Of a stretch of DNA of 64,000 nucleotides, positions 1 to 64,000 are shown piece by piece. Numbering within the stretch: the stretch's first letter is position 1; the number at the start of each line of letters is the position of its first letter. The notes under the pieces were generated by a model. That model was not told the DNA's origin. It worked only from the letters and a program-made list of their open reading frames with translations, and ran no database searches. Location: NCBI GenBank assembly GCA_027577595.1, contig JANBRJ010000017.1:62001-126000 (forward strand). Reading direction: 5' to 3'. Both the position numbers and the translations under genes were made by a program. The DNA is from Coemansia sp. RSA 487 (Eukaryota > Kickxellomycota > Kickxellomycetes > Kickxellales > Kickxellaceae).

Positions 1-184
1 CCTTGATGTGGCCGCTGACGGATGTCATTGTTGCTGGCACGAATGTCCCCGATATCCTGTATTCAAAGTCATAGTTTTTGTTGTATTGGCTTGTGCCTTC
101 GCGTCTGGTTTGACGGCCTTGTCCGAGTATCTGCACGATGGCTTTTGCTTGAGACGGCTTTTCGGCCACGCACAGAACGCGCAT
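1..184 (-). CDS. TOP3: DNA topoisomerase III, N-terminal part (runs off left edge)
   Basis: The minus strand opens at an ATG at 184-182 and reads 61 residues to the window edge with no stop. It begins MRVLCVAEKPSQAKAIVQIL and continues with YNKNYDFEYRI and MTSVSGHIK. This is the Toprim-domain start of type IA topoisomerase III: the AEKPS motif carries the catalytic Glu, and the TSVxGH block is also typical. The enzyme passes single strands to resolve recombination intermediates together with a RecQ helicase (family knowledge). It is transcribed divergently from HAUS1, and the two start codons are 312 bp apart. Only the first tenth or so of the protein is present, so completeness cannot be judged. 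Confidence 0.88.
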   Translation of the reverse strand, partial: MRVLCVAEKPSQAKAIVQILGQGRQTRREGTSQYNKNYDFEYRISGTFVPATMTSVSGHIK

Positions 185-496
185 TTCAGTCAAAAACAAA
201 AAACAGGGGTGGAAAGGTGGAAAGTAGGTAGAGATTTAAACAAAAAAAAAAATAAACAGGAAACAAAGAGAAAGATGTTTGGAAAGCGAGAAAAAAAAAG
301 CTGCTGCGCAAATTGAATGTTTGGTGGAAAGAAGAGGTGGATGGAGGAGGGAGGGGAGGAGAAATTGGTGGGCTGTGCAGCCAATGGCGAAATGCAACCT
401 TTCTTCAATATCAAAAAGCTCTGTTTGCTTTGCCCTTTTTCGCCATTCTGAATTTGTCTAGTATTTTTGTTTACTATAATCGTTTCTTACTAGCTA

Positions 497-1378
497 ATGG
501 ACACTGGGAATGTCGATGCAGGCAATGCAGCGCTGGTTGGCTGGGATGTTTTAGATAGCTGGCTCAAGGACCTGTATGCGCCCGACCTAGCGCCCATGGT
601 CACCAAGACACCGGTGCTGCAGCACCGGTTGAGCCAGCTTTACCGCATCGACAATATCACACGAGAAGCCAAGACGCTCGTATCCCAGATACAAAGCGAA
701 GCGACATCGGAGTACGTTGCGCTCTCGGCACAGCTACTCAAGATCCTGCAACCCGCACGCCTGGCGCCCTCCGACTTGCCACAGCCCACGGCTAAGGCGC
801 TCTCCGAGTTGTCGCAGATTGCAGTGGATCTCGGGCTATCTGGAACGCGCATAGAGGCGTTTGAGCGCGCAGTGGCCGCCCAGACCATGAGTGCTTTTGA
901 GCAAAGACAGCGGATCGAGCGGGCGCGGGACCAAATACGCCAAGTGCAGCTCCGGATCCGTGCATCGCAGGAGAGGCAGCGACGGCTGCGCAAGCTCCTT
1001 GAAGCCCGCCAGTCGGATGCCCCGATCGAGGAGCAGAAGACGCGCGAATGGCTGCGCAACTCGGCCATTGTTGCGCAGAAAAACGACGAGTACCGCGCAC
1101 GGCTGGAACAGTTGGAAGCAGCGTCGTCCACGGGACACGGACGAGGAGGTGGGGAGCTGGAGTATATAAAGATAAAGGAGCTCGACTCAAGCGTCGATGA
1201 GTTGCAAAAGGCTGTCGATGAAAGGAAAAGCACGTGCGCTGGATACTCGGCGTTGCCACCCGACATTCAGCTGGCGTATGTCAAGCTTGAGGAGGCTAGG
1301 CAGACGCTGGAGCAGCTACGCACCGACTGCGAGAACGCTGTGGCTGCAGCGTTTACAACAACGGCCAAACGGGCGTAA
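497..1378 (+). CDS. HAUS1: HAUS augmin-like complex subunit 1
   Basis: A 293-residue, mostly helical protein, close to the 278 of human HAUS1. Near the N-terminus it has W..LDSWLKDLYAP, matching the conserved W-x-WL-x-x-Y start of HAUS1. Long coiled-coil stretches follow (about residues 110-220), and the C-terminus has YSALPPDIQLAYVKLEEAR, the counterpart of the Y-LMPNPSLAQVKIEEA block of animal HAUS1. Augmin recruits gamma-tubulin to the sides of existing microtubules in the spindle (family knowledge). A second augmin subunit, HAUS6, lies at 46-48 kb, which supports the call. The ATG follows a pyrimidine-rich stretch ending in CTTACTAG, so an intron in the 5' leader is possible. Confidence 0.8.
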   Translation: MDTGNVDAGNAALVGWDVLDSWLKDLYAPDLAPMVTKTPVLQHRLSQLYRIDNITREAKTLVSQIQSEATSEYVALSAQLLKILQPARLAPSDLPQPTAKALSELSQIAVDLGLSGTRIEAFERAVAAQTMSAFEQRQRIERARDQIRQVQLRIRASQERQRRLRKLLEARQSDAPIEEQKTREWLRNSAIVAQKNDEYRARLEQLEAASSTGHGRGGGELEYIKIKELDSSVDELQKAVDERKSTCAGYSALPPDIQLAYVKLEEARQTLEQLRTDCENAVAAAFTTTAKRA

Positions 1379-1515
1379 AATCAGTTAATCAAGAGCATAT
1401 CATTATTATTATCATTATTATAGAGCTTGCGCGGCTTTGAAAGTGTATTTATTTTTTACTTAACGTCCACCAAACCCCCTTCCCCGCAGTAACCAAGCTT
1501 TTCTTTTTCTTCCCT

Positions 1516-1553
1516 TGGCTTTTGGCTTTTGGCTTTTGGCTTTTGGCTTTTTG
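1516..1553 (+). repeat. Short tandem repeat, TTTTGGC unit
   Basis: About five back-to-back 7-bp units of TTTTGGC lie in the leader of the next gene, 20-60 bp before its ATG. This is a simple tandem repeat. It reads as an open frame (repeated FGFWL-like residues) only by chance and lies outside the likely coding sequence. Confidence 0.8.
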
Positions 1554-1574
1554 CGTTGCTTTACTTTTTTTCAA

Positions 1575-2366
1575 ATGTCCAGCCCTTCTTCCGCGCTGAC
1601 AACGGCTCCGCTAGAACCGTGTCGCAGGCGACGCCTCTTCTCTCGCCGCGAGCTACGGCACAACGGCACATACGTTGTACAGGTCGGGTCGCAAAACGTC
1701 CTGGAGAAGCGCGGCGGCAGGTACACATATGCCGAGGCTGCCAACAACAAGCACTCGCTGGACACAGAGAGCTGCACCGACGACCCAGATGCCATTGTGT
1801 CTGGCGAGACACCATCACTACGGTTGGATCACGTTGCATCCACGGCAGACGTCAACGAACCAAAGGGCAGCAAGGATCCATTACATTATCAGGGCAGAAG
1901 ACGTAAGATGATGCATGTCTCCCAGGGCGCACGCCGTTTGCTTGAATCGTCCAGGAATGTTGGAAGCAGCCGACAGCAGCAGCGACACAAGAACCGACGG
2001 CTGACAGGCATCACCACGGTTGCTGCTGCTGCCAAAACAGCGCCACTTGACCATTGCGCCTGGTCGCCCACGCAGCTGCCACCCCCGCTGGATATCGACA
2101 GATCAATTCTCTCGTTTCCAGAATCGCCACGCGCGTCGCCTGCACAGCAACCGCTAAGCGCAAAGTCGCAACGGCTCCGTCGGCCTCCGCCCAAAGCCGC
2201 TGCCCCCACCAGCAGCATTGGAGCTTCTGCGTCGCTCGACAAAAGGAAATTGCACTTGCATCTGACGCCGCTGCGTGAAGTATCCGGAAGACTCAGATCG
2301 CTCCACAGCAATGGTGCCCCTCCTCCTCCTCCATTGTTTGATCTTTCAAAGCATCCCAAGCCGTGA
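1575..2366 (+). CDS. Hypothetical basic, low-complexity protein
   Basis: A 263-residue protein from the first ATG (MSSPSSALTTAPLEP). The frame is open further upstream, but only through the TTTTGGC repeat and without an ATG. The protein is rich in Arg, Ser, Pro and Gln, with basic patches (CRRRRLFSRRELR near the start, QGRRRKMMH, QRHKNRRL, QRLRRPPPK) and a run of five prolines near the C-terminus. No enzyme motif, signal peptide or membrane segment is visible. It is probably disordered and possibly nuclear. GC content and codon use match the neighbouring real genes, which is the main reason to believe it is expressed. No family was recognised. Confidence 0.55.
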   Translation: MSSPSSALTTAPLEPCRRRRLFSRRELRHNGTYVVQVGSQNVLEKRGGRYTYAEAANNKHSLDTESCTDDPDAIVSGETPSLRLDHVASTADVNEPKGSKDPLHYQGRRRKMMHVSQGARRLLESSRNVGSSRQQQRHKNRRLTGITTVAAAAKTAPLDHCAWSPTQLPPPLDIDRSILSFPESPRASPAQQPLSAKSQRLRRPPPKAAAPTSSIGASASLDKRKLHLHLTPLREVSGRLRSLHSNGAPPPPPLFDLSKHPKP

Positions 2367-2458
2367 TCTTCGTATTCCAGTTTAGCTCGCTGTACTATTA
2401 AAACCTTTAGAGTATAACTGAGAGGGGGAAGCCAATATATATCTAAACGACCTTTTGT

Positions 2459-3733
2459 TCACGAGGTGGTTCCAGAGGATGCGTCGGCCTTCTTCCGCTC
2501 CTCTGTTGCGATTGACGCAGCAATATCACGCATATTCTCTGCTGGATCCGCACCGGCAGTTTTGGCGGCGGCGGCGGCGTGACGCTTCTGCAGAATCTCC
2601 TTGATGAAGAACTCGCCCGCCTTGTACGACGAGCGCACAAGCGGGCCACTTGCGGTGTAAAGGAACCCAAGCTCATTGCCAACAGCCTCCCAATGGCTGA
2701 ACTTCTCGGGCGTCACGTACTCGTGAACCTTCATGTGCCGCTTAGTCGGACGCATGTACTGGCCCAGCGTGACGATGTCGACACCCGCCGTGCGCAAATC
2801 CTTCATGGTTTGCATCACCTCTTCGTCGGTCTCGCCCACGCCCAGCATGATCGACGACTTTGTCAGCAAGGTAGGCTTGGTTTTTTTGACATGCTCGAGC
2901 ACAAACATCGACTGCTTGTAGTTGGCCCTGCGGTCGCGCACCATGCGCTGCAGCTGCTCGACGGTCTCGATATTGTGCGCGTAGACGTCGAGCCCCGAGA
3001 GTGCTACGGGCTCGATCAGATCAGGCTGGCCCTGGAAGTCAGGCGTCAGGCACTCGATCATCATGTGGGGCGCCATTTCGCGGATCCTTTGGACCGTTTG
3101 CGCAAAATGCGCCGACCCAAAGTCCGCCAGATCGTCTCTATCCACGGATGTCAGCACAATGTAGTCCAGCCCCCATGCAGCCAGCGCCCTTGCAACGTTC
3201 TCCGGCTCCATGGGATCCAGCGGTGCCGGCGCCTTGCTGGTTTTAACCGAGCAGAACCTGCATCCACGGGTGCACGTGTCGCCCATGATCATAATGGTGG
3301 CGGTGGCCGTTCCGTGCTTGCCGCCGCCCCAGCATTCGCTCATGTTCGGGCACCGCGCCTCCTCGCACACCGTGTGTAGCTTCAGGTCCCTTAGGGCTTT
3401 ACGGATCTTTGTCACATTGCCGCCCATAGGGATATCGGTCTTCAGCCACCGCGGCAGCCGCGAGGTCCCAGGGACGCTGGTGGTTTGCATTGTGCTGGCT
3501 TTCTCTATTAGCTGGTCCGTTGTTAGTGGATCTGAAAGCCCGCCGATAAAGTCGCCGAACCCTGGCCCGTTCTTCAGCTTGCTTGCAAACTCCTTGCTGC
3601 GCTGCGAATCAGTGGATTCCTTTGGGCTCTTTTTGTTGACCTCTGATGCGAGATAGCGGCGGGCTACGGGCAATAGGCGAGGCTGCTTGGCTGCCGTCGA
3701 AGCAGCGTTCCGACCAAGCGATAGAATGTTCAT
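2459..3733 (-). CDS. LIP5: Lipoyl synthase, mitochondrial
   Basis: A 424-residue radical-SAM enzyme that inserts two sulphurs into octanoyl groups on lipoyl domains in the mitochondrial matrix. Both [4Fe-4S] sites are visible: the auxiliary cluster [12 protein letters not shown] (Cys123, 128, 134) and the radical-SAM triad CTRGCRFC (Cys154, 158, 161). Other family blocks include the TSVDRDDL and [11 protein letters not shown] stretches and a C-terminal [10 protein letters not shown]. An ATG 45 codons upstream is in frame, but the stretch after it looks like leader DNA. Starting at [12 protein letters not shown] gives a normal Arg-rich, hydroxylated mitochondrial presequence (about 30 residues), so this start was chosen. 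Confidence 0.95.
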
Positions 3734-4170
3734 TTGTAAACGAGCTTCAATATAAAAAAGTTGTAATAATTTACTTTCTAGAAAAGAGCACTGAAGAATA
3801 ACCAAGAGATAAATAATGGAGAAGGTAAAGGTGGAGGAGGAAGAGAGAGAAAAAAAACGTGGCAACATGGCCTCTTCCTTTTAACAAGCAAACTCCACTG
3901 TGCTAGAAAAAAAAAATTACGCTTTCCCAGCACTCATTTTATCTTGAAGAGATCAAAGAAATAAGGCCCCTCCGTTTAATCGCCGCGGAATATATTCAGC
4001 ACTTTGTTACTCATGCTGCTAAAGTCGCCGCAGTTTCCTCCAGCCAACAAACCCAATACTTTCCGGTCCTTTTTATGGTTCAGATACATTTTAAATACAA
4101 AAATTGGTAGCAAAGCATTCAACTACTCAAGCTATCTAGATAGAGGGTGTAAAACAAATGATTGCATCAG
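3734..4170. other. Intergenic, LIP5 upstream region
   Basis: This 437-bp AT-rich stretch holds the LIP5 promoter and the region downstream of the next minus-strand gene. A-rich tracts are present. No ORF, RNA gene or repeat could be supported. Confidence 0.6.
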
Positions 4171-4518
4171 CTAGCGCTTGTGGTTCTGTTCAAGCTTATC
4201 AAGCTCTTCCTTTAGGTCATCTATCTTGGCCTCTGTCTCCAAGCGCACTTCGTCAAAATACAGTTTGCTCCATACCGCCTGAAGCGCCATGTACGTCAGG
4301 GCGCTCCACAGGAAAATAGTTGCCACAGGCTTGCCATATGCTTTGAGAACCCCGATCTCTTCAAACCCCTGGTGGCTATCCTTCTTATCGTTGCTTTGCG
4401 GTTCTTGCTGTCCAGAGGCTTGGTGAGAAGCCGAATAGAACCGCTGTGCTACTTTGATGTTTGTTGCTGGCATGCAGAAAGGCTGCCGGACACGGTACAG
4501 CCGTGTCAATTTGTCCAT
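4171..4518 (-). CDS. Small mitochondrial inner-membrane protein, INA17-like
   Basis: A 115-residue protein with three parts. The N-terminus is basic and Ser-rich with an R-F-Y motif, like a cleavable presequence. One membrane helix follows at about residues 68-85 (PVATIFLWSALTYMALQAVW). A charged coiled coil ends the protein (SKLYFDEVRLETEAKIDDLK onward). This order, with aromatic residues leaving the helix straight into an E/K-rich coiled coil, resembles yeast Ina17, an assembly factor for the F1Fo-ATP synthase peripheral stalk. Overall identity is too low to be sure. Another single-pass mitochondrial assembly factor is equally possible. It is divergent from UTP17. Confidence 0.5.
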   Translation of the reverse strand: MDKLTRLYRVRQPFCMPATNIKVAQRFYSASHQASGQQEPQSNDKKDSHQGFEEIGVLKAYGKPVATIFLWSALTYMALQAVWSKLYFDEVRLETEAKIDDLKEELDKLEQNHKR

Positions 4519-4974
4519 TACACGAAATTATAGCAAGGTGCTGATAAAATAAAACTACTGTTTTGTGGAAGAAAAGAGATGGGCATGTATTTCGTGACTT
4601 TCATTTTTTTCCTAAGAAAGAAAGAGGGGCGAAGAATCGCCAAGCACTTTGCTGAATCATGTAAATATGGGCAGATCTAATTGATCACAGCCCTCTGATC
4701 AACGCAAAAGAAAAAAAAAGATTCTAAAAGTTTTTGGATACAGATAAATGCTGTTCTTGCTCTGGCACTTTGGATCTGTCTTGTCTCTAAAAAGATACTG
4801 TGTTTCTTTCCTTCCTCCCTTCTCTTGGTTATAACGTTTGTTTTTTTTGTTTTAAAAAAAAAAAAAAACGTTTGCTGTCAGCGTCTTCTTTTTTTTTTTA
4901 TCTATTTGTTTGTTATTACTCTGCATTCTGTTTATTTCCTTTAAAAGCTTCCGCCAACTCTTGCAAACCTAGAA
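4519..4974. other. Divergent promoter region with long T and A tracts
   Basis: A 456-bp shared upstream region of the INA17-like gene and UTP17. The UTP17-side leader is strongly T-rich with an A13-class tract near 4855-4868. No further feature seen. Confidence 0.6.
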
Positions 4975-7900
4975 ATGGCAGGCAAAAAGATAGCCAAAGT
5001 AGCTTCGCCAGAGAAGCACACCAATGACAAAAAGAAGAAAAGGAATAACAGACCAGCACAGCTGGATCTTGAGAAGCTAGCCAGCCAGAGCGTCAGCGTC
5101 AGTAGTCACAGCCATGGGTCCAACGATGCTACGCAGACCCCGATCGTCGAGGCCACAATATCCACGCAGAACACCGATCTATACCGTGCGGTAGAGCTAA
5201 AGCTTGTAAGCGGTGGGGCATTGACCAACGATCCCATAGTGTTCAGCGCAGACTCATCGTTATTTTACCTAGCCAAGGACAACGCTGTGGCCGTGTACAA
5301 TGTGCAGAACGCCGAGATGGTGCAAAACTTTACGCTCCAGCAGCAGCACCAGCACCGCCAGGGAATGAGTGCTCTGGTTAGCGGCAAGACCAAACCCACG
5401 GCGATCCACGCGCTGGTTGGCGACCCAGACCAATCCCACCAAGGCCACCGCGTATACACGTTCTCTGCTGATCACCGTGCCAGACTCTGGGATGCCGATA
5501 CCGGCGAACTCATACACACGTGGGACCTCGGGTGCACGGTGGAGCACGCGGTGGCCGATCCGACGGCACCAAATGTGTTCTACTGCGCAGTGCGCCGCAG
5601 CAGCGGAGCCAAGACAACCGAGCAGTCGCGCGACCGGTGCAAGTACACAATCGACAGAATCGTGCTCAGCCGCGAGGACGCGAGAGCCACAATGGATGTG
5701 CAGCAGCCACTGATGCGCGCAGCCGGCGTGCTCGGACTCACTGTGCGGAGCGACGGGCGGTGGATCGCAGCGTACTCCAAGTTCCGCGTGTACCTGGTGC
5801 ACCTGCGCGGGAGCGGCAAGCCTGTGCGGCACCGGTGGCGCATGGTGGAGCGCATCTCTGCGGTATCGTTCCGGCCCGGCGAGCCTGTCCTTGCTGTGGG
5901 CGACTGGCGCGGGCGGATCGTGTTCTGGTTCTGCTTGGACGATGACATCGACAAGGACACCGAGGACCGACACATTGTGCGGCAGCCGCACCACTGGCAC
6001 GCGCACCGCGTCAACGCCGTCACGTTTACCGAAGACGGCGCAACCATGCTCTCGGGCGGCGAGGAAGGCGTGCTTGTTTTCTGGCGCCTCGAGACCGACT
6101 TGCGCGACTACTTGCCCCGCCTGGGCAGTGATATCCTGGGCATCGCCGTCAGCCCCGACCAGATGTACTACGCAGTGACGCTGCGCGACAACACAATCAG
6201 CGTGTTCTCGGCAATGAACCGGTCGCTTGTGTCGTCGCTGCAGGGCCTCAAGTTTGCCGAGCGCACAACGACGAAGAAGGCGCTTGATATGCCGCAAGAC
6301 AGCGGTGAGGCAATGCAGTCGGACCATATGCGCCGCATGGCGCGGCTCCTCGACAACGACCCGTTTACCACCGGCATCGTGGTGCATCCGTCCACTCGCT
6401 CGCTGGTGCTCAACGGCGAGCCCGGGCACCTGCAGGTCTTCAACCACGCAGCTGACCGCCACTTGGCAAGCATCGAGGTCGCCTCCTTCAACAGGATCTC
6501 GGGCACCACTTCGGCAGAGGCCGTTGCGCGCGTGTCGCAGCCGCACGTCGATCTTGTCAGGTACAGCACCGACGGCACATGGATGGCCACGGTTGACTCG
6601 CGCAAGAACGAGACTCGTGCAGCAACGGCTGCTGGCGCTACCAGCGTGTGCTACCTCAAGTTCTGGAAACTCGATCCTGCCACGCAGTCGTACCGTCTGG
6701 TCTCGCGCATCGACAACCCGCACACGCATGGGGTGCGCGATATCGCCTTCCAGCCAGTGGTCCGTCGGCCTGGCACCAGTGACTCCGAGCCCTCGATGGG
6801 GCTTTTGTGCGTGAGCACGGGCTGCGACCATGCGTTCCGCGTCTGGGAGCACCGCACAGTATCGAGCCACCACAACGGCACTAGCCTGAGCGTCTGGAGC
6901 TGTCGCAGCACTGCACAGTACCGCGGGATGCAGCCACACGGAGCCGCTTTTTCCGCTGACGGATCAACGCTTGCAGTGACGTTCGGTAGCACCGTAACAT
7001 TGTGGGACGCCGCCGCTGGTTCCCAAGGCCCGTCAGCTCCTGTAGGTACGCTAGTGGCTAGCGCGCTCGTGCCCCCGCTAACAGGCGTGTCTTTCGTCGG
7101 GGCATCGCACTACCTGTGTACATGGTCCGGCGAGCGGCTCGATATGTGGAACATGCTGACGGGGTCGATCTGGTGGACGCAAGTGATGAGCATCCAAGAT
7201 GTGTTTGTGCACCAAAGGGCGGCCTTGGTGGCTGTGGCAGCGTACCAGATCCCGCAGAGCTCAACGGCATCGGTCATGGTATACGCGCCGCGGTCGCCAA
7301 ACCCGCTATTGGCGCTACAACATCCGGGAGGAATCGAGGCCGTGGCTCTGGTACCGTCGTCATCGTCCAAATCATCATCGGGCCGCAGTCGGCCGCACAC
7401 AGAGCACGGCCAGCTGAAGCCCGATCCGCTGGACTCTAACGCCCTTGTCGTGCTTACCCCGCAGGGTTTGATTAACGTGTATTCGGCCGAGTCGGAGTTC
7501 TCCGCCTTTGCACGCGCTACGCAAGCACTGCGCACATCCGTCGATCCCACCGATGTCGAATCGTCGGCTCGCCCGATGGAAAGCGCGGTGTTCTCCTCCA
7601 TCTTTGGCAATACGCCCAGCATAGCACCGCAAAACCAGAAAGCGCTGGCTCCTAATGCTCATACCCAGCATGTGCGGTCGGCCCTGCGGCTGGTCAGATC
7701 CGCAGTCCAGTCGTCTTATGTCAATGCACCGCACCATGTGCTGCCTCCTGTATCTTCGCTGTTCACCCAGTTCGTCTCGTCCCAGCTGCTCCCAGCCACC
7801 ACAACCACCAACGACGCATTGGCAAAGAATGACACTGCTGGCTCAAACGTTGCTGCTACGAATAATGGCGCTGACTCTGACATTGAGATGCTGGACGATG

Positions 7901-7992
7901 ACGGTGCTGAACCAGCGTCGCGCTCAAACATCAGTGACGCTGTCGAGTTCTTCGCCACAATGAGCCACGAGTTCCGTAAAACCAAAGCATAG
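4975..7992 (+). CDS. UTP17: WD40 U3 snoRNP protein UTP17/WDR75
   Basis: A 1005-residue WD-repeat protein that acts in the t-UTP/UTP-A subcomplex of the small-subunit processome in the nucleolus (family knowledge). The N-terminus is lysine-rich (MAGKKIAKVASPEKHTNDKK), as expected for nucleolar targeting. WDR75 landmarks then follow in order: PIVFSADSSLFYLAKDNAVA, RLWDADTGELI, PGEPVLAVGDWRGRIVFW, HWHAHRVNAVTFTEDG, LSGGEEGVLVFWRLET and LPRLGSDILGIAVSPDQ. The last three match human WDR75 closely. A second propeller covers the middle. The C-terminal 250 residues are helical and Ser/Thr-rich with an acidic DIEMLDDDGAEP patch. It has no intron and is moderately GC-rich. Confidence 0.9.
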   Translation: MAGKKIAKVASPEKHTNDKKKKRNNRPAQLDLEKLASQSVSVSSHSHGSNDATQTPIVEATISTQNTDLYRAVELKLVSGGALTNDPIVFSADSSLFYLAKDNAVAVYNVQNAEMVQNFTLQQQHQHRQGMSALVSGKTKPTAIHALVGDPDQSHQGHRVYTFSADHRARLWDADTGELIHTWDLGCTVEHAVADPTAPNVFYCAVRRSSGAKTTEQSRDRCKYTIDRIVLSREDARATMDVQQPLMRAAGVLGLTVRSDGRWIAAYSKFRVYLVHLRGSGKPVRHRWRMVERISAVSFRPGEPVLAVGDWRGRIVFWFCLDDDIDKDTEDRHIVRQPHHWHAHRVNAVTFTEDGATMLSGGEEGVLVFWRLETDLRDYLPRLGSDILGIAVSPDQMYYAVTLRDNTISVFSAMNRSLVSSLQGLKFAERTTTKKALDMPQDSGEAMQSDHMRRMARLLDNDPFTTGIVVHPSTRSLVLNGEPGHLQVFNHAADRHLASIEVASFNRISGTTSAEAVARVSQPHVDLVRYSTDGTWMATVDSRKNETRAATAAGATSVCYLKFWKLDPATQSYRLVSRIDNPHTHGVRDIAFQPVVRRPGTSDSEPSMGLLCVSTGCDHAFRVWEHRTVSSHHNGTSLSVWSCRSTAQYRGMQPHGAAFSADGSTLAVTFGSTVTLWDAAAGSQGPSAPVGTLVASALVPPLTGVSFVGASHYLCTWSGERLDMWNMLTGSIWWTQVMSIQDVFVHQRAALVAVAAYQIPQSSTASVMVYAPRSPNPLLALQHPGGIEAVALVPSSSSKSSSGRSRPHTEHGQLKPDPLDSNALVVLTPQGLINVYSAESEFSAFARATQALRTSVDPTDVESSARPMESAVFSSIFGNTPSIAPQNQKALAPNAHTQHVRSALRLVRSAVQSSYVNAPHHVLPPVSSLFTQFVSSQLLPATTTTNDALAKNDTAGSNVAATNNGADSDIEMLDDDGAEPASRSNISDAVEFFATMSHEFRKTKA

Positions 7993-8031
7993 CTCTCTCT
8001 TTCTTTCTCTCTTTCTTTCTTTCTTTCTAGA
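7991..8031 (+). repeat. CT-rich microsatellite
   Basis: A run of CTCT/TTTC units directly after the UTP17 stop codon. It is simple-sequence DNA in the 3' region. Confidence 0.8.
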
Positions 8032-8160
8032 TTATTTCCAAAAAAAAAAACACATACATAACCATTTTTATCGTTTTCATTTGGGGAGGGGAGGGAGGAG
8101 GGTTTTTGATACCTCAGTCAAGAGTTTTTTATGTATAAATATAAAAATGATAGAAATGAT

Positions 8161-11100
8161 TCACTGTCTTCCGTTGGCTGCAGCCTCGCTGCGAGCAACA
8201 GCCATCGACGCAATATCCGCCGACGACTGCTGCGGTGTGTTTGCCGGAGTCGCTGGAGCCGCACGATTCAGGGCAATATGCGAGCGCACCAGATCACCCG
8301 ACGCCAGCGCCGCACACAGCGACAGTTCGCCCGCCATCACCGCCGCGCAAACGATGCGCGCCAACCGCTGCGCATTGGCGCCAGGAGTATCTGGATGCGG
8401 ACCGCGGCACTGGAGCATCTCCAGACATGCCGCTTGGGGCGGCAACGTCGTGCCGCCGCCAACGGTACCGACCTCAATGCTGGGCATGGTGCACGAGATG
8501 CGCAGATCCTGGCCATCGTTGGCCGGCTCCATCAGCGTGATACACATCGATGACTCGACGTTCTGCGCCGGATCCTGCCCCGTCGCCAGGTACACAGCCG
8601 TCAGCGTGTTCGCCGCATGCGCATTGAAGCCGCCGACCGACCCGGCCATCGCCGACCCAACAAGGTTCTTGCTCACATTAAGCGTGCACATCGCATCGAC
8701 GGTGGTCTTCAGCACGCGCCGCACCACATCGCCGGGGATCACCGCCTCCGCTGCCACCGATTTGCCGCGCCCCTCGATCCAGTTGATCGCCGCTGGCTTC
8801 TTGTCTATGCAATAGTTGCCAGACACAGAAACAACTATACAGTCAGCGAACCGCGCTTTGATGTGCGCCAGCGCCTTCTCGCATCCCTTCGATATCATAT
8901 TCATGCCCATCGCATCGCCAGTGAACGTCGCAAACCGCACAAACACAAGGCGCCCGGCAAGTACAACCTTTAGCGCGCGCAGCTTGGCAAACCTACTGGT
9001 CGACTGGAACGCCGTGCGCACTTCCTCCAGTCCACCGTCGCTTTCCAGCCACGCGCGCAGCTCGTTTGCGCGGCTCAGCGACGGTAGCTGCAAGCAAGGA
9101 CCACGAGTCATTCCGTCCTTGGTAAGCACCGTTGTTGCGCCGCCGCCAAGCGTAATGGCTTTGCATCCGCGCGACGTCGATGCAACTAGCGCACCCTCAG
9201 TCGTGGCCATCGGGATATGCAGCGTCTCGCCATCGATGCAAAAGGGTCCCGCAACGCCCACAGGAAGGGGCATTATGCCGATGACGTTCTCGCAGCACTG
9301 GCCATGCACCTTGCTGTAGTCGTAGTGGTGGTACGGGAGGTTCGATGACTCCAGGGTCCCCGACATTGACGCCCGCGAGATCAGCGCCCGCCGCACCTTG
9401 ATTGCGCGGATGTCGTCGCGTAAGTGCTTCTCCAGCGCGTACGGCGGAATAACCGATGCCTTGACCAGCTGGATCACCTCATCATCTGTCAGTCCACCGG
9501 GGCCCTGCGCTTCCAGCACGACACGGCACACCTCGAGCGACCGCATGCTCCCGCTCGCATCCGTATCGGCAGCAACTGGAGAAGAGATCCGCTCCTTCTT
9601 CATCACCATGTCGGTTGACGAGTCGACGCGGGGCACAAAGGAAGATAGTGCTGACGTCGAATGCAGCGCTATTCCATGTCCCGAGCCGTTGCCGCCCAGC
9701 TTGCGCGAAACAAGCTCAGCGCGAGCCGACTCTAGAGACTCCGCCGCTCTAGATAGCGACACTGCGGTCCGGACGTCCTCCAGGGAAGCATTGGCCGTGT
9801 GGTCGCCAAAGCTGTCCTCGCTCGATGCAACCGATGCAGACTGTGTGCGTCCGCTGTTCAGCGACGCCATCGATGGACTGCGCAGGAAGCCTTCAAGAGT
9901 ATCGGCGGAGTGCTTGGCGTCTTGCTGCGAGGAGGCCCGGAAAAAGGCCAAGTAGATGTTGAAGCTCAGCGACCCAACAACAGCCGCTGCCAGGAGCGCA
10001 ATCACCATGCTGCTGCTGTCCACGGAAGCAGCAGCCGCAGCTGCGGCGTTACGCCCATCGATGAACCAGCTGGAAACAGGGAGAACACGCACAACCGAAG
10101 GAGAGCCAGTCGCACTGGTGGATGCGTTTATCTCAGCGACCATGGCTACAATTGGCGCCGCAGCGCGATCCAGCGCTGGGAACCCCGTTGCTTCGACAAT
10201 AGCGTTCGTGGCCACTAGCGGCAATGCATCCGCTGGCTCGCTACGCATGTTGGCAAAAAACGAGTTGAGCGAAAACGCCCCCAGCATGTACCCGCACGAC
10301 TCGATGCACGAGATCAGAACAAACCCACCCAGAACCAACGACTTGAGCTGCCGGATCGTCTTGTTCTCGCTGCGCGTCTCATCGTCGCTCAGCGCCTTCA
10401 AGGCTATCTTCTTGTACAGCGCCGGCGAAACATCGTCAGAGACCGTCAGATCGTCCGCATCGTCTTCGGCAACAGACGAAAGCGCCTTGTTGCCACTGCC
10501 AATTATCCTGTTCTGTAGCCGCACACGGATTATGTCCAGCTTCAGCGTCAGCACGGCCGAGTACAGCGTAAACATAAACACTGCGTCGAACATCAGGATG
10601 AATGACATGATCAGACACACCTCGTGCAGCTGCGGCACGCCAGCAAACACGCCTATGGCCAGAATGCTGATCTCGAACAGATAGTCCTTGATAAGCCGCC
10701 CCGCGCACTTAGCGACGCCGCGCGACATCTGCGACTGGATTTGCGCAGGCGTAATAGTGGTGGTCAGCACATTGGGCGGGGCGTCAGCAACAGTGGCATC
10801 TGGGCGCTGCTGTTGGCGGTCCGAGTACGCCGCAAGCAGCACGGCGCGCGTCAGCGTCAAGTACTTGTCGAACCCGACGCAGATGATCAGGAACGGCAGG
10901 GCTTCGGTCAGCAGAACTACGTTGATTGAGTAGCCCAGGACGCGCATCGCCACAATGGCAAACACAAAGGCGCAGAAGCCTGAGAAAATCACCGACAGCG
11001 CCAGCGTGATCTGCGACCCGTACCGCCGCATCGTCACAAAAGTGTTGATGAATGTGCTGATAGTGATTGCGTAGCTCATGAATACAAGAAGCACCTCGCC

Positions 11101-11832
11101 GACGTTGGCTTGGCACAGGAGCCGGTACACGTGGCCCGCTATGCGCAGCACCACGTCCGGCGTCCTGCTCCCTGCTTCGCTATGCTTGCCCAGCCGCGCA
11201 TCCAGTGTCGCTTGCGCTCCGGATACCCACTTGTCTGCGCGTGTGCGCTCGGCTGCCGTTGCCGTGCGCAACACAAACGCCAGAACCACGCCCGAGTTCT
11301 CGTCGCCTCCGCGTAGGAACGTGTACTCGGGATCGAACAGCTTCCCGGCGGCCTTTGCCTCGCCACTACGCATGGGGCTCATCGCCAAGCATGCGCCTGT
11401 ATGTGGGTTCTTTGCACACACATCGCCAAAAACAAGCGATTCCCCGCTGTCGCCCATAGCTTCTGTTTGCAGCTGCGTAAAGATCTTATCCACTTGTGAT
11501 GCAGCCTTGCGATATGCGCGGCTCTCTTGCAGATCGGATTCGAGCGCTTGCGCATGGATGGCGACCGCAAAAATATCGGAGCTGACACCTGTGCTTGGTA
11601 GCGCTGCTGATGACAGCGGCGTGACGCTGAGCTTGGACGCGCCCTTCAATTGTCGGTAGCTGACCGCGTACGATGGAAACGGTCCGTGGGCAGCGCCAAT
11701 GAACAGCGCATCTTGCCGTGCAGTCTGTAGCAGGAAATAGCATCCGCAGAAAACAAGTATGGTGCAAAGACCGATTATCTCGATTGGCTTGCGAGCCACG
11801 GTGCGTGTGGCGCGGGAGATTAGTGTGAACAT
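8161..11832 (-). CDS. HMG1: HMG-CoA reductase with sterol-sensing membrane domain
   Basis: A 1223-residue ER membrane enzyme that reduces HMG-CoA to mevalonate with NADPH, the committed step to sterols and isoprenoids. The N-terminal half carries a first helix ([16 protein letters not shown]), then a lumenal loop and a sterol-sensing-type bundle (for example [20 protein letters not shown]). A Ser-rich linker follows. The catalytic C-terminus has [19 protein letters not shown], the catalytic Glu in [11 protein letters not shown], the Asp in [24 protein letters not shown], and the general-acid His in [10 protein letters not shown]. The residue equivalent to the mammalian AMPK-regulated Ser after this His reads Ala. 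The start is the first ATG ([15 protein letters not shown]). No intron is needed. Confidence 0.95.
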
Positions 11833-12405
11833 TTTGTTTAGGTTCAGTTCGCAGATAGCTTGGAGCTATGAGAATAATAATAAAAGCGGCTCTTTTCTTT
11901 CCCTCCGTTAATGTTCCAACGAAAAGGGATTCCCAAATCTTTAAAAGAAATTAAAATAAGAAAGTGCACCCAGCTAACGGGAGAAAGCAAAATAAGAAAG
12001 AAAAAATACTGAGACTTTTATTTTGTTTGAACTAGAACACAACAAAAATAGCAATTTCATTGGGGTTTTTTTTCTCTTTGCGGGCTGACCCCCTCCCCTC
12101 CCCAATTGTCTTTGTCGAGTCGTTCTGCTTTGCTGAAACGTGCTTGCCTGCTGCACGTGCATGCCAAGCCAAATACACACAGCAAGCTTCCCAGTCTGTG
12201 CATGTTTTGCGCTCATTCTGTTGCTGCCCAATCATCTGTCGCTATTGACAAAACAGCAGGATCTTCCTTGCGTAATATAATCATACATTTAAAACTCCCA
12301 GAGTAAATCGCTTTTCTAGATACTGGAATGATAAGCATTTATTCAGCACAGAGTTCGGCTCTTTCATAAAAGCGCAAGAAACAGATCACTAGAAGAAAAA
12401 GAAGC
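11833..12405. other. Intergenic, HMG1 upstream region
   Basis: A 573-bp stretch containing the HMG1 promoter and the 3' side of the ubiquitin-like gene. It holds A/T tracts and no supportable gene. No sterol-regulatory site could be assigned by eye. Confidence 0.5.
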
Positions 12406-12639
12406 TCAGGTTCTCGACAATTCAAAGTAGATATTGGTGCCTTCGAAATCAGCCAGCGTCTTGCCTTTCGTCATCTTGCCCATGGATCCGCTCTTGAGTG
12501 TTTCCTTTTCCGGCTTGAATGTAGGCATGCGCTTCTGGATGACCTTCACCAGCTCTTCATATGTTGTGGTATCTTCCAGGCCCTCGAATCGAAGCTTTGT
12601 TGACGATCTGTCTGCAACAATGACGTTTACTTTTCCCAT
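12406..12639 (-). CDS. Small ubiquitin-like (beta-grasp) protein
   Basis: A free-standing 77-residue protein. The pattern fits ubiquitin: strand 1 KVNVIVADRS, strand 2 TKLRFEGL, helix TTYEELVKVIQKRM, then a loop and GKTLADFEGTNIYFELSRT, which lines up with the GRTLSDYNI-TLHLVLRL end of ubiquitin. The chain stops at SRT, so there is no C-terminal Gly-Gly. It therefore probably cannot be conjugated as encoded and may act as a binding module. A missed upstream exon is possible but not required. The exact family was not recognised. Confidence 0.6.
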   Translation of the reverse strand: MGKVNVIVADRSSTKLRFEGLEDTTTYEELVKVIQKRMPTFKPEKETLKSGSMGKMTKGKTLADFEGTNIYFELSRT

Positions 12640-13849
12640 TGCCAGTCCACGTATTTGGTAATAAAAAAAAAGATAGATGTTGGTTCAACCGCGTATAAGG
12701 AAGCGAAGCAAGCCTTATTCAATTCTTTTAATTTTTGGGTAGTCAATTTTTGATTGATCGCAGATCAAGGAGCTTGTATGGATCACTCGAGTGTTGTGGG
12801 CTTTGGCCACATGGCCTGTGCTACAGTTCCATTTAAGCAGACCCTGACCCTGGCTGGAATTACTCTCTCAGCTACTCCCACTCGCTCTCCGCTATACGCA
12901 TATGAGAGAGACTGGAACTTGGATTGCTGATAAAAGTCCACAGCAAATATGCGGTTTTGCTGATAGGTTCACGTTTGGTTACATTTCTTTCTCAGTCTAT
13001 TCACTACATGACTACAATAATCTCTTTTTTCATTGTTACAGTTCTATTTATATTGGCGCGTAAACCGTTTCTCCGTTGATAGCAGGATATAGACTTTGGT
13101 GGGTCACGCCTATTCTAATCCTGGGTTTGCACTCTATAAAAAAGAGAGATGTTGCGGCAGTCCTCCACCAGGGTAAGGTTTTAAAAAAGAGATAAAAGCT
13201 CACGACTGCTTTCTTGCTTTATTTTTCACATGCACTGCAGCTAGACATATAATACAAACGCTCATGGTGGTAAAAAAAAAGCGTCACTTTTTTAGGCATG
13301 TGAACATTAACATTGCAACTAATCATCCATTCTGATAATCGAGAGCGTAAATGACTGGATTCAGCTGAAATATAAAGATAAGCAAAGGTGTATGACTCTC
13401 TTTCAATAGATAAAGAAAGGAAGCCCCTTTATCTTGGCATATGCCAAACATCAAAGGATCCAATTATAAGCGAAGGAGGATCTTTGATAGTTCTCAAAGT
13501 GCATTTTCCTCACATGTGCTTGATAAATTCCCACTTTGTCATCTCGTGCTTTTTACCCCCTTTTCAAAAGGAGATTTATCTTTCCCGGAGTTTCTTTATA
13601 CAATAAATGCTCCGATAAGCAACAAACAAACAAGCAAGCAGCATCCAGCTGTTAAGCTCTGGACGTAAAAAAAGGCCTATACACCCAGCTTCATAGCGTT
13701 TATGGTGTCTTTGAAAGGATGATGTATGCAACGGATAAACTTTGTGCCTTTTGAAATACTCCCCTGGAGCTATATAAATGGCCCGTGTGGTGCGCTGGCA
13801 AAATATCGCCCACTACCTTTCTGTTCCTGTATATCAGTAGCAATTTTCT
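12640..13849. other. Long intergenic region upstream of ICL1
   Basis: A 1.2-kb region with no supportable ORF. The last 100 bp is the ICL1 promoter (see the separate entry). The rest is ordinary mixed-composition DNA. T-loop-like strings were checked and no tRNA cloverleaf could be built. Confidence 0.5.
13764..13779 (+). promoter_or_regulatory. ICL1 TATA box with adjacent CreA/Mig1-like site
   Basis: TATATAAAT at 13771-13779 lies 150 bp before the chosen ICL1 start. Immediately upstream, CTGGAG at 13764-13769 fits the fungal carbon-catabolite repressor consensus SYGGRG. Isocitrate lyase is glucose-repressed in most fungi, so a repressor site at the TATA box would make sense. Binding is inferred from the consensus only. 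Confidence 0.5.
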
Positions 13850-13921
13850 ATGCAACAACCATCCATAGACGCATCCAAACATTTTACTTTCTATAACAGC
13901 ACACTCGTAAAATCTAAAAGA

Positions 13922-15565
13922 ATGGTACAATCCCAGTCTGCCCAGATCATTGATGCCGAAGAGAGGCGTTTCCGCGAGCAAGTAGAGCAAGTCAAGCAAT
14001 GGTGGCAGAGCCCGCGGTTCCGCAACATCACTCGGCCCTACAGCGCAGAGAGCATAGTCGCAAAGCGCGGCACCCTGCACCAGACCTACGCATCAAATGA
14101 ACAGGCAAAAAAAATATTTGCGCTATTTTCCCAGCGGTTTGCATCCAAGACGCCGTCGCACACGTTCGGATGCCTTGATCCGATCCAAGTCGCACAGATG
14201 GCCAAGTATTTGGAAACTGTGTACGTTTCAGGATGGCAATCGTCGTCGACGGCCAGCTCCAGCAACGAGCCGGGTCCCGATCTCGCCGACTACCCGATGG
14301 ACACGCTGCCTAAGAAGGTCGACCAGCTGTTCAAAGCGCAGCTGTTCCACGATCGCAGGCAGAACGAAGAGCGTATGTCTGTGCCCGCCGACCAGCGCGC
14401 CAGCCTCCCATGCATCGACTTCCTGCGGCCCATCATTGCCGACGCCGACACTGGCCACGGCGGCATCACCGCCAACATGAAGCTGGCCAAGATGTTTGTC
14501 GAAGCAGGCGCCGCCGGCATCCATATCGAAGACCAGGCTGCTGGCACCAAAAAGTGCGGCCACATGGCAGGCAAGGTTCTGGTACCTGTTTCTGAGCACA
14601 TCAACCGGTTGGTGGCGATCCGCGCACAGTTCGATATAATGGGCACCGAGACGCTTCTTGTTGCACGCACAGACGCCGAGGCCGCAACTCTGCTGACAAG
14701 CAACATCGACCCACGCGACCACCCGTTCATCTTGGGCTCTACCAACCGCGCGCTTTCCTCGCTGGCTTCGGTGATGAGCGCCGCCCAGGCCCGCGGCATC
14801 TCGGGTGCCGAACTCGAGCGCATCGAGAAGGAGTGGAACGACAAGGCTGGCATCATGACATTTACCGAGGCTGTTGTGGCTTGGGCGCAGTCGAAGCGCA
14901 ATGCGTACACCGATGCCCAGATCTCTGCGTTCGTCAAGCAGGCCGGCGGTCTGTCGAACATCGAGGCCCGTGCGCTGTCGCTCAAGACATTCGGCGGCCA
15001 GGCAGCAGAAGTCTTCTGGGACTGGGACGCGCCGCGCCCCCGTGAAGGCTACTACCGGTACCGCGGCGGCACGCAAGCATGCATCATGCGCGCCATTGCC
15101 TATTCTCCGTACAGCGACCTGCTGTGGATGGAGACCGCCAAGCCAATCCTCAAGCAGGCCGAGGAGTTTGCGCGCGGCGTGCGCAGCGTCTACCCAGACC
15201 AGTGGCTGGCGTACAACTTGTCCCCGTCCTTCAACTGGGACGCTGCCGGACTCACCGACACCGATATGGAAGCCTACGTGCCCAGCCTCGGCAAGCTCGG
15301 CTTTGTCTGGCAGTTCATCACACTTGGCGGCTTCCACGCAACCGGCCTGTCAGTCGACATCTTTGCGCGCGAGTACTCCCAGCGCGGCATGTACGCTTAC
15401 GTCAACGGCATCCAACGCCAGGAGCGCGCGAACGGCGTCGAGACCCTTGCGCACCAGAAGTGGTCCGGCGCCAAATACGTTGATGGTTTGATGGCCATTG
15501 CGTCTGGCGGCGTCTCGGCAACAGCCGCAATGGGCGCAGGTGTCACCGAAGCCCAGTTCAAGTGA
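13922..15565 (+). CDS. ICL1: Isocitrate lyase
   Basis: A 547-residue enzyme splitting isocitrate into glyoxylate and succinate, the first step of the glyoxylate bypass. Visible family features include [20 protein letters not shown] near residue 103, the metal-binding [12 protein letters not shown], and the signature KKCGHM with active-site Cys212. NLSPSFNWD follows near the C-terminus. The frame also has an ATG at 13850, but the TATA box sits only about 70 bp before it, and the alignment with yeast Icl1 starts at [15 protein letters not shown], so 13922 was chosen. The protein ends AQFK, which is not a classical PTS1, so peroxisomal location is not shown. Confidence 0.95.
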
Positions 15566-15632
15566 TCTAATCATCTGTTGGCTAGACAGTATCTTTTCAT
15601 CTAACTATTATTACATGTTGTTCGTTATTTAT

Positions 15633-15962
15633 TTATCCACCATGTAGAGTCGAAATGAACAGCACATTATCGTTGTTGTTAAGAACAGTATCGATGCCAT
15701 CCTCGACCTCCCAGTCGATCTCATTGATTATGACTAGGATGCCGGGACACACTGTGTCGTCCTTTGAGAACAGCTCCTTCTTCTCCGCTACCACATTGTC
15801 CCTTATATAGATGATAAGATCGCGCACTGTCGTTGTTGGCTGCTGTTGCGAGGATACTGGCAGGTCGATCTGCGTCTTTCGCATCTTGTCTTTCATCAGC
15901 AGTTCCATACCGCCGCTGAACTCGACGCTCAGGTTGATCGTATTCTCGCTCTTTTCGGCCAT
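15633..15962 (-). CDS. URM1: Ubiquitin-related modifier URM1
   Basis: A 109-residue sulphur-carrier protein. It serves as sulphur donor for thiolation of wobble uridine in cytosolic tRNAs and can also be conjugated to proteins (family knowledge). The beta-grasp pattern is clear: INLSVEFSGGMELL at the start, TTTVRDLIIYIRDNVV in the middle, then CPGILVIINEIDWEVEDG and LFISTLHGG. It ends exactly in Gly-Gly, the site of thiocarboxylation, as required. Length is slightly above the usual 99-101 because of a short Gln/Pro/Thr insertion. Confidence 0.95.
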   Translation of the reverse strand: MAEKSENTINLSVEFSGGMELLMKDKMRKTQIDLPVSSQQQPTTTVRDLIIYIRDNVVAEKKELFSKDDTVCPGILVIINEIDWEVEDGIDTVLNNNDNVLFISTLHGG

Positions 15963-16294
15963 TCCTCGAGGTTTATAGTTTCTTCGGCTGTTGGTACGAT
16001 TATAAACACAGAAGTATATTGCAAATTTTTTCCTTTGGCTTTAGCTGACGATGACCAATTCCCGCATAGTTTACACCTGTACTTCCTTGATCCATATTGT
16101 GGGTACATTCCATTTTAAGCAACGCTTCTTGTAACCAACATTTATATTATGTTTCTTTGGTCCCTCTCCCACTCACAACTCAAGCAGTGTGTTCGCTGAA
16201 AACAGAGGGAAAAGAAAGAGAAGGGAAAAGCACCAATCCATTGAAAAGATAATCCCGACACAAGACAAAAACAAAATTTGCTTTTTTATATATT
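15963..16294. other. Intergenic between URM1 and RPL19
   Basis: A 332-bp stretch containing the URM1 promoter and the RPL19 3' region. Nothing else seen. Confidence 0.5.
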
Positions 16295-17422
16295 TTAGTC
16301 GGCGTTGAGGAGAGCATCGCGCTTGGCAGCAATGCGCTCAGCACGGCGCTCGCGAGCAGCCTTGTTGCGCAGGCGGTGGGCCTCAGTCTGCTTCTCAAGC
16401 TCCTTGTTACGAGCATCCTCAGCCTTCTTCTTGTGGATGTACTCCATAAGCACACGCTTGCTCTTGAAAGCTCCACCCTTGGACCTCAAGTACAGTTCGT
16501 GGTACATGGTGCGGTTGATCTTGTTCTGCTCGCGGTACCTGCGCAGAAGGTTACGGAGAACGCGCATGTGGCGCATCCACAGGAGCGACGTCGGCATACG
16601 GGCCTCGGCGGTACCCTTGCGCCTACCGTGTCCGGAGTGGCGACCCAGGCGCTTGGCAGCTGCGTGCTCGCGGATGCGGAAACGCGAGTGCGATGCCTGA
16701 GGCTTCTTGAAGATCAGCCCGCTCTTGACGAGCTTGCGGATGTTCTGGCGCGAGTTGGCTTGCGAGATCTCGGTGGCCTCGTTCGGGTCGAGCCAGATCT
16801 TGCGCTGTCCGCACTTGAGGACCGACGCGGCGAGGCGTTTCTGAGTAGAGAGGTTCGACCTACAGAAAGTTATTTTGTTTCGGTATCAAAGAAAAGTTCC
16901 TTTAGTGTTAGAAAAACTACAGAGCATTTTCCAATAGAGAAGGGTGTGTTTTTCTCCACTCCCCTTTAACATTTTGTCTCCTCTGTTTGCCTCTGCCAGT
17001 GGAAAATAACAAGAGAACCGCAGCAAGCAGGCAACCGAAAAAAGGAAAGAACCATGTGAGGCTGTCGTCCAGCCGTCAAACACTTCGAAAGCCAGCCCCT
17101 CAAAGTTCTTTTCTTGATCCTTCATTTCTGTATGCTACTGTTGCTGCCGATGCTGTCCTGTAGTGCAGCAAGACACAATAACAAAGTTGAGAAGGAGAGA
17201 AATCCAGAGTCTTAACGAATCTGCTCACAAATGAATGACCCTGTTTAGGCTACTCGTGAGGAGAGGGACCCGCGCTTTCCGTTTCCCTGGTTCCTTTCCT
17301 CTCCCGCTGTAAGAAAGAGGCGATCTCGTGCCGGTTTCGAAATCGGGACTTTCGATTTGGTTCCAAAAACCCAATCCCTGCTCCATCTTTTTGTTTTGTT
17401 TAGAAGAAAGAAAAGCTTACAT
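16295..17422 (-). CDS. RPL19: Cytosolic ribosomal protein eL19, intron splits the start codon
   Basis: Exon 2 (16295-16859) encodes [20 protein letters not shown], then [20 protein letters not shown] and the Arg/Lys-rich tail ending DALLNAD, which is eL19 throughout. Exon 2 lacks its own start. Its first base is the G after an acceptor CTGTAG. The best upstream donor is AAAT|GTAAGC at 17420, so the ATG would be made by joining AT (17422-17421) to G (16859). The sum, 567 nt, gives exactly 188 residues plus stop, the normal eL19 length. The intron would be 561 nt. A weaker donor (GTTAAA near 16968) is the alternative. Protein identity is certain; the first exon is inferred. Confidence 0.85.
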
Positions 17423-18071
17423 TTCAACTAGTGTGCAACGTTTAAAACTACGAGCCCGTAAATATTTGTTTGGAAATAAATGTAGGGAAGGAAAGAGAAG
17501 GATAGCTCTTTTAGATTTGCTAGTTCGCTTCAACGCATATAACCCCTTCCTTTCCTCGCTCAAAAAAAATGCTTTCCTTCATTGGGGGCTCTACAAGCTC
17601 TTTATTTTTTTTTTGTGCCTACATACTCTGAGCCTGATAAATTTTTTTCTCGATCCTGAGTCCTTTGTTGGAATCAGCTCGAGCCGCAGTGGATTGGTAG
17701 AGTCTGTATTTTTTGGCTTTGACCGTCTCTTGCCAGTGGTTTGAAGCGGTTCGGTGGGCTGCTGCAGTAAAACCCCCCAGCCAACAACTATGCCCTAAAC
17801 ATTGCACGTGATTTTGGTTGGTCCAATTAAAAACAGACTCTTTGTTTCTTTTTTTATGAGCGGGAAATCAATCAACTAGAAATGATGGTCTTCAGCTGCA
17901 GACGAAACTGCAACAACAACACTCTCACAGCGATAATCACACATACACATCTTCACAAGTCCACGAATCTTCTGTACAGTCAGTTAACTCTAAAAAGCCA
18001 CATTCTAGAAATACCCGATACCAGTTTGTAAATGTCAATATTAAAAATACGAGGGAAAAAGGAAAAGGAAA
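17423..18071. other. Intergenic between RPL19 and carbonic anhydrase
   Basis: A 649-bp region with pyrimidine-rich tracts upstream of RPL19. No ORF or RNA gene could be supported. Confidence 0.5.
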
Positions 18072-18797
18072 TCAATGCTCTGCAGGGCTGTTGAGCTTGT
18101 AGATAGATTCGACCTGTTTGGGCCCAGCAACCGAGATCTCTAGATCCTTGATCAGGCCGGAGCCGAGCTGGAGGACCCATCCGTGGACCTGCAGCTCGCG
18201 GCCCTCGTTCCACGCCTCATGAACGACCGGAAGCTTCGAGACGGTGCTGACGCCCTGAATGACGTTGAGCTCGCCAAGCTTATCGGCCCTCTCGTGCTCT
18301 GGCAGCGCGTTAATCTCGGCCTCGTTCGCCAAATACAGATCCTTGATCGGGCGTAGCCAGTGGTCCAGGATGCCAACCGAATCGTTGGACATTGCTGCCT
18401 TGACACCACCGCACCCGGTGTGTCCCGCAACAACGACGTGCTCAACCTTGAGGTGCTTGACAGCGTATTCGATGACGCTGAGGGCGTTGAGATCCTCGCT
18501 GGGGATCCTGTTGGCAATATTGCGGTGGACAAAGACGTCGCCCGGCTGCGTCCCAGTCAGCAAGTCGACTGCCATGCGCGAATCGGAGCAACCTATCCAC
18601 AGGACCTTGGGCGACTGGCCCTTGGCCAGGTTCTTAAAGTACTCGGGGTTCTTGGCTTGCACATTGGCGACCCATTCCTTGTTGCTTCCGATGATCTTGC
18701 AGATTGTGCTGCTTTGTGCGCTCATTGTACCGTTGCTATTTTGAAGAAGAGATCCAAATCTTAGTCGTTGAAGAACTGCTTGTGTGGGCCGAAACAT
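18072..18797 (-). CDS. Beta-class carbonic anhydrase
   Basis: A 241-residue zinc enzyme interconverting CO2 and bicarbonate. Zinc ligands are Cys70 (in CSDSR, with the Asp72-Arg74 dyad), His126 and Cys129 (in HTGCGG). The VFVHRNIANRI and DLNALSVIEYAV blocks are standard for plant-type beta-CAs. The frame is open further upstream but without an ATG. The first ATG gives MFRPTQAVLQRLRFGSLLQN, a plausible mitochondrial presequence. A second ATG at 18725 (MSAQSSTICK) would give a cytosolic form, so dual targeting from two starts is possible. The fungal homologue supplies bicarbonate for carboxylases at low CO2 (family knowledge). Confidence 0.93.
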   Translation of the reverse strand: MFRPTQAVLQRLRFGSLLQNSNGTMSAQSSTICKIIGSNKEWVANVQAKNPEYFKNLAKGQSPKVLWIGCSDSRMAVDLLTGTQPGDVFVHRNIANRIPSEDLNALSVIEYAVKHLKVEHVVVAGHTGCGGVKAAMSNDSVGILDHWLRPIKDLYLANEAEINALPEHERADKLGELNVIQGVSTVSKLPVVHEAWNEGRELQVHGWVLQLGSGLIKDLEISVAGPKQVESIYKLNSPAEH

Positions 18798-20249
18798 ATG
18801 TTTTGTAGAAAAGGAAGGGGGAACGAAGATTGGTAATAAAGGGGCAAGGGTAGCAGATATTCTTTTTATATCAAAGATCAAAGAAGTAAAAATACATAAT
18901 CATAGGCAAGAAACAAAAGTAGAAAGATAGCAAGCCTCGTTTCCCTCCCCGTTTGTACGCAGATACCATGCAATGCGAAGTGGGGGGAAGGGCGGAGATG
19001 CTACCGATTCTCGGCTTTCAGCGCAATATGGTCCAGAAGCGCAGTAAAAAAAGTCCCACGTACTTTCAGAGCAAAAAACAGAGCAACAAGCCTCCCTCCG
19101 TTTTTGCATCAAATTGGGAAACTCCAATTGATGTGTGCATATCAAATCAATTCCGAGCTGCCTGCAAAGTGAACTACGCCAGCACGACAATGAACGTTTA
19201 CGCTGGCTCTATGCAGTGTTTGCGATCTCTGCAATGGTTGCTTGAAACATGTGTTCAGAGTAGAAAGTATATCGAGGGAATATAATTGCAAGTAGCATGA
19301 TGCCCTTTGTGAAGATATGTAGACGGCTCTGACACGAGGAATCGCTCACCTTTGTCGATCTTTCCTCAAAAGGCTTTGCTCATACTCGATTGTACAACAT
19401 GAGTCCCCGCTCTGGCAATAACGAGCTGGAGTATGAATGCTTCGAAATGGTCAAATAGACAACGGCACTTACGATTCATGGCCATGAACGCCTGTGGCTG
19501 CCACTGCGATCATTGTCAGAAGCAGTGTAATGATACGGAAATGGTTCATTGTTGTGCAACTCAAAACACCAGATGTTATTTCTGGTTATGCTGCAGTTAT
19601 TTATTGCCGAAATGCGCAGGATCAAAGACAATGTTGTCAAGGAAAACGAGAAGCTAAAAAGGCAAACTGCCAAACATGAGATTGTTAACGCCTTTATATT
19701 TGAATTTGGTCTGTAAGCGCCCAGCTCCTCCGGGCTGGAAAAGAAACAAAAGATACTCCTACAGGGTTATACGCTTGGAGACGCCAAGAATATCAAAGCG
19801 CAGAGCATCCCTGACCCTGTAGAAATATCTCTTTGAATGTTTCTAGAAAAAGAGCAAACATCCGTGGTCAAAACAATGGAGATCCAATGTTTGGAATGTT
19901 CGCCAAAATAAAAGCATCTAATAAATCCGGACACATTGACAGCAAATAAAGACGAATAGGCAATCATCTCTGTCAACCAACCGCCTCAAGTAATCGTTGA
20001 GCCGTAAATACAAGAGCTGCAAGCAGATCACATAGTCCACATCAAAAATACACTCCTTGACATGACATCACTATAATATTCGTAATTTCCCGCGATTCCA
20101 CGCCCTTTCTCGTGTTGTCACGCACACAGAACATGGAGCAGCATGCACTGTACGCTTCCGTTAATGAAAACAATGAAAGCATGTATATTTTTCTTTTGGA
20201 CTCGGTGAACAAGCAATAAACAAAGATAGTAGGGAAATGTCGGATAGCG
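18798..20249. other. Long intergenic region, no gene recognised
   Basis: About 1.45 kb between carbonic anhydrase and the mitochondrial uS19 gene. Several open frames of 60-110 codons occur on both strands, but none shows coding-like composition, a family motif or a good start. A GC hairpin (CCAGC..GCTGG) occurs near 19720. Divergent transposon debris cannot be excluded. Confidence 0.4.
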
Positions 20250-20528
20250 CTACTTGTTCTTGGTCAGTCTATACGTAAACGGCTTTCTTGTGTGCGAAAA
20301 CTCGCCCAGCTTCCGCCCAACCATCTCTTCAGTTACATTAACTGGAAGGTAGCGGTGTCCGTTATGCACCATGAACTTTGCTCCAACCATGTGCGGCATT
20401 ATTGTGCACGCCCGCACCTTGGTCATTATCGGCTTTCCTGTCTTGACGCTTTCTTGGAGTTTTGGGAAATGCACGAAAAACGGTCCTTTCCACACAGACC
20501 GCGCAAACGCTGCTGCTGTAGTTCTCAT
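20250..20528 (-). CDS. RSM19: Mitochondrial small-subunit ribosomal protein uS19m
   Basis: A 92-residue protein, the normal length for bacterial-type S19. Motifs are SVWKGPFFVHFPKL near the start, KVRACTIMPHMVGAKFMVHN in the middle, and GEFSHTRKPFTYR near the end. These match the S-x-KKGPFVD, I-P-x-M-x-G and LGEF-TR blocks of S19. The open frame extends 43 codons upstream, but that part is hydrophobic leader DNA. The ATG at 20528 begins MRTTAAAFARSVWKGPF, a short basic N-terminus suited to mitochondrial import. It shares its upstream region with RPS18. Confidence 0.92.
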   Translation of the reverse strand: MRTTAAAFARSVWKGPFFVHFPKLQESVKTGKPIMTKVRACTIMPHMVGAKFMVHNGHRYLPVNVTEEMVGRKLGEFSHTRKPFTYRLTKNK

Positions 20529-20875
20529 TTCAAGGAAAGAGAATTGTGTATGTGCAATGTGTAAATGAAATAAATCAAGGAAATAGAGGAAAGCGCGAGA
20601 AATTAACAAGACAAAAGAATGCAAAAAAGTTGAATTTGGCCTTACCAAAAAAGGCACTTATCTTCAAGCCCAAAAAGCTAGATCATACCATCAGAATCAA
20701 AAAACTGATCAGTGGATCAGACAATTTCCTATTCTTTTTTTTTGCACTATTACAAATAACAAGCAGGTGTGCTCTGTCATTTTGTGCCTGTTTGAGATTG
20801 CATCCAACAAAGGTCCCATCTCTTTCAAAACATCACTCGGGTTGCGAATAATATCTATATTTCAAATCTAAAAAG
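20529..20875. other. Divergent promoter region RSM19/RPS18
   Basis: A 347-bp AT-rich region between two divergent ribosomal protein genes, one mitochondrial and one cytosolic. No individual site assigned. Confidence 0.5.
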
Positions 20876-21893
20876 ATGGTGCGTGTTATACTCCGTTCGA
20901 TACTGCGAGTGTATGATAAAGAAGACAGGGTTGCGCGTGATGGATTCGGCAATGCTGAGTTGATGGATGCGCATTTATAAAGCGGTTGCGCGTTGATGGA
21001 TGCGATATCGCTATTTTTCGCTTGCTTTTGCCAAGTGGCAGCTGTTGGCAGAAACGCCGGGGTTCTCATACGAATTCTGAATCCAGCATTCCAAATTCGC
21101 TGATTAGCGCAATTATACTCGACTTGCGCTATGCAAAAAGTCTCCAGGCGGAATACGAGCATTTTCTGGTGAAGCTGCTCAAGAGCCGCTGCATTAATTC
21201 AGTCGGAAACACCTTGATTCGAAAGCGCAAACAGAACATCCACGACTATTCCAGCAACGCAGCAAATTAAACACGCGCACCTCTCTTGCTCAAAAAGATT
21301 GCTCTAATGACCCTTGGGTTTTGTAAAGAGCCAGCAAGAGCAAAAGAAAAGGCAAAAGATAGCATTATCACCACCATCCAACTAATATCCAGCCCTTGCT
21401 TTATCCCGTCTCATGTTAAATCCGAATGTAGTCTCTCGTTGTTACCCCGAAGGACCAGTTCCAGGCGATGATTCGTCTGCTGAACACCAACGTTAACGGC
21501 AATGTCAAGATCATGTACGCCCTGACTGCCATCAAGGGTGTTGGTCGCCGTTACTCCAACATTGTCTGCAAGAAGGCTGACGTTGACATGGCCAAGCGTG
21601 CTGGTGAGCTTACCGCCGAGGAGCTCGAGCGCATCGTCGAGATCATCCAGAACCCTCTGCAGTACAAGATCCCCACGTGGTTCCTCAACAGGCAGAAGGA
21701 CCACACCACTGGCAAGTACTCCCAGCTGGTCTCTAACCAGGTCCACAGCACCCTCCGTGAGGATCTCGAGCGCTTGAAGAAGATGCGCGCTCACCGTGGT
21801 CTCCGTCACTATGGCGGTCTCCGTGTTCGTGGTCAGCACACCAAGACCACCGGTCGCCGTGGTCGCACTGTCGGTGTCACCAAGAAGAAGTAA
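20876..21893 (+). CDS. RPS18: Cytosolic ribosomal protein uS13, with intron directly after ATG
   Basis: Exon 2 (21432-21893) encodes [41 protein letters not shown] and a [20 protein letters not shown] tail, which is S18/uS13 throughout. The missing initiator Met fits an exon 1 of just ATG at 20876-20878, followed by a GTGCGT donor; the acceptor is AATGTAG at 21431. The sum gives 154 residues, against 146 in yeast and 152 in human. ATG followed by GT occurs nowhere else in the 550 bp upstream. The intron is 553 nt, close in size to that of RPL19. Codon use in exon 2 is strongly biased to C-ending codons, as expected for a highly expressed gene. Confidence 0.88.
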
Positions 21894-22748
21894 ACAGCGC
21901 CTTTTCTGTTTCGTTCTTTTTAGGATGTAAGTATAATGCTTTATAACATCCCGTGAAAAATATTTATATCGAAATATCTAGTGCGTATGATGTATGTCAT
22001 CCGATCTATGGTGGCAAATTCTTATCTACGTTTTCTGATTTGTGCAACTTCCGCCTTTGCGTGGAAGGATATTGCAATGTAGAAAGCATTCATGACTGAT
22101 GCATTCATATATATGGTGTTTGCTGTGTTTTATTGTCAGAGTAATGTTGATGCTTTGGTACTAATTACAACCCCTTATTATACATGTTTTGGTCTCTGCA
22201 ACACAATATGTAGTGTCCAAGCTTGGTCAACAAGACAACCGTTTATTCACCATTTTACAAGCTTTAAAAGTCATTCGCAATATGTGGGTTTTACATGTTC
22301 TTTGTTTTTTCATACGCTTCCACATTTGTGTGTTTTTCTTTTTATGGCTAGTGTGTGGCGACATAATAAAATCAGCATACTTTTCAATTCCTCAACGATA
22401 TATAACCGAAAGTGAATGTTGCTCTTTATATTTACTGTGCTCGGCAGTTAAAATGTAGCCAGTATGTACAAGTCGATATCATAAATGGCTCTGTGGACAG
22501 TTAGGAGATAATTTAGCGCTTTTCAGCACAGCAGTCATCCTATATATTTCCATGAGGTCAGCGCAAGCTGCCCTTTAACTGGATATAGTGGACGTCTTAT
22601 AGAGACCATCCAGCATCGTCTCAGTTTTCCCAAAATTTTTACTGCATCTACATGGATATTTAATAAGCTCAGTACATCATCATCTATATATTTCCACTTT
22701 TTGCACCATTGAGTCAATATACTTTTCTCATACTTTTTTCTTTTCAAA
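21894..22748. other. AT-rich intergenic region before the F-box-like gene
   Basis: An 855-bp region. A frame of 107 codons at 22092-22415 has Phe/Cys-rich, AT-driven composition and no recognisable feature, so it was not called. Nothing else supported. Confidence 0.5.
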
Positions 22749-24287
22749 ATGCATATAAACAACCTTCCAACGCTGGTTCTTTCAGGCATATTCGAGCAGA
22801 TATTTTGTGATAGCTTTTTTGTTTGTTCTGGCTGGAAAAGCGACACACGGAACAAACGGATCAAGTGGGCTGGCATGTTTGCACTCTTGCATGTATGCAG
22901 AAGTTGGAGACAAGTGGCTTTACCGGTTGCTCACAGATCCACATATATCTCGTGCTCTACTCCGATGGATGTGCAAGAACTATCATGTATCAAAACAAAG
23001 CTTGATATTATTCCTGGGAACATGACGATGCTTTCTCCAGCCTGCCTTTGCATTCATGTTGAATACCATAAAAACATAGTGATGGGTCTTCAGCTTTTAC
23101 TTGAAACCATGCGCAGGAATGCTGACTGTTTAACTGATATCCGAAAGTTGATTATAACCATTGAAATCAATGATAACGGAATGGATAGCATTTTTGGTCG
23201 TATCACAAATCCTGAAGAGGTTAGCTGCCTGGGTAATGCGGTTTGTCGGCTGCTTCCAGCGCTAACCCGTATCAGCTACAGACAAGCATGGTGGAATTAT
23301 ATGGTATTGAGGCCACTCCTGACTGGCATTGCCAGAGAGCGCTGGTCTAGGCTAAAAAGTGTTGACTGCGCTAATCCAATTGTACTTCCTTGTCTTATAG
23401 GTAGTGGGAAATTGGAGAAGCTTGTAGTCGAATTTGATAGCGAAGCTTCAGTAATTCCTTCAATCTACACTGACAATTTGAGGTACTTGTGCATTGGCTC
23501 AGTGTGCGAGAATTTTCCATGGAAAAATTTTAATGATTCGCAAAGCCAAAGAAGCCTGTATTTTCCCAGGCTGAAATACATGAAAGTTAACAACTATCCT
23601 CCTCCTCCAAACCACTACGCTCGTTTTAGAGATAAGCTGTCTATTTCTGAACTCATAAGATGCTATTTCGGTTCCACATGTGTTATGCCACAGCTATTGC
23701 ATCTTCAATTATCAGCAACTCCACGCATTCTTTCGATTTTGTGTGCCATTTCTGAACCTGAGATCATACCTTATGTTTCTATCCAGGCACGCCCAGTGGT
23801 AACCCTGGTGTTGAAGGACCTTTCGACCAGTTACGTAAGCCAGCATCTTCCTGACGCTATAAATGATGAAATGTCCATGATGGAAATCCTTAGCTCTATT
23901 CTGAGCGTCTCTAACCTGTCAAGGGCATCGAGGGCTGTAATCAACGTAAGTCATCGCAATATTGACATTGAAGATTGGACTTATCTGGACAAAATCCAGC
24001 TCAAATACCCGATCGAATTAGATCCATTGGTTGTCTGGATATCGAAAATGCAAAATGTGGTCGCGCTTACTATAAACTGGCTTGTAACAGATAGAAACGA
24101 AGATGGCACTGTATTTGTTCCAAGCGTGCAACTAAGCTTGAATTCGAATCGGTGTTCTATACCATCAACACTTTCTACAATGGTAGTGCATATCCAGGAT
24201 CCTGCTTGTCCTGAAAGTATAAAGGCTGATATTGCTGGTTTTCTGAACGATAAGTTTCCAAGTCTCAAGCGTTTAGAGATTGAGTAG
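22749..24287 (+). CDS. F-box/LRR-like protein of a lineage-expanded family
   Basis: A 512-residue protein. The N-terminus (MHINNLPTLVLSGIFEQIF, then FALLHVCRSWRQVALP) has the L-P-x-x-V/L-x-x-I-F and V-C-x-x-W pattern of an F-box helix bundle, which would bind Skp1. The rest is Leu/Ile-rich with irregular LRR-like periods, including LRYLCIGSVCENFPW and FPRLKYMKVNN, ending FPSLKRLEIE. Large families of such proteins exist in Kickxellales-type fungi, so substrate choice is unknown. GC content is clearly lower than in flanking housekeeping genes, in keeping with a fast-evolving accessory gene. Confidence 0.6.
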   Translation: MHINNLPTLVLSGIFEQIFCDSFFVCSGWKSDTRNKRIKWAGMFALLHVCRSWRQVALPVAHRSTYISCSTPMDVQELSCIKTKLDIIPGNMTMLSPACLCIHVEYHKNIVMGLQLLLETMRRNADCLTDIRKLIITIEINDNGMDSIFGRITNPEEVSCLGNAVCRLLPALTRISYRQAWWNYMVLRPLLTGIARERWSRLKSVDCANPIVLPCLIGSGKLEKLVVEFDSEASVIPSIYTDNLRYLCIGSVCENFPWKNFNDSQSQRSLYFPRLKYMKVNNYPPPPNHYARFRDKLSISELIRCYFGSTCVMPQLLHLQLSATPRILSILCAISEPEIIPYVSIQARPVVTLVLKDLSTSYVSQHLPDAINDEMSMMEILSSILSVSNLSRASRAVINVSHRNIDIEDWTYLDKIQLKYPIELDPLVVWISKMQNVVALTINWLVTDRNEDGTVFVPSVQLSLNSNRCSIPSTLSTMVVHIQDPACPESIKADIAGFLNDKFPSLKRLEIE

Positions 24288-24832
24288 CCATTATCGTATA
24301 CAAAATTTCCAAAATAAAAAATACTGCTTGCTTTCATTGCCGCTAATATTACAATTTATACCAAAAGAGCAAAATAAATGTAAAATATTGAGGGTTCAAA
24401 AATTAAATAATCTTATGTGTAGAAAGTTTTTCATATGAACAGAGAAACACAGAGCACAAGCGGCGTATTTCTTCCTTTTTCATTTCGTGTGATTTCTTTT
24501 TGAATCACTTTCTCTAAAGAAAGGTCATATATTTTTTATTGTAGCCAGTAAACACATGAATCAGATTCCTAGATATGTCCAGCAAAACCACATAACCCGT
24601 CATGGAGCTTTTCTTATCAGCGATCCAAGTGCCAGCCTCATTTATGCTTGTAGCGGAGAGTGGAGTAACTGGGCTTTAGGTTTTTTGTTCCTGTCTGGTA
24701 TTTCCCATATAGTGCTCGGAAAAGATGGATGTGGGATACCAAAGGAATTGGGAAAACTTTGCTTGTAAAATACCCATCACCATCCATCAGTATTTTTTTT
24801 AAATATTTTTTACTATCACAAATAAGCTGAAT
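24288..24832. other. AT-rich intergenic region
   Basis: A 545-bp stretch between the F-box-like gene and the methyltransferase gene. No gene or RNA supported. Confidence 0.5.
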
Positions 24833-25757
24833 ATGGCGCAAGCAAGCGCACAAAATATAATCTTTGAGCAGATCAAAGCTCAGTTGAATGAGTACATTAG
24901 AGTAGAGAACGCAGAAGAAGAAGTGTGCGAGCTGTACAGCGTGTACTATTGCAGTGGAGACAAGGACAGGAAAAATAGGGTGGACAGCAAGAAAACAGAG
25001 CTCGACATTGAAATCAAAGGTACATATAAAAGCATACATAACAACAAGTACAGAAAGAAGAGATGATACTAACCAATGTTTCATAAACGTAGGCAGGTCA
25101 AGGACACTGACGCTGACAATTATCCAGAACCCAAACATAAACGGCGAGCTCGGACAGACAGGCGGGGTTCTGTGGAATAGCAGCGTGATACTGAGCGAGT
25201 TTTTTGCGCAGCGCTCGGCGTGGGATGGCGATGGGAAGCTGGATGTTGGCAAAACAAACATAGTGGAGCTCGGGTCCGGATGCGGACTCGTTGGACTTGT
25301 GCTCCACCAGCTCGGGGCGCGGCGTGTGGCGCTGACGGACCAGCAGCGGATGATCAAGGTGCTGAACAAGAACATCGAGGCATGTCGCGTATCGAGGCCC
25401 AAAAAGCAAAAGGGCACAGCAGACCACCTTTCCGAGGTTTATGCCACAGAGTACCTGTGGGGTCGGCCGCCCGAGGACATGCAGATAATTAAGGAACCCG
25501 TAGATATGGTAGTTGTCAGCGACTGTGTGTACCACGAGAGCGTTGCGCCGCTGCTTGTGCGGACGCTTGAAGACCTGTGTCGGAGCAGAACGGACGGCGT
25601 GCCAACAGTCGTTGTCATCGGACAGGAGCTGCGATCCGATCTCGTGCATCAGGCGTTTATAGAGAGACTGCTGAGAACGTTTGTGGTGCATCGCGTGCCC
25701 ATCTCGGCGCAGGTGGACGGATTCTACACGCTGTATGTCGCATGGCTTGAAAAGTAA
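24833..25757 (+). CDS. METTL21/VCPKMT-type protein lysine methyltransferase (one intron)
   Basis: Two exons, 24833-25019 and 25093-25757, give 283 residues. The 73-nt intron has donor GTACAT, acceptor CGTAG and a canonical TACTAAC branch site, and joining keeps the frame (EIKG-RSRTLTLTI). The SAM fold is of family-16 type: GGVLWNSSVILSEFF before the fold, motif I NIVELGSGCGLVGLVLHQLG, then RVALTDQQ and a D-x-VVVSDCVYHESVAPLLV strand in the place of the DxxY motif. This family methylates lysines in VCP/Cdc48, Hsp70s or elongation factors. Which substrate applies here cannot be told from sequence. Confidence 0.85.
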
Positions 25758-26769
25758 AAAAAGATATCCATCTGTAAGAAACGCATTGATAGTTGGTTGG
25801 TCTAAACGAAGTTTGATTATGTGCGATTGTGCAAGAGGCTCAAATTACACGCATGCATACACGATACAACCCGTCACGCAGCTTTCAAGGCTTGTTCCAA
25901 GTTTCCTTTTATCACAATAGTTTCTTTCCTATCTTCGAGGGAACTACTGATGAGACGCGATAAGCAACATAGATTTACACCCGTCCCCCTCTCCACCGCC
26001 ATCCAGCCTGGACTAGTCAATGCGCAAATTCCCCGCTCCCTCATATAACAATTGCCGATCGGCGTCGCCTGACGAGAAGAAGACGTCCCTCGACCAAAAC
26101 CCCCACACTGCCAATCTTCGCTGCCAGAACTCCAAAAAATATTGCCCAAAGCGCACAGTGCACGGGGGGAAGTAGAAAGAAGGAAATGTTAGTGCTCAGC
26201 AGCGAGTTCCGCTTTTTGCTCCGTTTGTCTGATCTTCTTTATCGATGTCCCGCCACTGACGCCAATTGGGAAAGCGATGTTCACATGCGTTGTGTGTGTT
26301 TTGTTTTCTGTATTTTCTGTATTTTCTGTTCTCGCCAGAGAATCGGAGCAAAAACATAGCATTAAATAAATGCTGTAGTAGCGTCTCTCTTTGTTGCTCC
26401 CCACTATTGAAGAAAAGTAGCATCTATTGAACAATTTGCCCAAGAAACAATGGCAGCAGAAAAATGGCTGACGATCAAGTGACGAAAAAAAAGTGGTGGG
26501 AAATGGATTCTCCTTTCCCTCCTCCCCTGAGCTTTTTAGCCCAACATTTTGCAACTGCGACTTGACACACAGGATCGAAACAAGACATTTACTATGACTA
26601 CTGCTTCCACTGAACAGAAGCTATAAACTTTTCTGCTTCCACAATTTTCTGTTTTAAAGCCACACCTTACAAGCAAACAACAGTTTTTTTTTCAAGCTTC
26701 TCTTTTAGAGAGACTTTAAAAGTCGAGTCCATCTATCCTGCCCTTTTCTCGAAAGATAATAGTTAAAAG
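25758..26769. other. Intergenic region upstream of urease
   Basis: A 1-kb region. Three copies of the 9-bp unit TTTTCTGTA lie near 26302-26330. Open frames on the minus strand (up to 121 codons) read through this repeat and look non-coding. The last 150 bp is a T/C-rich urease leader. Confidence 0.5.
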
Positions 26770-29430
26770 ATGAAGCTGCTTCCACGCGAGCTCGACAAGC
26801 TTATTCTGACGCAAGCGGGGAACCTGGCCCAGCGGCGGCTATCGCGCGGCGTGCGTCTAAACTCGACTGAAACCACAGCGCTGTTGGCGACGGTTCTGCT
26901 GGAGCTGATGCGGGACGGCGTGCACTCGGTCAGCGACCTGCAGTCGATAGGACAGCGGATCCTCGGGTTCCGGCATGTGCAGCCGTCGGTGCCACAGATG
27001 GTGCATGAGGTGCAGATCGAAGGGACGTTTCCTGATGGAACATTCCTTGTAACGGTGCACAATCCAGTATGCACGATGGACGGCGATTTGCGATTGGCGC
27101 TCTATGGAGCAGGAATCCAGATCGGCCAAGGTCCCGAACGTGTAGGCAACTTCCTCAAAGAGGAAGAGGATCGAGATGGCGCACACATGGAGACTCTTAG
27201 ACAGCTGAACGACGCGATGTTCCCATGGACAGGCGAGATAGCCAAGACATTTGAGCCGGAAAGCGATGAGGCGTCGCTAGGCCACATTATCCCGGCGGCC
27301 GGCGCGATCCAGATCAATCAGGGCCGCAAGCGGTATGCGTTGCGCGTGACCAACCATGGCGATCGACCGGTGCAAGTGGGATCGCACTACCACTTCGCTG
27401 AGACCAACCCGCTGCTCGAGATGGACCGCACCATCGCGTACGGGCGGCGGCTGGACATCCCTGCAGGAACGGCCGTGCGGTTCGAGCCCGGCGACACCAA
27501 GGTGGTAACGCTGGTGGACATTGCCGGCAACCGCGTGGTGCAGGGCGGTAACAGCCTGTGCCCAGGTAAGGTGGACCGCACCAAGATCCAGCAGCTTGTG
27601 GCGGAGATGCAGAAGCACAACGTGCGACACATGGCGCAGGCGCTAGAGATCACGCAGCGCGTGCCGCGGGCGCGCACGGTGGACCGCGCAACGTATGCGA
27701 TGACGTACGGACCGACGACGGGCGACCGGGTGCGGCTGGGCGACACGTGTCTGTGGGCGGAGATTGAGTGGGATGCGACGGTGTATGGCGACGAGTGCAA
27801 GTTTGGTGGCGGCAAGACGCTGCGTGACGGCATGGGACAGACGACACCGATGCTACGCAAGCAATGCTTGGATCTCGTGGTGACCAATGCGGTGATTGTC
27901 GACTACACGGGCGTCTACAAGGCCGACATCGGAATCAAGGGTGGGCGCATCGTCGGTATCGGCAAGGCCGGCAACCCCGACGTCATGGACGGCGTGACGC
28001 CCGGAATGTACGTCGGCACCGCCACTGAGGCGATGGCTGGTGAGGGGAAGATCGTCACCGCCGGAGCGCTGGACACACACGTCCACTTCATCTGTCCACA
28101 GCTGATCGACGAGGCGCTGGCATCGGGAACGACGACGCTTGTGGGCGGCGGCACGGGGCCCAACACCGGCACCAACGCAACGACATGCACGCCTGGTGCG
28201 CACCACATCCGCACAATGCTAGAGGCAACCGACTCGCTTCCAGTCAACGTCGGGCTCACAGGCAAGGGCAACTGCTCGGACAAGGAGCCGCTGCGCGAGC
28301 AGATACGCGCCGGCGCCATCGGGCTCAAGATCCACGAGGACTGGGGAGCCACGCCCGCCGTAATCGACGCGTGCCTGTCTGTGTGCGACGAGATGGACGT
28401 GCAAACAACCATCCACACCGACACGCTCAACGAGTCCGGCTTCGTCGAACATACGGTGGCGGCCATTGGCGGGCGCACCATCCACGCATACCACACAGAG
28501 GGCGCAGGCGGCGGCCACGCGCCAGATATCCTGGCTGTCTGTGGCCACGCGTCGGTGATTCCATCGTCGACAAACCCGACGCGCCCGTATACGCGCAACA
28601 CGTGCGACGAGCATTTGGACATGCTTATGGTGTGCCACCACCTGGACAAGCGCATTGCCGAGGACGTTGCGTTTGCAGAGAGCCGCATCCGTGGCGAGAC
28701 CATTGCTGCCGAGGACGTCATGCACGACGTTGGTGCCATTTCGGTGATGTCATCGGACTCGCAGGCCATGGGCCGCATTGGCGAGGTCGTTGCGCGCACC
28801 TGGCGCACTGCCGACAAGATGAAGCGCCAGCGCGGCCACCTCGCGGTTCCATCCGGCGTCGAGGAGTTGGGTCTTCCGCGCGCGTCGATCCACGACCGCG
28901 CCGACAACTTCCGCATCCGCCGCTACATCGCCAAGTACACGGTTAATCCGGCCATCGCCCACGGCGTGTCGCACGTTATTGGGTCCGTCGAGGTTGGCAA
29001 GCTGGCGGATCTGGTTTTATGGGCGCCGCATGACTTTGGGATCCGCCCCGCCGTCGTCATCAAGGGCGGCATGCCTGTCTATGCGCAGGTCGGCGATGCC
29101 AACGCCTCGATTCCCACTGTGCAGCCCATCCTTGCACGCCCAATGTTTGGCTCCCTCTCTGGAGCTACACGCAACAACTCGCTGGCCTTTGTCTCGCAGG
29201 CAAGCCTCGACGAGGACTACGGAGCCATGGCCCGCTCATACAAGATTACCAAGCATCTTGAGCCAGTCCGCAACTGCCGTTTCATTGGCAAAAAGGACCT
29301 CAAGCTCAATTGCGCCCTACCCAGCGTCTCGGTTGATCCGGAGACATACGAGGTTAAGCTCAATGGCGAGCCTTGCACGTGCGAGCCCGCCACCACACTG
29401 CCGCTTACCCAAAAGCACCTGCTGTTTTGA
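26770..29430 (+). CDS. URE1: Urease, single-chain fungal type
   Basis: An 886-residue nickel enzyme that hydrolyses urea to ammonia and carbamate in the cytosol. It fuses the gamma ([20 protein letters not shown]), beta ([27 protein letters not shown]) and alpha parts ([14 protein letters not shown]) in one chain, as in other fungi and plants. Active-site features are the Ni ligands HVHFICPQ, the carbamylated Lys in [35 protein letters not shown] and the flap [22 protein letters not shown] follows. Length is slightly above the usual 830-840. No accessory gene (ureD/F/G type) is in the window. Confidence 0.95.
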
Positions 29431-29615
29431 GCTGCTGTTCCATGCTTGATCTGCTAATTAACAAAAATCACCCAAGGACGTTTGCCTCCTTTCCCCCTCT
29501 CCTTTTATCTGTTCCCTTTTATCCGCTTCATTTTATCTTTGTATTTTCCACAAAAGTTATTGTTTAAAAATATATTTCTTAATCCTGCTTGCTCCTAATC
29601 TAGCCAAATACTCAA

Positions 29616-32363
29616 ATGAGGAGATTTTCTCCGGGATTCTGGCGCCTAGGACATACAAGACTCAGCAGCAGCAGCAACAGCATCTCCGGATACAACCACC
29701 ATAGGTTCACGCAGACGCTCGCCGCCTTACGACACACAGGTGCTGAGGGGAAATGGACACGGCGAGAGCAGAAGGGCTTGCGTCCAATTGGCAGTCATAT
29801 TCCATCTTCTGTTATTAGCACAGCGGCCGTCAAGTTCCACGATGGTGGCTCTACAACGAGCAGCGCAAAGATACCGGACACTCAGCGACCGAATCCCTGG
29901 GACTATATCCTGTCGCTAGCGCCATACACAGGTGTTCGTCACGGGGTTTCGCATGAGAAGCTGGTAAGACTGATTTGCCAAATCCAAAGCATCCTCTGGG
30001 ATCAATCGCCTACGTTTGCCCAAAACAGCATGAGGCAATTACTGCAACAGGATACGGACCCCTCCTCGGAACTGCCAGAGACCAGCGATCCCACCACCAC
30101 AGACCGCTCGAACTACTATATCCACGATCTTCCCATCCAAATACAGCATCGACGAGAACTGCTTCTTGCGCACATCAATACGCTCAAGATCAAGGCGCAG
30201 GCTGCACGCGGCAAGCATTGGCAGATTGCCAAACGTGGTGGCAGGGGCAAGAGCGTCCCGATAGTACGGATCAGTTGGGACTCCCGAAACCCAGTAGCCA
30301 TTTGCCAGGCAATGAAGGCCACTGCCCTCCACCAAATGTGCCCTGGCTTGCTCCTGAACACGCTAATTGAGTTTCCACAGCCCGCTAGACTACCTGCCCA
30401 CTTGTACAAGCTAGTGTGCCGCAAATTTCTTGGCTCTGCCGATGATACTTGGCGCGCACTGACTGCCGCCAAATACATGTACGATGCGGTTGCGGCTGGC
30501 GGTGGGGAAGATCGGCAGGGCAAACCAAGGGCCAGCCCGTTCTTGGCGCCGCTTTGGAACACAGACAACTTGGTGGCCGCAAAATCGATAATCGAATCAC
30601 TTGTCACTGATGCCTTTCATCTTAATGAAGCCGAGCATCCGGATACAGCTGCTGTAGAGGCCCTGGACAGCCTTATTGCTGTAACGTCGACCCAATTGAT
30701 GCACGTGGCGTTTGCGTTTGGAGACCGAAGGCTCGCATACGACGTGTTTCACGGCTGCCACCGGTGGCTCAAGGATTCGCTGGTTGCATACAGCATGCTG
30801 ATGCACCAAGAGGCCAGGGTGTTTAACATGCCTGCGATCTCATCGATCCTCAGGACCATGCGCACACAGGGCGTTGCGCCGGACCCGATCATATGGACCG
30901 ATATCATGGACGGCATGTGTCGCAACGGCCGCCATGACCTGGCCAAGAAGCTGTTTTCGCTACACATGCTGTTTCTCCCACACGAAAGAGACAAGGCAGA
31001 AGGTGCTGGCCAGAGCCCCAACACGCTTTATGTGCCGTCTGTGCAAGCAGCCACGGATGGGCCACCCAATATCTGGATGGAGTGGTTCACTGATCCCAAC
31101 CCGCACTCCGACGTCGATAGCTTTGTCTGGTCGTGGATGCAAGAGCTTGCGGAGAAATACCACGCCGACCCTTCCTCCGTTGTGCCGTGGCTGCCCACTA
31201 TGGCAACCCACCGGATCTTCCTCAAGCACCTGTTCAAGGCCGGGCGGACCACCGACGCTACTGAGTACTACCGCTTGTTGAGGAAATCGTGGATGCAGTA
31301 CAGCCAGTGGGTCAAGTATCCGCGTAAACAGTACCCGAACGACACGCAGTCGTGCGGGCTCTCTGCGATCGAGCGCCTCGTGCACGGATGCCTGGCGCAG
31401 TCGTTCTCCAATGTGCGCGATCTCTACGGGCTTGGCCCAGCCGCAAAAGAGCTGGAGCTAGTCAACAAAGGCAGCCAGTACTACCGCTACTGCGGCGTGA
31501 TTATGAAGCTTGCCATGCTTCGGCCCGAGCCTGCCACCAGCGATCCGCCGGCATCCGGCAAAGGCGATGTGCTGTCTCCCGAGCAAACCACGTACAGCAA
31601 GACGATCCGCGAGTACTCGAGGCAGGGCGACATGCACTCGATCCTCCACCACATGCTGCGCGTCCCGTGGCTCAACGATGCAACTGTATGGACCAGCCTT
31701 GTGCAGTGCATCTGCACCCAGGTGGTGGAGCACCCAGATGACCCAAAGATGGCGCACCCAAGGTCGTCCCTCTCGCTCTTGAAGCGCTTGAACCCCAAAC
31801 AAGTGGACGAAGAGGGCGGGTTTGATTGGCTGCACCTTGTGTTCGATATTGCCGCCGCTCTTGCATCGAAGGGCATGGCCTTCACCCACGTTACTTACGG
31901 ATCTTTGGTCCAGGCATGTGTGCAAATGGAAGACTTTGGCAAGGTCACCCGCATTATCGACCATATGCAAGCGCACTCGTACGTGCGGTTCACTCCAGAT
32001 ATGCTACGCATGGTGCTCAGCTCGTCTGCCTTTGATCTGCATGCCAAGTGGGAGCTGATCAAGGGCACTTTTGGCATCGACTCAATCAAGAGCCACTCCA
32101 CCGATGCTGCCTGCTCGCCACCGCCTAGGTTCTCTACTGTGCATCCGGACCGCCTGTTCTTGTCATTTGTCTTGCGCTTGGCTGAAGCACCAAAGGATTT
32201 TGAGCTGCTGAGAGAAATCGTCAGCGATTTTGACGCGTGCTTTGGCGTCCGCCCCATGCCTGCCGACTATGACTGGGCCATTAGACAATGCAGGGCTATG
32301 AATCTGAAAGACGAGCACAATTACTGGATACAGCAGCTGGAGGTCGAGCGCAGTGCGTTGTGA
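29616..32363 (+). CDS. PPR-like mitochondrial protein
   Basis: A 915-residue protein. The N-terminus (MRRFSPGFWRLGHTRLSSSS) is basic and Ser-rich like a presequence. In the middle, helical pairs of about 35 residues resemble pentatricopeptide repeats: VAYSMLMHQEARVFNMPAIS, then TMRTQGVAPDPIIWTDIMDG with MCRNGRHDLAKKLF. Further pairs follow: FTHVTYGSLVQACVQMEDFG and KVTRIIDHMQAHSYVRFTPD. Such proteins bind organelle RNA and act in mitochondrial expression (family knowledge). The specific target is unknown. It lies downstream of urease in the same direction, but has its own leader. Confidence 0.65.
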   Translation: MRRFSPGFWRLGHTRLSSSSNSISGYNHHRFTQTLAALRHTGAEGKWTRREQKGLRPIGSHIPSSVISTAAVKFHDGGSTTSSAKIPDTQRPNPWDYILSLAPYTGVRHGVSHEKLVRLICQIQSILWDQSPTFAQNSMRQLLQQDTDPSSELPETSDPTTTDRSNYYIHDLPIQIQHRRELLLAHINTLKIKAQAARGKHWQIAKRGGRGKSVPIVRISWDSRNPVAICQAMKATALHQMCPGLLLNTLIEFPQPARLPAHLYKLVCRKFLGSADDTWRALTAAKYMYDAVAAGGGEDRQGKPRASPFLAPLWNTDNLVAAKSIIESLVTDAFHLNEAEHPDTAAVEALDSLIAVTSTQLMHVAFAFGDRRLAYDVFHGCHRWLKDSLVAYSMLMHQEARVFNMPAISSILRTMRTQGVAPDPIIWTDIMDGMCRNGRHDLAKKLFSLHMLFLPHERDKAEGAGQSPNTLYVPSVQAATDGPPNIWMEWFTDPNPHSDVDSFVWSWMQELAEKYHADPSSVVPWLPTMATHRIFLKHLFKAGRTTDATEYYRLLRKSWMQYSQWVKYPRKQYPNDTQSCGLSAIERLVHGCLAQSFSNVRDLYGLGPAAKELELVNKGSQYYRYCGVIMKLAMLRPEPATSDPPASGKGDVLSPEQTTYSKTIREYSRQGDMHSILHHMLRVPWLNDATVWTSLVQCICTQVVEHPDDPKMAHPRSSLSLLKRLNPKQVDEEGGFDWLHLVFDIAAALASKGMAFTHVTYGSLVQACVQMEDFGKVTRIIDHMQAHSYVRFTPDMLRMVLSSSAFDLHAKWELIKGTFGIDSIKSHSTDAACSPPPRFSTVHPDRLFLSFVLRLAEAPKDFELLREIVSDFDACFGVRPMPADYDWAIRQCRAMNLKDEHNYWIQQLEVERSAL

Positions 32364-32480
32364 TACAGGACTAAACAGCATATGCACGTTTTTTTAGCAT
32401 CTATATACCACTTACTTTTCTTTACTTCGTTACATCTATGTATATTTTTTAATAAAGAAAAATGAGGTATGTATAAACTT

Positions 32481-33560
32481 CTATACTTTGGCTGGCTTTG
32501 CAGTATCGGAGCCAAGATTGTAGCTGCTGATCAATGCCAGAAGATTGGGCTCAGATGGTGCAAAGGGCTGCGCTTCCTTTCTCTGGCGCTCGATAAACTC
32601 GTTGACGTAGTAGCCAAATAGACGGTGAACGCGGTCGTTGGGGTGAATTGGGTCCCAGAAGAAATAGTCTTCGGGTGTATCACACAGCAAGGTGTCTTTG
32701 AGATCGAACGCCAGGCGAAGCAGAACCGTCTCCTTGTGCTTCTTTTCTCCAAACAGGTCCTGCAGCACATCGCCACCAACACACGAGCTCTCGGTATCTT
32801 TGACCCCCAAGGCACTGGCCACGTTCTCTGTCATTGCCAGCTGCATGAACGCACCAATGTCTATCAGCGTGCACGAAAAATCTGGATCAGACCCAAAGAA
32901 ACTCTTGAGCTGCGTGGCCAGCTCTGCGTTATATGTATCAAACACCTGGGTAGCCGCGTCGACGCGGTCCTGTAGTTTGACCAGAGGGATCGAGTGCAGC
33001 GCCGGTAAGTTTGTCACGTAAACGGAGCGGAACCCCGCATCTCTCAACATACCTACCTGCCCCACCACGGTAGTGGCTAGCTCGCTGGCAAACGTTCCGG
33101 TTTCGTTGGCTGTGATTTCAGAAAGCCCCGTTATCACATTGTTGCCGCCTATTTCAAGGACCGCAGTATCTGTGTCCCCCGCGACCCGATGGTCTTTAAC
33201 AAAGCCTTCGATTTGATCATGCGTGCTGGGGATGGCCATTGGGAACAAACCAAATAGATCCGGGTTCGAGTTGCTTGTTTCCGATGCGCCTACCGCGTAG
33301 TTTTCTAATTGTACCTCCTGCAGTAGGGCAAGGTATTCGATCCACAAGGGGCCCGATGAGAACCGGCCCAGCCAGTACGGCTCAGGTGGAACTAATCCCA
33401 ATGTTATAGTGTGCAACCGTCCAGTGTCCGATAAAGAGTCTCCGAATACGTATAGCGAGGGATGTGTGCCTTTAGATGCTGATGTGACGATGGTACCGAT
33501 AATACAACCGATACAGGCTATGTGCATAAACAGGTTGTGCGTAAACATGTTTGTTACCAT
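32481..33560 (-). CDS. Secreted GDSL/SGNH lipase-esterase
   Basis: A 359-residue SGNH hydrolase. The N-terminus has a hydrophobic segment (LFMHIACIGCIIGTIVTSAS), a likely signal peptide. Block I is LYVFGDSLSDTGRL with the nucleophile Ser, block III is LEIGGNNVITG with the oxyanion Asn, and block V is FFWDPIHPNDRVH with the catalytic Asp and His. Cysteines near the C-terminus (SSCVGGD, LLCDTPED) would suit an extracellular protein. The overall form resembles plant/fungal GDSL esterases acting on lipid or cell-wall esters. The exact substrate is unknown. Confidence 0.88.
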   Translation of the reverse strand: MVTNMFTHNLFMHIACIGCIIGTIVTSASKGTHPSLYVFGDSLSDTGRLHTITLGLVPPEPYWLGRFSSGPLWIEYLALLQEVQLENYAVGASETSNSNPDLFGLFPMAIPSTHDQIEGFVKDHRVAGDTDTAVLEIGGNNVITGLSEITANETGTFASELATTVVGQVGMLRDAGFRSVYVTNLPALHSIPLVKLQDRVDAATQVFDTYNAELATQLKSFFGSDPDFSCTLIDIGAFMQLAMTENVASALGVKDTESSCVGGDVLQDLFGEKKHKETVLLRLAFDLKDTLLCDTPEDYFFWDPIHPNDRVHRLFGYYVNEFIERQRKEAQPFAPSEPNLLALISSYNLGSDTAKPAKV

Positions 33561-34295
33561 CTACCACCACGCGAAGCTCACAAGAACAAGTAACTCTTTC
33601 CCCCCTCAGGCTTTTTGTTAAATGGATAAAAGAGAAAGAAAATGCAAAATAGTGGAATATGAAAAAAGCGTATGTTTCAAACGAAACCCTGAGATAAAAA
33701 AAGGAGCAAACAAGACTTGCTATTCTAACATTGCAAAAACTCTCTTTTTCCCTCAAGGAAATAAGAAAAAAAAGTTGTCAATAAGACTTTTGTTTTTGAT
33801 TCTGCAAGGTCATGGAAGCAATCCCGCATCAGACACAAAGTAATGAACTTGTCAATGCACTTCAATGCAAGCAATAGCTTTTCTAGCACCAAGCAAAGAT
33901 AAAATGAGCAAATGTTTTCCTTTACATTTTTCTTTTTTAGAACAGCAACGCAAAAATATAAAGTATGAAAATAGTTTCCGAATCTGCGGAAGAGTGTTTG
34001 CACACTTTTTTTTTTTCAAGCTTTATATTTCCTTTTTCAATACACAGCACTCACAGTACTGAGGGAAAGTCTGACTAAAATGCCATTTTAAAGAAATAAA
34101 GATCAGCCCAATTGCATATTGTTTTTTGTTTATGTGCAAATTGTAAGCGGTCTTTTATTTTTGATAATCCTCCCCTTGGCGAATGGAGCTGATTCGATGA
34201 CGAGTTCAAAAAAAAATTCAACACACATGGGCCACAGCTCATAACAGTATTATTTTAACTGCCGATCACTAACAGAAAACAAGGCCTCTTTTTTT
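33561..34295. other. Intergenic region, A/T tracts
   Basis: A 735-bp region between two minus-strand genes. Poly-T and poly-A tracts are common. No gene supported. Confidence 0.5.
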
Positions 34296-35705
34296 CTATT
34301 CATACTGTTCAGCCTCGATGTGGTCAGAAAGGAGCTCAGTCTTTTGCATACCCTCAGCTGTTTTCTGTGGAATTCTAGCATAGATATCGATACCGCCTTG
34401 TGCATCATGTGGAACCATAAAGCAAAAGTTATCAGGAACCATGTCTTTCGGACAAACGAGCTTGCAAGGACGGCCAAATCCAAAGTCAATGTCATAGTAC
34501 GGCAGCCGCGAAGTGTTTACGGTTACAATGGTGGCCTGGTGGTTGGAAGAAACAAAAGCCCGAAGTCTTTCAACGAACTTGGCGTCCGAGTAGCTTTCAA
34601 CAAAGTGAATGAAATCACCAGGTGTAAAGTTGCGGATTCTGTGTTGGATCATCCGGGCAACCTCATATATGCTCAAGGAGCTGATGCGAGCAGGATGTTC
34701 GTGCATATAGTCGATAGTCGCTGTATTGCCACAGAGCTCTGCAAACTGGGGATCCGCACGGATAGTGATAGATAAACCGTGGTACGTGTATGGCTGGTCG
34801 GGATGCGCCTGTGTGTGCGATTGCCACAGCGCTGCTGAAACCAACGCACCAACCGAAATATCGCGACACTCCGCTGGCCGTAGCTTCTTCAGCACATCTA
34901 CGGATTCAGCGGATATACGAAGGCGGTGCAATAGAGGCGTGCTGCCATCCGAAGTCTTCTTTGGCTCGTTAGCGCCGGCCGCCTTGAGGCTGTGCTGCTC
35001 GGCAGCCCATCTTTCGTTCAGGTGCTTTGTGGTTTCGAGTGAATTTCCGGGCGAGTACGCGGACAGTCTTTCCCAAACACCAGCACGATCAATGTCAAAC
35101 TCTTGAGGCCCATACTGCAAGTGACTATCTGCAAACATTGCTTTCGCCACGTTGCCCCACTCGCGGCCAAGCGTTACCAGCGACGGAAGATCGGCAACTG
35201 CGTGGCTGATGGCCAGCGACAGGCCTACACCGTCGGTCATATAGACAATATCGACTGAAACCAGCGCATCGCCAGCAAGCGGGTTGGCGACAGGAACCGA
35301 ATTGACAATAGCGGGCGGCTGACTCGCCAAGGAAAACCCGTTTGCCACCATTCCGGCGACCGTATGTTTGTCGTCTATATGCTTGGTGATCAGGGGATAT
35401 GGCGGGTCAGCGCTTAGCTTGGCTGTCAGTCCGCCGTTCAGAGCCGACGTTTGCCTCATGTCTGTTGCCAGTGCCAGCGGCATGCACACGCGCAGCGTTC
35501 TGTATAGCGCTTCCCTGAGGATCCCAAAGTCCATAAAATCAGGTCGGTTGTCGTGGTTGTGATAGTACAAGTGAATTGTGCATCGTGGATAGATGGCATT
35601 GTCGGCTGGGCAAAACACAACTGTTTTCTGGCCCGAGCTACGGGCACCCTTATTCTCGACAGGTGTGCACTCTGCTTGTGAATGTATCTCGATGGTAGCT
35701 GCCAT
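34296..35705 (-). CDS. BAHD-type acyltransferase
   Basis: A 469-residue enzyme transferring an acyl group from acyl-CoA to an alcohol or amine. The catalytic HxxxD motif is ISHAVADLPSLV, and the structural DFGWG-type motif appears as DIDFGFGRPCKLVC near the C-terminus. The N-terminal CPADNAIYPRCTIHLYYH resembles the opening strand of trichothecene acetyltransferase-like and hydroxycinnamoyl-transferase-like enzymes. The frame is open another 16 codons upstream but only from a TTG; the first ATG (MAATIEIHSQAECTP) was used. Substrate unknown. It borders the AT-rich island and is one of two secreted/secondary-type enzymes in a row with the GDSL gene. Confidence 0.82.
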   Translation of the reverse strand: MAATIEIHSQAECTPVENKGARSSGQKTVVFCPADNAIYPRCTIHLYYHNHDNRPDFMDFGILREALYRTLRVCMPLALATDMRQTSALNGGLTAKLSADPPYPLITKHIDDKHTVAGMVANGFSLASQPPAIVNSVPVANPLAGDALVSVDIVYMTDGVGLSLAISHAVADLPSLVTLGREWGNVAKAMFADSHLQYGPQEFDIDRAGVWERLSAYSPGNSLETTKHLNERWAAEQHSLKAAGANEPKKTSDGSTPLLHRLRISAESVDVLKKLRPAECRDISVGALVSAALWQSHTQAHPDQPYTYHGLSITIRADPQFAELCGNTATIDYMHEHPARISSLSIYEVARMIQHRIRNFTPGDFIHFVESYSDAKFVERLRAFVSSNHQATIVTVNTSRLPYYDIDFGFGRPCKLVCPKDMVPDNFCFMVPHDAQGGIDIYARIPQKTAEGMQKTELLSDHIEAEQYE

Positions 35706-36623
35706 TGTGTTTAGATTATGTGTAAGTGTATAATGATTCCGAATGAAGAGCAACGTTGAGGGAGTATCTAGCTTCGAAAGGTGAAATAAACACTAGGCTC
35801 ATGGGCGCTTCACGCTCTTTATAAAAAATGTAGGTATGAGAAACTGGCACTTTTCCGTTCTGTCTGCATTCAGTTGACCTTTTTACCAAAGAGGCAAAAT
35901 ATTGCAAAATATGGAGACGTTTAAGCCACTCTTGTCATTTGAGTCCAAAGCCACCACCCAGCCTATGTATCTTGTGTTGATTGTTGGTAAGCCCGCTCTC
36001 CCCACCAATAAAAACGACTTTTACTATTTTGCTCTTTAGACAAGTCATTTTAATTGACAATATGATCAGCACCAAAAAGTGGATGCAGCATGTAAACAAA
36101 AAGAAAACCGATACCAAATGCGAGCAATAATGGTTGTAGTGGCATCTTGTTCCATCAAATTCTTTACCCTCACAGTCTTTAATATTTAGTAAACCATGCC
36201 AGAAAAATACAGGACGAATCTGAATTTCTACGGGTTTCATATCTCTTGAAGATACTTTTATAGCTCGGCTTGAGACTTTACAATCTAACTGTTCGTGATA
36301 ATATAACAAATGTTCACAGCTATGCATGCTCATTCGCCTGGCCAATAAAATACACCATTACTGCATCAAATATAATTATAGAGCTTTATTGTTGGAATCT
36401 AAGACATCAGAATTTACTGGTGCTGGCCAACACAAATGCTCCAGTGAATGTATCCAAATAATAAAGTTTAAATGATATGACAAACTTGTATCCACTAGGT
36501 AAGATTTCTCATCTTGATAATTTTCTATAATGACTGCTCTACTTTCCTAATTCGTTTCTATGATTATCCAAGTGTCACGATCACCCTTTTCAGAATCCAT
36601 TATCTACACCGGCCATGCAGGCT

Positions 36624-36731
36624 ATGATTAAATCGGACATAAATCTTGAAAGCCAAATATAAAAACTGTACGGCTGTGCTTACTGCACCTTAATAAAAGG
36701 CAAGCCCAGTATGTCCAACAATTCGTCATAA
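36624..36731 (+). pseudogene. Decayed microprotein module
   Basis: Two relics in a row. At 36624 a 12-codon frame reads MIKSDINLESQI and stops; its DNA matches a longer copy at 40807. Next, a TATA-like AAATATAAAA and the string CTGTGCTTACT (36674-36684, also found after the TATA box at 39638-39648) are followed by an ATG at 36711 reading MSNNSS and a stop. This resembles the MPNNSS start of the ORF at 41363. It looks like a dead copy of the modules described below. Confidence 0.35.
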
Positions 36732-36988
36732 AACTGAATTACACACATAGACCTATAAATATTTGGATCACAGTAGGCATTATCCGTTTCAGAATGCATA
36801 TCTTATAGAAAACACTCTAAAAAAAGCCTCATATCCACATTAAACAGTATATTTTTGCCGTTAGAAATTTTGGGAAATCCAAAAATATCATAATCAGATA
36901 ATGACGAGTTATCCGTTTCAGAGTGTTTTTTTAATATATTGCACACATGTATATGTTATGAGTGAGGATAAAAAGATAAAATATGGAC

Positions 36989-37314
36989 ATATAAATTATT
37001 CTGCAGTACTAGCTTCCATGAATTTCTCTTGCAATAGAAACATTTTCTTTTCACGCAGAACAATTGACAACTACAATCACATATTTGCAAAACACTATCA
37101 AACACCTGCTAAAAGGTAATCACATATCAGTATTTAATAAGCAATGTCTACAACCAAAAGTGGCAAAAGAGTAGCATTTGACGATAATAACCTTGCTGCA
37201 AATACAAAATCTAGAGATAACGACCGCAAGCAGAAGATGTGGGCAAAAGAGCAAGAGCGGGGAAAAATAATAAGAAGATATCAAGAGCGAAAGCAGAGAC
37301 TGGAACAGCAATAA
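36989..37314 (+). CDS. Charged microprotein 1 (56 aa) with upstream TATA
   Basis: The ORF is 37144-37314, with a CATATAAATT box at 36989, about 145 bp upstream. The 56-residue product starts MSTTKSGKRVAFDDNNLAAN and ends in a Lys/Arg/Glu/Gln-rich helix (YQERKQRLEQQ). It has no signal peptide or membrane segment, is likely disordered, and is strongly basic. KRVAF fits the RVxF docking motif of protein phosphatase 1 regulators. V10, F12, D13, an acidic residue at 14, L/I17, N20 and K22 align without gaps with the ORF at 42520. Codon content is more GC-rich than the surrounding DNA. No known family was recognised. Confidence 0.5.
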
Positions 37315-38039
37315 CAACAGAGCAGCTAGGCTGCTGTGGATCTCTAGTCCATCTCTGTGCCTTGTTCATTTGATGTGAGATACCACAATGACTGTGCACA
37401 AATATATGTGCTACCATAGACTAGCAATTAAGAGCCAATCGACAAGATGATATCCTCATAAGAAAGCCAATTGCATTAGCATACAGAAAAGAAAAGTAGC
37501 TGACTTTCTCGAACCTAACAATATCATATGTACCATGGTTAAACTAGACAAACCTTCAAAGACAACTATGAAAGTGTCACGATTAGATTTGCTACGCTTT
37601 CATAAGAACAATAAGCTCGGCTTGCCAGAACAATTTATCGTGTAGCTTGAATATAAACATATTTGGCAACTGAAGGGCATATGTGTTGGATAACGTTATG
37701 CGAAATTATAAATATAAAAGAAATTTCATTTTTCAGTCTAAAAATGTCTATAAATCTTCTGACTGCAATATGCATTGTGGTTTATAAATATGTATTATAT
37801 CATAACAATCTCAGTATTTCAACCTCAATTGCCACAATAAACAGCGTATATTTATGGCTCGTGACTTCATATAATCTAGAAATATCATAAAAGTATATAA
37901 ATAGAAATTTCCCATTCCTAGATGTATCTATATATAATGTGACTGGTTTACCATGGATCCAGGATAAAATAACACAGAGTAGTTATTCGATAGCTTGTTA
38001 CTCAAACTAGATAAGAAAAGAAGAAAAGAAAGAAATCCC

Positions 38040-38169
38040 TTGCCTTCCTCCGGAAGGCAATAATCCACGGGCAATGCTGCCCTTATATGTAACAGAGGGC
38101 CGTTACATGTAGTGGGCTATTCCATTGTTAGTGTTTAGTGGCTGTGCAAACCCATTGTCATGGGTTTGC
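38040..38169. repeat. Run of four short hairpins
   Basis: Four inverted repeats in 130 bp: TTGCCTTCC/GGAAGGCAA (38040-38060, 3-nt loop), GGGCA/TGCCC (38069-38082), ATGTAAC/GTTACAT (38087-38108) and GCAAACCCAT/ATGGGTTTGC (38146-38169, 4-nt loop). The segment is far more GC-rich than the island around it. It could be a structured RNA, a small hairpin-type mobile element, or a terminator array. There is no ORF inside. Confidence 0.7.
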
Positions 38170-38250
38170 TTTGCGTACGGCCATCAAACTAGCGTGACAT
38201 ATAATAAAGTTAACCAAATTGCATATAAATAGCATCATGAAAGCCGTGGA

Positions 38251-38486
38251 TATATAAATGGATGTTCGTCAGCACCCACTCTGAATTTCTTTTACAATGC
38301 GTTAAACATTTCTAAAGCAGTTATACTTCAATAATGTCTGAAAACCCTAGTAATGATTTTGATAGAAGACAGGCTGCACGACTAGCCAGGAATAAAGAGA
38401 GAGAAAGAGAAAAAAAAGAAGACGAGGAAAAAGAAAAGCTGCGAGCGGCACGCCGGGCAGAAAGAAAAGAGAATGGAATTAAGTAG
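38251..38486 (+). CDS. Charged microprotein 2 (50 aa) with upstream TATA
   Basis: TATATAAA at 38251-38258 lies 75 bp before an ATG at 38334. The 50-residue product starts MSENPSNDFDRRQAARLARN and continues as an almost pure Lys/Glu/Arg single alpha-helix ending ERKENGIK. The F-D pair near the N-terminus recalls the V/I-x-F-D motif of the neighbouring ORFs, but the V/I is missing. No family was recognised. The composition (over half charged) is very unlike random AT-rich DNA. Confidence 0.45.
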
Positions 38487-39227
38487 AAACAACGGGAATA
38501 GCAGGGAACAGTAGAACTCTTACATATTGCCATGCACAGTTAGCTCATCATGAAAAGCGCTAGTGGATATATCTAATTTTGTGTGTCACCACCGGTATCT
38601 TACATATTACATATACGTTTTTGTCTCAGAATAATTCAAATTTCACCACATTTTCATATGAGCTATTCATTACAGTATCAGTTTAAACATTCTAATTTGA
38701 TTATACGCTACCCACAGGATGGTGCTGTTGTTATCTGGCACTGCTAGTCATCAATAATCACTACCCATTAAACGATACTAAACATATTAGTGAACTGTGA
38801 ATAAAAGTTTGTTTTAGCTAGGTGTCAAGCTAAAACTTGCAACTAAAAGATATGAAGAAAAATGAGTCGCAAAAACTGTGTCGAATATTAGACACTTTGA
38901 GATATACTGTGCCTTAGGAATCATGTAGTACTATCGAAATAATCATATAAAGCTGAGAAGATTTGGACGTTTGGTTAAATCAGTTTCAAATGTGATTCAG
39001 ATAATATTTGCCATATTCTGTGTCGTGTGGTTAGCATATATCATTATATACTTGTCAATGAGTACATTTTAATAGCCTTAGTACAAAATGTAGCCAAAGA
39101 AACATATTTATAATCATTTTTGTAACATGGAAAGAATATGGCTACTTTTGTTGAAACCACATGTTATAAAACATATAGCACTGTAGTTATATCCAAATTA
39201 AGAGTATATATTCATACATAACAAACC

Positions 39228-39398
39228 ATGGGTCGGTTGACATGTAAGTGTGCCACAAAGCGCACAATTTTAAATTTTCAAACAATAGAAAAAGCAGCTG
39301 ATGAATATGCAGTAGCTAATATCATGTGCAAGCCTGATTATATCAGAAATACACCCAGAAGCTTAAATGATGTATTTCCATTTACCATGATCAAATAA
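39228..39398 (+). CDS. Possible small ORF (56 aa)
   Basis: The ORF reads MGRLTCKCATKRTILNFQTI and continues to PFTMIK. It is weakly basic with three cysteines and is less charged than the other small ORFs. A GTATATATTC box lies about 25 bp upstream, closer than in the other modules. Evidence for coding is limited to length and an ordered amino-acid mix. It may be chance. Confidence 0.25.
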   Translation: MGRLTCKCATKRTILNFQTIEKAADEYAVANIMCKPDYIRNTPRSLNDVFPFTMIK

Positions 39399-39607
39399 GA
39401 TTCAGATCCAATCTGTCATATGCTATGCCGTGTAGCTTGAATATATTTTATACATTTACTGAAAGGTAGATATTTATAGATATAAGGACTGACATCAGCA
39501 AATAAACATATTTAGAATTATGCTTACCAAATAGGAAGAGAATGTAGATATTTATAAGTTCAGAGTAATACTCATTTGTAAAATGATTGTAAGTGTAGAC
39601 AGCAAGT

Positions 39608-39628
39608 GAAATTCTGGGTATATAAAGT
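39608..39628 (+). promoter_or_regulatory. Island promoter element, copy A
   Basis: GAAATTCTGGGTATATAAAG. The same block with one substitution and one inserted base occurs at 42374-42395, before another microprotein ORF. The ORF at 39903 lies 275 bp downstream, so its leader would be long. Confidence 0.5.
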
Positions 39629-39902
39629 GCTACTCAGCTGTGCTTACTCCTGTATTTTCTCTTACAACAGCAATTTTTCTTTATTCATAAAGCATTTTGC
39701 AACAATTACCACAAGTTTACAAAGCTTCAAGAATATATTATAGGCGTTTATAAGTAATTGTACACTGGTGCCTATTAAACATTATTTCACACTTGTCAAA
39801 GTGGTGGAAACATTACATTTGAACAATAAACCCAAAGGGAAATAAGAAGGAGGTCCATAATTGTAACTATACTTACAAAAAGGATTAAAAAGAAAACTAG
39901 AC

Positions 39903-40214
39903 ATGCCAAGCAGAAAAGAGCATGATAGGCGGAGGAGGCGGCGTGAACAAGAAGAGCGTAAAAAAGAAGAGCGTGATGAGGCGAGGAGGCGGCGTGAAAA
40001 AGAAGAGCGTAAAAAAGAAGAGCGTAAAAAAGAAGAGCGTGATGAGGCGAGGAGGCAGAGGGAGATGTTGGCGCAACTGGATAGGGATAAAGAAAGAAGA
40101 ACAAGGCACGACGAAAAAGCACCTGTGGATGACTGGCTCTCCAAAACATTCGGCCCCGGTCTTCCCCCAGGAAAATATACTATAATTAGCCACCAACGCA
40201 AACGCAGATATTGA
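39903..40214 (+). CDS. Arg/Glu/Lys-repeat protein (103 aa)
   Basis: The first 70 residues are a charged helix made of near-repeats, with units such as REKEERKKEERDEARR occurring about three times and matched by repeated DNA. This is followed by a more ordered tail, APVDDWLSKTFGPGLPPGKY, and a basic end HQRKRRY. The tail shows that the frame is maintained beyond the repeat, which argues for a real gene. Likely a single alpha-helix with a C-terminal interaction motif; nuclear location is possible from the basic ends. No family was recognised. Confidence 0.5.
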   Translation: MPSRKEHDRRRRRREQEERKKEERDEARRRREKEERKKEERKKEERDEARRQREMLAQLDRDKERRTRHDEKAPVDDWLSKTFGPGLPPGKYTIISHQRKRRY

Positions 40215-40806
40215 ATTAAGGCACACAGGCATGATGCAAGTGTCACTGCAAACAGTTGTTCTTGGAATCCAATTGCCATTGTTTGATATTGCATTGCTGT
40301 GCATCCTGGAAAACACCCAAAACACAGTATCTGTGGAAGATTTCGGTTTAATATTTTATTATATGCTGTTGCAAAAAGGTTACAATGATTGAACAAGAGC
40401 AGCCAGACCGGCAACGGTGCTGATCAGTGAGTTTTTCATGGAGTAATTTTTTGTTTAATAATTTCTAATGATGTTGGTTGGTCTCAATTACAAGCAACTG
40501 TTAGTTAACTCAATTTATAAATGCGCATTAGTTTGTAAAGCTATATATGCACTCAGTGGCCACTTTGTTTTATTTATTACATGCCATGTCGCCATTAAAT
40601 AGTTTAAAGTAAATTAGTAAAGAAATACCAACATAATGAAAACGTCTAGAAAAACATGATGCTCTAATGGCTGTATTCAGAATATGAGCCGATACATTGT
40701 TGATGCAGAAGTATACCGACATAACAGAGATCTGTAAAGCAAAATATTTCAAATTACAACCAAACACCGTAAATGAAACTAGAATTTACGCAGCGACTAT
40801 CCTCAT

Positions 40807-40881
40807 ATGAATTTGGTCAAATCGGACATAAAATTTGAAAGCCAAAATAGGCATAATTGTATAAAATTTAGGATATGTTAA
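40807..40881 (+). pseudogene. Short relic of a microprotein ORF
   Basis: A 24-codon frame reads MNLVKSDIKFESQNRH and stops soon after. The VKSDIKFESQ part repeats at 36624 (IKSDINLESQ) and in part at 41967 (KVSFESQ). Three partial matches at both DNA and protein level suggest decayed copies of one ancestral ORF. Confidence 0.35.
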
Positions 40882-41204
40882 CTAGCTTTTGCGCTGTAAG
40901 ATTTGAATTATACACTTGTCCATATACAAGAAAGCAAAATTTTACAGCCCCTAATTGTTAAAATAGCAATAGAGTAAATGTGGATAAAGCTTACTTGTTT
41001 GAAGGTATCAATACGTATCTATTAATACTTGTATATCCTAAATGGCTCCTATTACAATGTATAATTAATTAAAATGACTCTTGCAACAGCAAATATTCGC
41101 AGTTCATGCATCCATATAATATGAAAATTGATTGTTTCCGGTCAATCTATGAATACTATGTAGTAAGAAAAACTATAAATATGACTAGCAAGATGAAGTG
41201 GGCA

Positions 41205-41548
41205 TATATAAAGTGTCGTTTGTTCAGTGCTTGATTTGCAAGCATCGCTGACAACATCAACACATACATCAAACACAGGCAAGTTTACAACTACGACTAT
41301 ACAGTTTCAAGGATAAGCCAGGAGCCGATTGTAAACAGCTCTAAATCAATCTTTATTCAACAATGCCCAACAACAGTAGTACAGCTCAACAAAAGGCTAT
41401 CATCTTTGATAAAAAAAAGTTACAAGAGGATCACGAGATAACAACTACATACAGTGCAAATAGCACGACAAAATATAAAAGCACTGGCAGTGCCTATAAT
41501 CGCACTGACCAAGGGAGTTTGGCAAAGCGTGAAGGCTATTTGAAGTAG
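41205..41548 (+). CDS. Charged microprotein 3 (61 aa) with upstream TATA
   Basis: TATATAAA at 41205-41212 precedes the ATG at 41363 by about 150 bp. The product starts MPNNSSTAQQKAIIFDKKKL and continues through a polar Thr/Ser/Tyr-rich stretch to REGYLK. KAIIFD fits K-x-I-x-F followed by Asp, the same V/I-x-F-D-x3-L/I pattern as in microproteins 1 and 4. It is disordered by appearance, with no membrane segment or signal peptide. No family was recognised. Confidence 0.5.
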
Positions 41549-42373
41549 TAACAAACACCAGCTAAAAGCATGGTAGGTATAGAAGACTTTATTTCTCCCA
41601 ATTTCTAGTTTTGCAATACTACAGCATGCGAGATTTGTAAAGTGCCGTTGTTGGTTTGCAGACGCAAATAGGGCAGGCAGCTTAATACTCGAGGAAATCA
41701 GCAAGTAAACTTCGTTAACCATACGTACTCATGAGCGCGGTTTAAAGAGTACTTTATTTTTAATTATAAGTAATTTCAAGCTGCTGCTTCCTTATTCGTA
41801 AAGTGTGTGGCAGCACAGGTTGACGGCTACTGCGTAGCAGAATGTTCATACAAGGAAGATATGAAAATTAGTAGACGTCAAACAAGGAAGCGTGAAAAAA
41901 GAAACCAGTGTGAACAAAGCACCTGACACTGTAAGAAAAGAGACTGAGACCCTCCAATTTTGTTAGAAAGTAAGCTTTGAAAGCCAAAAATAGAATTTTT
42001 AATACATTTGTACAATGGGTGTTTCTTTGCGAGTTGCATCATAAGGGGGCATGCACCCCATCTTACGTTCATCCTATCCGGCTGACTGGGAGATCCCAAT
42101 AAGTATGTCTATTTGACAAATTATAAATGAAACGAAGATCCTGCGTGACTTTTTGTGACCATCATACAAATACAAAACGTTTCATCTTTCTCGGCGGATT
42201 CCAGCATTTGTGACGACATTAGAGAACAAGTCAGGTAATGTTGATCACTCAATGTAGCATGTGGTTGGATGATGGCTGAACAAAAATCGAACAAGGAGCA
42301 CAGAAAGCAACATCACCCATTTTGGTAGGGTTCCCAACGTATCATCCATTCAATTGAATGCCGAAGAAAAAAA

Positions 42374-42395
42374 GAAGTTCTTGGGTATATAAAGT
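42374..42395 (+). promoter_or_regulatory. Island promoter element, copy B
   Basis: GAAGTTCTTGGGTATATAAA, near-identical to the element at 39608-39628. It sits 125 bp before the ATG of microprotein 4. The GAANTTC core is palindromic and could be a factor site, but it is not a canonical heat-shock element because the half-site spacing is one base instead of two. Confidence 0.5.
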
Positions 42396-42519
42396 ATCAG
42401 CTGAAGCATTTGTTTTCTCATCCGTTTTCATATCCGACAACAGTTTCTCCTTTCCGTTAAGCTAAACCACACACCTGCAAAGCACTTTCGAGCATATATT
42501 ACTGATATTTTAGACAGAA

Positions 42520-42657
42520 ATGCCAGAAAAGCAAGGTCAGCAGCATGTCAAATTTGACGAAGCCTCTATCGAGGAGAACAAAAAGCAAATAAAGCAGAGT
42601 CGCGCTAAAAAGGGCGAGAACGGGCAAAAAGGTAACAGCAGCGAGCAACAGTCCTAG
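42520..42657 (+). CDS. Charged microprotein 4 (45 aa)
   Basis: The product starts MPEKQGQQHVKFDEASIEEN and ends in a Lys/Gly/Asn/Gln tail. HVKFDE aligns without a gap to RVAFDD of the ORF at 37144, including L/I at 17, Asn at 20 and Lys at 22. The promoter element at 42374 and a pyrimidine-rich leader (TTTCTCCTTTCC near 42446) precede it. Of the island ORFs it has the clearest combination of promoter, leader, start codon and coding-like composition. The 3' end lies 160 bp from the convergent NADPH oxidase gene. Confidence 0.55.
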   Translation: MPEKQGQQHVKFDEASIEENKKQIKQSRAKKGENGQKGNSSEQQS

Positions 42658-42818
42658 AACAATTCACAACAGCAAATCATATTGAGGAAATCAACCAATA
42701 TCCGCTGTTTTCGTGGTAGCCATTACGTTATTTGTTTATAAATGTATATCAAACCAAACACTAGCATAAAACCTGTAACTTTGATCCGAATAAAATGAGA
42801 AATGCAATGCAACAGAAT

Positions 42819-45221
42819 CTAGAAATTTTCCTTGTTGTAATAAAACTTTGTGCCGTCATGGCCCTCGCCAGTGTACTTTATAGCGGCAGCCTCTATGCCT
42901 GCGCCCATCTTATGTGGTCCGCAGAAGAACACACCAACGTCGGTTGCTGGGTGCTCGTGTGCCACAGCGCGGAAAATCAGATCCAGGTTCGGGCGTCCAA
43001 AGTTGGTTGGACTACGCAGGCCAGTGATAGGATCTAGCTCGCCAACGTTTATGTGCACATGCGTCATCTGCGCGTAGCTCAGTTTCCCAGTCAAGTACGT
43101 GTGGATTTCGATCATCCGGTCGTCCGAGCCGCTATTGCGGCTAAGCGAGTACGTGCTGCTCTCTGCGTCAAACTCCATACGCGCATCGTCCTCTTCCTCG
43201 ATCGCCTTTAGCAGGTCTTGGAACCACTCGAACGACTTTGTATCGCGCTGCACCCAGAAAAAGTAGACTTTGCGCAGCCTAAAGGATCCATCTCTGTAGC
43301 TGAGCCTGTACCAGATCGACTTTAACACGCTGGCAAATGGTGTGCATCCGATACCTGCACAGAACAGCATAGCTATCTCGTGGTTAAATACATCTTCCGA
43401 AGCTGAGCCAAACGGCCCATCCACCAGCACCTGAGGCAGAACGCTTGCTGTCTGGTGAGCTGCAAGCTCTGGACGCAAGCGCGTCGATGGTTCAACTGGA
43501 AGCGACTCCCATTCGCTGTCCCTGTTTCCATTGACAATCGCCTTCAGGTCGTTCATGTCCTGCTCATCAACAACCGTCGAGCCGCTTCCTACGCCTATTC
43601 CGCCGCCATTGCTGGTACGGCTGCTCCCACCCACATTTGTCGACATTTCGTACGACTCTGAATAATCGTCTTTGTTGCCTGTGCCTTCACGCAGGTAGTA
43701 TTCCTGCAGCTGCTTCAAAGACGGCATCTTAGGCACCGGCTCGGCGCTATTAAATGCCCCGCTGCCAAAGCCGCTCTGTACAGCAGTTGATCCAGACGCA
43801 CGAGAACGCAGTCCACCGCCAAACGCCGAGTTTCGCCCAGTGGAGCCACCAAGATACTGGGACAGCCGCGACACAAGTCCATTGCCGTGCTGGAAACCTT
43901 TGCCACCATCACTAGACATGATCGGCCTAAACTCGCTAAAGCCAGACTGGTCAACCAGAAGCATGGTGTTGCGTCTGTTTGCTGCCAACGAGATACTTCC
44001 GCGCGCTGCGTCATAGTCAGGTTTTCTGCGTTTGCCTCGTTGCGAAACCGGAGTATAGGCCATGCTATCACGACCCGCGGGAGCTTCGGATCTGGGGGTT
44101 GGGTTGCTGGGCATGCGCGACGGCGGAGGTGGCACTTTCTTCGACAAGCCGCCCTTCTTGCCATCGCCGACAGCATCCTCATTGAGCGATTTCTCCAGCG
44201 CTTTCCAGTGCTCGTCCTTTGCGCCCAGCGCCTCGGCAAACGCGGTCGTCCAATCTCCGCCGACGCGGATGTGCACCGACACGTAGTCCTCCTCGGGAGC
44301 GCTCGTCAGTGTGAAGGGGTGCCACTGGTTGGGAGAAACCGCAGGGCAGTTCAGGAACGCATACTGGCCGGCCTTGCCCTTGAATCCGCGGGGCTTCTGC
44401 ATCTGGACCTCCAGGACCTTGGCCGGATGCAGAATGACCTTCTGCACGCGCATGTGGTTTGCACGCCAGTTGGCGCGGTACTCGCGGGATAGCCGCTCAA
44501 AGAGATAAACAACGCCGCTGGCAATCCAGTATTTGTAAAATGCAGCACCTGTGTTGCAGTAGGGCGGGAGGTTCTTCTTTAGGAGGCAGAAACCACCATG
44601 AACCGAAAAGCACGCAAAGTAGACAAAGAAGAGGTGGTGGAGATTCCAAAAGAGGTTAAAGTGCTTGTGGCGGATTTTCGAATGAGCAGTGATTCCCATT
44701 ATGACCATACAGAGGAGCATGATGTGGCCAGTGATGCTGTGGCCTGTGGTAAAAAGTATCTTCCAGTATGGCGTATCTGTGGCCTTGGATACAATGTAGT
44801 AGTTGCGGTAGTGAGACGCAGTGTGAACCAAAGCAAAAAGAATAATCGAGTAGCCGATCACCTTGTGGAAGAGCAGCGCATGGTCAAAAGGGATTATGCG
44901 GTTGAGGGGAGTTGTCCGGATCCACGAAATAACTGTCCGGCAGATGGGGAGCAGCACCAGTGCCGTGTTGATGTGCATAACCAGCGCAGCGCCACGTGCG
45001 CTGATGAATGAGCCGCCAAGCAGCTCGTACATGTTTTGCCATTGTGGGTGGTATCGGTAGTTTACAATTGCAAGAGAAAAGAGCAGCAGCTCAATGAGAA
45101 CCCAGAGGCCAAAGTAGATGTATCGCTTTCCGTCGTTGATCATCCATAGCTCGAAGCGATGCATAAGGGTTGGGCTATGCGGCTGAATGTCGGTGTATGT
45201 AGAGTTTTTGAGATCCAGCAT
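42819..45221 (-). CDS. NOX: NADPH oxidase with large disordered insertion
   Basis: An 800-residue homologue of NoxA/gp91phox that moves electrons from NADPH through FAD and two haems to make superoxide outside the membrane. Membrane part: helices with haem His residues in ALVMHINTALVLL, FHKVIGYSIILFALVHTASH and WNLHHLFFVYFACFSVHGG. FAD motif: WHPFTLTSAPEEDYVSVHIR. NADPH motifs: VDGPFGSASEDVFN and LFCAGIGCTPFASVLKSIWY. It ends YYNKENF, the standard Nox terminus. Between the FAD and NADPH parts lies about 230 extra residues rich in Ser, Gly and Pro, absent from typical 550-residue fungal Nox. The start is the first ATG (MLDLKNSTYTD). Confidence 0.93.
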   Translation of the reverse strand: MLDLKNSTYTDIQPHSPTLMHRFELWMINDGKRYIYFGLWVLIELLLFSLAIVNYRYHPQWQNMYELLGGSFISARGAALVMHINTALVLLPICRTVISWIRTTPLNRIIPFDHALLFHKVIGYSIILFALVHTASHYRNYYIVSKATDTPYWKILFTTGHSITGHIMLLCMVIMGITAHSKIRHKHFNLFWNLHHLFFVYFACFSVHGGFCLLKKNLPPYCNTGAAFYKYWIASGVVYLFERLSREYRANWRANHMRVQKVILHPAKVLEVQMQKPRGFKGKAGQYAFLNCPAVSPNQWHPFTLTSAPEEDYVSVHIRVGGDWTTAFAEALGAKDEHWKALEKSLNEDAVGDGKKGGLSKKVPPPPSRMPSNPTPRSEAPAGRDSMAYTPVSQRGKRRKPDYDAARGSISLAANRRNTMLLVDQSGFSEFRPIMSSDGGKGFQHGNGLVSRLSQYLGGSTGRNSAFGGGLRSRASGSTAVQSGFGSGAFNSAEPVPKMPSLKQLQEYYLREGTGNKDDYSESYEMSTNVGGSSRTSNGGGIGVGSGSTVVDEQDMNDLKAIVNGNRDSEWESLPVEPSTRLRPELAAHQTASVLPQVLVDGPFGSASEDVFNHEIAMLFCAGIGCTPFASVLKSIWYRLSYRDGSFRLRKVYFFWVQRDTKSFEWFQDLLKAIEEEDDARMEFDAESSTYSLSRNSGSDDRMIEIHTYLTGKLSYAQMTHVHINVGELDPITGLRSPTNFGRPNLDLIFRAVAHEHPATDVGVFFCGPHKMGAGIEAAAIKYTGEGHDGTKFYYNKENF

Positions 45222-46296
45222 CTTTTTGGGGGGGGGGAGTTGGATACGTGTGCCAAAGGCAAAGTAGGAGCAAGTAAAGTAGATGTGGGTTAAGAGATAG
45301 TAACAAGGTGCAGAATATTACAATTATAAAAGAAGAGCAGCAGCTCCTAACGAAGAAGCCGGTTTGAAAAGGGACAAAATATCAATAAGACTAGCTGGCG
45401 GTTTAGAGAAGAAACGAAAAAGCAGAGAATGGACTGCTGAGAACAAAGTAGTCAGCCCACCTTGCAGACAAAAAGAAGGAATAAATGAATAAAAATAGTT
45501 TGCAAAAGAGAAACGTCTCTTAAAGGGATATCCACAGCGCGCAAAACCAGAAAGGGGTCCAGCCCTTTATAGATTCAGCTCTTTATTTTATTGCGTGACG
45601 AGATACAGACGTGTTCTGAGAGATAGACCCGTGCAATTGTGCCACCAGCTCTTTTCTTTGCGAGGGTAAACACGACTATTATTGCTGGGAATCAAAAAGG
45701 GCGACTGAAAAGTACACCAGAAGAGCAAAAACGATAGTGTGGATGGCAGAAAAGGATCGATAGAAATGAAAAATGCAAAAGACACGCAAAAAAGGAAAAG
45801 CGAATGCGGAAAGATGAAGAGAAGGAAAGGGAGTTTACCAACTTTTGGATCTGCTGCAGTTCTTGGTCATAAATAAAAAGGAAGTGACAATAGCAAACAA
45901 ACAAAAGCCAGCAGCACATTACTGCGTTTGCTGCTGTTGGACGGGAAGTGACTGTTTGGCGGAGCTAAATCTTTAACTGGTTGCCTGTTTTTTTTTCTCT
46001 TTGACCTTTAATGCAAGTAGTGTGTGTGTTTAATTGAGACAAAAAGGGTGAGAGGAGGGGTGGTGCCTCAAAGATCGACGTTTCCATACAGAAAAAAACA
46101 GCTTCAGTCTCGACGTCTCTGTCTCTGTCTCTGTCAGCCACACAAGCTGCTGTATTGACTGCCAATTCTTTGGCCATTGTGTCCAAAAAGAGGTATCAAC
46201 ACTCAGCTAACAAGTAAAATGCCATTGCACAACAGCAGCTTTCTGAAGAGCAGTTTTCAGAAAGAAGAAAGCGGGAAAATCTTTGCTCAACGGCAA
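45222..46296. other. Intergenic region upstream of NOX
   Basis: A 1.07-kb region holding the NOX promoter and the HAUS6 3' side. A CTCTGT microsatellite lies at about 46112-46135. Small open frames follow simple sequence and were not called. Confidence 0.5.
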
Positions 46297-48207
46297 TCAC
46301 TGCACGAGGAATTCTGGAACGCCTTCGTCAACAAGCATGCGCTCGCCAAACTCGTCGTCGGCTTGGCTTGATGCTTGCCGTTTTATGCGCCGATAGCCTG
46401 TATCTCCGACATCGTTGGAGCTGCTTGGGCGCGCATTGTTCTCTGCAATGCTCCCGTACGTGCGCTTTCTAGAAGCACCGTTGCTCAGCGTTGCCGTGCT
46501 GCTATCGCTCATGAACGACATCAGCGACAGCCGCGGTGGTGCGCCTGCCTTTTCTGCGCTGTTTGCAAGCCCAGGCCATGCTGACGCGAGGATCTTTTCC
46601 AAGTTCCCGCTATCTGCTGCTGGAGGGCTGCTGTTGTCTCTGTCGCTATCTTTGCAATTGCCCCAAAGGTCGTGCAGCTGCTGTACAGCCTTTCTTCTTC
46701 TTCGTACCACAGCATTGTCCTTGCAGGCGCTGTCCAGATTCCTGCTGCATTTTGCGAACGACGCTGGCGTTCGCTCCTGCGGACTTGAGCCAATGGCAAA
46801 CCTGCTTATTGCCGCCGCCAAATTCCCGACCTGAAGAGTGCCACGGCTGGCTGCTGCATTGTGTGTCGTGGGCGTCGCAGCCACTGAAACAACGCTGTTC
46901 GCGTCATAGTCATCGTCGGCACAACCAGACCGCTTTTCCCAAACAATGCGCTCCGCCCTGCATTGTTGCTCGGCAAGCTGTGCTCTTACCCGCTTCAGGC
47001 GCTCAATCCGCGACTCCTGCTCATCTAATGCCTGATCCAGCTGCTGGATCCGGTCGCCAGTTCGATCCGCACCAAACAGCGCACGGCTTGTGCCATCGCC
47101 ATTTGTTATGCTCTCCTCGTCCTCCAGCGACAGGCGTCCGTCGGACAGCGAAAGCGAGCGCCGAAGCGCGCCAACACACGTCGAAGCCATGCGCGCCACC
47201 ACCTGCAGGTCAATGTCAGCTCCGCGGAACGGCGTCGCCTTGTGATCAGCCAGCCATCCGGCCCACTCTGCCGCGAGCTGCGGAGGCGGCGCCAGGCGCA
47301 CATGCTTGTGGCCGTCGAGCTTGACCGAATTGGCCCGCTTTTCCATGACCGCATCCACTAGATCAATGGTGCTTTTGTTCTTCTCTATCCACCCTGCGCT
47401 GTTGCTCCAAAGCCGTTTTGTCTCATCGACCATGATCCCCAAAGCCCTTTCTATGTCTTCGGCGCTTGCATCCACCTCAGGAACAACGGTGGTACTTTCG
47501 ATAAGACCCATCTTCATCCGAAGTGTACGGTACGCCTCGTGCACGCAGCTGCGTTTTTTGTCAGCGTCCTCAATCTGTTCCCGCAATTCGAGTTCAGTTG
47601 ACTTCCACATCTCTTGCGCACGCATCCGATCGCGCATCCGTCGCGCATACCGGGCTCTACATCCGCTCAGCGCTTGAGCGACAGACTCGGTCATTTCGCG
47701 GTTCATATCGCCTCCGGCGGACACGAGCATCGGATGCTTTAAATACTTTGCCCACATGCCGCTGCCATTGCGCAAAAGGGCATGGGCAACAAACGATGTT
47801 AACGCCCACAGAACCTGCTCAAACCTCAGTCCCTTGCTTTCATCCATATACGAGCGGCGAACAGGAGTATCCGGCGGCCATCTTCCGTCCTGATTCTCAG
47901 CCGATTCTCGCCGTATTTCGTCAAGCCATTTGAAAACGTGTGCCCTGAAATCGCGTGCTTGTCTTGGATCGGCTATTGGCCACGCGTCGAAAAACTCGCG
48001 TTTGAATCGCACAGGATCAAGGTGTGTCAGCAGGAAATGGAATATCAGCTCGGATGCCTTCATGTGGTATATTCCGCGCTGGAAAACCTGCATGTCCAGT
48101 CCTATTCCCGAGTATGTGCCTGTGCACACCTCATCGGGATCGAATCCCATTGCCAGCAGCGTTTTCCAAAAGTCTCGTCGCTTTTCATCATTTGCTTGGT
48201 CCGCCAT
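46297..48207 (-). CDS. HAUS6: HAUS augmin-like complex subunit 6
   Basis: A 636-residue protein whose first 180 residues match the HAUS6 N-terminal domain. In order: FWKTLLAMGFDPDEV, GLDMQVFQRGIYHMKASELI, FHFLLTHLDPVRFKREFFDA followed by WPIADPRQARDFRAHVFKWL. Human HAUS6 has the equivalent LWMYLQALGFEP, FHIISYFLFQVLD and FCWPPFDQKSDTEFRKH. Coiled-coil segments follow (about 190-240 and 380-430). The C-terminus is Ser-rich and disordered with KRTYGS and basic patches. HAUS6 is the augmin subunit that contacts gamma-tubulin complexes via NEDD1 in animals. It is shorter than human HAUS6 (955), as expected from a reduced tail. Confidence 0.78.
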   Translation of the reverse strand: MADQANDEKRRDFWKTLLAMGFDPDEVCTGTYSGIGLDMQVFQRGIYHMKASELIFHFLLTHLDPVRFKREFFDAWPIADPRQARDFRAHVFKWLDEIRRESAENQDGRWPPDTPVRRSYMDESKGLRFEQVLWALTSFVAHALLRNGSGMWAKYLKHPMLVSAGGDMNREMTESVAQALSGCRARYARRMRDRMRAQEMWKSTELELREQIEDADKKRSCVHEAYRTLRMKMGLIESTTVVPEVDASAEDIERALGIMVDETKRLWSNSAGWIEKNKSTIDLVDAVMEKRANSVKLDGHKHVRLAPPPQLAAEWAGWLADHKATPFRGADIDLQVVARMASTCVGALRRSLSLSDGRLSLEDEESITNGDGTSRALFGADRTGDRIQQLDQALDEQESRIERLKRVRAQLAEQQCRAERIVWEKRSGCADDDYDANSVVSVAATPTTHNAAASRGTLQVGNLAAAISRFAIGSSPQERTPASFAKCSRNLDSACKDNAVVRRRRKAVQQLHDLWGNCKDSDRDNSSPPAADSGNLEKILASAWPGLANSAEKAGAPPRLSLMSFMSDSSTATLSNGASRKRTYGSIAENNARPSSSNDVGDTGYRRIKRQASSQADDEFGERMLVDEGVPEFLVQ

Positions 48208-48911
48208 TACCGTCGCCTACCCTACTAGTCACATATATAAGGAACTTTAAAGTCAGTGCATCGTTAAAGAAGGCCCGCTTATAAGCGCATTTCTCACTCA
48301 CGGATAAGAGACAGCTAGGAAAACAAAGTGTGAAGAATGTTGGCGGTTGCCTTTGCGGTAAGAATAAAAGGCATCTTATTCACTTGCAGCTTATAATAGC
48401 CAAGAAGGGAAAGAGAGAGAGGGCTGAAACCTCTACTTTTTTTACTCCAAGACTGAAGCATGCCACCGTCTATTAAACCGTCGTCGATTACCGGAAAACA
48501 AATAGAATTTTGACAAATTCCACTGAAGTTTTGGCAATTTGTTTGCTTTAGCCCCTCTGTTTGTTTCTAAAGGATACAGCTATGCGTAGAACGCTATTCT
48601 CGAGTGTCCACGCACGTGTTGCTCCTGTTTTTTTAGAGGGGCGAATATGCGTTACTTTGCTCTTAGTTCCACGCTAGTTTGTCTCGGATGAGTAAAGAGA
48701 ATGCGTTGTGCCTTGGCCGTCCATGTAGAAAAAAGGCGTATGGAGAATTTACGTACCAAACAAATTTAGAATTAAAGAATTATAAATTAATAAGAAAAAA
48801 GTAAACAAAAGAAGAAAAGGAAGTGCGACCATATTTTTGTTTTTGAATTTTTGATCATGTGCTTTTGAATCGAGATGGAAAGCTTGTTTACATTTATTTT
48901 ACCTTTTTTTT
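48208..48911. other. Intergenic region
   Basis: A 704-bp region between HAUS6 and the protease-like gene. Purine-rich and AT-rich stretches only. Confidence 0.5.
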
Positions 48912-50030
48912 TTAAAAGAGTGTGGCAAATAAAATAAACGCTAAAAGAGCTAGCGCAGTACCTGTGGAAGTAGATTTGGCAAGGCTTGCACTTGCTACAG
49001 ATGCGCGCGAGCTGTCTAATTGTATAGATGGGCCTTCAATAGCGCCGACATTTGCAGAGGAGGCAGTTATGGACTTTGACACGTCAGACATATCCACAGA
49101 ATTTGCAGAGCTACCGCCGCTAGTCGTGTTGTGAGCTAGCTCCTGGCTACTGAAGCTTATATTTGTGTCTGTGATATCGTCATATGGCACATCAGCAACC
49201 TTGGAAATCCACTTGGCCCACGACCCACCCATCTCAAAGTACGCGAGGCGGTCGCCGCTGCCGCACTCTAGACCCTTGGCCCCGGCTGGACCAGTCGTGT
49301 ATGACGCAATGCCCAGCATTGCAACTTCGCCCGAGTCCGATGTGACTAGCAGCGGCGCACCCTCGTCACCGCTACACACGTCTTTACCACGTCCACCGTA
49401 GGCGCATATCTGAGTGGCATTGTCAAAGTCTGCAAAATAGCTGCATTCGGCATTGGATTGGATGGACACCGATACGGCCTGCGCATCACTCGGATACATT
49501 CCGGACCTAGGCGATGTCAACCCGTATCCAGCCACAAAAGTTGCAATCGAGATGTCAAAGGGCTTTGGGTATATTCTAACAGGCACGGCCACGCTCTCCG
49601 GCACTGGAGACGCCAAAACGATCAAGCCCAGGTTGTGTCCGAAAGCGCGGCGGTCATATCCATCGGCGATAAATGTCTGGCGCACCTTGTACACGTTCTC
49701 GGATGCGCCGCCCACTGCAACAGACATAAATTCAGGGTTGTACCAGGTGAACCCACTTGTTATCAAGCAGTTTGCTGTTGTAACCACCACGCGATTGCTT
49801 ATCAGTGTTCCGCTGCATTTCTTGCCCATGAACACAGGGTCAACCGAGACTATGTTGGCAACAAATGAGAAATTGCCGTTGGGTGAGGGCATACCGCCAA
49901 CCACACGCGCCACTACAGATGGGCTTGGAAACGAAACACTGGCGTCATTTTCTGCTCCAATTATTGCTCTGGGAGCGCAAAGAAATGTAGCCAAGGCGAT
50001 AGAAAAGATATATTCGATAGTGACCTTCAT
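48912..50030 (-). CDS. GPI-anchored trypsin-fold pseudoenzyme
   Basis: A 372-residue protein: signal peptide (residues 1-25), an S1 (chymotrypsin-like) domain from about 42 to 282, a Ser/Thr-rich stalk, and a hydrophobic C-terminus (TGTALALLAFILFATLF) typical of GPI attachment. The propeptide junction ARVVGGMPSP resembles R|IVGG. The catalytic positions are all changed: VVTTANC has Asn87 where His is needed, HNLGLIVL has Leu134 where Asp is needed, and CSGDEGAPLL has Glu223 in place of the nucleophile Ser. The disulphide cysteines around them are kept (Cys72/88, Cys219). It should fold but not cleave, and may bind surfaces or proteins. Confidence 0.85.
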   Translation of the reverse strand: MKVTIEYIFSIALATFLCAPRAIIGAENDASVSFPSPSVVARVVGGMPSPNGNFSFVANIVSVDPVFMGKKCSGTLISNRVVVTTANCLITSGFTWYNPEFMSVAVGGASENVYKVRQTFIADGYDRRAFGHNLGLIVLASPVPESVAVPVRIYPKPFDISIATFVAGYGLTSPRSGMYPSDAQAVSVSIQSNAECSYFADFDNATQICAYGGRGKDVCSGDEGAPLLVTSDSGEVAMLGIASYTTGPAGAKGLECGSGDRLAYFEMGGSWAKWISKVADVPYDDITDTNISFSSQELAHNTTSGGSSANSVDMSDVSKSITASSANVGAIEGPSIQLDSSRASVASASLAKSTSTGTALALLAFILFATLF

Positions 50031-51325
50031 TAATGTTTAAAAACGTAGAGGAAATGCTTGGCTAAAAGCCTTATCCGAAAAAGGAGACAACTCAGTTCCT
50101 TTATATTTGTGGTTTTAACAGCGCCATTTTCTTGTAAAGCTGTAGCTGGTAGCGCAGCAAGTGCATTTTTCTTTTATACCCCACAGTTACTTGAAAGGGA
50201 GAAAATAACTAGAATTTACTCATTTAGTGCAAAGCACCCCTTGCTGCTAGACCCAACCTCTTTGAATGTATGGAATATACAGAAGGGAATGTGTTTCAAA
50301 CTATCGTATATCTTTGTGACGTAGGCCAAGGTATTGGCCAATTCGAGGACGCAAAACAAGATGCCAAGCAGGCAAATAGTCGTGTTTAATGCGCATTCAG
50401 AATTATCCACATATGTCATACACTGCAACATGAAAGGTGGGGGTCAGCGGCAAGGATGCTAATGCTGCGTAGGTGGCGTAGGTGGCTATGACTAGTGAAC
50501 AGCGCATAGCGTTGCTGTTGCAAATCCTCAGAGCACGCGATGGCTCTTGTATGTCCCCCAGGTAAAGCTAAAAGCTATACATCTCTTAGTTTGTATATGA
50601 AAATGTGGTGACGTAGTCGCTAGATTAGCCAGAATCAACAATTAAACAAAGATAATCTACGCGTCTTGTTTATCTTTTCTTTTTGGCAAAAAGCTTTAAA
50701 TGTTTGTAATATCCTCCATCAAAATGCAAGTTTCTAATCTGGATAAAGCTAAGCCCCAGCAACAAGAATATCCTTGAGCAACATCTTACATTTAACCCAT
50801 GTATGTGTCCAGGCTTTGGACAAGTCTCCCCGCCTGTCCAATCATAACAAGAGTTCCAAGGAACCAAGGGCATTTTCGTGAAAATTCTTGGATTCTTAAT
50901 GCATGAGCGCATGTTCTGCCAATATAACACGCATCACGCGGGGCGTCGGATGGGAATAAACGTGTTCGGGCCCGGCAAGTAGAGCTTGTTTGCGGAACAA
51001 AGAGGAGGAGAAACAGCCATTTCAAGATATCCACTGGCCAAGTGCGAGCCTATCACCTCTTTTTGTTCAGGAAAGGGAAGATAAAAAGCCACACTGCCAT
51101 TTATCTGTACGCCATTTCTCTCTCCTTCGTTCTCTCTTTTTTTTTTCTTTGATATTCTCAATCTCTATTTACAAAGTTTTGCCTTTGAAAGTTTATATTT
51201 TGTTCTTTTGTTTGTGTCTTCTGCACCTTATCTTAGCCACCAAGTACTCAGTGTCGCACGACTTCCTCGATATAGAGTTGCATACGCGGAACTTGCTCGA
51301 TTTCCAAACATCGCCAGAGAAAGCC
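50031..51325. other. Intergenic region, upstream of acyl-CoA synthetase
   Basis: A 1.3-kb region. A GTAGGTGGC doublet lies near 50470-50485. The 3' third is the very T-rich leader of the acyl-CoA synthetase gene. The stretch 51238-51325 is open in the synthetase frame and looks more coding-like than the rest, so an upstream exon ending at a CTTATCTTAG acceptor (51237) is possible. Confidence 0.4.
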
Positions 51326-53353
51326 ATGTCAAAGTCATACATCATTCCAAACTCGGCCGAACCTGGGTACTCCGCTATCATGCGGAACAAAAACTACCCT
51401 GATGGCACATTCGAGGATAAAAACGCCAACGTCACCACGCTTTACGAACTGATGCAGAACAGACTTCGCAAGTATCCCAACAAACCCATTATTGGATACC
51501 GCAAGTACAATCCGGTGACAAAAGCACATGGCGAATACGAGTGGATTGGTACCGAGGAATGCGCCTCAGCCATTGACAACTTTGGCTCTGGATTGGATCT
51601 TATCTACCAAAAGTACGTGCCCAGCGAGAGCGGCAGCAGTGCTCAGCAGGCGATTGGAATCTACTCAATCAACAGACCCGAGTGGCCACTGACGGAGTTT
51701 GCTGGGTTCCGCTCAAACAAGTACTCGGTCGCACTCTACGACACGCTGGGGGCCGACTCTGTCGAGTACATTATCGAGCATGCGGGCGTCTCCGTCCTTG
51801 TCTGCTCCATCGACAAGATCCCAAGACTGCTCAAACTCAAGGACAGGATCCCCACACTCAAGGTCATCATCTCGATGGACTCGTTTGCCGAGCACGCCAA
51901 GAACCCGGTTGCACAGCCATTTACCGTCAACTCGATCCGTGTGCTGCAAGAGTGGGCCGAGTCAAAGGGCGTTGCGCTTTTCGACATGAGCGAGGTCATC
52001 GATATGGGCATTGCCATGCCCACAGTGCCAAGACTCCCTTCACCCACTGACCTTTGCACGATCTGCTACACGTCAGGCACCACTGGGAGCCCAAAGGGCG
52101 CAATATCTACACACGAGAGCTACGTATTCTCTGCAAAGGGCGCCGATATAACTGTTCCGGTTGCGGAGCCGCTTGCTCTCTCGTTCCTACCGCTTGCGCA
52201 TTGCTATGAACGCAACATCATGTATACGGGGCTGCTATCAAGTGGAGCCTTGGGCTTTTACTCTGGAAACATCCTCAACCTTATCGATGACGCACAGGCG
52301 CTCCGGCCGAATACCCTTGTCGGCGTGCCGCGCCTGTTCAACCGCATCTACGACCGAATTGCGGCTGCCACGATCTATGCGCCGGGGCTGTCGGGCGTCA
52401 TTGCGCGCAAGGCTATTCAGCAGAAACTCAAGCGTCTGGAAGACGGCCAGGGCTTCACGCATCCGTTCTGGGATCGCGTGGTCTGCAACAAGATCAAGCA
52501 GTTCTTTGGCGGGCGGCTTGAATTTGTGACTTCCGGAAGCGCACCTATCGATGCCAAGGTGCTGAACTTTCTGCGTGTGGCGTTGGCAGTCACGTTCCTC
52601 GAAGGGTTTGGCAGCACCGAGTGCAACGCCGCCGCCACCGTCTGCGTAGTGGACGAGAACCGTGCTGGCCATGTGGGTGTGCCATATCCGGGTATCGACA
52701 TCCGCCTGCGCGATGTGCCAGAGATGGGCTACTTGGCCACAGATCGCCCGTGCCCGCGCGGCGAAATCATGGTGCGCGGCAAGAATGTGTTCCGCGGATA
52801 CTACAAGGACGCAGAGAAGACAAAGGAGGTGCTCGAGGGTGAGTGGCTGGTCACCGGCGACATTGGGCAATTCGATGCCGACGGGAACCTAAAGGTCATT
52901 GACCGGCGTAAGAACATCCTCAAGCTGTCGCAGGGCGAGTACGTTGCCGTCGAGTATCTCGAGACTGTTTATTCGCGCTGCCATCTGGTGCAAAACATCT
53001 TTGTGCACGGCGACAGCTTGCAGTCCTCGCTAGTGTCGGTCGTTGTGCCCAACCCTGAGACGTTCCTGCCCTGGGCACGCAAGATCGCTGGCAACGCGGA
53101 TGTTTCACTGGAACAGCTGTGCAAGGATGAACAGGTCGTTGGTGCGTTCCTCGTGGAGCTCCGCAAACTTGGTCGTGAAACTAAGCTCCAGGGCTTTGAA
53201 ATCATTCGCGAAATCTACTGTGATCCGGTTCCGTTCGATATCGAGACCAATGGTCTACTCACTGCGACGCTCAAACTCAAGCGTAAGAACGCTCGCGAGC
53301 ACTACCAGAGCCAAATCGACGCCATGTATGCCAAGATCAACAGCTCTAAATAG
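51326..53353 (+). CDS. Long-chain fatty acyl-CoA synthetase
   Basis: A 675-residue enzyme activating long-chain fatty acids with ATP and CoA. Motifs: AMP-binding YTSGTTGSPKGA, GFGSTECNAAAT, then TGDIGQFDADGNLKVIDRRK with NILKLSQGEYVAVEYLE. The latter is the Faa/ACSL fatty-acid signature. The N-terminal PNSAEPGYSAIMRNK matches the start of ACSL-type proteins. The first ATG in the frame is at 51326 (MSKSYIIPNS). The open frame continues upstream through T-rich leader with a possible splice acceptor at 51237, so a few extra N-terminal residues may be missing. Length is close to yeast Faa1-4 (about 700). Confidence 0.93.
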   Translation: MSKSYIIPNSAEPGYSAIMRNKNYPDGTFEDKNANVTTLYELMQNRLRKYPNKPIIGYRKYNPVTKAHGEYEWIGTEECASAIDNFGSGLDLIYQKYVPSESGSSAQQAIGIYSINRPEWPLTEFAGFRSNKYSVALYDTLGADSVEYIIEHAGVSVLVCSIDKIPRLLKLKDRIPTLKVIISMDSFAEHAKNPVAQPFTVNSIRVLQEWAESKGVALFDMSEVIDMGIAMPTVPRLPSPTDLCTICYTSGTTGSPKGAISTHESYVFSAKGADITVPVAEPLALSFLPLAHCYERNIMYTGLLSSGALGFYSGNILNLIDDAQALRPNTLVGVPRLFNRIYDRIAAATIYAPGLSGVIARKAIQQKLKRLEDGQGFTHPFWDRVVCNKIKQFFGGRLEFVTSGSAPIDAKVLNFLRVALAVTFLEGFGSTECNAAATVCVVDENRAGHVGVPYPGIDIRLRDVPEMGYLATDRPCPRGEIMVRGKNVFRGYYKDAEKTKEVLEGEWLVTGDIGQFDADGNLKVIDRRKNILKLSQGEYVAVEYLETVYSRCHLVQNIFVHGDSLQSSLVSVVVPNPETFLPWARKIAGNADVSLEQLCKDEQVVGAFLVELRKLGRETKLQGFEIIREIYCDPVPFDIETNGLLTATLKLKRKNAREHYQSQIDAMYAKINSSK

Positions 53354-53496
53354 AGGCCACCACTCTTTTTTTATCTGCAGCCAATCAATCATCTCTGGCA
53401 CAGTTGCTCTGTCGAAAAATACATTGACTGGAGGAGCAATCTGTCTAGCTCAAACATTTTTTTAATAAAAAAAATAGGTTCTTACAAGTTTGCTAT

Positions 53497-54651
53497 TCAA
53501 GATATCGTAAGGCTGGCCTGTCGAGATTGGTATGGAGATAAATGGATGGTGGATGCATTGAGGTTTGCAAACTCGAGGTTCAGATTCGCACTTAACTCCT
53601 GGTTGTGACGCTTGCGTATAAAGATCTTTTCGTAGATCGTTTGCCATAGTTCGCCACACGCAGGGTTGGCAACAAGCAGCACGAGACAAATGATTCCCTG
53701 CAAGCTGGGAATAACGTAGGCCAGCCTGTACAGCCACCACGTGCTATCGGGTGCCAAGCCATAGGCAACCGGCCAAATCTGGGTTACCAGTGGTAAAAGC
53801 GAATAACATGCAACGCGCACCGTAACCGGCTGCATGATGACTTTCTGCTGGTCATTGTTCGCGGCCACAGGAAGCTCCTCCCATGGATGGTGTGCGCTTT
53901 CAAGGATCTTTGACGTCCGGTTAACGTCAATCGTATTATTGCTACTGCTGCTGCCGCAGTACATATTGCTTGCCGTGCTCGACGCTACAAGCGATGAAGA
54001 TGACCGAAGAGACTGTGTATTACGTGAAAAGAACGCTGCGTAGAGCACAAATGCCGAAGCTCCCAAGGTGCTTACGATTCCAAGCGCTGCCCATGCCAAG
54101 TATACGGCCCATACAGCTGGCTTGCTCAGTAAAGGCTGGTTGTCAAAGAACACCACTTGTGCATCCGATTCGACAGTATGGTAAATGTACAGTATCGGGT
54201 GTGCAATAACCAGGCTAGCGAAAACCGCCATTGCATCGTACCATGTTTGGATGCGCCTGGCAATGTGAAGCTTATGTAAAAGTACTGTAAGCACCAGATG
54301 CAATGATATCAGCATGCACACGAACACAATGCAGAGCTCAGACGCCACTGTGAGCCACGTTGTTATGCGCAGCAGGGTTGCAGATTGGCTGTTTGTCGGG
54401 TACTGGCTGATGCGGCAGGCTGAGAATATTACGCTCGACACAGCTATCCACAGTGTGAGCCGGAATGGCACGCGGTTAAGGAATATGCGGTCCCACACGA
54501 TATATCCCACGATTATTAGAATAGCTATGGACGATGCAACTATCGATATAATGTCGAGGACATGGCCGGCAACTGTCCATTCTGCCAGTATGCCATGTAT
54601 ATCGTGCGTGCTGCTGGTTCCACTGGTGCCAAGATCCACCGTTTGGTACAT
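53497..54651 (-). CDS. Seven-helix receptor (GPCR-like)
   Basis: A 384-residue membrane protein with seven hydrophobic segments: VLDIISIVASSIAILIIVGY, LTLWIAVSSVIFSACRI, ELCIVFVCMLISLHLVLTVL, WYDAMAVFASLVIAHPILYI, VWAVYLAWAALGIVSTLGAS, a sixth near YSLLPLVTQIWPVAY, and a seventh at VIPSLQGIICLVLLVANP. A Ser/Asn-rich third cytoplasmic loop and a C-terminal tail follow. The short N-terminus lacks a signal peptide. The helix order and loop lengths resemble the cAMP-receptor-like and GPR-type receptors of fungi. No ligand can be assigned. Confidence 0.75.
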   Translation of the reverse strand: MYQTVDLGTSGTSSTHDIHGILAEWTVAGHVLDIISIVASSIAILIIVGYIVWDRIFLNRVPFRLTLWIAVSSVIFSACRISQYPTNSQSATLLRITTWLTVASELCIVFVCMLISLHLVLTVLLHKLHIARRIQTWYDAMAVFASLVIAHPILYIYHTVESDAQVVFFDNQPLLSKPAVWAVYLAWAALGIVSTLGASAFVLYAAFFSRNTQSLRSSSSLVASSTASNMYCGSSSSNNTIDVNRTSKILESAHHPWEELPVAANNDQQKVIMQPVTVRVACYSLLPLVTQIWPVAYGLAPDSTWWLYRLAYVIPSLQGIICLVLLVANPACGELWQTIYEKIFIRKRHNQELSANLNLEFANLNASTIHLSPYQSRQASLTIS

Positions 54652-55495
54652 TTGTTGATCGTTATTAATGGGATGCTGGTTGGGCGATTTGCAAAGAAGG
54701 ATGATATATACTAGTTTAAAGAAGCAAATAAAAAATCGTAATGAATATATCGAGTATCATAAATTAGCAACGAGTTAAGAGAAGGAGAAAACAATCCGCA
54801 TAACTCTACACATCCAATCAAACAAGTAGTTTGGTACAATGGATGGAATTTGTCGATATATATTAAAATAAAACACCTCTCGCTAACGACTAGTGTCAAC
54901 TCCAACCATCTTTTAAAAATGCTAAACACTCCGAATTCCATTCAAAAAACAGGACAGAAAGGCGGATGAATCAGGAGACACCTTCATGAAAGGAAAGATG
55001 GTGTCAGAGGCAATAAAATCAAATAGGCAGGAGCTGGAATCCCAGAAAGAAACCAATGTTTAAAAGCAACCTTCTTTGCGTGTTTGTCAGAGTGAGAATG
55101 CGAATGCAGCAGGCATGCTGCAGGTTGGATTGTTCGGCTTTTTCGATATGTGAAGTGCACATGTCCCAATGTGTCTTTCTTCTTAGCGCTTTACATTTTA
55201 GTTTAATGGGGAAAATCCATCAGCCGATTTTATTGGTTCCGTATTGTCCATGGATACTTTGTACGCTTTTTGTCAAGCTCCCCTCAATTCCCTCCCAAAT
55301 TATGTTGCCTTTAAAGACAATTTTGTAGAGAAAGACATATGCAAGAGAAAAACTTCCTTTATGCTTTGGCTGGCATGCATAGACATGCCAATATTGAAAT
55401 ATTTTTTGCAGAGATACTGAGATTGAAATATGTTTATTTGCGCAATAGCAGTTTTGCTTAAAGTACCAAAGGCACACAGACGGAAAAGCCATGTT
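54652..55495. other. Intergenic region, AT-rich
   Basis: An 844-bp region between two minus-strand genes. No gene or RNA supported. Confidence 0.5.
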
Positions 55496-55916
55496 TTAGT
55501 ATGGACCCCACAAAACGGGGACGCCGCTGGTCTTATTGGCGTCAGCAATAAGGTGAAATGCCGCCTCGCTCAGCTGAATATCGCCATTTGCGCAACCCTC
55601 ACAAACACCGGTGATCCTTGCTTGCACTTTGCCAGGCAGCCCATGCACAGACACACATTTGCCACACACTGGCGGCACATTTAGCTTGGTATAGTTCCCA
55701 AATTGGTGCCTGTTCAAAGCAGCGTAATAAGTGGTCGTGCCATTCAGCATGAATGATGTATATATGCCTTGCTCGGTGCTATTCAATAGACTGCAGTTCC
55801 CCAAAGGCTGTCAAATAAAGACCGCCAATACTGACCTTGTTGCTGCATTGGGCACCACAGTACTGGTCATTTGCCCAGATTAGATACATGAGCATCACGA
55901 TGCAGCCGATTGTCAT
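55496..55916 (-). CDS. Secreted RlpA/expansin-like double-psi beta-barrel protein
   Basis: Exon 1 (55836-55916) gives MTIGCIVMLMYLIWANDQYC, a signal peptide or anchor. Exon 2 (55496-55807) gives the barrel, with TTYYAALNRHQFG, PPVCGKCVSVHGLPGKVQAR, ITGVCEGCANGDIQLSEAAF and SGVPVLWGPY at the end. This is the barwin/RlpA-like pattern of small cysteine-rich secreted fungal proteins. They bind or loosen cell-wall glucans or inhibit cysteine proteases (family knowledge). Unspliced, the frames do not connect. Joining AAG to CCT across a GTCAGT...GACAG segment of only 28 nt restores one 131-residue frame. The tiny intron is the weak point. A small deletion is the alternative explanation. Confidence 0.65.
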
Positions 55917-55994
55917 GGTAAGTAGGGGGGATTATGTACAGCACATAATTTGCAGCCGACTTTCTTATTGTCCTGCGCATACTCTTCTTCTGAT

Positions 55995-56258
55995 TCACTT
56001 GTACATGCCGTGATGCTGAGCTGCGATCGTTGTATTGAGACCGTGACGAGCGGTGCAAGCGAGCAGTGGTCGGGTTGTGGTATTGCAATAGCCGATGGTA
56101 GTATTGCTTTGTTCTCCCTTATATGCGGAGTCGGTGGCAGCGGAATCGATCCAATAGACTGTCGCCTCTGTGCGGCCGCTTGCCAGCTGGCCGCGGATTT
56201 TCTGAAACAGAACTGACGACTTGTTCATATTCTCCTCTGGTGTATTGCCTTTGGACAT
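55995..56258 (-). CDS. Possible small protein or upstream exon (87 aa)
   Basis: The ORF starts MSKGNTPEENMNKSSVLFQK and contains RGQLASGRTEATVYWIDSAA. It is polar, with several N-x-T/S sequons and no hydrophobic segment. It lies 80 bp upstream of the RlpA-like gene on the same strand, and the adjoining frame continues as a basic stretch (NQKKSMRRTIRK). It could be the cytosolic N-terminus of the barrel protein through an unseen splice, but no acceptor fits both frames. GC content is coding-like. Confidence 0.3.
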   Translation of the reverse strand: MSKGNTPEENMNKSSVLFQKIRGQLASGRTEATVYWIDSAATDSAYKGEQSNTTIGYCNTTTRPLLACTARHGLNTTIAAQHHGMYK

Positions 56259-56410
56259 TTTAATAATAACAGGCGCCTAGCATTGTTTCATTTGTTTTAT
56301 ATTTCTTGCGAATAAAGTTAAATAATCAAATGGAGCTAAAAAAAAATAAAACATAAGCTTTAAAAAATGTAATAATCTGAGGGAACCACCTTTACAAGTT
56401 ATTTCCTTTT

Positions 56411-59400
56411 TTAAAACCAAAACATGTGCTCGACCAGTTGCTTTGCGCGCGAGCTCTCCAGAATGTCCTCATCAATCGTGGAGCTGGCAATGAGCTTGTA
56501 GACTCGAACATCCTTGACCTGCCCGACCCGGTGAGCACGATCCTCGGCCTGTCTTTCCTCAGACGGATTGTTCCCTGAATCATAGATCACAACTACGTTG
56601 GCCGACGTCAGATTAATGCCAAACCCGCCGGCCTTGGTCGACAGAAGAAACACAGGCACCGTGCTTTCCTCGCTGTTGAACTCGTCAATCATCGCCTGCC
56701 GCTCATCGACCTTCGTTTGCCCGTCCAGCCGTCGGTACTCCACCTTCCAGATCCCAAATACCGACTCGAGAATATTGAGCATCGTCGTGAACTGACTGAA
56801 TAAAAGCAACTTTTCTCCGCGCTCGATGCATTCGTCGACGATCGATTTGAGTTTTAACACTTTGGCCGAATCAAGCAGCACGTGATCGGAGAGCTGGAAC
56901 TTGCGCATCCTCGTATACGTTGTGCATATCTTGTGCAATTCAAAGTCACTGCATACTTCCATGTCCTCGAGAACGTACTGGTAGTTTGCTTCTGCATAGT
57001 CTGGTTCGCGTAGCAGCAATTTGGCCATCTGCTTCAGATCACTATCCTTGTAGTGGCTGCGCAATAACAATGGATGGTCAGCAGCCTTGCGCATATTCAT
57101 AAACATTCCAATCCAGCTGCTAGCGCTGCTCCCGCTTGAACCCTGCTGTCCTTTAGCTCCATTTGCAGACGGATCCAGATTCGATGTATCCAGAACAGCA
57201 AGGTTCTTGCGAATATCGTCGTCATTCTCAGCTTCTGCATCAGTAACAACCGAGTCGTAGAGCTTGCGCTGGTACTCTGTAAGATCGAGCTTTACAATGT
57301 GTTCGGTCTTTGAGGGTAAGTCACCTAGCACGTCGCATTTGCGCCGCCGAAGCACAAATGGACGCAAAAGAACTTTGGCCTGCTCTATATGTTGCGTATC
57401 AACTGGCCCCCGTGTCGACTGCGCAACAGGTGTTTGCGTTCCAGAGGGTACAACAGACGAGACTGCCGTTGCATCGTCCGAATCAGTGCCCTGGGCCTGA
57501 GCGCGTTTCTGTCCAGGTTTGGTTTTGAACGCGTGGGTCAGTGTAGGTTGGGATTCCGCAAACACCTGCGGCATAATAAACGTCAGTAACGATACCAGCT
57601 CTTGCAAATTGTTCTGGAGCGGGGTTCCAGTGAGAAGCAGTCTGAAGGGCGTGCGGATCTGTGCCAGCCATTTGTACCGCGAGCTCATACAGTTTTTCAC
57701 CATATGGCCTTCGTCCAGGATCAGCGAGTGGAACTTGCGCTTCTTGAGGAATATGCGGTCGAGTTTGTTTCCCGTGGCAACATTGTATGTTGTCACCAGC
57801 ACGTCGTATTGGCGCTCGTCGTAGAGCTCCTGCTGTAGCGCAGATCGCTCGGCCTGCGATCCATAGTATGCGACGACACGCAGGCTGGGTGCAAACCGCG
57901 CGCACTCGTTCATCCAGTTGTCCAGCGTCGACGACGGACATACAACAAGGCTTGGATTGCGGACCGTGCCCTCCTCTAGTCCACGACACAGGAAGGCTAT
58001 TACCTGGAACGTCTTCCCAAGCCCCATCTCGTCGGCCAAGATTCCCGATGCATTGGCGTTGCGCAGGCAGTTTAGCCATTCGACTCCTTCCAGCTGGTAA
58101 TGCTTTAACGAAAAGGCTTTGTTGATCATTTCCGGCTGAACAAGCTCTACCCCATCAGCAATGGATACCGCCCCCGTAGCCTCATTGCTCACGACACCTG
58201 CTTTCTTCATTGCGGCTTTAAGCTGGTTGTAGACGTCTGCACACTGGCAGATAACCGATTCGACCTCGGCGTGGCCCAGCACCGTGTCGCGATACTGGTT
58301 GAAGATAGCAAGACGTACGCCGCGCGTCTTGCGCATCGCGTACTCAATGGCGTCCATGTCCTCAAACGGACGCAAGCCCAAAATAATCTTTGCCTCGGCA
58401 GGAGTCGAGCCAGCCTTTTCGATCAATTCCTCAATGGTGCCTTCATTGAACAGCTGCATCACGTGTGGTTCGATGTTTTCAAATTTGCGGCCAAACTTGC
58501 CAGAGCCCTCTGCGTCTTCATCCAGAGAATCGTCATCAGAATCGACAAGAATCGACGCCTGTACCCTTGCAGGCGTTCTCCGATAAGCAGATGGCTCCTG
58601 GGGTGACAGCTCGGACATTGGATTTATCTCCTTCCGAGATGCAGAACGCGATCCACGCAGTAGTCTACCCCTGCGTGCACCTCCAATGCTATTTGTAGCC
58701 GAAGAGTTAACGCTTTCCCCATCGCTATCGCTTTCTGAAACAATGTAGGTTGGAGTAGCTCTCTTTTGCGCTGAGCTGCCGTCAATCCCATGGTCTGGGC
58801 TGTCGAGATCAGCTATTCTACGTTTACGTGTTGACGTTGACGAATGCGATTCTCTTTTGCTTCCAAAAAGGGACGGTGTGGTGGCCCGAGCATCGTCATC
58901 GCTATCGCCTCCATCGCCCCATTTTGACAGCCCAACGATCCCTGCAAACGCGGCCGGATCTGTCTTTCCGTCCATAATGTCCATCTTTGTCAAATCGATC
59001 GAGGACGTAGTCAATGGTGTATTTGTTCCTGTGGTTGCTAGCATCCCTCTGTTTGGCTTTACCGCGTCTAGACCCAGCGGAGACGAGGGCAATGAGTCCA
59101 CCGACTGTGGAGTAGTAGTAGTGGTGGTGGTGGTGAGGTTCGCTGGCTTTCCTCCGCGGAAATTGAAAGAGCTGAGACGCGTTACCTTTCCATCCTGTTT
59201 TGTGTCCCGCTGTCCGCTGTGGTAGCGATTGTGGTTGTTGTGATCTACTCTGATGGCCTTTGAAGAACCAGGTCTGCCGGGTGACGATTGGAGAACCACC
59301 AGCTCTTCGTTGTCCGTTGGTTCCAGTGTCGATGACTGCGAACTGTGGCCGGTTTCCGGAGTGTCTGGCGCCAGAGCCTCTGGTGACGCTCTACGCATAT

Positions 59401-59419
59401 AGTCTGTAATCTTTTTCAT
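56411..59419 (-). CDS. FUN30: SNF2-family chromatin remodeler FUN30/SMARCAD1
   Basis: A 1002-residue ATPase. The N-terminal 330 residues are acidic, Ser-rich and disordered, with KRRIADLDSPD and related patches. A helical segment with the family's NIEPHVMQLFNEGTIEELIE follows. ATPase motifs: I ILADEMGLGKTFQVIAF, II LILDEGHMVKN (the DEGH variant typical of Fun30/SMARCAD1), III LLTGTPLQNNL, V LLSTKAGGFGINLTSANVV, and VI DRAHRVGQVKDVRVYKL. It slides or exchanges nucleosomes and promotes DNA-end resection and silencing (family knowledge). The frame is open 29 codons further upstream from a TTG. The first ATG, MKKITDYMRRASPEA, was chosen. Confidence 0.92.
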   Translation of the reverse strand: MKKITDYMRRASPEALAPDTPETGHSSQSSTLEPTDNEELVVLQSSPGRPGSSKAIRVDHNNHNRYHSGQRDTKQDGKVTRLSSFNFRGGKPANLTTTTTTTTPQSVDSLPSSPLGLDAVKPNRGMLATTGTNTPLTTSSIDLTKMDIMDGKTDPAAFAGIVGLSKWGDGGDSDDDARATTPSLFGSKRESHSSTSTRKRRIADLDSPDHGIDGSSAQKRATPTYIVSESDSDGESVNSSATNSIGGARRGRLLRGSRSASRKEINPMSELSPQEPSAYRRTPARVQASILVDSDDDSLDEDAEGSGKFGRKFENIEPHVMQLFNEGTIEELIEKAGSTPAEAKIILGLRPFEDMDAIEYAMRKTRGVRLAIFNQYRDTVLGHAEVESVICQCADVYNQLKAAMKKAGVVSNEATGAVSIADGVELVQPEMINKAFSLKHYQLEGVEWLNCLRNANASGILADEMGLGKTFQVIAFLCRGLEEGTVRNPSLVVCPSSTLDNWMNECARFAPSLRVVAYYGSQAERSALQQELYDERQYDVLVTTYNVATGNKLDRIFLKKRKFHSLILDEGHMVKNCMSSRYKWLAQIRTPFRLLLTGTPLQNNLQELVSLLTFIMPQVFAESQPTLTHAFKTKPGQKRAQAQGTDSDDATAVSSVVPSGTQTPVAQSTRGPVDTQHIEQAKVLLRPFVLRRRKCDVLGDLPSKTEHIVKLDLTEYQRKLYDSVVTDAEAENDDDIRKNLAVLDTSNLDPSANGAKGQQGSSGSSASSWIGMFMNMRKAADHPLLLRSHYKDSDLKQMAKLLLREPDYAEANYQYVLEDMEVCSDFELHKICTTYTRMRKFQLSDHVLLDSAKVLKLKSIVDECIERGEKLLLFSQFTTMLNILESVFGIWKVEYRRLDGQTKVDERQAMIDEFNSEESTVPVFLLSTKAGGFGINLTSANVVVIYDSGNNPSEERQAEDRAHRVGQVKDVRVYKLIASSTIDEDILESSRAKQLVEHMFWF

Positions 59420-59895
59420 ATCTGTGATAGAGGAATATAGAAAACCAAGTGGGAAAAAAAGAACTAAGAAATAATGAGAACAGGAAGCAGAAAAAGAATG
59501 CTTCAAAAGGGGGCTACGTTTTGTGTACGACCTGTAGAAAGAGGAAAAAGTTTTTTATTTGTTTCTTTGCTTTCTGAGGTAGCATATACAAACATTTTCA
59601 CAACGCGAATCGCTGGCAACATGGTACTTCTTTGTGTGCCTTAATAATTGATCGCGTTTTCGGTGAATGCGAAGCGGTCATTGATTTCTGGGTTCCACTT
59701 TTATCACTGGCGATCAGATCATGGGATCTGAGCGAACAACGGGATGAGCCTTTATTGCGCAAAATCATGACGGCGGGAGGCTAAGTGGGGGGAAATTGCT
59801 CATGCATAGAAAGAGCGGCGAATATGAGATCAAAGCATCGAAAGAAGCGACATTTTTGCCTTTCTCTCTTCTCTTATTCAATTTCTTTAGCACCG
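59420..59895. other. Divergent promoter region FUN30/GRHPR
   Basis: A 476-bp shared upstream region. The segment before the GRHPR start ends in TTTCTTTAGCACC, so a leader intron is possible. No other feature. Confidence 0.5.
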
Positions 59896-60879
59896 ATGCC
59901 TCGCCTACCAGTTCTTTTTGTCACCCGCGAGCTCCCCAATCTTGCGCAAAAGCGGCTGCAAGAGCTCACATCTGTCCAAGTCCAGCAGCACAACAGCATC
60001 CAGGCGCTTGAGCGGCAGCCGTTCCTCGATGCGGCCAAGGAAGCCGACGGAATCATATGCCTTCTGTCGGACAAAGTCGACACCGAGTTTTTGCAATCGG
60101 CAGGCCCACAGCTCAAGGTGGTCTCGACAGTCAGCGTAGGCTACGACCACGTGGATCTTGGTGCGCTGAAAGAGCATGGCGGGATAAGGCTCGGGTACAC
60201 ACCAGATGTGCTGACCGACGCAACAGCAGACACGACGGTGCTTCTGGCGCTGATGGCGTCGCGCAGGGCCAAGGAGGCGCTCCACATCGTGAGCAGCGGT
60301 AGCGGCAGCCAGTTCTCGCTTTCTCGAGGACTTGGTGTGCAGTTCACCGGAAAGACGCTGGGCATCGTCGGGTTCGGTCGCATCGGGTATGCCACTGCGG
60401 AGCGGCTGCAAGCATTTGGCATTTCCAGAGTGCTCTACTCGGGATCGCGTCCCCAAGAGGAGCGTGCACAGCCATTGCGCGCACAATACGTTTCGTTTGA
60501 GCGTCTTCTGACTGAATCCGACCTTGTTTGCATATGCTGTCCACTGAACGACAAAACCAAGGGCATGTTCAATAGAAGCGCGTTTGAGAAGATGAAGAGC
60601 TCGGCCATCTTGGTCAACACGGCACGCGGGGCCATTGTCAACCAGGACGATCTGCTTGACGTGCTGAACCGAGGCCTGATTGCACATGCCGCACTGGACG
60701 TCACGGTTCCGGAGCCGATCCCCGCTGACCACCCGCTTGTCATTCACCCGCGGTGCACCATTCTCCCGCACATCGGCAGCGCAACAGAGGAGACACGAAA
60801 CGCAATGGCTAATCTTGCTATCGATAACGCGCTGGCTGGCATCTTTGGTGAGCCATTAAAGGCAGAGGTTCATCTGTGA
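59896..60879 (+). CDS. GRHPR: Glyoxylate/hydroxypyruvate reductase
   Basis: A 327-residue D-isomer 2-hydroxyacid dehydrogenase, one residue shorter than human GRHPR. NAD(P)-binding GKTLGIVGFGRIGYATAERL is present. Catalytic residues: Arg in NTARGAIVNQDDLL, Glu in VTVPEPIPADHPL, and His in ILPHIGSATEETRNAM. The CLLSDKVDTEFL and GIRLGYTPDVLTDATADTTV blocks are shared with GRHPR. It reduces glyoxylate to glycolate and hydroxypyruvate to glycerate. Isocitrate lyase at 13.9 kb makes glyoxylate, so the two act in the same pool. An in-frame ATG upstream (MRSKHRKKRHFC) is possible, but family length favours MPRLPVLFVTREL. Confidence 0.93.
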   Translation: MPRLPVLFVTRELPNLAQKRLQELTSVQVQQHNSIQALERQPFLDAAKEADGIICLLSDKVDTEFLQSAGPQLKVVSTVSVGYDHVDLGALKEHGGIRLGYTPDVLTDATADTTVLLALMASRRAKEALHIVSSGSGSQFSLSRGLGVQFTGKTLGIVGFGRIGYATAERLQAFGISRVLYSGSRPQEERAQPLRAQYVSFERLLTESDLVCICCPLNDKTKGMFNRSAFEKMKSSAILVNTARGAIVNQDDLLDVLNRGLIAHAALDVTVPEPIPADHPLVIHPRCTILPHIGSATEETRNAMANLAIDNALAGIFGEPLKAEVHL

Positions 60880-61318
60880 TATTAGACATTCTGTTTTCGT
60901 TTTCTTTTGTGAGGTTTATAATACATCTTGGGTGCGAAGCAAGTTGGTCTTGTAGTGGTAGTAGTAGTATTAGTAGTAGTATCAGTATTTAGTATACTTC
61001 CAGACCCCCGATTAGTGTTTACATGTGACCCACATGGTTCACAAAACATATAAAGAGAACTGGTTCTTTTGTATAAACCCCCACCCACCACCCAAACACA
61101 TACCCTCATCCTTTTCATCTTTTCTTTTTCCGCGATCCATGTCGTCATTGCGTCATGATCACAGTTTTTCCTTTGGGCTTCAAGCAATATAAATGCTTAA
61201 AAAACAATTGCCCTTGACTTTTTTTTCTTTCTTTCCAATCCTGCTCAGTTGGGTGTTTTCTTACTTCTTTTGGTTATCTATTTATATTATTCCATCAGTT
61301 CCCCTTTTCTTAGCTTTT
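60880..61318. other. Intergenic region with GTA microsatellite
   Basis: A 439-bp region. A TAGTAG/TAGTATTAG microsatellite lies at about 60954-60990. The next gene's frame is open from an ATG at 61193, but that part (MLKKQLPLTFFSFFPILLSW) looks like T-rich leader. Confidence 0.6.
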
Positions 61319-62365
61319 ATGGATCCGCTTGACAATAAATCCACAACACAGGCGCTGGCAGAGCTGTGCAGCCCTGTTTCAACTATTGCCACTGGAGGAG
61401 GATCATCGTGTCTCTCGCCACGTCCAGTGGAAACGATTCCGCACAGTGTCTACGAAAGCGCAGCAAACTACGTGCGCACAAAGCTCAAAGGTCGAGAACT
61501 TCCACAGATAGGGCTTATTTGCGGCAAGACACTCCAGGGTCTTGCTGACAAACTGGAAGGCGAGATAGTGGATATCCCACATACCGAGATCCCTGGGTTT
61601 GTCAGCAGCACAGTGCTCAAGTCAACGGGAAGGCTTGTGTTCGGCGAGATCAGCGGAACGCCCGTTGTTTGCATCGTCGGCCGGTGCCACTACTACGAGG
61701 GCTACTCGATGAAGCACATCACTTTTCCGATCCGAATGCTCTCTCTGATCGGAGTCAAAACGCTCATAATAACCACTGCTGTCAGCGGTGTTGCCTCCGA
61801 CCTGGATCTGGGTGACATCACCGTCATAAAGGACCACATTTCGCTGCCAACGCTTGCTGGACTCAACCCGCTGATTGGCCCCAACTTTGCGCAACTTGGC
61901 CCGCGCATGCCCAGCATGTACAACGCATACACCTTCAATATGCGCAAGCTGGCTTTCAAGGTGCTGCTGAGCGACCAGGAGCTGCAAAAGCGAGGCGTGC
62001 GGATGCGCGAGGCCATCTATTGCCACACTACGGGGCCCTCGTTCGAAACAAGAGCTGAGTGTTTTGCGCTCCGCTCGCTTGGCGCAGAGGTCATCGGAAC
62101 GTCGATTGTTCCCGACATTATTGTTGCACATCACTCGGGGCTCGACGTGCTTTGTCTTGGCCTTGTCACCAATGTCGTTGCCAAGGGCGACGAACCGTGC
62201 GCCGAGGAGGCTGCACGTGCTGCACTGGCTGGAACAAAGGCTCCGAAACCAAAGGACGTCGATGCAGATGATGACATCCTGGCTCGCAAGGGGTCAGTCA
62301 AAAAGGGCAGCCAGCGTGCTGCTGACCTCAACCTCCTTGTAAAGCGAATGGTCGAAACTATGTGA
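61319..62365 (+). CDS. Divergent purine nucleoside phosphorylase-like protein
   Basis: A 348-residue member of the trimeric PNP/MTAP family. Conserved blocks: the GRLVFGEISGTP strand, GRCHYYEGYS (His86 and Tyr88 equivalents kept), DHISLPTLAGLNPLIGPN, TGPSFETRAE (purine-binding Glu kept) and LVTNVVAKG (Asn243 kept). Several active-site positions are changed. The phosphate loop GSGLGG reads GKTLQG, putting Lys where Ser33 binds phosphate. His64 reads Ser, NAAGG reads TAVSG, Met219 reads Thr, and His257 appears lost. A basic tail with DDDILARKGSVKK is added. An ordinary PNP would split inosine/guanosine with phosphate; activity here is uncertain. The start MDPLDNKSTTQ was preferred over the ATG at 61193. 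Confidence 0.82.
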   Translation: MDPLDNKSTTQALAELCSPVSTIATGGGSSCLSPRPVETIPHSVYESAANYVRTKLKGRELPQIGLICGKTLQGLADKLEGEIVDIPHTEIPGFVSSTVLKSTGRLVFGEISGTPVVCIVGRCHYYEGYSMKHITFPIRMLSLIGVKTLIITTAVSGVASDLDLGDITVIKDHISLPTLAGLNPLIGPNFAQLGPRMPSMYNAYTFNMRKLAFKVLLSDQELQKRGVRMREAIYCHTTGPSFETRAECFALRSLGAEVIGTSIVPDIIVAHHSGLDVLCLGLVTNVVAKGDEPCAEEAARAALAGTKAPKPKDVDADDDILARKGSVKKGSQRAADLNLLVKRMVETM

Positions 62366-62369
62366 ATGC

Positions 62370-62666
62370 TGTGTTTTGCAAAACTAGTTGTGTCGAATAA
62401 AAAGGATATATACGCGTCGAATGGCGAAAGGTTTGCAGTGGTGATAATGCATTTTGCGACCCAAGAAAAAGTCGTTTGCGCAGGCGTGGTATATGTATCA
62501 GCGCAAAACAGGAAAACAAAAATGATTAGTACCATTGTCAAAAAGCAGTCACGGGTGTTTATCTCTTCAGCTCTCATTTGAGCACCTACCTGCAAAAGGG
62601 ACAGCATCCTATCTTAGAACTAGGATTTGCCGCGGCTATAACCTTGGCTGAATTTCGTGGTGGTTG
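62370..62666 (-). ncRNA. Candidate guide (omega-type) RNA region of the Fanzor locus
   Basis: This roughly 300-bp stretch lies between the PNP-like stop and the Fanzor stop. TnpB and Fanzor loci usually encode their guide RNA overlapping or just after the 3' end of the nuclease. A hairpin, ATCCTA/TAGGAT with a 9-nt loop, lies at about 62609-62630, with a GC-rich GCCGCGGC-type stretch beside it. This is a position-based suggestion and no conserved RNA sequence was recognised. Confidence 0.25.
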
Positions 62667-64000
62667 TTATTTGTTCGTCCTCGCCGTCTTCTTTGCCGCT
62701 GTCATCTTCCTTTTCTTCTTGGGCTGCTGTTCATCGGTGGTAGCAACGGCTGCAGGCTGACTGCGACAGAAGCGCTCTGGAGTCTCACCATAGTCACGAA
62801 GGCCATGGAAAATATGCCTGAAGTTGAGAACCGCTGCAAGATCTCGGCTGTACATGCGAGAACGAGGATTCAAAACACCATCCACTTCCACGGGCCCCAT
62901 ACATAGTTCGTTGGTGCACTTAAGGAGACCGTGGCAAAGCACTTCTTTCATCTTCTCTCGCTGGTAGGGGCGAGGGTTGGGCACTTTCAGGAACGTCTCG
63001 AGAGTGCCGGTGAGGCAGTTCGGGCAAGTCTTTGACGTTCTGAATTCGTCAATAAGATAGACTCGGCACCCTTTTTCCTTAGCATTCGCCGAAATCCAAC
63101 CCCCCGTATAGGCTCATGGTAGCGAGCCATTGGCGCACTCAAGTTACCTAAGATCACAGTGGGGTTTTCAGCGTTGCATGTCACCCGAATGCACTTTGCT
63201 AGCTGCTCATCGGCTTGTTGTTGCTTGATGTGGGCGGATTGCCGAAGCTTGCGATGAATTGGCTGAAGGTTGTTCCCATTTTTGCTGGTGGTCATGGTGT
63301 TCGTGTAGAATTTACTCAGCACTGGCCAAACAGCAGCACGTGTCCTGACATATTGCTCATATTTACCTGGCAATACTGATGTGCACGAAAAAGCAGCCAA
63401 TATAGCCTCAGCAGCCTTGATTTCGTTGCTGTCTGGGTGCTCTTTCTTGACCTTTTCCCTCAGCTTGCGGTAGTGGGTTGTCCGGGTTTCTTTAGCCTTC
63501 TGGCTCCGTGTGTATCGGAAAAGCGCTTTCTCCTCAGAGGTGCTCCCATCCGTCATGCCAAAGACGATGTCCTGGCGACCTGGATCCATGAAAATCGGAT
63601 TTTCCATGTTGGCCAGCTGCTCTGGCAAAAGCTCGTGGGTATATGTGAACTCACCCGACTTCTCTTCTCCTGGCTTTTCTCGCTTCCTGGGCTTCTTGGG
63701 CTTCTTGGGCTGGTCCTCTGGCAATGAGCCAGTAGCTGTGTTCTCAGCTGGAGCCATCTGCCCACTTCCGCTGGCCTCGATGGAAGTATTTTCTTCAACA
63801 TCCCTTTTCTTCGCCTTCCAGCTGCTTTTTTCTTTGGCCTTTGGGGTCTTTTTGATCACAGACGCTGCCACGCCATCAGTCTGTATTGTGCCATAGAATC
63901 TGAAGCTATTTCTTATCCGTAGCACCCTCGATTTTTCGTTGAGAAATTTATACCAATAGATTTCAATGGGGGGACTTCGCGTTATAGCTCCAGCCCATTA
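62667..64000 (-). pseudogene. Fanzor (eukaryotic TnpB-like RNA-guided nuclease), partial with frame break
   Basis: Reading from the right edge: YWYKFLNEKSRVLRIRNSF and FYGTIQTDGVAASVI match the segment before the RuvC domain of Fanzors. Then come MDPGRQDIVFGMTDG (RuvC-I Asp near 63585) and VILGNLSAPMARYHEPIRGV. After a one-base frame shift near 63060 the text continues YLIDEFRTSKTCPNCLTGTL and NPRPYQREKMKEVLCHGLLK, with CTNELC completing a Cys4 zinc finger (CPNC, about 63030; KCTNELC, about 62920). RuvC-III is MYSRDLAAVLNF (Asp at 62841-62843). The tail has PKKKRKM, a classical nuclear signal. There is no ATG before the RuvC part inside the window, so the N-terminus lies to the right or in another exon. 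The break may be decay or a base-calling error. Confidence 0.85.

Follow-up and report, generated by a model that had tools for sequence, protein, structure and literature searches.

Fanzor proteins are eukaryotic cousins of the CRISPR cutting enzyme Cas12. Elements in which a Fanzor1 gene accompanies a mariner transposase, and elements that have mariner ends and carry Fanzor1 only, were described by Bao and Jurka in 2013 (PMC3627910). The part of that paper cited here (PGv-1, PUl-1 and PUl-4) covers elements that unite Fanzor1 with a transposase of the mariner type, Fanzor1-only elements with mariner inverted repeats, and TA flanks. The Spu-1 family of Spizellomyces punctatus (Saito 2023, PMC10432273) is described, in the sections cited, with 42 Fanzor and 134 ghost loci, multiple copies of Fanzor1 between inverted repeats, conserved bases at the left flank and Gypsy/Ty3 sequences in some loci; the ghost loci are shorter, have no Fanzor ORF and resemble the right end. 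The role of Fanzor for its transposon is open in the papers cited here: the same sections of Saito 2023 report no transposase between the Spizellomyces repeats. The best-scoring solved relative of the gene studied here is PpFz1 of Parasitella parasitica (PDB 9cf0-9cf3, PMC11423790, cited in part).

The window analysed is a stretch of 64,000 nucleotides (C17:62001-126000) of the 17.8-Mb genome of Coemansia sp. RSA 487 (184 contigs). Its last 1.6 kb carry, on the minus strand, a Fanzor1 gene split over two frames. Most probably, the window copy belongs to a Tc1/mariner-type transposon with Fanzor1 as its second gene, lacks the transposase and was broken recently; this reading includes the trans mobilisation and guided donor-site repair proposed below. 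It is based on Fanzor1 homology, on same-strand transposase matches at sister loci, on common inverted-repeat ends, on dN/dS and on a bias in the left flanks.

The element fits kinds that had been published before (mariner with Fanzor1, and Fanzor with ghost loci). Compared with the elements of Bao and Jurka, as far as the cited part of PMC3627910 describes them, many copies and three forms are found here in one small genome, the ends are about 100 bp long, and CA is more frequent than TA at the right flank. Compared with Spu-1, as covered by the cited sections of PMC10432273, the present family includes a DDE_3 transposase, and its short copies, about 1-1.4 kb, retain the end of the Fanzor gene. 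A literature search on Fanzor, which covered transposons, fungi and early-diverging lineages, gave no account of this genome among the matches listed, most subscription journals lying outside its scope. The window copy by itself is ordinary, and it is the genome's set of copies that is useful: since transposase + Fanzor, Fanzor-only and Fanzor-less elements share their ends in one small genome, they form a direct test bed in which the role of Fanzor can be asked directly, and their natural flanks make the TAM reading checkable in vitro.

The Fanzor1 gene of the window

The first-pass annotation had identified a Fanzor nuclease from the order of RuvC-I (DPG), a Cys4 zinc finger, RuvC-III and a PKKKRKM tail. 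That order was recovered across the two window frames (MDPGRQD, DEFRTSKTCPNC, RMYSRDLAAVLNF, PKKKRKM), and the identification was supported by phmmer matches to solved proteins (PDB) in both frames, the C-terminal frame (148 aa) scoring E=6.7e-24 against Parasitella Fanzor1 and 1.6e-11 against Spizellomyces Fanzor1, and the middle frame (336 aa) 1.2e-22 and 6.2e-9. Motifs and matches together place the Fanzor identity well beyond chance. The profile search that had been advised for both frames succeeded for one of them: PF07282 was barely passed by the C-terminal frame (27.3 bits for a cut-off of 26.3), and no Pfam family was above cut-off for the middle frame. With NCBIfam, none was above cut-off for the C19 Fanzor or the window C-terminal frame, the latter reaching E=0.0047 with a TnpB family.

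The sister protein of the C19 copy, encoded in one frame, matched Parasitella Fanzor1 with E=2.7e-103 (in three stretches) and Spizellomyces Fanzor1 with E=1.4e-43. Its D of MDPGRQD, E of DEFRTS and D of NRDLAAV align with D383, E541 and D606 of SpuFz1, the catalytic residues as named in the cited part of PMC11423790. The same source gives PpFz1 an FRI insertion of ~100 aa in RuvC; 107 residues (989-1095) lie between the two aligned stretches in PpFz1 versus 9 here. The Fanzor motif given in the cited part of Bao and Jurka is D-X(125,275)-[TS][TS]-XX-C4 zinc finger-X(5,50)-RD (PMC3627910), and DPGR, TSKTCPNC, CTNELC and RDLAAV were found by eye in that order, split over frames in the window copy. 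All three RuvC residues (D, E, D) are present in the window copy, spread over the two frames, together with the zinc-finger cysteines and the PKKKRKM tail. As most of the protein is homologous to solved Fanzor1 proteins, the window gene is classified as Fanzor1, and the same homology suggests that Fanzor copies would perform RNA-guided cutting. The PKKKRK tail, which resembles the SV40-type signal, is also found in the C19 and C60 sisters and is a plausible nuclear signal.

The extent given in the first-pass annotation (62667..64000) proved too short on both sides, the right end of the element lying at about 62,369 and the N-terminal third of the gene past the window end (locus L009). The element runs ~1.1 kb past the window, to about C17:127112, with inverted-repeat arms at L009:1385-1490 and L009:4008-4113. 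The left repeat is without about its last 20 bp, so that the target-site duplication of the window copy itself is unreadable, and no transposase was found between the two ends. The right end falls ~1-4 bp past the stop codon of a host phosphorylase gene, tail to tail.

Table 1. Features of the Fanzor1 element and its neighbour (window coordinates)
Feature	Position	Strand	Evidence or remark
Host gene, phosphorylase superfamily (PNP_UDP_1)	61193..62365	+	PF01048, E=2.2e-30
Fanzor-only mariner-type element, right part	62369..64000	-	Right end L009:1370 = window 62369, by terminal-repeat match
Right terminal inverted repeat, 106 bp	62384..62489	-	L009:1385-1490; 84% complementary to the left arm outside the window
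Most conserved non-coding block in the family	62621..62652	-	Directly after the Fanzor stop codon
Fanzor1 C-terminal frame	62667..63113	-	E of DEFRTS, C4 zinc finger (TNB), RuvC-III D of RDLAAVLNF, tail PKKKRKM
Fanzor1 middle frame	62987..63997	-	RuvC-I D (MDPGRQD, near 63,586); the register holds only between ~63,07x and ~63,97x
First frame break	63065..63075 (approximate)	-	Open frames and comparison with the C19 copy
Second frame break	63967..63974 (approximate)	-	Just inside the window end; locus L009 and comparison with the C19 copy

Copies of the family, their transposase and their constraint

A protein-level search of the genome for Fanzor gave at least 70 matches, and because 59 of 266 first-look candidates were scored these counts are lower bounds. 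The 70 matches merge into at least 49 loci, at least 34 of them close (best identity 77-100%) and at least 15 divergent (36-49%); many loci touch contig ends, and one physical copy may count twice. Of the 34 close loci, 17 have a same-strand DDE_3 match no more than 5.5 kb upstream, and none has an upstream match on the opposite strand; of the 15 divergent loci, 1 has such a same-strand match. Terminal inverted repeats and a DDE transposase, both features of Tc1/mariner elements, are present in the family. DDE_3 matches number 51 in total, and 32 of these are near no Fanzor match, several of the 32 being near contig ends. On the frame of the C19 sister (locus L012) the DDE_3 match has E=3.3e-19, and the longest open frame among the 51 is 317 aa, so that an active transposase remains putative. 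DDE_1 (PF03184) had no match in the genome and none in 14 controls either, and is hence uninformative.

The family ends are inverted repeats of ~100 bp, with at least 56 left and at least 40 right ends recorded in three terminal-end searches, each of which scored the best 40 of 196-238 candidates. These common ends enclose three forms. The transposase + Fanzor form is represented by C78, which measures 3,938 bp end to end and has both genes broken. In the Fanzor-only form the left repeat adjoins the Fanzor gene (C17, the window copy; C60; C119; C54:1). The short, deleted form (about 0.95-1.4 kb) keeps both ends and the last ~600-700 bp, as in C40, C35, C29, C23, C12 and C69, and further short elements were obtained by end pairing in C42, C5 and C49.

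Distances between DDE_3 and Fanzor matches form two groups, 368-937 bp and 1,810-2,893 bp. In the C19 copy, ~2.5 kb between transposase and Fanzor (L012:6715-9190) are missing from compact copies; within this stretch, an opposite-strand frame matches reverse transcriptase (RVT_1, E=6.9e-32) and appears to be of Gypsy type, and portions of the stretch recur in 10 further loci (e.g. L013:7398-8396). This retrotransposon fragment was spread together with the element.

The divergent Fanzor1-like set (at least 15 loci: C113, C101, C23:54759, C81:59236, C66, C54:63941, C65, C57 and others) includes several long open frames, one of which, in L117, measures 781 aa. Around the two loci inspected, L117 and L011, no repeats resembling the mariner ends were found; the longest distant pairs there were short, A/T-rich or chance-like, and the divergent loci were therefore kept apart from the mariner family.

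All tested motifs were present in one frame over 690 aa at 4 of 13 loci (C19, C82, C71 and C60), with dN/dS among these copies of 0.25-0.36 (mean 0.31). The search for intact copies that the first-pass annotation had advised gave unbroken-looking candidates: in C19, C82 and C60 one frame stays open from the start codon of the family through the tail. Shared ends define the element. The start codon was not recognised in C71 or in the C5 copy L019, the latter encoding 760 aa with LIDEFKTSK at the E. Relative to C19, dN/dS is 0.24-0.31 for the 13 copies including that of the window, and frame-changing indels amount to 1-4 in 10 of the 12 other copies (one each in C82 and C71, none in L010 and L019). 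Since dN/dS is about 0.3 among copies diverged by dS 0.19-0.29, the Fanzor coding sequence was constrained through most of the family's history.

Flanks, right end and the role of Fanzor

The dinucleotides flanking the element ends differ between the two sides: TA 27, TG 14 and other 5 at 46 left ends; CA 21 (e.g. L010:5267, L056:1814), TA 13 and other 8 at 42 right ends. The counts include the right end of L013 and the left ends of L035, L051 and L079; they exclude L084, where the end matched poorly, L099 and L064, which have their flanks in common with another end, L076, which faces the other way, and 5 of 18 right-end stretches without a recognised end (L068, L069, L070, L072, L073). Among 16 elements paired by hand, TA/CA occurred 6 times, TA/TA 4 times, and TG/CA, TG/TG, TG/TA, TG/GA, TA/TT and TA/AC once each. 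With TA/TA in just 4 of 16 and TA/CA in 6, the pairs depart from what plain TA duplication predicts, and the CA excess at right flanks, where left flanks are mostly TA, is not explained by such duplication with random mutation afterwards.

Of the 46 left ends, 29 are preceded by ATN, and 14 of the 42 right ends are followed by its mirror image (P=0.006); a C one place further out was counted at 19 left versus 5 right ends (P=0.004). This agrees with the TAM reported for Parasitella Fanzor1 in the cited part of PMC11423790, which is ATN. As the position was chosen after inspecting eight, most left ends belong to other copies than the right ends do, and P is modest, the bias is a suggestive lead to a natural TAM trace and not a proof.

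A guide RNA would be expected from the right end. An alignment of 24 copies shows that this end is conserved, and the best conserved non-coding block (Table 1) has 94% mean pairwise identity, the highest of 29 overlapping 30-column windows (median 86%). It is a candidate 3' UTR element or guide-RNA segment. Some 250 bp separate it from the right end, and published Fanzor1 guide RNAs measure 75-150 nt in the cited part of PMC11423790, so that a guide RNA of this length ending at the element end would not reach it. RNAalifold gave no convincing conserved fold for the 24 ends (covariation term +0.28 kcal/mol, two-sided change in 5 of 43 pairs), and Rfam had no match in L009 or L012. The distance of the block from the right end and the lack of a covarying fold and of an Rfam match count against the explanation preferred here, as do the flank pairs, the length of the longest DDE_3 frame and the 32 DDE_3 matches away from any Fanzor match.

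Under that explanation, full copies would move by cut-and-paste through the DDE transposase, and Fanzor-only and ~1-kb copies would be mobilised in trans by it through the common ends. An intact Fanzor would load an RNA from the right end, with flanking host DNA as guide, and would cut the emptied donor site beside the left-flank TAM, after which repair from the sister copy would restore the element there. A broader idea, put forward tentatively and with more doubt than conviction, is that Fanzor shapes the survival of the mariner element: copies might persist at TA-type sites with a left-flank ATN that records guided cutting of the emptied site, and transposase-less and ~1-kb copies might use both transposase and nuclease in trans.

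Fanzor may instead be a passenger in an ordinary mariner element, without a role in its spread, the short copies being ordinary MITE-like deletions. Such a passenger would be consistent with the lack of a transposase match in reach at 17 of the 34 close Fanzor loci (some of them contig-end pieces), with the frequency of short copies without most of Fanzor and with the modest asymmetry of the flanks. It is nevertheless rather doubtful, as dN/dS stays low across diverged copies and left flanks are richer than right flanks in the TAM of the closest solved Fanzor.

Probable decay of the window copy, and its surroundings

Compared with the C19 copy over 731 codons, the window copy has 0 in-register stops, 2 frame-changing indels and dN/dS of 0.26. 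The first-pass annotation had proposed a recent inactivation, with which these values agree, through a single one-base frame change. The break near 63,070 is indeed in the sequence, and a second one, just inside the window end, had been missed. The first had also been placed between a RuvC-II-like region and the zinc finger; it precedes the E of DEFRTS, which shares the frame of the zinc finger. By its sequence, the window copy is recently broken, can no longer encode the whole protein and still carries its right end, and its breaks look late.

So few lesions, and frame changes in most other copies, could also come from noisy repeat assembly, in which case both breaks would be assembly or sequencing errors in a gene that is really intact. 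We consider this unlikely, because the adjacent host frames stay open over long stretches (390, 459 and 461 aa), the sisters C19, C82 and C60 are open in one frame, but with the indel counted in C82, and the window copy is truncated at its left end too, as expected of a decaying element. A domesticated host gene, to which the constraint on the protein might point, was rejected as highly improbable on copy number (at least 34 close loci) and inverted-repeat ends, the sisters having a transposase and the window copy being broken.

Elsewhere in the window, positions 36000-42500 contain only one stop-to-stop frame of at least 200 aa, and GC drops to 0.34-0.365 in 36001-42000, versus mostly 0.40-0.61 in the remainder.
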